From Kiritimatiellia bacterium (GTDB lineage: Bacteria > Verrucomicrobiota > Kiritimatiellia > JAQICX01): a stretch of 48,374 nucleotides of DNA. Below are positions 1-48,374 of the stretch, one piece after another. The notes under the pieces are model-generated. The model made no database searches and had not been told where the DNA came from. It saw only the letters and a program-made list of their open reading frames with translations. Location of the stretch: the NCBI GenBank assembly GCA_027858345.1, contig JAQICX010000181.1, positions 1-48,374 on the forward strand. The letters run 5' to 3'. Numbering within the stretch: position 1 is the stretch's first letter; every line of letters begins with the position of its first letter. Position numbers and translations under genes: made by a program.

Positions 1-578
1 GCGGTGTCGCGCGGGAGGTGCGAGAACGAGACCCACTTAAAAGACTGCGTATTCCATTCGCGCTGGTCCTGAAGTTCCTGGTAGCCGAACGGGATCGTGA
101 TACCGACCCCCTCCGAACCTTCTGCGGACAGCAGTAGCCGCAACGCATCGCCTCTGGAAATAAAGCCTCCGGGCGTCTTGTCCACCGGGAAGAGTTTTGC
201 TTCGCTGTCGTTGATGGACCAGTTGACCTTGTCGATAAAGGCTCTCGTGGAAACGCCAAAACTATGCGAGACTTTCAGGCTGCCATCGGGAAGCGTCGTA
301 CTGGTGAGCGTAAGCTCCCCGTTCTCCCCCGCCTTCAGGACCGCCTGAGCTCCATTTGCGTATTTCAGATAGGCGCAGTAGTTGGTCACGTTGACCGTCA
401 CGGGTTTCTGCGCACTCTGGCCTTCTTTGAATATCATCGGATACGAGAGTTTGATCGTGCCGACGGGCTCCTTTGCCTTCAGCTCAATGCCATTGGCTTC
501 AAGATTCAGTTCGAGGGCCGAGGCGGAAACCGCCGCAAGACCCAGTGCTATCATGATTATCGATGTGTGTTTGTTCAT
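1..578 (-). CDS. Partial secreted protein, N-terminal part (runs off left edge)
   Basis: Reverse strand from ATG at 578-576 is open to position 1: MNKHTSIIMIALGLAAVSASALELNLEANGIELKAKEPVGTIKLSYPMIFKEGQSAQKPVTVNVTNYC...; clear signal peptide. Absent from the ORF track because it has no stop in the window. Confidence 0.75.
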   Translation of the reverse strand, partial: MNKHTSIIMIALGLAAVSASALELNLEANGIELKAKEPVGTIKLSYPMIFKEGQSAQKPVTVNVTNYCAYLKYANGAQAVLKAGENGELTLTSTTLPDGSLKVSHSFGVSTRAFIDKVNWSINDSEAKLFPVDKTPGGFISRGDALRLLLSAEGSEGVGITIPFGYQELQDQREWNTQSFKWVSFSHLPRDT

Positions 579-691
579 TTTGTTTTCTTTTTTCTGAATT
601 ATAATGTCTGCGGGCGTCTATTCCGCCCGCAGACTGTTGTTGAAATCTTGCCACGCCGAGCCCAGATGGATTCGACGCGACATCATGTGAA

Positions 692-3400
692 TCAGCGTAC
701 GATAAGAAGCGTGCCTAACGAGGTGGCCGTCGCCGTCACCGTCCAGCCGGTTGTGTCATCGCCTGTCGTCGTCAGAATATAGCCGGTGGTTTTCGTCAGC
801 GCGCTGGTAAACGACGTCGCCGTCGCAGAGACCGTGATGACATCCCAGCTTGTCCCGGCGGCGACTCGCTCCCCGCTCTCTGGAACGAGTTCCAGCATGC
901 CAGTCAGCGTCAGCGGTGAAGTCACATTGAAAACAAGCGCGTCGTTCTGTCCGCCGGTTGCCTTCAGGTCCAACACGTACTGTGCGTTAGCATCCGCGGT
1001 GAATGCCGTGGCGGACACGGTGTTCGTGCCATAGCCGATTCCGCTGATGCTCTGGGGCTCCAGCACCGCCGTGGCCGCGAGATGCATTGCCTTGGTCGAG
1101 CTCAACGTGCCATGGCCCTTCACATGACGCTCCACGGTTGCAACCGATTCCGAGCCAGGATTGTACCGCAAGGTTGAGTTGTTGCGGAGGATCACCTGAT
1201 TGGCGGCATCGCCCAGCATTTCGTTTCTGGCAGGCAACTCGTTATTACCGATGGTCAACATGCAACTTGCCTGCAAACTTTGTCCGACCCCGACGTATAC
1301 ATCGCCGCGGAACGTGCTGTTCGTGTTCAGGAACGAAGGATAGAAGTTGCAATACTGATCCCCATTCGCATTTAAATAGATTTCGACGGGAGACCCTTCG
1401 GATCCGCCTGTGATTGCAGCATAAAACGGAGCGCCAAGACCGTAGGCCGTGTTTTTCTGGAACACCAGCGTCTGCTTGAGCTCCATCGTCAAACCGTAGT
1501 CGCCACTGGCGTTGCCGAATCTGAGCCCGCCCAGTTGCGACGTAGCCACAATGTAGTTCGTGCCGGTGGCGTCAGCATCAAACGTCAGGGTCGCCGGACC
1601 GTTCGTCGCCGTGACTGCAACCTGCGCTCCGTAGCCCTCGTTCACGGTCATAGCGCTAATGGTTGCATCGTTGGTCAAGTTCAACGTGCGGTTGATGCCG
1701 ACGGTCGGCCAAGATGGGCCTCCAACGTTGACAATGATTTTGTCGCCCTTGAACTGTGGTGTCGTTCTTTCGTAAAACGTATTGATTGTCTAGACGCCTT
1801 CTGCATGCCAATCTGCATTGGTGGCGACCCAGGTGAATGTGTCAGGGGTATTCCAAGGCCGCGTCGTGAAGCTTACCACGTCAGATGACATGCTCTCGCC
1901 CGTGCTGTTCGAAACGGAGTGGCGGACATAGTAAGTCGTGTTGACATTAAGGGTATTCAACTTCAGGCTATAGGCTCCTAGCGTTGTGACCGTAGCTGGA
2001 TACGCCTCAACATGATCCCATGCACCGAAGTCAGACACTTTGTCAACAGTTCCAAAATAGGCACGCAACGTCGCCTCTCCATCCGGTGCAACGCTGATGA
2101 CATCCGCATTGAACGTGGCATTTGTCTCTGCGATCAATGTCGTCGGCAGATTCTGAACGGCGGGATACAGTGTCGTATTCACCTGCCTGGTGGCCGTCAC
2201 CACCCATCCGGCACTCGCATTGCCCGTCGTCTGGAAGCTGTAGAAGGGCGTCTTATAAGACGGGTTGAAGGTAAAAGCCGAGGTCCCGGCCGTCACCGTG
2301 ATAATAGGCCAAGACGTTCCCACGGGAATCTCCTCTAGGGGCTCCATCAGCACTTTGCCCGTATACGTAAATGCGGAGTTGCCGCTGAATGCCACGACAT
2401 CCTTTGTCGTTTCCGTGACATTGATCCGGATCTGTGAATTTGTATGCGTCGTAATGGTGCTCCCTGCTACCGTGATCTTACCAATCGGATTTGAGAACTC
2501 TACGGATGGCTCCAGGGATGATCCATCTCCCAAGACAAGCGTATCCGCATAGGTGATGGTTGTCCAGTCCGTGTTGACACGGAGCCCGCGCACGGTACCC
2601 GTTCCAAGTATACGCCGCTTCAAGCCATCAGAATAACCTTGGCTGACACAAAGGTTCGGCTTTTGATTGCGCAGGATGATCTTGTTGTCGGGATGCCCCA
2701 GCATGCTGTCCGCACCTTTGACTGAACTGTATCCAAGAAACACATACATTTTGCCCTTGGACCCCGTCCCCGTCGCGCCTATATACACATCGCCGCGGAA
2801 CGTGCTATTCGTGTTCATCAGATGAACACGGTATGTGTTCCACTCGTTGTTGTTGACTTCGGTCAGCAGGGAAATGGGATTGCCCTCCGTACCGCCGATG
2901 ATCTTCCCTCTGACGAACATGTAGAGAGAGCCACTATGGTTCCCTGAAAAAATGAGGTTGTCAATGATGTTCAGGGTCAAATCGTCGTCCACCAGACCAT
3001 CCCCGAGGTAGACGTGTTTTCCCGCAGAGTAAATTTTGTTGGTCACCGCAGCAGATGCGGACTCGAATGTCTGCGTGACGACACCCGTCGTCGGCAGACT
3101 CAGCGAACCCCCGCTAACGGATATTCCAGACATCGTGACATTCGTCGTCATCGTAATCGTCGTTGCGTTGGTCGTCACGACCAAATCCCCTGCGATTTCG
3201 GGGAAAACGCGTGATGTGACCGTCGGCGTCCAGACGCCTACCGCATCCCACGATCCGCTGGCACCACCGATCCACGTGAACGTATCCGGTTGAGCATACG
3301 ACGTGATGACTCCCATGGCGAGTGCGAGCGTGAAGACGATGCGTTTGCCCACCGAGGCAAGATGCACAATGCGACTTGTTTTTGCAATGTTGGTTTTCAT
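692..3400 (-). pseudogene. Secreted autotransporter/beta-helix-type repeat protein, interrupted by in-frame TAG at 1790-1792
   Basis: ORFs 1790..3400 (signal peptide MKTNIAKTSRIVHLASVGKRIVFTLALAMGVITSYAQ) and 692..1684 lie in the same frame, and the stretch between them has no stop other than TAG. Repeated units DTFTWIGGASGSWDAVGVW / DTFTWVATNADWHAEGV*; 'NSTFRGDVYIG' occurs in both parts. Confidence 0.75.
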
Positions 3401-3780
3401 TATATTACTCCTCTGCTTGTTGATTTGGGCACCCGTTTTGGATGTCCCATTGAGTTTTGTTTAGGTATGCCATAATCATGCTGGCACCACCTGTTTGTTT
3501 TGGTTACGTTGGCGACACTACTCGTGCATCTAACAACAATTATACATAAAGACGGTGTGAAACTGGTTTTTTCGTGTCCGCACCGTTGTTGGCAAATGTC
3601 ATCTATCGGATGTTCAAGATAGTGTTAGTTAAGTAATCCTATATTGAACTAATGCCGAAGTTTTTCATTCGCCAGTGTTGTGTCATTGTATATAGTATGT
3701 TCTCCTTATGTGTTGGTGCCATTATTGAACAGCTTCCATGCTTCGCCCTTCGGCTACGCATGGACACCGTCGCAGCTCTA

Positions 3781-3823
3781 AAACTACGAAGTAGTTTGTT
3801 TGTAACCCCGTATGTTATACGGG
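3781..3823. repeat. Paired hairpins aaactac-gaa-gtagttt and cccgtat-gtt-atacggg
   Basis: Two perfect 7-bp-stem inverted repeats at 3781-3797 and 3807-3823. Similar paired hairpins occur near the right end (cgactac-gtt-gtagtcg; cccgtatttcatacg). Confidence 0.55.
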
Positions 3824-3885
3824 TAACTATAGCCAAACAAACAAAAAACCTGAAAGTGGCGAACAAAAGTCTCCGCCACGAAAAT

Positions 3886-4170
3886 CGTTGCAGTTGACAC
3901 TCCTGTTTTTTTAGCAACACTATTTATACTTGCCTTCATTTTTTTATTTTTGCATGTAACTTACTGTAACTTATAACTACGGCAATATAACATTTTAAGT
4001 CTAGTTGTCAAGTGAAAAAGACAAAAATTCTGTTTTTATATTTTCTTTAACTAATTTGCAAACTGATTGTCTGATTGACGATGATTCAAAAAAACACTCT
4101 TTATGCTGTCCCAGCTGTTACTTTAATATTAAGGATAGCATCTCTGAATGCAAAATTATTGAGTTCCAAC
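3886..4170 (-). pseudogene. Truncated 5' end of a LacI-family regulator plus its upstream region (diverged copy of 34001-34286)
   Basis: Reverse strand encodes MKASINSVAKKTGVSTAT then loses similarity; 34054 encodes MKASINSVAKKAGVSTATVSRVLND. Upstream ~240 bp is alignable by eye, including TTGACA...TATATT and 'aaggatagcatctctgaatgcaaaattattgagt'. Confidence 0.75.
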
Positions 4171-4295
4171 GATTTCATCCCCGCCAACAAGTTTGGAGCA
4201 GTTGAAAGTCCTTCAGGAGGAAATTTTATTACAAAAAGTCACTTGTAAAGCATATTAATGAATCCTGTTGTGTCGCGGGCATGATTCCCGTTCAA

Positions 4296-4781
4296 TCATC
4301 TTTCCATCAAGTTCCTGCATGCCACAATATGGTTCGCCCGTTTCCGGATGATAAATTTCACAGAATGAACAATATCTTTCTTTTGAACCCTACTCATTGC
4401 TTCAAACTGTTCTTTATCGGCAACACCAAAAATTACAGCAAATGCATATCCAAGACTTTTCTGCCTAATTTTATTATCATCTTCAGAAAGAGACAGTACC
4501 TTACTAAATTTGTTTACAATTTTATATGCATTATAATATAGACAATAGAAGATAGGGCTTTTGACTTTTAAATCCTGAAAATATTCAATACCACTAGATG
4601 CAAGATTAGGACTTGCAAAGACTTTAGGATACCCAGCTATGTCTAGCCCTTTTCCTTTCAAAAAGAGTAAAACTATCACAAGACAAGACGGCTCGACAGG
4701 CCGCCAGCCCTTATCTCTTAACTCCTGCCCCTTGTCAGCTAACTCTTGTCTCAGCGAACGGAAGTGAGCCCGCTTCCCCAT
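4296..4781 (-). CDS. Hypothetical ORF, probably degenerate/composite
   Basis: 161-aa ORF; N-terminus overlaps the 3' end of the GH32 gene; no recognised domain. Confidence 0.25.
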   Translation of the reverse strand: MGKRAHFRSLRQELADKGQELRDKGWRPVEPSCLVIVLLFLKGKGLDIAGYPKVFASPNLASSGIEYFQDLKVKSPIFYCLYYNAYKIVNKFSKVLSLSEDDNKIRQKSLGYAFAVIFGVADKEQFEAMSRVQKKDIVHSVKFIIRKRANHIVACRNLMER

Positions 4782-6028
4782 ATTGATCTTAATGCATTAA
4801 CCTGAACCTCACCATCAGAGCACACAGCAAGAACATCATCATTTATCGGCAAATAGCAGAAACTTAGCACCTTCTCTCCTTCTGAAACAAAAATTTCCAC
4901 CGAAACTCTATCCACCAATATTCTAACTTCCTCTTTCATTGAACAGCATAAATCTTTATCAAATGCTTTTAATGTTCCACCTGTCAAGCTGCAAAGAGTA
5001 ATACCACCTTTTGATACAGTCACTTCTCTCTGTTTGTCTGAAGGTTTAATAATTATATCTGCACAGTCAATAGGTTCATCATCAGAATATAACTCTTTTA
5101 TTTCATCAATAGGATAACGAAAAACTTTGATTCCATCAGAACAATTTTTCAGAGATAATTCGCATGGGAAATTCATCTGCTGATCAAAAGGCATTTCAGG
5201 ATAGCGTTCCTGATCCTCTGTCTCCGTATTACGCATCCATACAAGTTGAACAATCCGTTCACCAACATTATTCCAGGTTTGAGTTGCATAAAAATTATTT
5301 CCGAAATCACCCTTTTGAATATCTGTTTCAGGAACAAATGCATTGCCATCAAAGTCCCCCACAAGATAATCACCCTTGCCATCCACTAGTACCCATTTTT
5401 CGTCGTCAGTATCCTCAACTGTGAGCTTAAAGAGATCTGGACATTCAAAAAAAGAACCAAGACTGCTTCTGCGTTCCCAGTTAACCAGATCATCTGATGC
5501 AAAAAACAGATATATTCCATCATGATTTTCGGCATCCTCTGTGTTTTCAGGAGCACGGCACCACAGCACAAGTATCCACTTTCCGCTTTCTGTATGAAAA
5601 AATACTTTTGGGTCTCTATTACCAGGCATTATCTCCGGAATAACCGGTTCGTCCTGAAAAGGCTCCCAAGTTCTGCCCTTATCTGTACTGACATACATAT
5701 ACTGTCCCCATGTACTGAGGCCGGTAAAAAATGCTGCCAGTGTTTTATCTGCTCCAGACTGAAGCCCCAAAACATTATCAAAATCTACAACTGCCGATCC
5801 TGACCATGTTTCACCATAAACATTATTTGCCGGAATAGCCATGCCAAGATCATCCCAATGAAGCAGATCAGTACTGACAGCATGCCCCCACCCTTTTATT
5901 TCTCCAGGTGGTACAAATTGATAAAACATATGATATTCGCCATCATGATACAACAACCCATTGGGATCATTTAACCAACCTGACTTGGCTGTGAAATGAA
6001 ACTGCGGCCTTAATTTTTCATTATACAT
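4751..6028 (-). CDS. Glycoside hydrolase family 32 (fructosidase/levanase/sucrose-hydrolase type)
   Basis: Motifs FHFTAKSGWLNDPNGLLYHDGEYHMFYQ, NRDPKVFFH, ECPDLF; 425 aa, no obvious signal peptide. Confidence 0.93.
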   Translation of the reverse strand: MYNEKLRPQFHFTAKSGWLNDPNGLLYHDGEYHMFYQFVPPGEIKGWGHAVSTDLLHWDDLGMAIPANNVYGETWSGSAVVDFDNVLGLQSGADKTLAAFFTGLSTWGQYMYVSTDKGRTWEPFQDEPVIPEIMPGNRDPKVFFHTESGKWILVLWCRAPENTEDAENHDGIYLFFASDDLVNWERRSSLGSFFECPDLFKLTVEDTDDEKWVLVDGKGDYLVGDFDGNAFVPETDIQKGDFGNNFYATQTWNNVGERIVQLVWMRNTETEDQERYPEMPFDQQMNFPCELSLKNCSDGIKVFRYPIDEIKELYSDDEPIDCADIIIKPSDKQREVTVSKGGITLCSLTGGTLKAFDKDLCCSMKEEVRILVDRVSVEIFVSEGEKVLSFCYLPINDDVLAVCSDGEVQVNALRSIWGSGLTSVR

Positions 6029-6244
6029 CTATTTATCCTATCTTGTGTACGGTTTTTCCCGTAATCCCAATGTGGGAAAACTGTTTTTTATTGTTTTGAA
6101 GAATATAATAAACCATAAGAGCTGTCAAATTCAAAAACTAAATAGGCAACACTTTTCTGTACAAATTTTAAATTTAATTCTATTTTCTCATTTTTATCCT
6201 GAGAGTCGGATAAAGCGTACAGCACTAGTAACACATCCTTAACC

Positions 6245-6466
6245 TTAATATTTCTTCGGGCGGATAGACATCTCCTCCTTTGTTCCTGCTTTTATTTTTC
6301 CTTTGAGTCTCTGGCTTACCGTATAAGTCTTTTTGCTCTTTTTATTGCAGGCCGTACCCCGTTCGTAAATGTAAATATCACCATTAGGGCGTTTTTCACG
6401 CCGCTTTTGCATGTCAGCGAAGCATGGAAGCTTTTTAATTTTAATTGCCATTACGCAACGCTTCAT
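6245..6466 (-). pseudogene. Possible N-terminal remnant of a transposase-like protein
   Basis: Short 73-aa ORF: MAIKIKKLPCFADMQKRREKRPNGDIYIYERGTACNKKSKKTYTVSQRLKGKIKAG; truncated. Weak family recognition only. Confidence 0.3.
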
Positions 6467-6564
6467 TCAGTCGTCGAACACGAGCAAAAAATGCACACGT
6501 AAACTGCTGGCGGAGTTTCTAGAAATTTTAATTCGCGGGGAAGAAAAGCCTATCAGGTTCAAGT

Positions 6565-8952
6565 TTATCTGATTCCTTCTATATGTTGTGCTAGTGGTGC
6601 AAGTGTGGTGCCACCGGTCAACGAGTAAGGAGTATCTCCGAAGTTGACGGTTACAACAACTCCATTTGCGAAGCGTGTTTGCTGGACGGTGTGGTCGGAT
6701 GTCAACCACTCATGTGATAGCATTTCTGAATAACCTGTTGCGCGTGCGACCACAGTTGCTGTCTGGTAGCTTTTTACGAATCGCTCCTTGTTTTCGTTCC
6801 AAATTTTACGATCAAACATGAACATTGGTGGTGTGCCGTAGAGGGCGTTCCATAGATCTCTCCGATCCCACAACTTTGGTAGTTTGTTATTGTAATCACC
6901 CCAATACCACTGAGATACCACACAGTCGTGGTAGACTAGTTCCCAAAGAGGCAATCGATAAAAGGATCCCGTTTGAAATTTAGCAACTTTTTCTGGAACC
7001 TCATTCCATATCTGCATCATATTTCGTCCAGAGTCTGGAACGCGGTATGGACCTAGACTAAGCATCCCTTCGAAGTAGTGGACAAATGGTACAGCTGCGT
7101 CATGCCCCGTTTCGCTTCCACAGACCAGACCGGATCCTTCGCTGATGTATTGAAGCAGTTCCATCTTAAATTGTTTACTCTCGGTACGCGTCATAGGGTG
7201 ATTTGGATGATAACATTCGCGCCATGGACTAGCGGTGGTTGTGTCAATAAATCGGCAGCGGTAGGAGTGGGTTGCCAGTTCAAGCGGAATTCGTCGTTTT
7301 GCATAGGCTACGGCTTGCCGGTCGCATAGCGTACCGCACGAGATCATTTCCCCATTCTTTGCTTCGACTTTCCAACCGCGTACCCATTCGCCGTTGGCAC
7401 CAATCATTAGATCATCGTTCTTCCATGCATCGCTAGTCCAATCTGGATGAAGCCATCTGATGTTTGGAAAGTTCTCCGGGTTCATGGCGTCCTGATAAAT
7501 ATCGTAGCGGCTGGTTAATACGCCCATCTCGTTCAATGTTTTGATCTGTTCTGGAGGCAGGGCGGAACTCCATAGAATGCGTTTAATGCCGAGCTTCTGT
7601 AATTCATTGCACCACGTGGAGGCATCTTTGTCCCAGCACCAGATGTTTACGGCGCCAACAAGTAAATCCACGGCAGGGATGGCTTTGCGCTTGTCGGCCA
7701 GTGTTTTGAAAAGTCCTGTTTTTTTTGCATACTCGCGATAGCGTTTGGTCATGGCTATATAGTTACCTTTATCGAAAATGACATATCTTATGATGCGCTT
7801 TGGTCCAAAATGTTGTTTCTGTGACACCCACTCCGGAGCGAGGACGAGTAGTCCATTTTGCCTTAGAATTGAGACCTCTGCGTCGTCAGGAGTCTCAATG
7901 ACTGCCATCCACCCCGCCTCGCCTTCTACTGCTCCGTACCATGGCATGCAAAGTCCATGACCAGCATATAAGGAATAATGCATAGATGGAAGCGACTCGT
8001 CATCGGTTGGATAACTGATGCCCTCGTTGACAGGAATAATTAGCAATTGACCCTTGGCGGACGTGAATGGAACCGGCCAGTCGAGCGAGTCATTCATTTC
8101 ATTTTTGGAATCGATGGAAACTATGACCTCGGGGGCGTCCCCGTCGAGCGATACACTTGCTGTTATGTTGCACATTGACAAAGAGTCAAGAAGTTTTAAA
8201 TATATTGTACGTTTGTTGGCTTTTACATCAAGGACTATCATATGGACATTATCCGTCCTCTGAACCCACACTTTGTTCGTGCGTTTATCTTTCACAGAAA
8301 AAGAGGCATCGGCGGTGCGGAGGCTCACTTCAATGGTTGCATTGCGGATAGTCACCTCAGCCGGCAGGCCCTGTGTACGAAGTGTTACAAGACTTCCTTG
8401 ATGCGTCAGAGAGAAATCGTCACACCAGATGTTGGCGGGACCATCGCCGATGAGGCGAGGCCAAATTGTTGTGACTCCCTGTGGAACTACGAAACGGGAG
8501 CACAGGGAAACCCATCCTTCAGTTTCTCGTGTTGTTTGCTTGCCATGAGCCCAGTCTATGGTTTTGCCGTCTGCATTACGGGTAACGACACCAAGAGTTA
8601 CACTACCTGCACCCTGAAAACGAACCCAGGCCGTTAATTCATAGATATCACCAGGTTGGACTTCCATGCTAAGTGAATGTCCAAGGCTCCAGTCTTTCTG
8701 TCCGGTATGTTCGATGCGCAGTGCCTGTGTTCCTTCGTGGTATTCGGTTGAGTCGAGGATAGCTCGTGCGGCACCGTCTTCCCGCATCCAGAGCGTGTTC
8801 CATCCATTGGTGCCATTCTCAAAATTTCCATTTACTAAAAGGTTCTTTTTCTGGACATCAACTTTATTTGGAGTCTGAGCAAAGAGAGCCCCTAAGCATA
8901 AATTCAGACAACATATTATTGGTATTACGTATTTCATTGTGATTACTTTCAT
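6565..8952 (-). CDS. Secreted glycoside-hydrolase-like protein with N-terminal CBM4/9-like domain
   Basis: Signal peptide MKYVIPIICCLNLCLGALFAQ; 'NLLVNGNFENGTNGWNTLW' typical of CBM4/9-like modules; large C-terminal region resembling a GH TIM-barrel (family not assigned). Confidence 0.65.
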   Translation of the reverse strand: MKVITMKYVIPIICCLNLCLGALFAQTPNKVDVQKKNLLVNGNFENGTNGWNTLWMREDGAARAILDSTEYHEGTQALRIEHTGQKDWSLGHSLSMEVQPGDIYELTAWVRFQGAGSVTLGVVTRNADGKTIDWAHGKQTTRETEGWVSLCSRFVVPQGVTTIWPRLIGDGPANIWCDDFSLTHQGSLVTLRTQGLPAEVTIRNATIEVSLRTADASFSVKDKRTNKVWVQRTDNVHMIVLDVKANKRTIYLKLLDSLSMCNITASVSLDGDAPEVIVSIDSKNEMNDSLDWPVPFTSAKGQLLIIPVNEGISYPTDDESLPSMHYSLYAGHGLCMPWYGAVEGEAGWMAVIETPDDAEVSILRQNGLLVLAPEWVSQKQHFGPKRIIRYVIFDKGNYIAMTKRYREYAKKTGLFKTLADKRKAIPAVDLLVGAVNIWCWDKDASTWCNELQKLGIKRILWSSALPPEQIKTLNEMGVLTSRYDIYQDAMNPENFPNIRWLHPDWTSDAWKNDDLMIGANGEWVRGWKVEAKNGEMISCGTLCDRQAVAYAKRRIPLELATHSYRCRFIDTTTASPWRECYHPNHPMTRTESKQFKMELLQYISEGSGLVCGSETGHDAAVPFVHYFEGMLSLGPYRVPDSGRNMMQIWNEVPEKVAKFQTGSFYRLPLWELVYHDCVVSQWYWGDYNNKLPKLWDRRDLWNALYGTPPMFMFDRKIWNENKERFVKSYQTATVVARATGYSEMLSHEWLTSDHTVQQTRFANGVVVTVNFGDTPYSLTGGTTLAPLAQHIEGIR

Positions 8953-9248
8953 ACTTCTTTCCCTTTTTTGTTATGGTTCTGTCAAAAGTTTCATACTTTT
9001 TTCAGAGCTGTTTTGTTATATTATTCATGTGTAGTTCTGCTGTTGAGCCACATTATAAACAATGTGGTTGGAGACTACGCGCTAAATTTTATCAATAGCT
9101 GGGACACTTCCAAATATTTGCCTTTGAGCGGTAGTTTGTTGTTAAAACCAGTTTTTAAAGAGCTGTTTATAACAATTCTTCCTCTAAAGTTAAGTATATT
9201 ATATGGTGTTTTGCAAAAAATGCAACTTTTATTTGGGTGAATAAATAA

Positions 9249-9472
9249 AAAACCTTAATTTTTCGGTTGCCTACAATTATGACAATGAGGACATTGTCGC
9301 TCCCGTTTTTCCAAGATAACGGTTGTTTGTATACAGGGAGCGACAACGTCCTCGTTGTCATAAAATATAATTTTCAACTTTATCACCCAAAACGGCAAAA
9401 GTTGAAATACTAACACTTGATTTTGTTGGTTCAAACAGATATTTTCTTGTCCAACCGAAAAACTAAGGATAA
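9249..9472. repeat. Nested inverted-repeat element (28-bp inner arms, ~18-bp outer arms)
   Basis: Inner arms 9277-9304 (ttatgacaatgaggacattgtcgctccc) and 9336-9363 (gggagcgacaacgtcctcgttgtcataa) complementary except 2 positions; outer arms ccttaatttttcggttg (9253-9269) and caaccgaaaaactaagg (~9453-9469). Confidence 0.7.
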
Positions 9473-9723
9473 AAAAGTTGAAGTGATTGGTAAGATGCTC
9501 ACTTCCTCCTACGTTCCTACGGTGTGACACAGTCGTTCGCCGAGCCCAGTCAAACAACAGTCAAACAAATTTAGTTCCGTGACCTGCATTGCAAATATAC
9601 TTCAATTTAATCACTTACGGAATCTCCATTACAAAAATAATGGAAATTTATAAAATACTGGTTGACAAATTATCAATAGGTATTATACAATATAACCATT
9701 TAAATTATTTGAGGGGAAATTGA

Positions 9724-11103
9724 ATGGCGAATATATTATCGATTGACATTGGGACTTCGAAGCTTTGTGCGGTTATTTTTGATATGATTGCAGATGAACT
9801 TGTGGCTATAAAATCATGTGCTAATGATAGTAATATTGATTTGACAATGGCGGATTATCATGAACAATGTCCTGAAAAGATTGTGCAATCTATTTTCGGG
9901 CTTATTATGGATTTGTCTGAGGAGTATTCGGCTGAATTGGCATCTGTTGAGGGAGTTTCTGTTTCTGGGCAGATGCATGGTGTTCTTTTGGTAAATGAAA
10001 AATGCGAGCCGGTAACAAATTTTATTACATGGCGGGATAAGCGGGCTTTAGAGTTTGAAGATTTGCTATCCAGTTGTAACACCGCCGATAACTTTATGGC
10101 AACGGGTACTCATCTGCAAAGTGGATATGGCGGGGCAACTTTGGCATGGCTTTTTGCTCATGGAAAAATTTCCAATGGGTGTCGGGCTTTATCGATGGCT
10201 GATTATCTGGTTTTACGTCTTACAGGTAAAGCAGCAACTGAATCAACCCATGCTGCTAGCTGGGGAATTCTGAATATACAAAAAAATGATTGGTGCTATC
10301 CATTAATAGAAAAACTTGGAATTGATACAGAAATATTGCTGCCAGTGCATAGAAGTGCAGAACCGCTTGGCGTGATAACGATTGATATGGCCGTTGAACT
10401 TGGTTTGAATCGCAAGGTTATTGTGTATTCACCGGTTGGTGATAATCAGGCAGGTGTTATAGGCACGGCTGGGTTTGATAAAAACCAGATGATTCTTAAT
10501 CTTGGAACAGGTGGGCAGATTTCGGTTTCTCAGGATAGTTTTGATGTTATAGATGGTTTTGAGATGCGTCCTATGCCGCATGGCGGGTCGATTCTTGTAG
10601 GTGCTAGTTTGTGTGGTGGTTGGTCTTATGCTTATTTATGTGAGTTTGTGAAAGATTTGCTGAAAAAGATAGGGAATGTTGAGCTAACTAACGTTGAAAT
10701 ATTTAACAAGCTTGATAAACTTTCAAGTGAGGCTGATTGCTCTTGTGGTGGACTTGTGGTTGATACTCGTTTTGCAGGAACACGGGGAGAACATGATTTA
10801 CGTGGGGAGATAAAAAATATTGATACTTCTAATTTTAATATTTGCAATCTTGGAAGGGCTTTTCTTGTGGGTATGGTTTCAGAATTGTCAAATCTTGCAA
10901 GCAAAATTGATACATCGGAAATTTCAAGAATTTTCACATGTGGCAATGGAGTTTATAAAAATCCTTTGCTAGTAGAAATTATTGCCAATATTTTTAGAAA
11001 GACGGTGGTGTTATCGAATGTGCGGGAGGAGGCAGCAGTTGGGGCTGCTTTGGCTGTGGCACAGACTATTAAATTGTCAAGAGATATAAAATATGATCAA
11101 TAA
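9724..11103 (+). CDS. FGGY-family carbohydrate kinase (xylulokinase/sedoheptulokinase-like)
   Basis: MANILSIDIGTSKLCAVIFD, SVSGQMHGVLLVN, TWRDKRA, GYGGATLAWL, MADYLVLRLTGK, VGDNQAGVIG, LNLGTGGQ; RBS gagggg upstream. Confidence 0.88.
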   Translation: MANILSIDIGTSKLCAVIFDMIADELVAIKSCANDSNIDLTMADYHEQCPEKIVQSIFGLIMDLSEEYSAELASVEGVSVSGQMHGVLLVNEKCEPVTNFITWRDKRALEFEDLLSSCNTADNFMATGTHLQSGYGGATLAWLFAHGKISNGCRALSMADYLVLRLTGKAATESTHAASWGILNIQKNDWCYPLIEKLGIDTEILLPVHRSAEPLGVITIDMAVELGLNRKVIVYSPVGDNQAGVIGTAGFDKNQMILNLGTGGQISVSQDSFDVIDGFEMRPMPHGGSILVGASLCGGWSYAYLCEFVKDLLKKIGNVELTNVEIFNKLDKLSSEADCSCGGLVVDTRFAGTRGEHDLRGEIKNIDTSNFNICNLGRAFLVGMVSELSNLASKIDTSEISRIFTCGNGVYKNPLLVEIIANIFRKTVVLSNVREEAAVGAALAVAQTIKLSRDIKYDQ

Positions 11104-13195
11104 AACACAATATGTCCGTGATAAGATATTTCGTGAGATTCTTGAAGGTAAATACAAGCCTGGCGGCAAACTACCAACTGAAGTTCAGATGGCGAAGCTT
11201 ACCAATACCAGCCGAATTACGATACGACGTGCATTTGCGGAGCTGGAAAAAAGTGGAATAATTCATCGAATACAAGGTAGGGGTACATTTGTTTCGATAT
11301 CCCTTCATGGCGGTGGCGGCGAAGGTGATCATGTTGCTTTGCTGACGACCCTTAATGATCCTTTTGCACTAGAATTTATTACGCATCTTGAGTCTGAACT
11401 TGCCAAACAGGATTTGCTTTTGACTCTTAAGATAACCGATGAAGATCCAAGAAAGGAAAATGCTGCAGCTATTAAGTTGGTTGCAAAAGGTATTCGCAAC
11501 CTTATAGTCTGGCCTAGTGGAAACTCAGTGTCTTATGATACCTTTTTCAGGCTTAGAGTGCTTGGTGCAAATATTGTTTTTTTTGACAGGAAGTTTCCAG
11601 GTGACTGTGCGGATTATATTGGTCTTGACCATAAAAAGGCTGTTACTGATTTGCTTGAACATGCTTGTTGCAATGGATTAAAAGAATTTATTTTTATTAA
11701 TTACAAAGGGTTAGTGGCGGACAGTAATGCGATGCGGCAGGAAGCGTTTGAGAAGTATTGTGCAGATAAGAAATTGAAGCATAGTGTTGTTTTAATAGAT
11801 TATTCTTCATCGCCGGGTCAACAAATAGAAGCAAATTGGAAAAATTGGATACATGGTTTTGGAAAGCTGGCAGTGATTTGTGTTAATGATACAGTCTCTA
11901 TAGCAGCAAGTGATGTTCTGGGAAATAAAATAAATATTTATGGCATTGATGGATTTAGCAAAGCTATAGAACGCGGGATTGTTTCAGTTGCTCAGCCGTT
12001 ATCGATGATGGCTGTAAAATCTATCCAACTTTTACAGAAGCAGCGTGAATTGGGAAGTAACTGGAAAGCAAGGAATATTTTTGTTAAGGGCAAGATTATT
12101 GAAAAAAAAAGGGAGAATATAATGAATTTTAATCAACCTATTTTGTTTATGCCGAATCGTGTTTGGCGTGCTTATGTTGGCGGACAAGTAATGGATGAAT
12201 TTTTGTATGGTCTAGAGAAACCTGACGGGCATTTTCCGGAGGATTGGCTTGGGTCTGTTACTATTGCAAACAATTATGTCAATCAACAGTCTCCCGAGGA
12301 AGGTTTAACCAGAGTCAGGAATTCAAATGGAAAAGAAGGACCACTATTTAAAGATTTGCTTGAAAAATATCCTCAGCAAATTGTAGGTAACGATTCGGGC
12401 AATCTTGATGTGTTGTGCAAGTATCTTGATTCTGCAATTCGTCTGCCCATTCAGTGTCATCCTGATAAAGAATTTGCACTGAAGTATCTAGACAGTCCTA
12501 ATGGAAAAACAGAATCGTGGTTTGTACTTGCGACTAGACAAATTAATGGTGAAGATCCTTATTTGTTGCTTGGATTTAAAGAAAATGTAGATGCAGATGA
12601 TTTTAAAAAGGCGGTACTTGCTCAGGATATTCTTACGATGGAGAATTCGCTTCACAAGATTAAGGTTAAGCCGGGTGATATGTATTTTATTCCAGGCAGA
12701 TTGCCACATGCGATAGGTCCTGGGGTATTTTTGCTGGAAGTTCAGGAACCTACCGACTGGGTGGTTCAGCCGGAGCTGTATATTGGTGATACTAAACTTT
12801 CTCATCAAGAGATGTGGGGAGAGCTTAGTATTGAAGATGGCTTGAAGTGTTTTGATTATGAATCTAAAGGTACATTGGAGCAAATTCTTAGGCGTTGTCG
12901 ATTACTACCGGCAACCGCAGTTCAGAACGAGAATTACATATTCAGCGAGATCATTGGCCCGGCAATTACGGATTGTTTTGCGGTGCATAAGATGGAAATA
13001 AATAAAAGTTGCGGAATAAAATTTAACAACTGGGCAATTTCTGTTGTTACCGAAGGAGTTGCCAGAATAAATAATATTGAAGTAAAACGAGGCGATTATT
13101 TCTTTGTTCCGTATGCGGCGGAGGAGGTGAAGTTTGATGTTGAACAAAAAGTATCTATTTATGTGATTGGGAATCAATCATTGAGTATCAGATGA
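11093..13195 (+). CDS. Fused ORF: GntR-HTH/periplasmic-binding-like (AraR-type) regulator + class I mannose-6-phosphate isomerase
   Basis: N-term wHTH 'YVRDKIFREILEGKYKPGGKLPTEVQMAKLTNTSRITIRRAFAELEKSGIIHRIQGRGTFV' plus LacI-like sensor; from Met344 'MNFNQPILFMPNRVWRAYVGG...LPIQCHPDKEFALKYL...GDMYFIPGRLPHAIGPGVFLLEVQEPTDWVVQPE' is PMI-like. Confidence 0.85.
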   Translation: MINKTQYVRDKIFREILEGKYKPGGKLPTEVQMAKLTNTSRITIRRAFAELEKSGIIHRIQGRGTFVSISLHGGGGEGDHVALLTTLNDPFALEFITHLESELAKQDLLLTLKITDEDPRKENAAAIKLVAKGIRNLIVWPSGNSVSYDTFFRLRVLGANIVFFDRKFPGDCADYIGLDHKKAVTDLLEHACCNGLKEFIFINYKGLVADSNAMRQEAFEKYCADKKLKHSVVLIDYSSSPGQQIEANWKNWIHGFGKLAVICVNDTVSIAASDVLGNKINIYGIDGFSKAIERGIVSVAQPLSMMAVKSIQLLQKQRELGSNWKARNIFVKGKIIEKKRENIMNFNQPILFMPNRVWRAYVGGQVMDEFLYGLEKPDGHFPEDWLGSVTIANNYVNQQSPEEGLTRVRNSNGKEGPLFKDLLEKYPQQIVGNDSGNLDVLCKYLDSAIRLPIQCHPDKEFALKYLDSPNGKTESWFVLATRQINGEDPYLLLGFKENVDADDFKKAVLAQDILTMENSLHKIKVKPGDMYFIPGRLPHAIGPGVFLLEVQEPTDWVVQPELYIGDTKLSHQEMWGELSIEDGLKCFDYESKGTLEQILRRCRLLPATAVQNENYIFSEIIGPAITDCFAVHKMEINKSCGIKFNNWAISVVTEGVARINNIEVKRGDYFFVPYAAEEVKFDVEQKVSIYVIGNQSLSIR
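12122..13195 (+). CDS. manA: Mannose-6-phosphate isomerase, class I (probable independent start inside the fused ORF)
   Basis: ATG at 12122 preceded by gggag (12111-12115) with ~6 nt spacing; PMI domain begins exactly here; QCHPDKEFA metal-site motif and C-terminal cupin. Confidence 0.7.
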   Translation: MNFNQPILFMPNRVWRAYVGGQVMDEFLYGLEKPDGHFPEDWLGSVTIANNYVNQQSPEEGLTRVRNSNGKEGPLFKDLLEKYPQQIVGNDSGNLDVLCKYLDSAIRLPIQCHPDKEFALKYLDSPNGKTESWFVLATRQINGEDPYLLLGFKENVDADDFKKAVLAQDILTMENSLHKIKVKPGDMYFIPGRLPHAIGPGVFLLEVQEPTDWVVQPELYIGDTKLSHQEMWGELSIEDGLKCFDYESKGTLEQILRRCRLLPATAVQNENYIFSEIIGPAITDCFAVHKMEINKSCGIKFNNWAISVVTEGVARINNIEVKRGDYFFVPYAAEEVKFDVEQKVSIYVIGNQSLSIR

Positions 13196-13338
13196 AGTTT
13201 TAATTGTAATTCAAGAGAGCCACTGTTAGAGCTAACTTCCTCAATGACCTTGGGGGTCTTGACTGGAGGCAGACGGGGCGTGGAATTTTTGCAAGCGATT
13301 CAATATATTAAGTTTTTAAGAGAGGTAGATATGGAGTT

Positions 13339-14232
13339 ATGAGAATATTTTCAACAGGTTTTAGTGAGGGGCTTGACGGGCCTGGGCGGAGATGGATTGT
13401 TTACCTTAAGGGGTGTAACTTTCGTTGTCTTTGGTGTGCTAGTCCTGAAAGTATTTCAGGTAGCAAGGAAATTCTTTTTTATCCTGATCGTAGTAGATAT
13501 AGCGATAAGTCTTGTACGCATGGAGCTGTATCTTTAGATAGGAATAGTTTTCACCTGAATCGTTCAGAATGTGAATTTTGCAAGGATCATAATTGTGTAA
13601 CAGTTTTTCATGATCCTTCTTTTGAAATAGTAGGTGAGGACATAACATCTGATCATTTAGTTGGCAAAGCAGAAAAATACCGGTCTTTATTTGGCAGGGA
13701 TGGCGGCGTCACTTTCGGTGGAGGAGAATCGACGTTGCAGGATGTGGAGTTGTTTGAAGCAATAGCAGAATTAAGGGCAAGGCAGATAAATGTGGCAGTG
13801 GAAACAAATGGTTCAACTGCTGCTGCTCAAAAACTTGTGGGTAAGGTGGATCTACTTATATGTGATTTTAAATGTTTTTCTCGCGATTTGCATCTGCAAT
13901 GGACTGGGGCTGAAAATGATCAAGTTCTTAAAACAATTTTGTATGCTTGTAAACAAAAACAGAAGCTTTTGGTGCGAATACCGCTGATCTGCGGTTTTAA
14001 TGATTTTAAAAGCGAATGGTCGCTTATGAGAGATTTTCTTTGTGACTGCAAAGAGCTGGCAGGAGAATTAAATGTAGAGATACTTAGGATGCATCATTTT
14101 GGCAAGCCTAAGTATAAAGCGTTAGGGATTGAATATCCGATGCTTAATGTGGCTTGTCCAACTCAGGTAGATGTACGTGAATTGGCAAATTTATTAAAAA
14201 ATAGTGGAATAAATGTGCGGGTATGCACTTAG
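13339..14232 (+). CDS. Glycyl-radical enzyme activating enzyme (radical SAM)
   Basis: LKGCNFRCLWCASPE (CxxxCxxC), VTFGGGESTLQ, additional Cys cluster CTHG...CEFCKDHNC; adjacent to the GRE. Confidence 0.9.
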   Translation: MRIFSTGFSEGLDGPGRRWIVYLKGCNFRCLWCASPESISGSKEILFYPDRSRYSDKSCTHGAVSLDRNSFHLNRSECEFCKDHNCVTVFHDPSFEIVGEDITSDHLVGKAEKYRSLFGRDGGVTFGGGESTLQDVELFEAIAELRARQINVAVETNGSTAAAQKLVGKVDLLICDFKCFSRDLHLQWTGAENDQVLKTILYACKQKQKLLVRIPLICGFNDFKSEWSLMRDFLCDCKELAGELNVEILRMHHFGKPKYKALGIEYPMLNVACPTQVDVRELANLLKNSGINVRVCT

Positions 14233-14240
14233 AGGTTGTT

Positions 14241-14401
14241 TAGAGCATTTCACTCATGAAACGCAGTAAATCTTTGTCCTGCGGCTTCCGTTGAATCTTT
14301 CAAAAAAATACGCAATAGGCCTGCTATTACTTGATTTTTTTTTAAGTCCAACGTCGTCCTCGAATAAAATCTTTACAGCGTTTCATTTGTTCAATGCTCT
14401 A
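14241..14401. mobile_element. MITE-like element copy 1 (~161 bp, TIR tagagcatt...atgaaacgc)
   Basis: Ends TAGAGCATTTCACTCATGAAACGCAGTAAA ... TTTACAGCGTTTCATTTGTTCAATGCTCTA are inverted repeats; near-identical copy in opposite orientation at 42680-42842; TA at both ends. Confidence 0.85.
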
Positions 14402-14411
14402 GTCTCTTAAT

Positions 14412-16802
14412 TTGGAGTTTATGATGATTGATTCAAAAAATAATGATTTGGTTATGGCGCTGGCAGATGGCGTTGAGAAAGTTCGCTCTTTCAAGCGTTC
14501 TCAGGATACGGTGGTTGAGTGGTTTTTTGTTCAGGAAATACGAATGCAGCAGTATGAAAAAATGATTGCATGTGGACTTAATCCTGATGATGCAGAAGGG
14601 CAGGCAGAGCTTCTTATTCGTACGATTAGTGAAATGCCTTTAAGTATTATCCCCGGCAGTGCAATTGCGGGCAGTCAGGATGCGGGGTTTTCTCCTTCTT
14701 ATGCTCTGATAAATCCTTCATTCAAAGTTGACGAATTTGCCGGCTATTGTGATCCGGTTGCAATTTATGATGATATTAAACCAGATGAAGCACTTGGTCT
14801 CAGCAAAGAGCGTATTGAAAGGGTAAGGCAATATTGGAAAGATACTGAATACGTGCGCAAGCTAAGTAGTATTTATGATTCAACCGGTGATTTGACTGGA
14901 GAGGTTGTTTTTTTTGCTGAACCAGTTACTGGTCATACTATTCCTGATTTCAGAGATTTCATAAAATTTGGAGTATCTGAAATGATAGAACGAGCTTATC
15001 AACTTCAAAGCCCATATGGCAAGATTATGGGCAAAGCGCTTGAGGCTGTGGTTATTCTTGGAAAACGATATCACCAGCTTGCCAAAGAGTTGGCGGAAAA
15101 CACTAAAGATGAAAATGAAAGAATTCGCCTTAAAAAGATTGCTGATATTCTTACGCGCATACCTGCTGAGCCAGCAAGAGATCTTCATGAAGCGATAGAG
15201 ATGTATGTATTATTGTGGCAGGTGATGGTAATCGAGCAAGCTCCCAATCCATATGCATTTTCAGTGGGCAATCTTGATCGCATACTTTCCCCGTATTATA
15301 AACAATCGGATATTTCTTATGAGCATGCAGTAGAACTTGTTCGTAATATGCTCTGTTTTTTTCAAGTAGGCAAACGATGCTGGGCTATAAGTCAGAATGT
15401 TCTTGTTGGCGGTAAAGATGAAAAAGGCAATAATCTGACTGACGAAATGAGTTATATTATTTTGGATGCTTTTTATAAAACAAACGATCCTCAGCCTGCA
15501 TTGTCGGTAAAAGTTTATGCCGAAACCCCCGTTGAGCTTTACGATTCAATCGGAAGATTTTTCTTCACGCCTGGACATTCAACGCCATCATTATTTAATG
15601 ATGACAGTGTTTTTGAGATGCTTCTGCAACAAGGTAAAGCAGTTTCTGATTTGCCTGATTATTCGATAGCTGGTTGTCAGGAACTGTTAGTTATGGGGAA
15701 GTCATCATTGAATACGACCAACTCTTGGCTTAATTTGGCAAAGGTTCTAACTTTAGCATGTAATGATGGCAAGTCGCTTATCAGTTCAAAACAACTTGTA
15801 CCTACATGGCGTGAGTTGGGGTACTGTGATGCAACGAATGCTTATGAGAACATTCATGATGTTTTCTTCAAGATGTTGAAAATTGTTCTTCCGAAAATGC
15901 AGCAAACAGCCAATGCCTGTACGGATTTGTTAGGTACAGAAAAGCCTGTTCCTTTTACCTCGGCTGTGATGGACAGCTTTAATACTGGTTCGGATATGCG
16001 TGATCCTAAAAAACCTGGTACTCGTTATAATGCCAGTGGTTGTCTTGTGCATGGACTTTCGGTTGTGAGTGACTCTCTTTATGCTGTTAAGAATGCTTTG
16101 TCCACAGGAATGTGGTGTGCCGATGATATTCAGAAGGCTCTATGTGAAAATTTTGATGGGAATGAAAATTTAAGAAGCTTTTTGTTAAATCAACCTCGTT
16201 ATGGTAACGGCAATGATGAGGCAGACGATCTGGCTGTTTCGCTTATTAACAGGGTTGCTGATATGATTGGAGAGCTTCGTAACACAGCGGGTAATGAATT
16301 TTTGGCAGATTTTTCTACTCCAAGTACGCATTTGCTTTATGGCTACTGGGTAGGAGCTACACCAGACGGTAGAAAAGCCAGGCAAATGCTTGGGTACGGT
16401 ATAGACCCGCAGTTTGAGTCCATGCACACGTCTTTAGCAGAGAGGATTGTCTCTTACTGGAAAATACCTTATCACAAGATGAGCGGTGGATATTCAAGCC
16501 ATGTGGGGATTGATCCAGCATCAATACGCGGTAAAGAAACTATGGAACAAAAATCTCATTGGATGCGGGATAATATAATCAAGCCACTAATGAGACTTGG
16601 ACAAGGTTATAAAGAATCGCCTTTTTATGTATATTTCAATATTGATTCTGTTGATCATCTAAAAAAAGTATTGGCAGAACCGCAGAAATATGCCCCGACT
16701 GGAGTTTATATTATGCGTATTCACGGCACCTTTGTGAACTTTTTGGATCTTTCCCCAGCCATTCAGCAGGATATAATGAAACGACTGGAAGCTTCATCGT
16801 AA
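14412..16802 (+). CDS. Glycyl radical enzyme (PFL-like), atypical; likely start at ATG 14421
   Basis: Active-site Cys region DYSIAGCQELLVMGKSS; C-terminal radical region YAPTGVYIMRIHGTFVNFLDLSPAIQQDIMKR; paired activase upstream; ggag RBS before 14421. Confidence 0.88.
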   Translation: MEFMMIDSKNNDLVMALADGVEKVRSFKRSQDTVVEWFFVQEIRMQQYEKMIACGLNPDDAEGQAELLIRTISEMPLSIIPGSAIAGSQDAGFSPSYALINPSFKVDEFAGYCDPVAIYDDIKPDEALGLSKERIERVRQYWKDTEYVRKLSSIYDSTGDLTGEVVFFAEPVTGHTIPDFRDFIKFGVSEMIERAYQLQSPYGKIMGKALEAVVILGKRYHQLAKELAENTKDENERIRLKKIADILTRIPAEPARDLHEAIEMYVLLWQVMVIEQAPNPYAFSVGNLDRILSPYYKQSDISYEHAVELVRNMLCFFQVGKRCWAISQNVLVGGKDEKGNNLTDEMSYIILDAFYKTNDPQPALSVKVYAETPVELYDSIGRFFFTPGHSTPSLFNDDSVFEMLLQQGKAVSDLPDYSIAGCQELLVMGKSSLNTTNSWLNLAKVLTLACNDGKSLISSKQLVPTWRELGYCDATNAYENIHDVFFKMLKIVLPKMQQTANACTDLLGTEKPVPFTSAVMDSFNTGSDMRDPKKPGTRYNASGCLVHGLSVVSDSLYAVKNALSTGMWCADDIQKALCENFDGNENLRSFLLNQPRYGNGNDEADDLAVSLINRVADMIGELRNTAGNEFLADFSTPSTHLLYGYWVGATPDGRKARQMLGYGIDPQFESMHTSLAERIVSYWKIPYHKMSGGYSSHVGIDPASIRGKETMEQKSHWMRDNIIKPLMRLGQGYKESPFYVYFNIDSVDHLKKVLAEPQKYAPTGVYIMRIHGTFVNFLDLSPAIQQDIMKRLEASS

Positions 16803-17372
16803 CGGAGTCAGGTAAAAAAGAATGAAGACACAATTGGATTTAGAAAAAGAGACCGTACCAATTTGTGTGTCTAATGGATTCAAGTAGAATCTAATTAAGT
16901 TTGGTTCTTCGTAGATTATTGTGGATGATAAGTATTAATAATAATAGACATTTATATTAAAAAACAAGGGGCAACGCCCCTGAATATGCTAGCAATATCA
17001 ACATAATTATAAACAATGATTTACGAAGAAATCATTTAACCTCTTAAAAAGAAAAAATCGTAGGATTTTACTGTTTTTTGCAATATAAATGTTGCATTCA
17101 ACAATAATATAGTATTGGAAAAATTGGCATAGGTAAATTAGGACTTACTGTTAATGAAGATAGATCACTTGCTAAGCTTGTTCTGTTGATCAGTACATGC
17201 TTCAGTAAAAATGATTACAAAATCTTGTATTAAAGATTTTTTTCCATGCTAAAAGTTATTTATTAAAATAGAAATTTTAATAAAAAAAATAAAAGTTAAT
17301 ATATCGTTGTTGCGAAAAAAAGATTAGATAAACTTTATGTTCGCCGACGAACTACCATTGGGAAATTAAATT

Positions 17373-18767
17373 ATGAAGAACACAATAAAGACAAGACCTG
17401 AGCTCTATCAGGAGACGTTTCGTCCACAGATCCATTTCACAGCAAGGTATTGGGACGACTACCGGCTTAATCCGCAAGCACACCAAGAAGGCTGGTTGAA
17501 TGATATGAACGGCCTCGTGTTTCTGGATGGCGAGTATCATTTTTTTGCGCAGCGTTGGTGGTCATGCTGGCTCCATGCCGTGAGCAAAGACCTGATTCAT
17601 TGGGAAGAATTACCTCCTGCCTTCGGCAAAGATGACAAATTCGGTGGGACCCAGTCGGGCGGTGCGGTAATCGACTACAACAACACGTCAGGGCTCGCCA
17701 CAGGCGAGACGCCAGTGATGGTTGCGTTCTGGTCCAGCGAGGACAATATGAGGCAGTGCATTTCGTACAGTAATGACAGGGGCAGAACATGGGAGAAGTA
17801 TGACAAAAACCCTATCCTCGTTTATCCCGAACGAGATCCCAAGGTGTTCTGGTATGAACCAAGCGCCAAATGGATTATGGTCCTGTATGGACCTCCTGGT
17901 AACAGCTATAATCTATTTTCATCAACCAACCTGTTGGAATGGGTCAAGATCGGTGAACCAATTCTAGATATGCACGAATGTCCGGATATGTTTCAGCTTC
18001 CCCTGGATGGTGACGCTGGAACGAAGAAGTGGGTGGTTGTGGACGGCGACGGCAGTTACATCATCGGAACATTCGACGGAATCAACTTTACTGCTGAAAG
18101 CAAGAAGGCCAAAGGAGATTTCGGGAAACATTTTTACGCCACCATGACGTGGAACTGCATGCCCAAGGAAGATTCAAGACGCATCCAGGTGGCGTGGATG
18201 AGGTCCGAGTTGTATCCAGTAGACATGCCCTTCAATCAACAGACTACATTCCCGTGCGAGCTGTCACTTCGGACATGTTCAGAAGGTATTCGATTGTGCA
18301 GATATCCAATTCGTGAAATCGGATTGCTCTATTCCGAGGAAACCGCCATGAATGATGAGACTGTGAACCCTGAGGATAATCCTCTCAAAAACGTCCGTGG
18401 CGAATCGTTTGACATTATGGTGGAGATAGACACATCGAAAACAACTTGTGAAGCTGTTGTCATTCTCGTCCGTGGAAGTGAGGTGAAATACGACTTCAAG
18501 AGTCAAATACTAGAGTCGTGTGGATCGTGCATAGAACTTAAGCCAAAGGCGGGAATGATTCAGCTACGCATCCTCGTTGACCGTCTGTCTGTAGAGACTT
18601 TCGGCAACTTGGGTGAGGTTTCTATCACCAATTGTTCGCAAGCTTCTGACGACGAAGTTCCCCTATCGCTTAACCCCGTTGGCGGAAACGTGTTTGTCAA
18701 GTCATTGACTGTGCAAAGATTGAACTCAATGTGGTCTAGAAAAGTCGATGAAGGTGATGACCTCTAA
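17373..18767 (+). CDS. Glycoside hydrolase family 32, variant NDMNG motif
   Basis: FRPQIHFTARY...EGWLNDMNGLVFLDGEYHFFAQ, ERDPKVFWYEP, HECPDMFQLP; overall parallel to the GH32 at 4751-6028. Confidence 0.9.
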   Translation: MKNTIKTRPELYQETFRPQIHFTARYWDDYRLNPQAHQEGWLNDMNGLVFLDGEYHFFAQRWWSCWLHAVSKDLIHWEELPPAFGKDDKFGGTQSGGAVIDYNNTSGLATGETPVMVAFWSSEDNMRQCISYSNDRGRTWEKYDKNPILVYPERDPKVFWYEPSAKWIMVLYGPPGNSYNLFSSTNLLEWVKIGEPILDMHECPDMFQLPLDGDAGTKKWVVVDGDGSYIIGTFDGINFTAESKKAKGDFGKHFYATMTWNCMPKEDSRRIQVAWMRSELYPVDMPFNQQTTFPCELSLRTCSEGIRLCRYPIREIGLLYSEETAMNDETVNPEDNPLKNVRGESFDIMVEIDTSKTTCEAVVILVRGSEVKYDFKSQILESCGSCIELKPKAGMIQLRILVDRLSVETFGNLGEVSITNCSQASDDEVPLSLNPVGGNVFVKSLTVQRLNSMWSRKVDEGDDL

Positions 18768-18789
18768 TAATTGGACAAAACTCAGCAGT

Positions 18790-19135
18790 GACGTTGGGTA
18801 ATCAGAAGGAGAACACGACGTTACTGCTCCCCAGAAGCGACCTGATTGGCGAGTCTCGAATGGCTCGGTGATCGGGTCGTGTACCCAGAACCCTACATCA
18901 GAGGTGATACATATCCAATGACGTGGGTCGATGATGGTGAAATCTATGCAGCGGCTGGATATCCCTTGTGGGAAGACACGAAGGATGGGCTCGATAGCGA
19001 CGCCCAAGATCGTGTCCTATTCCTCCAACAAGGGCGGCTTCTGGGGTCCTACCCTTGTAAACATCCCTGTGCCCATGTTCGGAGGGCATAGGTTCGTCGG
19101 AATTAAGAAAAAGAATTTCAGACGGAATTACAGAA
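18790..19135 (+). pseudogene. Degraded CDS fragment, frame-shifted and internally deleted
   Basis: Two reading frames carry protein-like segments: EWLGDRVVYPEPYIRGDTYPMTWVDDGEIYAAAGYPLWEDTKDGLD and then SYSSNKGGFWGPTLVNIPVPMFGGHRFVGIKKKN; no intact ORF. Confidence 0.5.
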
Positions 19136-19210
19136 TTAATAGGACAATATAAAAATGATAAGAGCAATGGTTGAACAAATTTCTGTAACAAGCAAACCAG
19201 TACTGAAAGT

Positions 19211-19590
19211 TCAGCTCAAAGCATTAATCAAAAATCCATTTAACTGAAAGCAAGCTGCAAACTTAAGGTTTTTTGTAAACATTTGTACTACAACCCTTCT
19301 TTTTCTTGTTTTTTTTGATCGTTTTTCACGCAGCCTCCTGCATAAGTCTTCTACATCAACTGATGATACTATTCTCAAACTACTCGCCAACTTTTGACCT
19401 TTTTCCGTTAAAACATACCTACTTTCTTTAGGCATTTTCTTAACAAGTCCACGCACTCTTAGTAATTTAATTCTTCTTGGTGTCCTACTTGTATATTTTT
19501 CTGTTCAACAGGTGGAAGTTTCATTGCTTCTGGATACAAGTAGTTCCTTAATTCTATATTTCTAAAACCATTTAGAACATGTTGTCCTAA
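19211..19590 (-). pseudogene. Degraded winged-helix-like protein remnant
   Basis: 81-aa ORF RGLVKKMPKESRYVLTEKGQKLASSL; upstream reverse-strand sequence in interrupted frames reads NGFRNIELRNYLYPEAMKLPPVEQK. Confidence 0.4.
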
Positions 19591-19748
19591 AGCTTAACAC
19601 TATAAAATTGTCATTTTGCAGGGTTATTTTAGGCTAATTGCTCATTTTACTAGACAGCATAACAAAAAGCTCATAAAAGTAACTTATTTTCTGTTACCTT
19701 TGAGATTTCTAAGTTAATATGTGTCTGACTTTTTAAATTGGCTCTTAA

Positions 19749-21110
19749 TTATTTATATTCCGGCAGCCACTCTTTTTCAACTTCCAAGAATTCATCACAC
19801 ATCTCTCTAATCTTATCAAGAGATAGCTCGGCAGATGTATGAGGATCAAGAAATGCAGCCTGATAAATTGAATCTTTCTTCAGGTTCAATGCAGCATCGA
19901 TAACCAAAGAGTGAACATTGATATGAGTTCTATTTAAAGCTGCAAGCTGTAAAGGCAGATCGCCAACGTAAGTCGGTTGAACACCATTCTTATCAACCAT
20001 ACATGCAACTTCAACGATGGCATCTTTTGGTAAGTTTGTGATCACACCATTATTAATGACATTGCCACCAATTCTTGCCGGCACATCAGTTTCCATAGCA
20101 TCCATAATGATTGACCCATACTCGCCAGAACGGTTATGTTTCAACTCAGGATTTCCAATAAATTCTTTTGCCTGCTTCTTCCATCCTTCAATCTGATCGA
20201 TACATCTTCTTGGGTATTCATCCAATGGAATATTAAACTCTTCAATCAACTCAGGATACTGACTCTTAATCCAATATGGATAATACTCGGCAGCATGCTC
20301 TGAAGACTCAGTAATGTAATATCCAAAGTTTCTCATCATATCCAGACGAATCATGTCACCAAATTTTTCTGCACCCTCTTTGCGGGCTTCAGCAACCTTT
20401 GCAGCAGCAATTTTCTTGATTTCAGGATAAAGATCGTTGCCATTTTCGGTAACTTCAAGCAACCATCCCATGTGGTTAATTCCGGCAACCTTCCACTGAA
20501 CATTGCTCATATCCTTTTCCATCTTAAGAATATCATTCAATAATCCGTTGGCACATCCCTGAACAGAGTGACATAAACCAACTGCCTTAACATCCGACCC
20601 ATGAAGCACGGAACCGGTAACAATTGACATAGGATTAGTATAATTCAACAACAAGGCATTCGGGCAAACATCTTCAATATCTTTAGCAACATCCAGCATC
20701 ACATTTGCTGTTCTCAAACCACGAAAAATTCCACCAATCCCTAAAGTATCTGCAATTGTCTGACGCAAACCATATTTCTTTGGAATCTCAAAATCCCAAA
20801 CAGTACAAGGTTCATAACCACCAACCTGAATAGCATTAACAACATAAGAAGCTCCACGAAGAGCATCCTTACGATTCTCAACGCCAAGGTATCCCTTAAT
20901 CTTCATTCTGCCTTCATTGATATTGTCATTCAGAGTGTTCAACATCAAACGCGACTCCTCAAGTCTTGTAGCATCAATATCATAAAGTGCAATATCTGAA
21001 TCCTTCAAAGAATCAACACACATGCTGTCACCAATAATATTCTTAACAAAAACAGTACTTCCTGCACCAACAAACGTAATCTTAGCCATCTCAATTCTCC
21101 AACTTTTCAA
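19749..21110 (-). CDS. melA: GH4 NAD-dependent alpha-galactosidase-type glycosidase (start probably 21089)
   Basis: MAKITFVGAGSTVFVKNIIGD, NYTNPMSIVT, GLCHSVQG, INHMGW, EYYPYW; GGAG RBS before MAKITF. Confidence 0.88.
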   Translation of the reverse strand: MKSWRIEMAKITFVGAGSTVFVKNIIGDSMCVDSLKDSDIALYDIDATRLEESRLMLNTLNDNINEGRMKIKGYLGVENRKDALRGASYVVNAIQVGGYEPCTVWDFEIPKKYGLRQTIADTLGIGGIFRGLRTANVMLDVAKDIEDVCPNALLLNYTNPMSIVTGSVLHGSDVKAVGLCHSVQGCANGLLNDILKMEKDMSNVQWKVAGINHMGWLLEVTENGNDLYPEIKKIAAAKVAEARKEGAEKFGDMIRLDMMRNFGYYITESSEHAAEYYPYWIKSQYPELIEEFNIPLDEYPRRCIDQIEGWKKQAKEFIGNPELKHNRSGEYGSIIMDAMETDVPARIGGNVINNGVITNLPKDAIVEVACMVDKNGVQPTYVGDLPLQLAALNRTHINVHSLVIDAALNLKKDSIYQAAFLDPHTSAELSLDKIREMCDEFLEVEKEWLPEYK

Positions 21111-21235
21111 TATTTAAAATAATAACAAATACACAACTTCATTTAAACCTTCGAATATTATAATATTAACAAATACATGTCAATCATTCCTCTTGCAAAC
21201 CACCAAAAAATACTCAGAGTTCACGGAGTGAACCG

Positions 21236-21263
21236 TTGGTTAGTTAGATAGTTAGTTAGATAG
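21236..21263. repeat. Short tandem repeat (ttagttagatag units)
   Basis: ttggttagttagatagttagttagatag. Confidence 0.6.
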
Positions 21264-21706
21264 TCGTTGTTTCCAGAGCCCATTTCCTTAATACTCGGCT
21301 AGCTCCGCAAGTCATGCGTCGTGAGTCATGCGTCGAAAAACAACTTTTCGTCCTGTCCGCCAAAGCTCCTCCCCTTGCTAAGGGGAGGTGGCGAGCAACG
21401 CGAGACGGAGGGGTGTTCCTTCATCATTCGATGTTGAACGTTCGGCGTTCTCACCATCATTAAAACCAACCCTTGTCCGCCAAAACTCACCCCGGGAACG
21501 CCGAGCTCCAGCTCGGCTCTTTATCTCAACCTCAATCTTAACCTGCGAGCAACGCGAGCTCTTCCCACTTATCACCGCTGGCTACGCCAGCGAAATTATA
21601 ATTTCCGAAAAACATTGTGGCTCTTTCTCAAAAAGAGTGGGTAACTATTTTATGTTAGTCCTTTTTTTTTCAAAAAGTGTAAAGCTATCACAGGACAAGA
21701 CACTGT

Positions 21707-23920
21707 TTACCATTTACCTTTTACAGTTTTTCCAATCCTCATCTCAAACTGCAAAACTCCCCCTGAGACCAAATCCTCATGTGAAATTTGCACATCATCA
21801 ATCTTACAATCATTATGTTTTATATTATAAACATACAGATTCTCTTGCGAGTTATTTTTTGCCAAAATCTTCAATTTCTTACTTGAATGAAGGAGCACGG
21901 TTGCTTCCTTAACCATAGGACTACCCAAAACATAAGATGGCACCCCCGGGCAAAGAGGATAGATTCCCAAAGCACTCAAAACAAACCATGATGCCATTTC
22001 GCCATTATCTTCATCGCCTGCAAAACCTTTTACATCAGCTCCATACAAATCTTGAAGTACACGTCTGACCCAATACTGGGTTTTATCAGGTCTACCAGCA
22101 ACAGCAAACAGATAAAGCAAATGATGAACAGGTTGATTGCTATGAGCATACTGACCAAAATTCACCGCAGCCATCTCAGTCATCTCATGAATCTCTTCGC
22201 CATATGCCCCAACATGAAAAGTGGGTGGCAAACTTAGCATCTTATCCAATTTGTCAAGAAAAGTTTTTTTTCCACCCATAAGTTCAATCAGACCTTTCGG
22301 ATCGTGTGGTACAGCCCAACCACATTGCCAAGCACTACCTTCTACATAAGGTCCTCCCCATGCAAACTCATCAAATGGTTCAACAAAAGTTCCATCTGAA
22401 TGTCGTCCTCGCATAAAACCAACATCACAATCAAACACATTACGATAGTTTAAAGCTCGCTCAGACATTAACTCAGCTTCTTTTGTTTTTCCAAACAACT
22501 TTGCGACTTGTGCAATACAAAAATCACCATAAGCAAAATCCAATGTTCTTGAGACACTATGCTTTGCACACTCATCTGGCACAAACCCCAAACGCATATA
22601 ATCTTTAATTGCTTGACGCCCCTGCTTCTCACTTGGAGCTTTATGCATTGCATGCTTCATCATGCCTTCAAACGCACACTCCACATCAAAACCACAAATA
22701 TTTTTAGAGACAGCATCGGCAATAACAGCATCAATATGCGTACCAATCATCACACCTGATTCTCCAGGATTAGACCACTTAGGCAACCAGCCACTTTCCT
22801 GATAATGAGCAACCCAACCATTGAGAATTTCAGTTAACTCATTTGGTGCAATAATGGATAGAAGTGGATAGACCGTTCGATGAGTATCCCAAAAACCATT
22901 TTCTGCATAGAAAACGCCAGAATAAACCGTGCCATCGTATGGACTATAATGCACGGGTTTCTTGTTTTCATCATACTCATACCATTTTCTTGGAAACAGG
23001 AATGCACGATAAAGACAACTGTAGAATGTATTCAAATCCTCATCAACAATTGGTTCAATATCTATACGCCCCAGCATCTCATTCCACGTTTCTGCAACCC
23101 CCCAGCGAACTTCATCAAAACTATGATTGCCAATTTCAACATCAAGATTCCTGTGAGCCTGTTCAACACTGATAAATGATGTGCCAATTCTAACATCCAC
23201 AGTTTTGTCATCAGTAGTAGTAAATTCTACAAATGCACCAATCTTCTCTCCTTCGCCACAAGCCTTATTCAATACTTTATTTTCATGAAAAAGCCCCGAT
23301 CTATCAAGTAATATGGAACAATTAAACTCCATAACAAAATAACCAGCAAATCCAGAGTGAACACTGCCGGAACTTGCACATGTAAAACCAGAAATAGTTC
23401 CACAATTACCATCTGAAGAAATATTGATATTCGATGTACCCTGAAAAACATCTAGTATTACTCTTCTGGATTGCTTTATCTCGGGAAACTTAACCTGCAT
23501 AAAACAGCAACGTTCAGTTGCTGTAATCTCAACATTTGTATCATAGCTTTCCAGAAATACCTTTATATAGTCTGGCTTAATGATAGACTTCTCAATATTA
23601 TAACATGATGACCTATCCTCTGCAGAAAGCAACAGTTCGCCAACTTGTGGCATTACAACAAAATGACCATAATCTTGCATCCAAGGACTTGGTTGATGCG
23701 TAGCACGAATCCCTTGAAGTTGACATTCATCAGGATGAAATATCCATTGGCCTTCAGATGTTTGCAATGTCCACGATGTCATTGCAAATGGCTTACCAAC
23801 AAGAGGCAAAGTGTTTCCATACGACCTTGAGACCACAGAACAACTCCCCTGCAATGGATTTACATATTCTAAATAATTTTTCATATATTCCTTATCAATT
23901 CTTCTATCATAAGTTATCAT
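21707..23920 (-). CDS. GH92 alpha-mannosidase-like glycoside hydrolase (start probably 23884)
   Basis: YVNPLQGS, YENGFWDTHRTVYPL, GEYVEGSAWQ-like 'GGPYVEGSAWQCGW', GFAGDEDNGEMASWFVLSALGIYPLCPGVPSYVLGSP. Confidence 0.88.
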   Translation of the reverse strand: MITYDRRIDKEYMKNYLEYVNPLQGSCSVVSRSYGNTLPLVGKPFAMTSWTLQTSEGQWIFHPDECQLQGIRATHQPSPWMQDYGHFVVMPQVGELLLSAEDRSSCYNIEKSIIKPDYIKVFLESYDTNVEITATERCCFMQVKFPEIKQSRRVILDVFQGTSNINISSDGNCGTISGFTCASSGSVHSGFAGYFVMEFNCSILLDRSGLFHENKVLNKACGEGEKIGAFVEFTTTDDKTVDVRIGTSFISVEQAHRNLDVEIGNHSFDEVRWGVAETWNEMLGRIDIEPIVDEDLNTFYSCLYRAFLFPRKWYEYDENKKPVHYSPYDGTVYSGVFYAENGFWDTHRTVYPLLSIIAPNELTEILNGWVAHYQESGWLPKWSNPGESGVMIGTHIDAVIADAVSKNICGFDVECAFEGMMKHAMHKAPSEKQGRQAIKDYMRLGFVPDECAKHSVSRTLDFAYGDFCIAQVAKLFGKTKEAELMSERALNYRNVFDCDVGFMRGRHSDGTFVEPFDEFAWGGPYVEGSAWQCGWAVPHDPKGLIELMGGKKTFLDKLDKMLSLPPTFHVGAYGEEIHEMTEMAAVNFGQYAHSNQPVHHLLYLFAVAGRPDKTQYWVRRVLQDLYGADVKGFAGDEDNGEMASWFVLSALGIYPLCPGVPSYVLGSPMVKEATVLLHSSKKLKILAKNNSQENLYVYNIKHNDCKIDDVQISHEDLVSGGVLQFEMRIGKTVKGKW

Positions 23921-24106
23921 CCTTCATTGTTTCACACCGCCTGTTTTGGCGCAACGGAGAAACATAGTAGAAAGGCTTTCCTCGCCGATCTAACCATCTA
24001 ACGACCTAATCATCTAACTAAACACCAATTTTCAATAAAAAACCAAACACGAAATTTATCAATACTCATTTCTCCCAATCCAAGGATATGCATAAGCACA
24101 TAAGTA

Positions 24107-24411
24107 TCATAGAAATCGAGACGATGCATTGGAGGCTAGTACAGACAAATACAGCCGGCATGCCTCTCTAAAGACAGCATTATTCTTAGCCGCCTCCTCA
24201 AAAGCCTTGTTACCCCCCTTTATATTCAGGCAGCGATTTGCATCTTTAATGCAAATATAATCAGTATTAGCTTTGACATATTTCAAGTCTTCATCAGTAG
24301 TCTGATTCTCATTCCTATTGCTATATTGTACTACATGAATACGTTTTTTAGTATTAATAGCAGCAATATCTAACAGTACACCTTGTTTTACAGGCAGTGT
24401 GTATTTCTTTC
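24107..24411 (-). pseudogene. Orphan C-terminal gene fragment without start codon
   Basis: Reverse-strand open frame YRKKYTLPVKQGVLLDIAAINTKKRIHVVQYSNRNENQTTDEDLKYVKANTDYICIKDANRCLNIKGGNKAFEEAAKNNAVFREACRLYLSVLASNASS* with upstream stop and no ATG. Confidence 0.4.
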
Positions 24412-24556
24412 TGTAAATTCAAATCAATCTAGGAATTGCGTTATGCTAAATTTTTAAAGCGAAAGAAATAACAATGCCCCTCTCACATTGTGTTGAATAA
24501 ATAATAACAACGTTATTAACATTTTGCAACCTATTTTCGAAAAAGGATTTGATGAA

Positions 24557-24840
24557 ATGACAGAAGGACAATATTTGATGCACCTAATTAAAACTCAGAC
24601 AAAACTTGCCTTTTGGATGAAAGAAAATATTCCAGAAGGTTTTGCAGTATTCAAACTGCCTCATATATGAGAAAAAGAGTTAGGACACGCAATATGCTGG
24701 AAATTTGGACAACCAGATTAAGAAAAACAAGGCTTGTAGCAACTTTCCCAAACGAGCAATCACTGTTCAAACTCGCATCGGCTATACTCTCAGAAATTAG
24801 CAACAATAGGAGAAATGGTAAGAACTACTAAAACATGAAA
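24557..24840 (+). pseudogene. IS256/mutator-family transposase C-terminal remnant
   Basis: Interrupted frames ...WMKENIPEGFAVFKLPHI / RTRKTRLVATFPNEQSLFKLASAILSEISNNRRNGKNY; resembles IS256 C-terminal RTRxVGxFPxxxSxLxLV... Confidence 0.6.
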
Positions 24841-25403
24841 GGTTTAATTAATTGACTTCACATTTTTTATGAATTTACAGGAAAAACGTTGCATTACCTT
24901 TTACATAAATATAGCCACCAACTTTCAAAGTCTTCAGCCAACGTGCCAATACTTTATTCACGGCTACCTTTCAATCTTTATCAGTAGCACCACCCCTACT
25001 CTTTCCATATAAAATAGAGAACCTTATCAGATTTTTTGTCAAATCTACTCTTGTTTTTTCCGAATGTTCCTGAAACAGCGGCAACACAATTTGACAACCA
25101 TTAAACACCATATAAAGTTTCTAGAATTGTACAGTCTGCAACGGTTGATTGTCCGCCATCACTGAAAATATTTCTGCCATTAAAATTAATATTTAAATTT
25201 CTACGATTTGGTGCTTGAAGTTTGTCGTTATACAATGTAAGTTACTCGGGCGTGCTGTGTAAATTACATTTTCAGAGGTGCTTTTCACGTTGCAATTGAC
25301 TCTAAGCTCCTAAATCACAACACTTTAAAGACAAAAAAAGCCATCTTTTTTTGTTTTTTCATAAAACATAAGAACTAACAACACTATTGTAAGGACAAAA
25401 AAC

Positions 25404-27386
25404 ATGAGCAACTCATATTTAGAGATGAAAACACGACTGGTGCAACATGCACTCACGATAGCTCTATTATTAACAGCAGCTTCTCTGAGTGCCTCAGAGA
25501 TATCGCTAATAAATAGTACCCCAGGAGACACCATTTCAAACATAATCCCCCTTGGTCAAAAAGAGGCAAATATAAAAATCGTTGATTACAACGACGCAAA
25601 GGCCATCACCTTTACCTGCTATAAAGACGGTGGAAATTGGCCAGGGCTCCAAATAAACCCCACCGATAAGATATGGGATCTTTCTCAATATGGTTATATT
25701 GAAGCACGTATTACTAACCTGAGTGATAAAACAGCCAAGCTCGGTTTAAAGGTTGAAGATGGCGCGGGCTTAATCACCGACTGTTGGAACGTCTCATACT
25801 TTAGTGTAAAAGCAGGCCAAACCGCAACCACAAGGGTATACCTCGACTTTTCAAAGGATGGTACCAACTACAAATTAGTCCCTTCAAAAATAAACAAAAT
25901 TCTTCTTTTTTCAAGCCCTGTTACAGCTGATTTATCATTGAGAGTTGATTCTCTTATAGTCACAGGAAAACCTGGCGACATACCAGCCAACTACATCCCA
26001 CACATAAAACCAGAGAACAACACCCTCCTCTCTTCAAAAAGAGAGATAGAATCAAAATTTGTAATCCAGAGTAAAGGTGCCTATTCAACCATAAAGAAGA
26101 AGAATGATAGTGAGATACTTTCCGTACATGCAACAGCAAAAGAGGGTGACAATCTACAGGGAATTCTTATCCGTCCCAAAAAAGCAATATGGAACCTCAC
26201 CGACTACTCACAAGTCAATTTTGAAATCTTTAACCCCGGCACATCTCCCGTTACCGTTACCTGCGAAGTTAACAATCCCGCTTGGACCAAAGGATCCGCA
26301 CTTTCAGACGCCATTAGCATTGCCCCCAAAACCCATGCAAATATCGTCGTCCCTTTTATAACTGATCAAATTTGGGATGGATCTCAAAAAGCTAAAGAGC
26401 AAATGAGAACTACCGATAGGGAATCAGAAAAAAATGTTGATAACACTATAAATGATGGTCAACAACTGCTTAACGACTGGGTTGCCGGGGTAAGCATCTA
26501 TATAAAAAGTAAAAATGAAAACCAAAGTATTATTGTCAATAGCATCAAAGGAGGTGTGCCTGAGCCATCCGTATTGCCATCATGGTCGGGGAAACGCCCT
26601 CCCGTGCCAGGGCAGTGGACCATGTCAATGGATGAGAATTTTGATGGCACAACCCTTAACAAAGAACTATGGACACCACGAATGCACTGGACAGGCTATA
26701 TTCCCAAAGAGCTCCATCGCTACAGCGAGCAAAATGTAACAGTGCGTGATGGCTACCTCAGCATTATAAGCGAGAAAAAACGTGGATATATCTATGACAC
26801 TCCAGGATTCGGATTGCCAACTAGAGAATATACAAGCGGCGCAATGACATCCTATGACAAATGGTCACAGCAGTATGGCTATTTTGAAGCTCGTATGAAA
26901 ATTCCTTCAGCCCCCGGCTTATGGCCCGCCTTTTGGATGATGCCAGATAGAGGAAGAAGTCTTGGCGACAAAGAAAAGGCAAAAACAAAAAGAGTAAACA
27001 CCAGTATTGATGGTATGGAATTTGACATAATGGAACATCTCAGTCGTCTAGGACCTTACAGATTTAACATAGCATGCCATTGGGACGGCTACGGCAAAGA
27101 TCATAAAAAAGTTGGTACTGGCAGAATATATATAGCCCCAGATAAAGATGGCTTTATCACCTGTGGTCTTCTATGGGAACCTGGAAAAGCAACATGGTAT
27201 TACAACGGTAAAGTTGTCGCCAAATGGACGAGCATGCGCATTGCAGATGCCCCCAGCTTTATTATTTTATGCACTCAAATGGGAGGATGGGAAGGCTTCG
27301 ATATTGATGACAACCAACTACCTGCAGAATTTATAGTAGATTATATTCGCGTCTGGAAAAACAAAAAGTGGGAAACAAGTAATTAA
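25404..27386 (+). CDS. Secreted GH16-family glycoside hydrolase with duplicated N-terminal beta-domains
   Basis: Signal peptide; catalytic ExDxxE as 'GMEFDIMEHL'; WPAFWMMPD; two related N-terminal repeats (INPTDKIWDLSQYGYIEARITN / IRPKKAIWNLTDYSQVNFEIFN). Confidence 0.88.
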   Translation: MSNSYLEMKTRLVQHALTIALLLTAASLSASEISLINSTPGDTISNIIPLGQKEANIKIVDYNDAKAITFTCYKDGGNWPGLQINPTDKIWDLSQYGYIEARITNLSDKTAKLGLKVEDGAGLITDCWNVSYFSVKAGQTATTRVYLDFSKDGTNYKLVPSKINKILLFSSPVTADLSLRVDSLIVTGKPGDIPANYIPHIKPENNTLLSSKREIESKFVIQSKGAYSTIKKKNDSEILSVHATAKEGDNLQGILIRPKKAIWNLTDYSQVNFEIFNPGTSPVTVTCEVNNPAWTKGSALSDAISIAPKTHANIVVPFITDQIWDGSQKAKEQMRTTDRESEKNVDNTINDGQQLLNDWVAGVSIYIKSKNENQSIIVNSIKGGVPEPSVLPSWSGKRPPVPGQWTMSMDENFDGTTLNKELWTPRMHWTGYIPKELHRYSEQNVTVRDGYLSIISEKKRGYIYDTPGFGLPTREYTSGAMTSYDKWSQQYGYFEARMKIPSAPGLWPAFWMMPDRGRSLGDKEKAKTKRVNTSIDGMEFDIMEHLSRLGPYRFNIACHWDGYGKDHKKVGTGRIYIAPDKDGFITCGLLWEPGKATWYYNGKVVAKWTSMRIADAPSFIILCTQMGGWEGFDIDDNQLPAEFIVDYIRVWKNKKWETSN

Positions 27387-27408
27387 AAAAACCTTTAAAA
27401 GGAAAAAT

Positions 27409-28392
27409 ATGAAAACGACAATATTAAGTACTCTAACAACCGCAACCATGCTGACAGGTATAGCTTTTGCGGGCAATGACAATGGTCAATTTGAATCTAA
27501 AACTGAAATTCTAAAATGGAAAGATGGTAAGCAAGCCGTATTTATGTTGGAATTTGATGATAGCTGCGTAACACATGTTAAAAATGCAATTCCCGAACTT
27601 CAAAAAAGAGGTATGGTAGGAACCTTCTACATCAACCCAGGTAACGGGCCATTTAAAAACCAAGAAAATGCATGGGAAAATGAAATTCCAGCCACAGGTA
27701 TGGAGTATGGAAACCACACTTTTACCCATAAAGGCGTGCTTACCAAAGAAGAGTTTGATAAAGAGGCAAAACAATGTAATGATACAATAAATAAATGCTT
27801 TTCTCAGCGCAATAAACGACGCCTAATCTCTTTTGGACGACCAGGTGGAGTTCCGTGGGAAATAAGTAACGAAGAAAACAGTGCCGTATTAAAAAAATAC
27901 GACCTCGTTGAACGACCCGCCTTTTTTGGCTACCCATTCCATGTAAAGACAAAGGATGAAATGTTACAATTAGTTGATAAGGCTCTTGATAAAGGTGAAA
28001 TGGGACATCATGATTTTCACGGTGTCGGCGGCGATTGGCTATCAACCCCAATGGATATGTTTATTGCTCTTCTCGACAAACTTGAGACAAATAAAGATCG
28101 TCTATGGATCACCGACCCCATCTCTTACCACAAATACCTTACCGAGCGTAACGAAACGACCATAAGCATTATTAAAGAGAGCAAAAAACAGATCGAAATC
28201 AAACTTACGTGTAAAAGTGATTCTGAGCTATACGATCTTCCCTTAACCCTTGCAACAACAACACCAGAAAACTGGCGCAAGTGTACGATTCAACAAGGGC
28301 AATTAAAAACAACCCTCCCCGTTGCAGGTGGAAGAGTTGTCTATTCCGCAAATCCTCTCACCAGTGAAATAATTATTAAATCTATTCCGTAA
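27409..28392 (+). CDS. Secreted polysaccharide deacetylase-like (NodB/CE4-type) protein
   Basis: Signal peptide; AVFMLEFDDSCVTHVKNAIPELQKRGMVGTFYINPG...GMEYGNHTFTHKG. Confidence 0.82.
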   Translation: MKTTILSTLTTATMLTGIAFAGNDNGQFESKTEILKWKDGKQAVFMLEFDDSCVTHVKNAIPELQKRGMVGTFYINPGNGPFKNQENAWENEIPATGMEYGNHTFTHKGVLTKEEFDKEAKQCNDTINKCFSQRNKRRLISFGRPGGVPWEISNEENSAVLKKYDLVERPAFFGYPFHVKTKDEMLQLVDKALDKGEMGHHDFHGVGGDWLSTPMDMFIALLDKLETNKDRLWITDPISYHKYLTERNETTISIIKESKKQIEIKLTCKSDSELYDLPLTLATTTPENWRKCTIQQGQLKTTLPVAGGRVVYSANPLTSEIIIKSIP

Positions 28393-28511
28393 TAAACGGA
28401 AAGAGCGAAACGCCACAGTCCGTTGACGGCATATAGAAATAAGCCGTTGCAGACCTTGTCGCTCTCTCAATAAAAATTCACCTAGCCGCTAACACTTCGA
28501 GATTGAGAAAA

Positions 28512-30635
28512 TCACTTTGTGCCATCGACCCGGCGTCCGTCAAGACCGCCCTTGTTCGGCTTTGGACCATCTTGAGGCGTGGCAAGGTCTTTACGTTGCC
28601 ATATGCGCATGTAGTCAATTTCGAAGTCTGCGGGGAGTTGGGCATCGTCAAGCGGATCACATTCCCAACCGCCGAGCATATTCTGAAATTGGACGTACAT
28701 TTGTTCGCCAATGATGCGGGGACTTTCCCAGTTCCAAATCTCCTCACCATTGCCGTAAAAGGTCAGCGAGCCAGGGAGCCAGAGCATGCCAACCACGATG
28801 AAGCCCTCTGGGTCCGTTGCGACGTAGTTGGCGGAGGTTCCAAGCTTTTTATGCTCCTCTGAGTAGCCATCCCAATGACAGGCGATGTTGAAGCGATGTG
28901 GCCCCCAGATGGACTGCGCTTCGACAATATCGATTTCCATGCCGCCGTTAAACGTTTCGGTACGCCCTTTAAATCCTTGCCAGTTGACTTGGGGCAGACC
29001 ATCGGGAAATTTGGCTAGGCCGCGATCCGGCATCAGCCAGATTCCGGGCCACATATGCGCTTCAGTTGGAAGTTTTGCACGGAATTCGAAGTAGCCGTAA
29101 CGCTGTGTCCATTTGCCGAAGGTATCGGCCCAGCCCGTGGCGTAAGGGGTTTCGATTTCCTGATTGTGGCTGTCACCTGGTATGTCTGCCGAAGTACCAT
29201 CGTTTTGGAGTCCTGTTTTCTTTTCCGTGCGGAGCACGAGCTTGCCGTTGCGAAGAAAAGTGTTGTCTTTACTGAAATGCTGACGCTTGTCCCACCAGTT
29301 GAACCAATAGACACTCCAGAGCTTGTCGTTGAGAACCTTACCGTCGAATTCCTCATCCAGTGTTTTGACCCAGTCGCCGGCGACGGGAGGGCGTTTGCCC
29401 AGCCACTGCGGGAGCTTTACAGGAGGCTGATCTGCAAAGATGCTGAGAACTTCTATCGACTGGTTGGTGCCTTTGGCATCAGCCAGAAAAGTTAGCGAAC
29501 GGACCTTGTGGTTGCGAAACGCAGTGCCAGTGCCAGAGATACGATCCCAGTGTCCACCTTTTTGCGAATCGGCCTGGGCAACTTCTGTCGGAGCTTTCCA
29601 TGGGACGTCTGGTCCGAACGGAATGATAACGGTTGCTTCTTGTCCTGGTGCGATGGCCGATGGTGGCGTACAAACCTTGGTCGAGCCATCAATACTATCG
29701 AGAAACAGACCGGGAGAGCAGGGCGTTGTGCCGTTATTGCGGATGCGAACGCTCATCCTCATGTGGTCGCCTAAATCCCAGAAACCTCCGACATTCGGCT
29801 TTATCTGCACGGAGGTATTACCGGCATCAGCAAAATCAACGAGTACAGCCGCACCGTTTTTCGAATACCCGACCTTTGAACCACCGCTTGCGTTGATGCG
29901 AACAGAATCCTTGGCGAGTTTTGCCCCATTGAAAATTTTGCCGTCAGCGGGTTTTATACGGGCTTCGTCAGGATTGCTTCCGACGGGTTCGCCTTCCCAG
30001 CCGCTAGCCTTGATGTCCTCAATACGAAACGACACATCTTGGTCTGGTTTCGTGCAGAAGAACATCAGGCGCGTAACTGCCTTGGGATCAAGTTTAAAAG
30101 CATGCTGGAAGTTATAGGAGTAACCGAAGTAGACTCGGATGACGGCGGTCTGCCCCGGCGCCAATTTCTTCATTTCGGCGTTCCAGCGGTTCTCGCTGGA
30201 AGGACCTGCGTTGTCGACGCGTAGGTTGATGATGGCTTCTGTGTCACCCGTATTAGTAACCTTGGCTTCAACGTGACCATAAAGGACGAGGTTCCAAGGC
30301 TTTTTGTCGACGGGCGTGATGACGACGCCCGGCCAAGGGGCATCCCCTTTCTTAATGGACATGTCGAAACCCGAGGCATCGGCTTTGGCAACAACTTGAG
30401 CATCTGCACCATAGCTGGGTGCAAGCTGACTTTGTGCCTTATCAGGATTCTGTTCAAGCAAAGTTTTGGGCATGACAGCTCCATCGGCCAACACCATCTG
30501 TGTGGTGACGGTGATCAGGCAGGCACCAAGTACCCAAGCAAGTTTTGTTTGAGAGAGGTTTTTATTCATTATCCACATTATTCTAGTTTTCCAGCATTCC
30601 ATAATTCCATAATTCCTAATTTTATAGCATTCCAA
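28512..30635 (-). CDS. Second secreted GH16-family glycoside hydrolase (likely start 30569)
   Basis: 'GGMEIDIVEAQSIWGPHRFNIACHWDGYSEEHKKLGT' parallels the GH16 at 25404; signal peptide MNKNLSQTKLAWVLGACLITVTTQMVLA begins at an internal Met. Confidence 0.87.
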   Translation of the reverse strand: MECYKIRNYGIMECWKTRIMWIMNKNLSQTKLAWVLGACLITVTTQMVLADGAVMPKTLLEQNPDKAQSQLAPSYGADAQVVAKADASGFDMSIKKGDAPWPGVVITPVDKKPWNLVLYGHVEAKVTNTGDTEAIINLRVDNAGPSSENRWNAEMKKLAPGQTAVIRVYFGYSYNFQHAFKLDPKAVTRLMFFCTKPDQDVSFRIEDIKASGWEGEPVGSNPDEARIKPADGKIFNGAKLAKDSVRINASGGSKVGYSKNGAAVLVDFADAGNTSVQIKPNVGGFWDLGDHMRMSVRIRNNGTTPCSPGLFLDSIDGSTKVCTPPSAIAPGQEATVIIPFGPDVPWKAPTEVAQADSQKGGHWDRISGTGTAFRNHKVRSLTFLADAKGTNQSIEVLSIFADQPPVKLPQWLGKRPPVAGDWVKTLDEEFDGKVLNDKLWSVYWFNWWDKRQHFSKDNTFLRNGKLVLRTEKKTGLQNDGTSADIPGDSHNQEIETPYATGWADTFGKWTQRYGYFEFRAKLPTEAHMWPGIWLMPDRGLAKFPDGLPQVNWQGFKGRTETFNGGMEIDIVEAQSIWGPHRFNIACHWDGYSEEHKKLGTSANYVATDPEGFIVVGMLWLPGSLTFYGNGEEIWNWESPRIIGEQMYVQFQNMLGGWECDPLDDAQLPADFEIDYMRIWQRKDLATPQDGPKPNKGGLDGRRVDGTK

Positions 30636-30662
30636 TATTCAAATATTCCAGGCGTCCAACTC

Positions 30663-32584
30663 TTACTTGACGATGATGAGAGTTCCCTGAACCGGAACAG
30701 TCAGCACAATGCTGCCGCTGCCGTTAATGGTTGCCGTACCTGCCACGGCATTGCCGCTCGCATCGAGGTATTCAAGACTATAACTATCCGGAAGCGTTTC
30801 GCCATTGAGTGTGACATCGTCGAATCGGCCAGTCAGAAAATTGGAAAATGTTACAAGAACGTGTTCTCCACTGGGAACATTAGCCGTCGGAGTGATGATC
30901 TCAAGAGCATCCTGATTCATCGAGCTGTCTAGTTTGACGGCTCCGACGACCGCAAGACAAGAACTTGTGCCGGCTGGACCGAGTGTTGAGCGCAAGGTAG
31001 CGTAGTTGATGAAGGTGACATTGTTGGTTACCTCAGATGTTCCAACCGAGAGTGTTCCGCACAGCCATTCACCGGTGTTGCGGTCAACAGTGCCCGGTGC
31101 GAGTATAGCGGGGTCGCCGCTTGCACCTTCCAGTGTGACGTGTCCGCTGATGTAGGCCGTATCCAAGCTGCAAACGGCTCCTGTTCCGCCAAGTGTCCCA
31201 CCAGCGACGACATTCACAGAGTTGCTCCCCGAGACTGGTAGACTGCCGCCATCCATCAACAGCGTTCCCCCGCTGACGATGATGGGCTTTCTCTCACGGC
31301 GCATATCGCTTCCCGTCGGATAGCTGAGCGCCAAGACACCAGGTCCTGCCTTTGTGAAACCAAAAGTGCCGCGAATCCGACCTGAAATTTCCAAATCAAC
31401 GGGAGCCGCACCGTCTTCAGTGTAAAAGCTGTAACGCTCACCACCTAATTTTACGTCTGTAGAAATCGTGGCCGTCTCGTCTGAAGCCCGAGTGGTAATT
31501 CCCGCATACCCGTTAGTGGTTGGGGAGATAAGGGAAACCGTTCCGTTTTTAATGATACCCCCCGTCATGGTGATGGATCGATCCCACGGTGTCGTCCCAA
31601 TGTTTATCAAGTAAAGTTCGTTCCCTCCGAAGTCAATTGTTCCACCATTGACGATATACGTCTCGGGATAAAACGTGGCTTTGGCAGCCGGCGAACTGAT
31701 TTGGTACAAGCCGTTAGTGTTGACGGTGACGATAGCGTACGTCTGTACTCCCAATACATTTTGAGATTCCACAGCGACATCAAGCATGGCCGGATGGATT
31801 CCATCGCCAACAACGACTTCGTAGCTCTTGAGCTGCGTGCCATATCCTTCGAGGCGAATAGTGCCTTCTGCGATGACAGTCTTACCCGTGTACGAATTGT
31901 TCTCGTAAAGAGTACATCTCAACATGCCATCGCCCGTTTTTGTGAGGGAGTATCCATTATCGTCGTTATTGATTGAAGTGCCAACGACAAGTTCTTTCGG
32001 TGCTTCGATCGACCAGATACCATCACCGGCAAGCTGAAGATACACGGTCTGATTCGTGGCAGGAATGTCGTTGATGTTGGACATATCAATATCCTTCACT
32101 ACGATAGCAAAGTTGCCGCCCAGCTTCAAGGAGCCAGGTTGAGCGTATGTCAGTTTATCGATGGTTTCACTATTCACCAGTGTAATCGAGGTACGCGTAA
32201 GTGCATCAGGAAACACCGCCTCATCACCGGGACCCGGGTTGACGTCGCCATCCCAAGAGGTTTCGAAACCAGTACCCCATTGCCATCCAGCCCCATGGAA
32301 CCGCCTGTTCCGCCGCCATCCCATGTTACGACCGCAGCACTGCACAAGCCTACCATAGAAAAAAATACGATAACCGCAGCGATTTGCTGGTGTCGTATTT
32401 TTTTTATTGTTGTGTTGTATTGATACATGTTATCAAAACCTATCGATATAAGCTCCAACATTTTCTTTATAAATTTAGACATATAACTCTTTCCTTTTGT
32501 TACGTAATTACTTTTATTAGTTAAAAGCTTGCTATCAAAACCAATAGATAGAAGCCCCAACGTTCTCTTTATGAATTTAGACAT
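30663..32584 (-). pseudogene. Secreted autotransporter/beta-helix-type protein, frameshifted near the N-terminus
   Basis: 136-aa ORF supplies the signal peptide and 'AAVVTWDGGGTGGSMG'; 560-aa ORF in another frame supplies 'AGWQWGTGFETSWDGDVNPGPGDEAVFPDAL...'. One extra G in the G4 run at 32291-32294 joins them. Confidence 0.75.
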
Positions 32585-32601
32585 ATAAAACCTTCCTTTT
32601 T
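32431..32601. repeat. Tandem direct duplication (~69 bp units, ~102 bp period) covering leader/start region
   Basis: tatcaaaacctatcgatataagctccaacattttctttataaatttagacatataa (32431..) and tatcaaaaccaatagatagaagccccaacgttctctttatgaatttagacatataa (32533..). Confidence 0.85.
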
Positions 32602-32929
32602 TACAACAATAGTCTACGGGTTATTAATTTTAACGAACCTAAGCTATTAATTAGGATATTTAAAATTACAAATAATATTGATTAACTTGTAAACAGCCTA
32701 CAATTGTCCTTATTGAAAGATACGAAACACACACAACCGTATGCGTTCCATACCATTTACAGTCGTCCAGAAGCTTTTGGAATGAAAATAGAAGAATCTT
32801 CATTTAAAATGTTTTCCCGGCAAAGGTACTGGAATTTTCCAAATTCTAATTATTTTTCATTGCCTTATATTGCTTCCCTATAATTACCAAACTTTACTCT
32901 TTAAATTTATATTTTTTATCTGAATATCT

Positions 32930-34054
32930 TCAATTTATTGCTGCAGTTGATTCACGTTCAATAAGTGTTGGACTTATTCTCATTCTGCATTGAGGTCCCT
33001 CTTTGGGGTTTGTCCCGCGTTTCAAACTCATTATCAATTCTCTGACCGATACTTTGCCGATTTCTTCTTTACAAACTCTTACGGAAGTAAGAGCCGGGGT
33101 AACTAATTGAGCAGAATCAATGTCATCAAAACCGACAATACTCAGATCCTCAGGCACTTTTAAGCCGGCATTGATTGCTCCCCTCAAAATTCCTAAAGCG
33201 GCAAAGTCATTGGTACACAGAAATGCAGTGGGTCGATCAGGATTTTGCAGCATATCTTCCGCCCACTTCCCGACATCCAGAATATGGTTCGGCCCTTTAT
33301 ATACCCACTTGTCATGAATGGGCAGTTTCATCTCTGCCATCTTATAAGCGAAAGCATTGTACCTTTCGCGGTATTCAGGAATATCAGAAGCCCTGGCAAA
33401 TCCGATATCACGATGCCCCAATGAGTAAAGGTGTTCAAAAGCCTGGATTATTCCCTCAATGTTATCAGTGGTGACTTCAACAGGGCCTTCGTTGGCAATA
33501 ATATCAACTAGAACAACCGGAATCGGGCAATTTTGCAGGAATTTTGAGATGCTTTCAGGATGTTCTCCAGCTAGCAGCAATCCATCTGCTCCGTCTTCTA
33601 TTAAGGTCTGGATAAGTGCCGGATCTCCCAATTTTGTTTTGTCAATTGAGTGAGTAATTGTCTTGTATCCACGCTTCCTTGCTTCTTCTATTACTCCTTC
33701 ACTTATTGAACGATAAAAAGATGATTCATAACGTTGATCTTCGGAAAAAAAAAAATCAGTCGCGACTTTTCCGTTTTTGTTGACTTCGATGCCATCAGAG
33801 CCCATTTGAATCCGTTCAGGTTCCATGTCGAAACAGAAAATCAGTTCTAAAGTTCCAGAACCATTGCCATTGGCGGAAACAGATTTACTGTTCTTGACCC
33901 CTGATCCTCGCGGAACATAGTTCAGTTCTTTAACCGCCGCAAGTACTGAATCTTTGGTGTTTTTACTGAATGGGTCGATATCATTCAAAACACGCGAAAC
34001 CGTTGCGGTCGACACTCCTGCTTTTTTAGCAACACTATTTATACTTGCTTTCAT
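32930..34054 (-). CDS. LacI-family transcriptional regulator
   Basis: MKASINSVAKKAGVSTATVSRVLND HTH; periplasmic-binding sensor ...FLCTNDFAALGILRGAINAGLKVPEDLSIVGFDDIDSAQLVTPALTSVR. Confidence 0.95.
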   Translation of the reverse strand: MKASINSVAKKAGVSTATVSRVLNDIDPFSKNTKDSVLAAVKELNYVPRGSGVKNSKSVSANGNGSGTLELIFCFDMEPERIQMGSDGIEVNKNGKVATDFFFSEDQRYESSFYRSISEGVIEEARKRGYKTITHSIDKTKLGDPALIQTLIEDGADGLLLAGEHPESISKFLQNCPIPVVLVDIIANEGPVEVTTDNIEGIIQAFEHLYSLGHRDIGFARASDIPEYRERYNAFAYKMAEMKLPIHDKWVYKGPNHILDVGKWAEDMLQNPDRPTAFLCTNDFAALGILRGAINAGLKVPEDLSIVGFDDIDSAQLVTPALTSVRVCKEEIGKVSVRELIMSLKRGTNPKEGPQCRMRISPTLIERESTAAIN

Positions 34055-34106
34055 TATTCGTCTTTCTTCTCTTTTTCACGTAACTTACTGTAACTTATAC
34101 CTCCGC

Positions 34107-34134
34107 AAAATAACATCTTAAGTTTTGTTGTCAA
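34107..34134 (-). promoter_or_regulatory. Candidate sigma70-like promoter of lacI gene
   Basis: Reverse strand TTGACA-16 nt-TATTTT; the copy at ~4000 keeps TTGACA-16-TATATT. Confidence 0.4.
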
Positions 34135-34280
34135 GTAAAAAAGATAAAAATCCCATTTTATTTTTTCTTTAACTAATTTGCACATCGATTGCTCCGGTTG
34201 ACGATGATTCAACAAACACTTTCTCTCTTGAGCCTGCTGTTACTTTTATATTAAGGATAGCATCTCTGAATGCAAAATTA

Positions 34281-35220
34281 TTGAGTCACAACGACGTGGA
34301 CGATACAGGGGCGAGGCATGATGGCAAAAACGGATACTGCACTCATATCGGCAATAATTTCTTCGTTTGGTTTGAAAGTACAGATCGTAAAAGTCGGATT
34401 AACTTTCTTGAATTGTTGCGTAACGGGAATGGAGATTATGTGATTAATAAAGATACGATCTCGTACATAGAGCGGCTAATTTTTCCACAGCCTTTACTTG
34501 AACAGCTTGCCGAAAACCCCACTAAACATCTTGCAAGCGAAATGGATTGGAAACGCCATCTGGAACAACTGGGAATTAAGAAAGATCGTCATGTACGGAT
34601 TGCGACAGAGGGTGCGTTGCTCGGTATCGTCCTGCACCACGGTTTCTCAAAAAAATTAGTGATTCTCAGTGATGATGCCGGACAATTCAATATTCTTCTT
34701 CATGCTCTGTGCTGGATTCATGCTGAAAGAACCATTCACAAACTTATTCCCTGTAGCGATGAAGAAGCCAAAGCCATCGAGGATATCAGAGATCGTATTT
34801 GGCAGTTGTATCGAGGTTTGAAAGCGTACAAAAAAATGCCTGATTTAAAAACTAAATTCACCTTGGAAAAATGCTTTGATGAGATTTTTGACACTCGGAC
34901 CAGTTGTGAAATATTAGATGCGGCTTTACATCGTATAGCCAAAAACAAAACGGAATTACTTCTAGTTCTAGACCGTCCTGATATTCCATTGCATAATAAT
35001 CTTAGCGAATCCGATATTCGCGAATATGTCAAGAAACGTAAGATTAGCGGAAGTACGCGCTCGAATAATGGCAGGCGCTGCCGTGATACGTTCACCAGCC
35101 TAAAAAACATGTCGAAAACTGGAAGTTTCATTTTGGGACTATCTTAATGATCGCATTTCAAATACCGGCAAAATCCCGCCATTGGCTGATATTATTCGCG
35201 CAAAGGCACAATCAGAATAA
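34281..35220 (+). mobile_element. IS66-family transposase, 5'-truncated and frameshifted
   Basis: DDTGARHDGKNGYCTHIGNNFFVWFEST, ALCWIHAERTIHKL, HNNLSESDIREYVKKRKISGSTRSNNGRRCRDTFTSLK; C-terminus TCRKLEVSFWDYLNDRISNTGKIPPLADIIRAKAQSE* continues in +1 frame after A6 at 35102-35107. Confidence 0.85.
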
Positions 35221-35386
35221 AAAAAGTTATTTTTCCCATTTTTTTCATTGTATATCCCCCCATACTTTTGCTAGATTACGGTTTCATATCGATAATCTTG
35301 ATCGGCGGTTGATCAAAGACTTATTGAGAAGTTACGTTGTTAGCTACAAAATGAACTTCAAAAGTTTAATCACAAAAATATAAATT

Positions 35387-35440
35387 TTAATAAATCGCTT
35401 CACGGCAAGGCGTACTGTCATCCGTGAGCCTAACGTTATG
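35387..35440. other. Weak attC-like site upstream of GH172
   Basis: taaatcgcTTCACGGcaaggcgtactgtcatCCGTGAgcctaacGTTATG: complementary inner boxes and GTTA core, 16 bp upstream of the ORF start. Confidence 0.3.
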
Positions 35441-35449
35441 AGGTGAACA

Positions 35450-36481
35450 ATGAACAAGACAGCACAGGAATCCGACATTTCTATATTCAAGAATGAAATC
35501 ACCAAACAACTCACAACGTTCGACCTGTCTCAAAAGTCGAAGACAATTGCAGTTCCCAGAGGGAAGAATATTACTCTTGGCGAAATCAGTGGCCATGGAT
35601 ACATATCCCAGATTTGGCTCACGTTCCCGGGATGGTTCTGGGCACATTGGAACCAAACGGCTCATGTCAGTCAGACCATACTTAAGACATTAATCATCCG
35701 CATGTATTGGGATGGGGCCGAGACGCCTGCGGTTCAGTGTCCTATTGGTGACTTCTTCGGGAATGGTTTGTGCGAGATATCAAACTTTACTTCTCGATAC
35801 TTCGGGATGTCCAGCGGAGGCTTTTTCTGCAAGTTTCCGATGCCTTTCAAAAAAGGGTTTCGATTCGAGATTGAGAACTGCGACGAGCATATCGATGCCG
35901 ATATTTTCATGAATGTTCTATATCAGCTCACCGAGGAAGCAACGATGGAACGCGGGTATTTTCACACCCAGTTCAATACGGGCAGGAATCCCGGACCGGA
36001 ACCAATCACAGTTCTCGACGCTCAAGGGAAAGGCCATTTTGTAGGCTGTACTCTTGCGGCACAAGGTGAGCGGAAGAGCTATCTCAGCTTCCTCGAGGCA
36101 CCGGAATACGTGTATATTGACGACGACTGGCAGAAACCGCAGATAGTTGGAACCGGGCTTGAGGATTATTTCCTGGGCGGTTGGTACTTTCGCGAAGGCC
36201 CATTTGCAGGCGAGCTGCACGGGGTTACGTCCAAAGACGCCCTGAACTCCAGCATTGCAATGTACCGAGTTCATGAGCTGGACGCCATTCGTTTTGAGAA
36301 GCGGCTTCGTTTTGAGTTCGCGAATCCCTGGGATCCCGATAAACTGCAGCCCTTTTCACATTCCTCAGCAGCATTCTACTATCTAGACAGGCCTGAAGGG
36401 CAGGAACCGGATATCCCTGACAGAGAAGATTTACTCTGTTGGTATCGCATCAAGAACACGGATCATTTGAGTATTCCGTAA
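35450..36481 (+). CDS. DUF2961 / GH172-family protein
   Basis: IRMYWDGAETPAVQCPIGDFFGNG, GMSSGGFFCKFPMPF, IVGTGLEDYFLGGWYF: hallmark DUF2961 segments. Confidence 0.88.
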   Translation: MNKTAQESDISIFKNEITKQLTTFDLSQKSKTIAVPRGKNITLGEISGHGYISQIWLTFPGWFWAHWNQTAHVSQTILKTLIIRMYWDGAETPAVQCPIGDFFGNGLCEISNFTSRYFGMSSGGFFCKFPMPFKKGFRFEIENCDEHIDADIFMNVLYQLTEEATMERGYFHTQFNTGRNPGPEPITVLDAQGKGHFVGCTLAAQGERKSYLSFLEAPEYVYIDDDWQKPQIVGTGLEDYFLGGWYFREGPFAGELHGVTSKDALNSSIAMYRVHELDAIRFEKRLRFEFANPWDPDKLQPFSHSSAAFYYLDRPEGQEPDIPDREDLLCWYRIKNTDHLSIP

Positions 36482-36669
36482 GGGAACTCATTACAACCGC
36501 ATGGAGAAGCGTCTCATGCGTAGCGTTCGTATAATACGAAGGCAAGAAATCGATACTTGACAGCACCGATGATTAAATATAAAATCGATTTATAATTTTA
36601 AGTGGATGACCTTTTATTCTCAAGGTCATATAAACAAGAACGCAAGCGTTCAAATAATAATAGAAAATA

Positions 36670-36812
36670 TAACGTAATTTGACTGGTCAGCGAAATAATT
36701 AAGAGCTAGCTTTGCTAGTCCCGCCATGCGGGAATGATTTCGCTAACAAGTTGTTGCAGTAAAATAATTTATTCTGCTACACAGAAAAATTATCCGCTGA
36801 ACTTTACGTTAT
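36670..36812. other. Structured attC-like site (integron-type recombination site candidate)
   Basis: 36744 TAAC-6nt-TTGCAG ... hairpin ATAATTTATTCTG/CAGAAAAATTAT ... CTGAA-6nt-GTTA 36811; inner boxes pair with one unpaired G. Adjacent nested hairpins at 36690-36743. Confidence 0.45.
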
Positions 36813-36842
36813 AACCAACAGAACTTACGGAAGTAGAAATCA

Positions 36843-39371
36843 ATGATCAACATATCGCTTAATGGAAAATGGAAGGTTCGGGATGAAACTCTTTCATGCA
36901 AGGACATTGCAGGCCTTGACAGAGTAATCAAAGCAGACTCCGGCTGGATACCCGCCAAGGTGCCAGGGGAGATACACCTTGATCTTATACGAGCTGGTCT
37001 TCTTGACGAGCCATTATTCAGCCTCAACGCCAAGAAGAGCCGGTGGCCTGAAAAGCGATCATGGTGGTTTGTGAAGTCTTTTGAAACATCAGCCTCGTTC
37101 ATCACACATGAACGCCAGCAGCTTGTGTTCGATGGTTTGGATCTGTATGCGCAGGTTTTTCTCAATGGCACACTCCTCGGGGAGGTGAAAAACGCTTTTG
37201 TGCCGTGGCACTTCGATGTGCGTCACGTGATCAGGAAAGGCACAAACACCCTTGTCGTGAGGCTTACGGCAGGAGCGGAATTGGTCCCTAAATCACTCAG
37301 GCCCAAAGATGATCGCAAAGGGGGCACTTACGGGGGACGAAGCAATTTCCCCGGGATTAGCCATTTGCGCAAGCCTCAATTTAGTTATGGTTGGGATTGG
37401 GTCGATGCGCTTCCAAACATTGGGATCTGGCGCAGCGTCAGCCTCAAAGGGCACTCCGGTATTGTATTGCATGATGTTCATGTCGATACACAGATAGACA
37501 AGAAAGCTGTCTTTCTGGCTACCCAAGTGATTGTGGAGAACCTTCACCCCTGGAGTGAACGGCCCGGCAATATGGAGATAAGTATCACGCCACCATCGGG
37601 AAATACACTGACTCACAGAATGGACCTCAACGCACAGGTCGGACGTTCAACTATGACGTGCCGGTTGAAGATACCGAACCCGCAACTCTGGTGGCCGAAC
37701 GGCATGGGAGACCAGCCGCTTTATCACGTCACTGTACGCATTGTGCACAACAAGAAAGAGGCGGATCGACGCGAAATGGATGTCGGCCTGAGAACCGTGG
37801 AGATTGACCGCTCGGCCACGAAGCCCGTCGGCACGCGTTTTTGTATTCGAGTCAACGGACACGATGTTTTCTGTAAGGGGGGAAACTGGATTCCCGCCGA
37901 TGCGATTCTCGCTAGGGTTAGCAGGAAAAAATACGAAACACTGGTTGCGGAGGCACACAACGCAAACATCAACATGCTACGGATATGGGGCGGCGGCGTG
38001 TATGAATCCCCCGATTTCTACAATGCCTGCGACCGTTTGGGTATTTTGGTCTGGCAAGACTTCATGTTCGCCTGCGCGGAATATCCGGATAACAATGAAG
38101 AGTTCCGTTCTGCCGTCCGCGATGAAGCCGAGAAGGCTGTCTTGTTGCTTAGGCACCATCCCTGCATCGTCCTCTGGTGTGGCAACAATGAAAATGTGTG
38201 GGCTTTCAAGGATTGGTGGAACAAAGACCGTAGCTTCGGAGACAAAGACCTGAATATTGGCGGTAGCATCATTTACAATCAGATTCTACCGGATATCTGC
38301 CATAGGCTTGATCCACACCGCCCCTATTGGCCAAGCAGTCCGGCCGGCGGAGAAGCACCAAATTCCGAAACGGATGGGGACTGCCACTGGTGGCAGCCTT
38401 TTACGATGAACGAGGATATCAACCGCCGCATCACTCACGAAGTATTCGACGAATGTACGGCCAGGTTTGTAAGCGAGTACGGTGTCATCGGCCCCTGCCA
38501 TCTCCAATCAATGAAACAATACCTTGCCCCGAATGAACTACAAGTTGGTTCCCAGGCATGGAAAGAACATACAAATTCCTTTGAGAAGGAGACGACGCCT
38601 GCTGGAATCAGACGACACTATGCGGCTCCTGAAAACCTGAGCATCTCAGATTACATTCTCTATGGACAGATGTTTCAGGCTTCAATGTATGGCAATACCA
38701 TCGAGGCTCTACGCTTCCGCAAGAATGATCCACATAATGACTGCCAGGGAGCACTCATCTGGATGTACAACGATTGCTGGGGAGAAACTGGCTGGACACC
38801 GATTGACTACTACCTGCGCCGCAAGCCAAGCTACTATTGGATTCGTCATGCCAACGTCCCTGTGAAAGCGATTGTGCGCCGCCGCGGGAAGCACTTGGTG
38901 ACACGAGTCGTGAACGACACCTTGAAACAAGTGAAGGTTACCGCCCATCTCGGCTGGATGCGTGTCGATGGTTCAGATTCAAGAATGAAATCAGAAGCAA
39001 TCTGTCTCCATGCGAATAGTATGGTTCAGATAGGGAGCGAAGCAATCGCCAGCCACACGGTACTGAATCCCCGTGAATGGATTTATGTCGCGTACTTAAC
39101 TCGAGGAGGAGTTACCGAACTGTCTCCTTCGATCTGGCTTCTCGTGCCTCATCGTGAACTTGAAATTCCAACTTCGGACATTCGCATTACAGTCAGAGGA
39201 AGAGATATCCATCTCATCAGCAAGACTTATTGTCACGGCGTTCATTTCAGAGACAATGGCAAGGCAGTGTTTTCTGACAACTATTTCGATCTACTGCCCG
39301 GTGTTCCTAAATCCATCACATGCCTGGCCCCAAAAGTTCCAGGGAAGATACAGTTCTATTCAACTGAGTGA
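36843..39371 (+). CDS. GH2 beta-mannosidase-like glycoside hydrolase
   Basis: MINISLNGKWKVRD, KVPGEIHLDLIRAGLLDEPLF, NINMLRIWGGGVYESPDFYNACDRLGILVWQDFMFACAEYP, VLWCGNNEN. Confidence 0.92.
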   Translation: MINISLNGKWKVRDETLSCKDIAGLDRVIKADSGWIPAKVPGEIHLDLIRAGLLDEPLFSLNAKKSRWPEKRSWWFVKSFETSASFITHERQQLVFDGLDLYAQVFLNGTLLGEVKNAFVPWHFDVRHVIRKGTNTLVVRLTAGAELVPKSLRPKDDRKGGTYGGRSNFPGISHLRKPQFSYGWDWVDALPNIGIWRSVSLKGHSGIVLHDVHVDTQIDKKAVFLATQVIVENLHPWSERPGNMEISITPPSGNTLTHRMDLNAQVGRSTMTCRLKIPNPQLWWPNGMGDQPLYHVTVRIVHNKKEADRREMDVGLRTVEIDRSATKPVGTRFCIRVNGHDVFCKGGNWIPADAILARVSRKKYETLVAEAHNANINMLRIWGGGVYESPDFYNACDRLGILVWQDFMFACAEYPDNNEEFRSAVRDEAEKAVLLLRHHPCIVLWCGNNENVWAFKDWWNKDRSFGDKDLNIGGSIIYNQILPDICHRLDPHRPYWPSSPAGGEAPNSETDGDCHWWQPFTMNEDINRRITHEVFDECTARFVSEYGVIGPCHLQSMKQYLAPNELQVGSQAWKEHTNSFEKETTPAGIRRHYAAPENLSISDYILYGQMFQASMYGNTIEALRFRKNDPHNDCQGALIWMYNDCWGETGWTPIDYYLRRKPSYYWIRHANVPVKAIVRRRGKHLVTRVVNDTLKQVKVTAHLGWMRVDGSDSRMKSEAICLHANSMVQIGSEAIASHTVLNPREWIYVAYLTRGGVTELSPSIWLLVPHRELEIPTSDIRITVRGRDIHLISKTYCHGVHFRDNGKAVFSDNYFDLLPGVPKSITCLAPKVPGKIQFYSTE

Positions 39372-39468
39372 TGCGTTGGACTGCTAAACAGGTCACAACA
39401 GACAAATCCAGCGTACGCAGTAAACCGCGTCGCTGATTTGCGGCGTTCATGAAAGAAGAAAGGAACAT

Positions 39469-39560
39469 GACGATGAAGACATTTGTTCTCGGAGCAGCTA
39501 TGATGACCTCTGCGTTGAGCGCTCAATCCGCTACGCAGGAGAAGGTAACTTCCGACTGAG
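39469..39560 (+). pseudogene. Orphan signal-peptide ORF, truncated
   Basis: MTMKTFVLGAAMMTSALSAQSATQEKVTSD* with SD-like gaaaggaac upstream; stops right after signal peptide. Confidence 0.5.
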
Positions 39561-39875
39561 ATTGAAGTCCCGGCAATCTTCGTTTTGTCTTCCAGGGCAT
39601 GTTTGATCGGGATAAGGGTGACAAAATGTACGGCAAATTTTCGTGGTGCATCGGTATCCTGACGCCATTAAAACCAGCTCATCCATGATGTGCCTCGTCT
39701 GTGCGATTAAACTTTTTTTGTTAGTTGCCTTTTGGCGAAATCGAGAGGCTATAATAAAAAAATAAATCATTTTCTATGAAAAACATGATGGAATCGACTG
39801 TTTTTTATTAGAAAACATAAAAATATATGATAGTATGTGATTAAAATTATCAAAATTATAAACAAGGAGTAAACG

Positions 39876-40865
39876 ATGGCCAAGATTGCAGTTATATCAA
39901 CAGCACACATACATAGTAAAAGTTTTTTGAAGGATTTGCAAGAGCTTACCACTGAAAAAGGTGCTTATGTGATATGGGACGAAAATGCGGCACGCGGAAT
40001 GAAGCGAGCAGAAGAATTCAACAGCAGGTTTGAACCAAATCTGGATGTTGTGTTGCAGGATGATAGTGTTGAAGGATTTCTAATCTGTGCAGAGAACACT
40101 CGTCATCTTGCACTGATGGAAAGAGTAATGCCAATCAGGAAACCAGTTATGTGTGAAAAGCCGCTTGCAACATCTATCGAAGATATTACAAGAATTGTTG
40201 AACTCCAGAAACAGTACAACACACCTCTAATCAGTGGATACATGCAACCGTTCTTTCCAGAGAACAGAGGCGTTATGGAAGTTATGCAAAAAGGAGAACT
40301 AGGAAAAGTTACTCATATAAACTTCAGAAATGCACATAATGCATGTTATGGACATTGGTTTGACAATCCAGAACTGGCATGGTTCACAGACCCTGAACTT
40401 TCCGGTGGTGGAGCTCTGCTGGATATGGGAACTCATGCTGTTCATCTTCTATGTCATCTTGGAGGAACTGTCGAAAAAGTTATGGCAATGGCAACAAACG
40501 TCTCCGGCATCTATCCCAACGTAGATGACTATGGAGTAATCACAATGCTGTTCAGCAATGGCATAATCGGACGAGTGGAAGCTGGCTGGGTGTTCACAGG
40601 CGGATACAATGGACTTGAGATTATCGGTTCAGAAAAAAGCATCTGGAATGGTAAAATTGGAGCACATACGCAAGAACTTGCACCTATACAGCCAGCTGAA
40701 GCCAAACCGGATAGAGTCAAAAGGCTTCTTGCACTGGTTGCCGGTGAAATTTCTGCAGAAGAACTTCAAGCCGATCTAAAAGCATGCATAGATGCTGTTG
40801 CAATTATGTCTGCAGCATATGAATCTGCCGAAAAAGGCACATGGATTGACATCAAAAAGTTTTAA
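39876..40865 (+). CDS. Gfo/Idh/MocA-family oxidoreductase
   Basis: KIAVISTAHIHS, PVMCEKPLATSIEDI, GGGALLDMGTHAVHLLCHLGG. Confidence 0.9.
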   Translation: MAKIAVISTAHIHSKSFLKDLQELTTEKGAYVIWDENAARGMKRAEEFNSRFEPNLDVVLQDDSVEGFLICAENTRHLALMERVMPIRKPVMCEKPLATSIEDITRIVELQKQYNTPLISGYMQPFFPENRGVMEVMQKGELGKVTHINFRNAHNACYGHWFDNPELAWFTDPELSGGGALLDMGTHAVHLLCHLGGTVEKVMAMATNVSGIYPNVDDYGVITMLFSNGIIGRVEAGWVFTGGYNGLEIIGSEKSIWNGKIGAHTQELAPIQPAEAKPDRVKRLLALVAGEISAEELQADLKACIDAVAIMSAAYESAEKGTWIDIKKF

Positions 40866-40886
40866 TTTTATTACAAGATCTAATAA

Positions 40887-41966
40887 ATGAAAGGAAAAAG
40901 AGAAATGACAGATAAGCTAAAAGTTGGTGTAATTGGTGTTGGAGGAATTGCAGGAACGCATATGCCCGGTTGGGCGGCATCTCCAAACGCTGAGGTGGTT
41001 GTCGGAGCTGATGTGGCAGAAACGGCCTTGTCTACATGGGCGGAAAAATGGAACGTAGCAAAAACAACAACAAATTTTGATGAAATAATCAGCGATCCGA
41101 ACATTGATATAATAGATGTCTGCACACCAAGCAGCTATCATGCAAAATATACAATTGCCGCTCTTGAAGCAGGCAAGCATGTTATCTGCGAAAAACCGCT
41201 TGGTCCGACTACTGATGAAATCAAACAAATGATTGCGGCAAGAGATAAGAGTGGAAAACTTCTTATGACTGCTCAGCATATGAGATATAGCCAGAAATCA
41301 ATTGCTTTAAAAAATGAGATTGATACCGGAGTATTGGGCGAAGTTTATCATGCAAGATCATGGTTCCTGCGTCGAGCTCAACTTCCAACCGGACTTGGTT
41401 TTGTTCTAAAAAAGAATTCAGGTGGTGGACCGTGCATTGATATAGGTGTCCATGTTCTTGACTTAACACTGTGGATGATGAACAACTACAAACCAGTATC
41501 AGTAAGTGGGGTTGCAAGAAAAGAACTTGCGGGAATTGATGGTGCATTCTCTGTTTGGGGGGGGGCAAAAGTTCCTAAAGAGATGGATGTTGAAGATTTT
41601 GCAGCTGCATTTGTTCGCTTTGAAAATGGAGCAACCCTTATGCTTGAAGTCAGTTGGCTGCTGCATCATGACACCCCCGGAGATGATTTTCAGGTGTGGC
41701 TGTATGGAAAAGATGGAGGACTACATTATCCTTCCACAAAAGTACTATCAAGCAACTATGAAACAAAACAACTTTACACAAAAACACTTGACTACATACC
41801 TAATGGAACAGAAGCTCATGCGGCGGAATGTATTGACTTTGCAGATGCAATTGTTAACGGTCGTCCAAGCCCTGTTCCTCCAGAACAGTCAATTGTTGTT
41901 CAAGCAATTCTGACCGCTCTTTATGAGAGTCAAAGATTGGGCAAAGAAGTTCCAGTTTTACTGTAA
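40887..41966 (+). CDS. Gfo/Idh/MocA-family oxidoreductase (start probably 40905)
   Basis: KLKVGVIGVGGIAGTHMPGW, HVICEKPLGPTTDEIKQM, GGGPCIDIGVHVLDLTLWMM. Confidence 0.93.
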   Translation: MKGKREMTDKLKVGVIGVGGIAGTHMPGWAASPNAEVVVGADVAETALSTWAEKWNVAKTTTNFDEIISDPNIDIIDVCTPSSYHAKYTIAALEAGKHVICEKPLGPTTDEIKQMIAARDKSGKLLMTAQHMRYSQKSIALKNEIDTGVLGEVYHARSWFLRRAQLPTGLGFVLKKNSGGGPCIDIGVHVLDLTLWMMNNYKPVSVSGVARKELAGIDGAFSVWGGAKVPKEMDVEDFAAAFVRFENGATLMLEVSWLLHHDTPGDDFQVWLYGKDGGLHYPSTKVLSSNYETKQLYTKTLDYIPNGTEAHAAECIDFADAIVNGRPSPVPPEQSIVVQAILTALYESQRLGKEVPVLL

Positions 41967-41977
41967 ACACTTTAGTT

Positions 41978-42004
41978 GAGGCGGGCACTCCCCGCCTCTT
42001 TCTC
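41978..42004 (+). terminator. Rho-independent terminator-like hairpin after oxidoreductase pair
   Basis: gaggcggg-cactc-cccgcctc followed by tttctct. Confidence 0.7.
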
Positions 42005-42133
42005 TACATGAGACGACAGTGAATATTTGTTCTATTCCGCCATCAGTGTAGGCCATTTACAATTTACCATTAACAATGATTTCTTTTCTTACCTAGAACT
42101 GCTGGCAAAGCCAGCTCTATGAATCAATTTATC

Positions 42134-42400
42134 CTATTCAAGTTTGGAAAGTTCAACGAAAAGGGCATTTAGACCTGCAATTCTTACAACTAGATGCCCA
42201 TAATTTTTAGGATGCTTTTGCGCATCGATGAGTTCGTCACCATCCAATATAAAATCGCTTGCACCCAATTTCCACAAATGCCAAAGCAACGATGTCAAAA
42301 AAACTGTCTTGCCCCCATTGGCAATTCCTGTAATACCTATCTGCATATTTACCCACTTAAACCTATTTTTAATTCTACCATCATCAAATAATAAACTCAA
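42134..42400 (-). pseudogene. Chimeric remnant: P-loop (YcjX-like) N-terminus joined to glycyl-radical C-terminal motif
   Basis: [24 protein letters not shown] (Walker A GxxxxGKT-like) then [36 protein letters not shown], which resembles the GRE 'DAQ.HPE.Y..LIVRVAGYSA.FVEL' end. Confidence 0.55.
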
Positions 42401-42679
42401 CCATTATCATCACTTTTTCCAGCTAAACCCCAATTTTTCGGTTGAGAAACTTTATGAGAACGAGGATCCCGCAGGGTGGGACACCCAAACTTGCAAATTA
42501 ATATTGTCCTGTAGGAATGGGATCATCCTTCGCAGTTCCGGTCTACGGCGGACAAGTCGGCTACATGGCTGAACATATATTGCCTTTTCCAGAAAAGGCA
42601 ACATCAATGCAGTGTTTAATAACAACACAAATATTCAAAAACATTTGCGATCTTCGCTGTTAAATCTCATTCGCTAGAT

Positions 42680-42842
42680 TAGAGCATTGAACAAATGAAA
42701 CGCTGTAAAGATTTTATTCGAGGACGACATTGGGCTTTTAAAAAAAAATCAAGTAACAGCAAGCCTATTGCGTATTTTTTTGAAAGATTCAACGGAAGCG
42801 GCAGGACAAAGATTTACTGCGTTTCATGAGCGAAATGCTCTA
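42680..42842. mobile_element. MITE-like element copy 2 (~163 bp, inverted orientation)
   Basis: Reverse complement aligns with 14241-14401 almost end to end; ends TAGAGCATT...AATGCTCTA. Confidence 0.85.
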
Positions 42843-42998
42843 GTTTGATTTGAATGGCCGGAACCTAGCTTGAAGCGCTAAGACTGGTGGTTAAAAACTC
42901 TTCTTTTTCAGAAAATATTGTAAAAATGCAAATTTAATGTTTTACATTTTGCAAAATTTTGGTATAACTACCCGACAAAAACTCACACATGTGATTTA

Positions 42999-45900
42999 TT
43001 GCGGTTTACAAAAAAGGAAAAAACTATGTTACAAAGAATTTTGTTCGCAGCAATTTTTCTGATTGCCTTCTTAACAATGGCGGACGATGCGGTATCTTAT
43101 GAAAATCTTTTGAAGAATGGCGATTTCAGTCAGATTGCTGATAACGGCAAGATTGTCGAGTGGGTTGGAGATAAACGAGCAAAAGTTATTTCAACCAATA
43201 ACATACCTACTCTTCTGTTGAATGGATCATACTGTCATCTCTACCAAAGAATTGCTTTAAAGCCAGAATGGCAAACCCTTCAACTGTCAATGAAGATGAA
43301 GGGTAATGATTTGAAAGTAGGAGATGAAGACTGGAAAGATGGACGGCTGGCAATGACGTTTCTTGATGCATCAGACAAACAGGTCGGGGGCTGGCCAAAT
43401 GTTTTCTTTGTAAAAGGAACCACAGAGTGGATAGACTGTCAGCGTGCTTATAAAATACCAAATGGCGCAGTTACTCTTGAAATTATTCCGGCAAACTATG
43501 GTGTTTCCGGCAGTGTGGAATTCCGTGACATAAAGATTACTATCGCAAAACTATGGCAACCTCTTGCAGACATACCCCTACCAAATGGTGCTGAAAATGT
43601 TTGGAAACAATCAGATTGCTGGACTTTAAAAAGTGATACCCGAGAAAAAATTTGTATAAATGGTTTATGGCGTTTCCTTCCTGAGACATCAGAAATGACA
43701 CAAGTTCCTGCTGAAGGAAAAGGCTGGGGTTGGTTTAAGGTTCCTGGCATCTGGCCAAAGGCTCTGGCTTGGGATACAAGTTTTGCAGCACAGGATTTTA
43801 TACTCCCAGAGATACAAGGAAGAACTGATGTCACCTTACTAGAACAGGCTTGGTATAAACGAGAAATTGAAATTCCATCGTCATGGGATGGCAGACAAAT
43901 ATTGCTGGACTTTGAAATGATACAGACTCATTGTGCTGTATATATCGACGAAAAAAAAGTTGGAGAAATAATGTTTCCAGGTGGTGAATTTGACATAACC
44001 TCAGCAGTCACACCAGGCACAAAAACAACTCTTGCCATTCTTCATACTGCAAGGCCTCTGGAAACTGCAACAGACACTTTTATGGCTCCTGATAGAGCTT
44101 TTAAAGAACAAGCTGAACTGAAATTTAAAGGCATCACAGGGGACGTCTATCTTCTGGCTAGACCAAAAGAAAATTACATAACAGACACTCATATTATAAC
44201 CTCAACACGCAAAAATGAAATTACATTTGAATCCGGAATTAACAATTTAAAAGATGGCGATTTTCAGATAACTGCCAGCATCTTCAAGGGTAATAAACTT
44301 GTTAAATTTTTCTCCTCAAAACCATTCTCAAAAATCAACTTAGAAGATGGACGTTATAAGTTTTCTGCAAGCTGGAAGAATCCTGATTTATGGGACACAC
44401 ACACACCTCAGAACCTTTATACAGCAAAAATGGTTTTAAAGAAATCAGATAATAGCGTTGTCGATGAGCAACTGCCATTTGACTTTGGTTTCAGAGAATT
44501 CTGGATTGATGGTCGGGATTTCTACCTGAATGGCAAAAGAATTCATCTACGTGCTCTACACATCAGAAACATAAATGATTATGCGGACAAGGCCTCTGTT
44601 GCCGGATCCATTAACACTTGTGAAAAGATGAAAGAATATGGATTTAATTATCTTATTACAGCCAACTACAATTTCGCTCCTGGAAATGTGAGCTATATTA
44701 ACGGACTGTTTGAAGCAACAGAACAAACCGGCGTGCTTGCTTCATTCTCGTTACCTCACGGAAAAGACTACAATTGGCAACTTGACACACCTGAACAACT
44801 GGAAAGATATACTAAACTAACACAATGGCTGATTAGAAAAGTGCAGAACAATCCTAGTGTCATCACTTATGCAATGAACCATAATGCAACAGGATACTAC
44901 GGGGACCAGAATCCAATGAAAATGGATGGCAAATATTCGCTGTTTACAACTCCTGATGTACCAGAATCAAAACTAAAATATAGCAAACAAGCCAAAATTG
45001 CAGAAAATATTGCGAAAGAAATTGATCCTACCCGTCCTGTTTATCATCACCAATCCGGCAATTTAGGAGACATATATACTGTTAATTTCTATCTAAACTG
45101 GGCTCCACGTCAGGAGCGAAGTGATTGGATGACACATTGGTCAAATGAAGGTGTAAAACCTATATTCTTTGTTGAATGGGGCTTGCCACATATTTCATCG
45201 TGGTCAAGTTATAGAGGCCCTGCTTTTATTTGGCGAACTGATGCATTCCAGATGATATGGGATTCCGAATTTGTATCCTCATTAACAAATCAAAAAGCAT
45301 ACGAGATGACAGACTCCAAAAAGAAAATGCAGGATAATGAAAATGCATTATGGGTGCAAGGAAAACCTCTAAACTGGGGATATCATCTTGCGTCTATGCT
45401 AAACTCGAATAAAGAAAACTATCTTGATATCCAGAGCTGGTTTGCTGATGACAACTGGAAATCATTCAGAATGCTGGGAGTATCCGCAATGCTGCCATGG
45501 GATCAGGGCGGGCTATGGAAAAGAGTCAACACCACACAAGCCGAACTTAACCCTAATCGTTTCACGAACCTGCAGAGCCCTGGAATTGTGCCGGACTATC
45601 TCACATCTGGTGACCAGTTTATATATGACTCAAACGATAACTCATACGCCCCCACTTCTCTTGGAAAAACATTCTTGCGGTGGAACCAACCTGTTATTGC
45701 TTTTATCGCCGGCAAAGACTCGCAGGCAACATCCAAAGCAGCAAACTTCCTGCCGGGACAGAAAATTGAGAAGCAGCTTGTTGTAATCAATGACACCAGA
45801 GAAACAATTTCATGCAACTACAGTTGGGCAATAGATGGACTTAATGTGGCTGGAAAAGGCAGTGTCAATGTAGCACCTGGCGACGTGACATTTGTTCCAA

Positions 45901-47804
45901 TAAAAGCAGTTGTTCCTAAAAATGCAGTACCAGGCGCATACAATATCAATGCTACATTTGACTTTGAAAAAGAAAACCAAACAGACAGTTATGCTCTGAA
46001 TGTGATTGACAATCCAATTAAAGGCAAAGTAAACTTAACAGGAAAAGTTGCTCTATTTGACCCGGCTGGAACCACCGCAAAACAGCTGAAAAATGCCGGA
46101 GTTCCGTTTGAGAAAGTTAATGCTAAAGCCAATCTAAATAATTACAAGACGCTAATTATTGGCAAAAATGCATTCACAGAACAAGGCTCACAGATTGATC
46201 TCTCAATTAATAACGTTAATATTCTTGTTCTTGAGCAACCATACGACGTACTTATAAACAAATTTGGTTTCAGACCAAACATCATGGGGCTGCGCCAAAC
46301 ATTTGTCCGTAGCCAACACCCTGCACTCAATGGTATATCTGATGAACTGCTGCAAAACTGGCATGGGGCATCAACACTCACAACACCATATCTTCAAGGA
46401 CTGCCGAAATATGAGGAACACGATCCGAAATGGGATTGGTGCGGTTTTGAAAACACAAGAGTTTGGCGTTCCGGAAATGTTGGCAACACTGCATCTGTTT
46501 TGATTGAAAAACCAGTACGTGGAAACTGGCTGCCATTAATCGATGGTGGATTCAATTTACAATACGCTCCCCTACTTGAATATCGCGATGACAAAGGCAT
46601 TATCATCTTCTGTCAAATGGATATTTCTGATCGAACTGAACCAGAACCAGTTGCTGATATTTTATATCGCAACCTTGTTACCTACCTTGGCAAAGCCGAT
46701 GCGAATTATGCGAGAACCGTCTATTACGCAGGCGATGACAAAGGTAAAAAATTACTAGATCAGCTAGGTGTAAACTACAAAATGTATGCACAGCAGAAAC
46801 TAACAGATAAATCACTATTGGTTGTGGGACCAGATGCAAAATTAAAAAATCTTACTGAACTAGTCAAAGATGGTGCAAATGCAATATGTCTTGGACTCAA
46901 TGCTGCTGAGATAAAAAGTGTTCTACCTGATATTAATGTTAAAGATGAAACAATATACTGCCAAGGAATTGAAGACTTCTCAACCCCGGAATTTAATGGC
47001 ATATCTAATAGTGAATTATATTGGCGAACAAAACTGACACTTGGAGCAATCCAGAAAACAGATAAGTTCTCAAATCAAGCACTTAAAAAGTTTCAAGCTG
47101 GCAATGGAACAATAGTTTTGTCTCAGCTTGCTCCATGGATGATAGACTATGAAAAATATGCAAATTTGCGCATCATGTATCGAAGAAATGCTTTCTTGGT
47201 TTCTCGAATTTTGTCGAACCTCGGTGCAGGATTTGATGACATACAACTGCGAACTGCATTTAATAAAAAGACTGCTAAAACGAAATACGAACTGCCTCAA
47301 AAATGGGTTGGCGTTGAATGTCCTAATGGTGATGGAGAAAAACTAGGATGGCAAAAATCAACCTTTAATGACTCTTCGTGGAAGTCAATCATAGTTCCGG
47401 GTACTTGGGAGGATCAGCGTAAAGAGCTTGCTGAATATAATGGCTACTTCTGGTATCGCATCAAGTTCAAAACGCCAAAGGGAATGCAAAACAAAGAGTT
47501 AACACTTAACATTGGTGCTGTTGATGACGAATCGTGGATATGGCTGAATGATGAATTTCTTGGCGAGGTCACAAAAAAAACCAATCCCGATGATTACTAC
47601 AGAGCTGACCGCATTTATAGGTTAAAGCCCGAACAACTCAATGGCGACGGAGAGAACACTCTTGTGATAAGAGTTGGGGACTGGTTCAAGACTGGCGGCA
47701 TAATAGGAACTCCAAAGCTATTGATTGAGTCGCCTTGTCGCGACAGTTACTATATTCAGAAGCCAATTGCAGACGATGACCCGTACCGCTACTATCGATG
47801 GTAA
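42999..47804 (+). CDS. Large secreted GH2-like multidomain protein (1601 aa; likely start 43026)
   Basis: Signal peptide MLQRILFAAIFLIAFLTMADD; N-terminal CBM-like 'NLLKNGDFSQ'; GH2 sandwich and barrel (FYLNGKRIHLRALHIRN, PIFFVEWGLPHISSW); C-terminal second sugar-binding-like jelly roll (GWQKSTFNDSSWKSIIVPGTWEDQ...). Confidence 0.8.
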   Translation: MRFTKKEKTMLQRILFAAIFLIAFLTMADDAVSYENLLKNGDFSQIADNGKIVEWVGDKRAKVISTNNIPTLLLNGSYCHLYQRIALKPEWQTLQLSMKMKGNDLKVGDEDWKDGRLAMTFLDASDKQVGGWPNVFFVKGTTEWIDCQRAYKIPNGAVTLEIIPANYGVSGSVEFRDIKITIAKLWQPLADIPLPNGAENVWKQSDCWTLKSDTREKICINGLWRFLPETSEMTQVPAEGKGWGWFKVPGIWPKALAWDTSFAAQDFILPEIQGRTDVTLLEQAWYKREIEIPSSWDGRQILLDFEMIQTHCAVYIDEKKVGEIMFPGGEFDITSAVTPGTKTTLAILHTARPLETATDTFMAPDRAFKEQAELKFKGITGDVYLLARPKENYITDTHIITSTRKNEITFESGINNLKDGDFQITASIFKGNKLVKFFSSKPFSKINLEDGRYKFSASWKNPDLWDTHTPQNLYTAKMVLKKSDNSVVDEQLPFDFGFREFWIDGRDFYLNGKRIHLRALHIRNINDYADKASVAGSINTCEKMKEYGFNYLITANYNFAPGNVSYINGLFEATEQTGVLASFSLPHGKDYNWQLDTPEQLERYTKLTQWLIRKVQNNPSVITYAMNHNATGYYGDQNPMKMDGKYSLFTTPDVPESKLKYSKQAKIAENIAKEIDPTRPVYHHQSGNLGDIYTVNFYLNWAPRQERSDWMTHWSNEGVKPIFFVEWGLPHISSWSSYRGPAFIWRTDAFQMIWDSEFVSSLTNQKAYEMTDSKKKMQDNENALWVQGKPLNWGYHLASMLNSNKENYLDIQSWFADDNWKSFRMLGVSAMLPWDQGGLWKRVNTTQAELNPNRFTNLQSPGIVPDYLTSGDQFIYDSNDNSYAPTSLGKTFLRWNQPVIAFIAGKDSQATSKAANFLPGQKIEKQLVVINDTRETISCNYSWAIDGLNVAGKGSVNVAPGDVTFVPIKAVVPKNAVPGAYNINATFDFEKENQTDSYALNVIDNPIKGKVNLTGKVALFDPAGTTAKQLKNAGVPFEKVNAKANLNNYKTLIIGKNAFTEQGSQIDLSINNVNILVLEQPYDVLINKFGFRPNIMGLRQTFVRSQHPALNGISDELLQNWHGASTLTTPYLQGLPKYEEHDPKWDWCGFENTRVWRSGNVGNTASVLIEKPVRGNWLPLIDGGFNLQYAPLLEYRDDKGIIIFCQMDISDRTEPEPVADILYRNLVTYLGKADANYARTVYYAGDDKGKKLLDQLGVNYKMYAQQKLTDKSLLVVGPDAKLKNLTELVKDGANAICLGLNAAEIKSVLPDINVKDETIYCQGIEDFSTPEFNGISNSELYWRTKLTLGAIQKTDKFSNQALKKFQAGNGTIVLSQLAPWMIDYEKYANLRIMYRRNAFLVSRILSNLGAGFDDIQLRTAFNKKTAKTKYELPQKWVGVECPNGDGEKLGWQKSTFNDSSWKSIIVPGTWEDQRKELAEYNGYFWYRIKFKTPKGMQNKELTLNIGAVDDESWIWLNDEFLGEVTKKTNPDDYYRADRIYRLKPEQLNGDGENTLVIRVGDWFKTGGIIGTPKLLIESPCRDSYYIQKPIADDDPYRYYRW

Positions 47805-47951
47805 TAAAAATAATAAAAAAGCGGTTGAGAAGCGATAGAAAAACAATAGGAAGAAATGCTGTAAGTGTTGATTGCAAAATCAACGACTGTAGCGACGGTC
47901 GTTGACCGCCGAAAAACAATAGAAAACAGTTTGGAAAAGTGCATTCGTAGA

Positions 47952-47969
47952 GGCGAGATCCATCTCGCC
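47952..47969. repeat. Perfect hairpin ggcgagat-cc-atctcgcc
   Basis: 8-bp perfect stem in 3' intergenic region. Confidence 0.5.
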
Positions 47970-48270
47970 CAAACAATGAAAACAGGTTGCAAAAAATAGT
48001 GCGAACTGCTTGTCCACTAAGTCCACAAAACGGGAAAAGCGCATTTTGCGAGCAATTCACCACATCTTGAGTTGACTTTCAAGGTCAACTTGATACAATT
48101 TTTAAAATTTAAAAAATATATTATTAAAGGTACTCAAAAATTATATTAAAACATAATTCCGCTCATAGAGCGGACGCTACAATCCCGCCTTGCACATATG
48201 CGTCAACCTAAGAAAAACGGCTCTGTCACGGTTTCCATGGGTAAAAAAGAAAATTAAATAAATCTTAGCC

Positions 48271-48297
48271 ACGGATTGACACGGATGAACACGGATA
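48271..48297. repeat. Short tandem decamer acggat(t/g)(g/a)ac
   Basis: acggattgac acggatgaac acggata. Confidence 0.5.
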
Positions 48298-48374
48298 ATA
48301 AATGTTCGACTACGTTGTAGTCGTTATGTAATGCTTAACATTTATACCCGTATTTCATACGTGGCTATTAATAT

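Follow-up and report, generated by a model that had tools for sequence, protein, structure and literature searches.

A nine-adenine tract merges a regulator gene and an isomerase gene in one bacterial assembly, probably as an incidental state of a coupled gene pair

Frame transitions include a translational-coupling class (Antonov et al. 2013; PMC3711429). In Thermus thermophilus, transcriptional slippage on a run of nine A's in dnaX gives the tau and gamma products (PMC1088944). Slippage on poly-A or poly-T runs is also described for Shigella mxiE and other genes (PMC1088944, PMC6260861). Here we analyse a run of nine A's that stands in frame between a transcription regulator and a homologue of phosphomannose isomerase (PMI).

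The window, by which we mean the whole stretch of 48,374 nucleotides that was analysed, contains an open reading frame of 700 amino acids (11093-13195) in which an A9 tract joins a GntR/AraR-like regulator to PMI. An earlier note on this DNA had described the nine A's, the GGGAG behind them, the in-frame ATG and the 700-residue frame. Direct reading of the letters of the window confirmed each of these, with exactly nine A's in GAAAAAAAAAGGGAGAATATAATG. When the length of the run alone was altered in silico, A9 gave the 700-aa fusion. With A8, the regulator had 342 aa and ended in IIEKKGRI, its TAA overlapping the ATG of PMI (TAATG), whereas with A10 it had 346 aa, ended in KKKGEYNEF and overlapped PMI by 11 nt. 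Both outcomes, the TAA on the PMI start with eight A's and the early stop with ten, had been predicted in the note. A11 gave a regulator of 343 aa, and with A6 or A12 the regulator was again fused to PMI. At the junction, an in-frame A run of at least nine has stops close by in both other frames. A stop codon adjoining or inside the downstream start is seen in the A8 and A10 forms of the window and is absent from the assembled A9. For the fused frame, the tryptic peptide spanning the join, cut after lysines and arginine, is predicted to be ENIMNFNQPILFMPNR, and the N-terminal peptide of a separate PMI is predicted to be MNFNQPILFMPNR. An exact search of viral contigs with the junction sequence gave no match.

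Judged by their sequences, the regulator and the PMI part both look complete. Residues 6-67 of the regulator are a GntR HTH domain (PF00392, 1.7e-15), and residues 83-317 show weak similarity to sensor models of the RbsR/LacI type, confined to the RbsR and the fructose/sucrose repressor models. Its solved relatives include AraR (DNA-binding domain 4egy), YvoA and DasR. The PMI part has the motifs Q.HPD, GKTE and PHA in the form of QCHPD, GKTES and PHAIG, and HPD, GKTE and the HA histidine align with 1qwr, a mannose-6-phosphate isomerase and the only solved relative of this part at E below 0.001. In class I mannose-6-phosphate isomerases, these conserved motifs supply the metal ligands. Residues 472-685 of the fused frame match the manA model TIGR00218 with 60.6 bits, under the equivalog cutoff of 116.2. 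Since the score is below the cutoff and 1qwr is the only solved relative, PMI-superfamily isomerase is a safer name than mannose-6-phosphate isomerase.

PMI keeps its own ribosome-binding site and ATG. This site is GGAG with a spacing of 6 nt, a 4-base match to the anti-Shine-Dalgarno (SD) complement; matches of this kind precede 46% of the called starts versus 14% of the in-frame ATGs inside genes. Among the PMI homologues, the nearest (L007, 69% identical) is a stand-alone protein of 357 aa with the same start as the PMI of the window. The earlier note was right that PMI has a start and an SD site of its own.

The pair is part of a same-strand cluster with the order FGGY kinase, regulator, PMI, activase and glycyl radical enzyme (GRE), and the coordinates are collected in Table 1. 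Across the phylum, a cluster of GRE, activase, GntR/AraR-like regulator and FGGY kinase, often with a PMI homologue, is conserved (L010, L011, L013, L030, L143-L159, L164).

Table 1. Features at and around the regulator-PMI junction in the window.
Feature	Position	Strand	Remark
FGGY-family sugar kinase	9724..11103	+	upstream; 11-nt overlap with regulator start
GntR/AraR-like transcription regulator, complete	11093..12101	+	homologues end at or beside the A tract
A9 tract	12102..12110	+	regulator frame stops at A7, A8, A10, A11; enters PMI at A6, A9, A12
GGGAG, Shine-Dalgarno-like	12111..12115	+	6 nt 5' of PMI ATG; 4-base match to anti-SD complement
Class-I-type PMI homologue, 357 aa	12122..13195	+	complete from own ATG
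GRE activase	13339..14232	+	TIGR02494 above cutoff
MITE-like dispersed element, ~161 bp	14241-14401	+	many contigs end in the element
GRE, PFL-like	14412..16802	+	PF02901
MITE-like dispersed element, second copy	42680-42842	-	

Five other genomes of the phylum (L143, L144, L148, L149 and L151) have the order GRE-GntR-PMI with all three genes on one strand. They are 5 of 23 new phylum loci; in 13 of the 23 the regulator sits between GRE and activase. Three loci (L010, L011, L013) have a GRE-GntR-activase-kinase block with a divergent PMI, and L030 has GRE-GntR-activase-kinase. In all five GRE-GntR-PMI loci, which are distant from the window (33-50% identity) and differ from it in junction sequence, the regulator stop falls at the beginning of PMI or within it, in another frame, and the offset (2) is the same in each. 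The overlap is 8 nt in L143 and L144, where PMI starts with ATG, and 17 nt in L148 and L151, provided that the upstream GTG is the PMI start. An A tract at the junction was absent from all five, the longest A run being 3-6 nt. Since the regulator stop is in another frame and the A tract is lacking, two proteins are encoded in all five loci. Neither the run nor an arrangement with two products of the dnaX kind was conserved in them. These are two ordinary adjacent genes, the outcome that the earlier note had named as speaking against its reading.

No regulator-PMI fusion was present among the approximately 28 regulator and 30 PMI homologues examined. In the phylum survey, 25 regulator matches came from other genomes, and all of them lay in open frames of 323-531 aa. 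The 28 examined regulators end 0-21 residues, mostly 3-7, past query residue 333; the regulator of the window extends 9 residues past this point if the run is A8 and 367 in the A9 fusion. For the PMI homologues the frames measure 323-610 aa, with no regulator match in the longer of them. An A10 window would restore the stop-to-start frame relation of all five GRE-GntR-PMI relatives, and the A8 (TAATG) and A10 junctions are both ordinary gene overlaps. Since the genes overlap in the relatives, the pair presumably works as two genes and the junction of the window would, by this evidence, be a local remodelling with an A tract plus a new SD-like site. The statement of the earlier note that the tract length decides between a fusion and two proteins holds for the annotation, but the significance it implied, that of a transcription factor fused to an enzyme or of a switch by length, is unsupported, as the genes in the five loci overlap out of frame and have no A tract. 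Slippage, recent fusion and assembly error, which it listed as options, were the right ones to weigh.

We consider it probable that the window holds a coupled gene pair whose labile A tract happens to stand, in reality or through a consensus error, at a length that joins the frames, and the apparent fusion is most likely incidental. The regulator and PMI would be two complete, separately working genes of a sugar-utilisation operon. They would meet at an unstable poly-A tract that both encodes the final residues of the regulator and leads into the ribosome-binding site of PMI. From the relatives we infer that the ancestral and functional state was a stop-start overlap with translational coupling. 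The A9 of the assembly would be one of the states of this labile run. It would have come about by a recent change of a single base in the sampled population or by an error of the consensus, and the loss of the regulator stop and the merging of the frames that it causes would serve no purpose. With a real A9, internal initiation at the ribosome-binding site and ATG of PMI would still yield PMI alone, and RNA slippage would free some regulator. With both the own start of PMI and the slippage-freed regulator, the change to A9 may be nearly neutral.

The behaviour of A/T runs was examined in the own genome, with run-frame tests in a sample of about 1.11 Mb taken by region. The 4.03-Mb genome has 274 A9/T9 runs, about 3 per window, and part of these lie in a dispersed repeat. 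In coding frame A9 is rare, with 9 in 674 sampled genes, and the coding A9s read in frame through their genes. At coding runs of at least nine, the frame was the same on both sides in 6 testable cases and shifted in none of the six (1.11 Mb). The rate of frame changes was raised at 8-nt runs (4 of 58), but it depends on these four cases, of which at least one resembles a normal transposase orfA/orfB junction. A general miscalling of homopolymers was rejected, as the testable coding runs of at least nine stay in frame; a T11 within a LacI-type gene of the window is in frame too. In the own genome, A8 runs also mark the borders between ORFs that overlap in different frames, at L073:8482 and L106:6393, the former resembling an orfA/orfB border of an IS630-type transposase.

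A dispersed 161-bp element with 42 near-identical copies has a T9(A2) stretch of other total length in 12 of the 42; its A7 run changed length in none of them, and in the adjoining 55 bp 0.3% of the sites differ from the consensus. The T9 length differences may have arisen by mutation or in assembly. A/T runs of about nine are an unstable class in this genome as assembled. Near-misses are common in it, since a single A gained or lost would fuse the neighbours in 2 of 195 sampled close gene pairs. The element is MITE-like, with imperfect terminal inverted repeats TAGAGCATT..CATGAAACGC / GCGTTTCAT..AATGCTCTA. Its right end has 58 matches in the genome, and one copy lies within the operon, between activase and GRE.

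A plain consensus error, in which the true run is A8 (TAATG) or A10 (an 11-nt overlap, as between kinase and regulator) and the assembler wrote A9, is possible but, taken alone, rather unlikely. It is one of the two sub-cases of the incidental junction favoured above, so the confidences overlap and do not sum to one. An error of one base at the tract necessarily creates the fusion. Both alternatives would be ordinary overlaps, since among 478 sampled pairs same-strand neighbours overlap by 1 nt in 9 cases and by 4 nt in 20, and A10 has in its favour the frame relation of all five relatives. Coding sequence is broken elsewhere in the window too. An in-frame TAG at 1790-1792 (minus strand), apparently a Trp codon turned stop, splits a long repeat-type protein into ORFs 3400-1790 and 1684-692, which share a frame. 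Near 32290 (minus strand), the ORFs 32584-32174 and 32345-30663 show an apparent frame change in what is seemingly one cell-surface-type protein. However, neither break is at an A/T run, and the other coding runs of at least nine are in frame. The contigs end at shared repeat ends, which suggests an assembly from short reads. In short-read assemblies, errors at A9 are uncommon. Given the in-frame long runs and the probable short-read assembly, the true state of the population may well be A9.

The number of coding A runs to be expected was obtained by shuffling synonymous codons in the 674 sampled genes. This test was used since many intergenic T9s sit in one dispersed repeat, and a comparison of A8 and A9 between coding and intergenic DNA was dropped. 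Sense runs of at least nine A's occurred 9 times in coding DNA versus 50 +/- 6 expected, whereas coding A8 runs were near expectation with 78 observed versus 91 +/- 7. Avoidance of runs has been read as a sign that such lengths slip (Baranov et al. 2005; PMC1088944). Since runs of at least nine A's are avoided in coding DNA, RNA slippage on the A9 of the window is plausible, and the analysis suggests, indirectly, that A9 runs slip in this organism. If the A9 is real, it is plausible to expect some free regulator without any selected switch. Elsewhere in the window, an intact LacI-type regulator gene (34054-32930, minus strand) has a T11 (33745-33755) in its sense strand. This run exceeds the length at which the genome avoids such runs and is a candidate slippage site.

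That such slippage is useful, as in dnaX, with a real and kept A9 whose A9 mRNAs give the fusion and whose A8, A10 and A11 mRNAs give the free regulator, is improbable, and equally so is the idea that the operon thereby fixes the proportion of fused to free regulator, with PMI made in addition from its own start and the regulator tied to the enzyme. The architecture matches that of dnaX (in-frame A9, near stops in both other frames; PMC1088944), and the avoidance of A runs from nine upwards, with A8 near expectation, also speaks for it. Against this, none of the five relatives with this gene order has the tract or the fusion, and a fused form that selection could keep was seen in no relative. 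In reporters, the E. coli RNA polymerase slipped less on A runs than on T runs (PMC6260861). An A9 alone is no evidence of use either, given the nine coding A9s in other sampled genes.

A stable, functional regulator-isomerase fusion confined to this lineage's form of the gene, in which PMI perhaps acts as a sensor or is brought to its operon, has a slightly smaller chance still. The single uninterrupted frame of 700 codons has good coding statistics before and after the tract, and the regulator and PMI both look intact. However, there is almost no linker, with about 5 residues from the usual end of the regulator to Met1 of PMI, and the ribosome-binding site and ATG of PMI are retained. A fused homologue was found in none of the regulator and PMI relatives examined, and the join hangs on one base of a labile run. 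Phase variation, in which changes of tract length in the DNA toggle between a fused and a separate regulator in the population with a selective benefit, is very improbable, for although 9-nt A/T runs are labile in the genome as assembled and the tract sits where its length decides the product, the repeat is not conserved in the relatives and catabolic operons such as this one are not typical phase-variable functions.

If real and maintained, the junction would encode an unusual transcription factor-enzyme protein under the control of an A tract. The case shows that the one-base state of a homopolymer in a single assembly can yield a striking, probably meaningless multidomain gene, and that relatives in gene order can expose it.

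Compared with the known systems, the junction is like dnaX of Thermus thermophilus in that the in-frame A9 gives the long product, and A8, A10 and A11 give the short one through nearby stops. In dnaX, however, the tract is an established one, as are its two products, whereas the tract of the window is unique to one assembly and absent from the relatives, and its downstream domain, PMI, has its own start site. With Shigella mxiE and other poly-A/T slippage genes it shares a 9-nt A/T run that borders two reading frames. In those genes slippage is required for joining two parts of one protein, whereas in the window it would part two whole proteins, which are made separately in the relatives. It differs from coupled overlapping genes in that the assembled window has no stop, owing to the tract length, so that the frames are merged. 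Otherwise the locus is like coupled overlapping operon genes, with two complete proteins per mRNA and a downstream ribosome-binding site and start beside the upstream stop that the A8 or A10 form would have, and in the relatives the regulator and PMI genes overlap out of frame.

Follow-up and report, generated by a model that had tools for sequence, protein, structure and literature searches.

A glycyl radical enzyme operon with a possible role in anaerobic sugar catabolism in a Kiritimatiellia bacterium

Glycyl radical enzymes (GREs) catalyse chemistry that is otherwise hard to do, and the question raised by this locus is what such an enzyme does in an operon alongside a sugar kinase, a sugar-sensing regulator and a PMI-like isomerase. 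The window, by which we mean the whole 48,374-nt stretch of DNA that was analysed, comes from a bacterium that is an anaerobe. The first-pass annotation had described a same-strand set of FGGY kinase, regulator, PMI, activase and GRE, with the kinase overlapping the regulator by 11 nt, and this is confirmed by the ORFs and by Pfam and NCBIfam searches. The features of the locus are as follows.

9677-9699, no strand assigned: 23-bp palindrome resembling an operator, TAGGTATTATACAATATAACCAT; shares sequence with the -10 box of the best promoter-like site
9724-16802, forward strand: operon of kinase, regulator, PMI-like protein, activase and GRE (ORF list, Pfam/NCBIfam)
9724-11103, forward strand: FGGY-family ketose kinase, 459 aa (PF00370/PF02782, FGGY_N/C)
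11093-13195, forward strand: regulator plus PMI ORF, 700 aa, with the 11-nt overlap with the kinase
11093-12121, forward strand: regulator part, GntR-type HTH and LacI-type sugar-sensing domain (PF00392, E 1.7e-15)
12102-12110, forward strand: A9 homopolymer (from the sequence), on which the regulator-PMI fusion hinges
12122-13195, forward strand: class I PMI-like isomerase, 357 aa (TIGR00218, 60.6 bits, below cut-off)
13339-14232, forward strand: radical-SAM GRE activase, 297 aa (Radical_SAM, PFLE_PFLC; TIGR02494, 186 bits, above cut-off)
14241-14401, no strand assigned: MITE-like element, 161 bp (genome repeat copies, inverted ends)
14421-16802, forward strand: GRE, 793 aa (PF02901, PFL-like, 334.6 bits, E 1.8e-99)

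All reading frames of the operon are open, and the GRE probably starts at the ATG at 14421 rather than at the TTG at 14412 where its ORF opens, since GGAG lies directly upstream of the former. It is because of the A9 run that regulator and PMI form a single ORF; with A8 the regulator would end at a TAA at 12120-12122, overlapping the PMI ATG at 12122-12124, and in relatives the two are separate genes. The MITE-like element between activase and GRE has 35-nt inverted ends and around 40 copies in the genome, most of them at 91-99% identity, and is not part of the conserved cassette.

The cassette is found in 26 loci of two phyla, from genomes of Verrucomicrobiota/Lentisphaerota and Planctomycetota, giving at least 25 related copies besides that in the window. 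The GRE is accompanied by the activase in 24/26 loci, the kinase in 24/26, the regulator in 21/26 and the PMI-like isomerase in 15/26; the isomerase slot is otherwise taken by a member of the D-lyxose isomerase family (two loci) or by an arabinose-isomerase-like protein (one locus), both from families whose substrates are free sugars. The gene set is not absolute, as L070 has no adjoining isomerase, L048 and L065 have no kinase and L071 has no activase. That the same genes return in 26 loci of two phyla shows that their grouping is not due to chance and that the pathway is real and conserved. Accessory genes include a class II ketose-phosphate aldolase (TIGR00167, above cut-off) in L048 and L050 and a mutarotase or DUF4432 protein adjoining the kinase in two loci. 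It had also been proposed that neither BMC shell genes nor an aldehyde dehydrogenase accompany the operon, and the survey agrees in that the conserved neighbours are those named and not these two; no BMC shell protein was found in the whole genome, and none of the window proteins put through the Pfam scan was an aldehyde dehydrogenase. A BMC-linked dehydratase was accordingly rejected.

A second feature common to the cassette is its operator-like site, with the 23-bp palindrome lying upstream in approximately 20 of the 22 loci compared. In the window it overlaps the best promoter-like site (TTGACA at 9662 and TACAAT ending at 9691; 11/12 in the promoter scan). The palindrome occurs once in the window, the operon has the one exact copy of its 19-bp core in the 4.03 Mb genome, and no match above threshold was found outside cassette upstream regions in 401 kb. 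The regulator itself has weak NCBIfam matches to fructose/sucrose and ribose LacI regulators. The neighbouring GH92, GH4 and GH2 genes were considered as regulon members and rejected; as the perfect core is only at the operon, nothing ties these genes or the GH32 gene to operon control, nor are the glycosidases among the conserved neighbours of the GRE, so the link to them suggested by the first-pass annotation is not borne out. A mannose-related input to the pathway is nonetheless plausible, because in other genomes (L036, L040, L042 and L047) the PMI-like gene is immediately followed by a GH2 or GH38 gene of mannosidase type. Separately, genome G097 has a perfect core-operator match at C10:292, G049 has a second one, flanked by an AraC-type gene and by unrelated ORFs, that looks like chance, and in G215 a relative of the regulator adjoins an HldE-like PfkB-HAD protein, which points to no clear substrate.

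The PF02901 match, the Foldseek results and Cys422 place the enzyme in the GRE superfamily, with the PFL-like barrel and thiyl Cys loop present. Its AF2 model (pLDDT 81.6, pTM 0.88) aligns with GREs at TM 0.74-0.82, and the nearest folds are eliminases, namely propanediol dehydratase, glycerol dehydratase and PflD. Conservation was read from a 20-member orthologue alignment (A1; orthologues 50-62% identical). In ORF numbering the active site comprises the thiyl Cys422, the base Glu424, His175 and, as the presumed radical residue, Gly772; Cys422 and Glu424 are invariant in a GCQE loop corresponding to the GC-x-E Cys loop of GRE eliminases and dehydratases. Gly772 and Arg769 are also invariant within RIHGTF, which departs from the usual GRE motif RVxG(Y/W/F), and the window GRE has no PF01228 (Gly_radical) match at E <= 0.001 in the Pfam scan. 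The activase has CxxxCxxC and one reduced Cys-rich insert. This non-canonical glycyl loop, the ORF fused over the A9 run and the MITE inside the operon could together be taken as signs of a degenerate or mis-assembled operon with no working pathway, which we regard as extremely improbable given that RIHGTF is unchanged across the orthologues, no reading frame is interrupted and conservation extends to the operator.

Members of the GRE clade are 50-62% identical to each other and at most 31% identical to any other GRE compared, and the clade is monophyletic with branch support of 100/99. By these sequence measures it is new and sharply bounded. The best equivalog score is 231 bits against a cut-off of 1100, for the HypD model, and PFL, HypD, CutC, HPAD, indoleacetate decarboxylase and the sulfopropanediol dehydratases were all rejected as the GRE falls far under their NCBIfam cut-offs. 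The plasmid records contained only distant GREs of approximately 25% identity. The first-pass annotation left the function unassigned and noted that characterised GRE loci are not known to carry these neighbours; the neighbours named are indeed the conserved ones, but that list of loci omits YbiW and PflD, the GREs of AG6P and AM6P. To our knowledge these two are the only GREs known to act directly on sugar-derived hexitol phosphates. They are the proper comparison because they are active in sugar catabolism, and assignment to their type was rejected, with 25% identity to both and separate clades in the tree. The GRE is thus outside the characterised subgroups tested, and placement within one that has the same neighbours is not what tree, NCBIfam and loci indicate.

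The best sequence and fold matches are to glycerol and propanediol dehydratases, which would suit a small-polyol dehydratase (glycerol or 1,2-propanediol type) that follows an aldolase in a sugar pathway of otherwise ordinary kind. The clade pocket is, however, invariant and distinct: His281, Ser282 and Asp447, which we take to be substrate-binding positions of glycerol dehydratase, are Tyr281, Ala282 and Thr436 throughout the clade. As most loci also lack an aldolase and the genome lacks a BMC, such a role is highly unlikely.

The kinase keeps the GQMHG substrate motif and the catalytic Asp of GDNQA, and falls under every equivalog cut-off, the best being XylB (TIGR01312) with 156.8 bits against 380. 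Ten cassette kinases are 29-34% identical over their full length to a reference sequence taken as human sedoheptulokinase SHPK, and the window copy 23%. The PMI-like protein keeps the metal-ligand motifs QxH, KTE and HAI, and what is presumably the PMI catalytic Arg (TTYR/NVIR motif) is Gln (VVQPE) in 11/11 cassette copies. All 13 genomes tested have a separate ManA-type PMI gene elsewhere, and the Arg is kept in all seven of the canonical PMIs read. The operon isomerase has lost the ordinary PMI Arg and would seem to be a re-tooled PMI.

We tentatively interpret the locus, with somewhat less than even confidence, as an operon for anaerobic sugar catabolism, under repressor control, with a new GRE eliminase at its core. 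This eliminase would most likely break a C-O bond in a sugar of manno/fructo type, or in a derivative of one, with the kinase trapping the product. Its substrate is most likely an unphosphorylated sugar or an anhydro/polyol relative, with the kinase acting after the GRE. The LacI-type domain would sense the sugar and the regulator leave its operator; a free aldose of manno/lyxo configuration, glycosidase-derived or imported, would be converted to a ketose while still unphosphorylated. The activase-charged GRE would then take a hydrogen from an H-C-OH carbon and expel a neighbouring C-O group (water, ring or glycosidic oxygen) to give a deoxy-keto sugar, the FGGY kinase would phosphorylate a terminal hydroxyl and aldolases may pass the pieces into glycolysis. 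In support we count the 26-locus gene set, the monophyletic clade with its invariant Cys-x-Glu and Gly loops and distinct pocket, the eliminase-like fold, the ketose-type kinase, the Arg to Gln isomerase, the free-sugar families that fill the isomerase slot elsewhere, the mutarotase or DUF4432 genes, the GH2 or GH38 genes behind PMI and the common operator. Against it, the gene set has gaps in four loci, the class II aldolase of L048 and L050 would suit a different pathway end, and the window kinase is only 23% identical to sedoheptulokinase.

The order of the steps could also be reversed, with the isomerase supplying a ketose, the kinase acting first and the GRE cleaving a C-O bond in some ketose phosphate that is neither AG6P nor AM6P. 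Pentose and deoxysugar pathways usually place an FGGY kinase after an isomerase, and the two loci with a class II ketose-phosphate aldolase would fit. We think this unlikely, as comparison of the Cys and Gly loops revealed no clade-specific cluster of basic residues pointing to a phosphate site, and ordinary ketose phosphates such as F6P require no radical step. A bolder proposal is possible if rather doubtful: a new GRE reaction in which a free hexose-type sugar of the mannose/fructose series, or its glycoside, undergoes radical dehydration or has a C-O bond cleaved by elimination, with a re-tooled PMI working on the unphosphorylated sugar. If true, it would open a route for anaerobic sugar use that goes around ordinary glycolysis with its initial phosphorylation. 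The clade stands out for its own operator-like site, altered radical-site motif and seemingly re-tooled isomerase, and knowing the GRE substrate would both add a sugar pathway and test the limits of variation in the glycyl-radical motif.

Among the closest known systems are YbiW and PflD, sugar-phosphate GREs that act on AG6P and AM6P in anhydroglycolysis (Ma et al., cited in PMC12441222; structures 8id0 and 8id7). The cassette could be the equivalent in PTS-less bacteria, the FGGY kinase producing 1,5-anhydroglucitol- or anhydromannitol-6-phosphate in place of the PTS enzymes found beside pflD, and the GRE converting it to 1-deoxyfructose-6-phosphate; PflD is, as noted, among the nearest folds. 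This is distinctly improbable, since besides the low identity and separate clade the pocket motifs differ, an aldose-ketose isomerase has nothing to act on in 1-deoxyfructose-6-phosphate, and the FSA aldolase, which the known route needs and which is a neighbour of both ybiW and pflD in E. coli, is above cut-off in 0/13 cassette genomes and undetected in nine. The cassette has in common with YbiW and PflD the GRE fold, the Cys-x-Glu loop, an activase of its own and, presumably, a role in sugar catabolism and C-O cleavage chemistry; it differs in having RIHGTF where they have RVAGY, an FGGY kinase instead of a PTS, a PMI-like isomerase, and neither FSA aldolase nor GldA as neighbour. The B12-independent glycerol and 1,2-propanediol dehydratases (1r8w, 9rco, 5i2g) are nearest in sequence (193 bits) and similar in fold (TM 0.77-0.81), with the thiyl Cys, Glu base and His in common, whereas the cassette is without BMC or aldehyde dehydrogenase. 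HypD, the trans-4-hydroxyproline dehydratase, provides the best-scoring equivalog model and an activase that the cassette activase resembles, although the GRE is well short of the cut-off and has sugar neighbours and no proline genes. The kinase has the GQMHG and GDNQA motifs in common with XylB and sedoheptulokinase but is below equivalog cut-offs and sits beside a GRE, and the isomerase is like ManA in fold family and metal-ligand motifs, differing in its catalytic Arg to Gln change and in belonging to genomes that keep a ManA-type gene of their own.

The five functions that the first-pass annotation placed between 9724 and 16802 on the forward strand (FGGY kinase, regulator, PMI, activase and glycyl radical enzyme, GRE) are all present, with profile searches in agreement, and the kinase and regulator genes do overlap by 11 nt as it claimed. 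The window is part of contig C214, one of 256 in a 4.03 Mb genome; its phylum, GTDB Verrucomicrobiota, also contains Victivallaceae genomes. A survey of neighbourhoods found kinase, regulator, PMI and activase recurring beside the GRE in 26 loci, the window among them. Counted up to 9 kb from the GRE, 24 of the 26 have an activase, 24 an FGGY kinase, 21 a regulator and 15 a PMI-like protein; several of the missing genes are due to contig ends, and one genome (G011) carries two cassettes. The cassette is a real, conserved system, uncharacterised as far as could be checked. The activases of L035, L040 and L042 are without any of the Cys-rich Fe-S insert, of which their cassette relatives still have a reduced form; auxiliary clusters appear to have been lost inside one GRE system.

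Of the solved relatives, glycerol dehydratase (193 bits), an archaeal GRE and HypD match the window GRE best, and no NCBIfam equivalog came near its cut-off against it, the HypD model reaching 231 of 1100 bits. Orthologues with 50-62% identity to it occur in 21/388 genomes of its own phylum and 3/392 in the phylum of the Planctomycetota MAG G409, the remaining GREs of the three genomes examined reach at most 31%, and YbiW and PflD of E. coli 25% each. In a maximum-likelihood tree a branch supported at 100/99 separates the 22 clade members from the rest, with a clade stem of 3.6 changes per site, and YbiW and PflD pair together close to glycerol dehydratase, although long branches make deeper placement in this tree unsafe. 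By sequence the window GRE is a member of a new clade, and the earlier view that it lies beyond the characterised subgroups holds for those compared, on the equivalogs, the tree branch and the distance from YbiW and PflD alike. Its start codon is probably ATG 14421, because a GGAG just 5' of this ATG gives normal spacing.

Cys422 and Glu424 (GCQE), His175 (GHT) and Gly772, numbered from TTG 14412, are invariant in the clade alignment; the radical loop is MRIHGTFVNFLDL in every member, in place of RVxG(Y/W/F), and the PF01228 profile did not match the window GRE. Tyr281, Ala282 and Thr436 align with His281, Ser282 and Asp447 of glycerol dehydratase, which we take to be its glycerol-binding residues. 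An AlphaFold2 model (pLDDT 81.6, pTM 0.88), least certain in the active-site loops, matches GRE structures over its full length with TM 0.74-0.82, and its nearest folds are propanediol dehydratase, glycerol dehydratase and PflD, which points to a putative eliminase rather than a decarboxylase or addition enzyme.

Upstream regions of about 20 of the 22 loci compared have in common a 23-bp palindrome with consensus ATGGTATTATAATATAATACCAT, sitting either in the first gene's promoter or between divergent PMI and GRE genes, and L041, a locus outside the model-building set, has it at 27 bits. Within 401 kb of loci it rises above threshold in cassette upstream regions only, the model's chance rate being 0.35 matches per 48 kb of shuffled sequence. 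The window site is:

9677-9699, operator-like palindrome, lying across the -10 box of the best-scoring promoter candidate

A genome-wide search for a second perfect match to its 19-bp core found none. As the palindrome exceeds threshold only at cassettes in the loci scanned, covers the -10 box and is missing from L031, where the regulator is likewise missing near the GRE, autoregulated repression is suggested, with the cassette's own regulator binding this putative operator. The proposed link to the surrounding glycosidases gained nothing here, the operator pattern giving no sign of shared control in the window. An IS66-type transposase fragment (34281-35147) lies amid those glycosidase genes, and two long ORFs of 707 and 560 aa (28512-32345, reverse strand) have no confident Pfam match, the second showing a weak autotransporter-repeat match. 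In L076 (9568-12645) a protein related to the cassette regulator (42%) has as its neighbour a fusion of an HldE-like PfkB kinase and a HAD hydrolase domain, and the GRE is absent.

Regulator and PMI-like protein form a single ORF of 700 aa in the window, and in relatives they are separate genes, slightly overlapping or divergent. The junction reads GAAAAAAAAAGGGAGAATATAATGAAT, with an A9 run at 12102-12110; A8 would give a regulator stop TAA overlapping the PMI ATG, the arrangement expected from relatives, with AGGGAG as a ready ribosome site. The fusion therefore hinges on one base of a homopolymer. Sequencing error, slippage and a genuine recent fusion are all possible explanations, and none of our arguments rests on it. 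A MITE-like repeat, beginning TAGAGCATT and finishing AATGCTCTA, has about 40 genome copies, mostly of 91-99% identity, including:

14241-14401, MITE-like repeat of 161 bp with 35-nt inverted ends, between activase and GRE
42676-42842, reverse strand, second window copy

The window kinase belongs to the FGGY family, carries the motif GQMHG and the catalytic motif GDNQA, and scored below cut-off with all NCBIfam profiles. Against a provisional reference sequence for human sedoheptulokinase ten cassette kinases reach 29-34% over full length, a lead only for that reason, and the window kinase 23%; the best PDB match of one sedoheptulokinase-like member is only 68 bits. In L048 and L050 the place of the PMI-like protein is taken by a member of the D-lyxose isomerase family (PF07385, E 7.6e-89), and both loci also carry a class II ketose-bisphosphate aldolase; the GRE and kinase of L031 have an arabinose-isomerase-like protein between them. 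That three unrelated aldose-ketose isomerases fill one slot suggests an aldose-ketose step in the pathway, and since two of the three types (D-lyxose isomerase and arabinose isomerase) come from families with free sugars as substrates, the sugar is probably unphosphorylated there. A second ManA-type gene lies elsewhere in 13/13 cassette genomes searched, over the curated cut-off in 10. The Arg of the TTYR/NVIR motif is catalytic in class I PMI; it is present (TTYR/TTFR or NVIR) in all seven intact canonical PMIs read from cassette genomes, and is Gln, in (V/I)QPE, in 11/11 cassette copies, which keep the metal-ligand motifs. Such a change would fit a substrate other than mannose-6-phosphate. 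In L069 a FAD-dependent oxidoreductase (PF12831, 11663-13042) opens at the final base of the PMI-like ORF, and homologues lie near cassettes in L033 and L047.

GH2 or GH38 mannosidase-type genes, the assignment being tentative for GH2, lie directly 3' of the PMI-like gene in L036, L040, L042 and L047. A GH32 ORF overlaps the GRE ORF by 10 nt in L032 (1454-1463), where it seems to be part of the GRE operon, and GH32 lies 6 kb from the GRE in L065; downstream of the kinase are a mutarotase in L036 and a DUF4432 protein in L035. Because cassette genomes are rich in glycosidases, such glycosidase neighbours do no more than hint at mannose or fructose series sugars as input. In the window a GH32 gene (17373-18767) adjoins the GRE.

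In the mechanism we propose, sugar would bind the LacI-type domain and release the operator, and a free aldose would be isomerised to a ketose. By homology, the activase would charge Gly772 with the glycyl radical. The next steps are modelled on GRE eliminases: Cys422 would become a thiyl radical and abstract H from an H-C-OH carbon, Glu424 accepting a proton as the adjacent C-O bond breaks. The kinase would phosphorylate the GRE product, and aldolases would split it. We favour this order, with the GRE on unphosphorylated sugar and the kinase after, on two grounds: the isomerase seems to work on unphosphorylated sugar, and FSA aldolase was above cut-off in 0/13 cassette genomes searched; in E. 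coli FSA genes flank the sugar-phosphate GREs ybiW and pflD. According to PMC12441222, YbiW and PflD convert anhydrohexitol-6-phosphates to 1-deoxyfructose-6-phosphate. Whilst the cassette resembles them as sugar catabolism by a GRE, its enzyme differs in sequence, neighbours and aldolase, which rule out membership of their subgroup, and it represents, as far as could be checked, a previously undescribed variant within a known enzyme kind.
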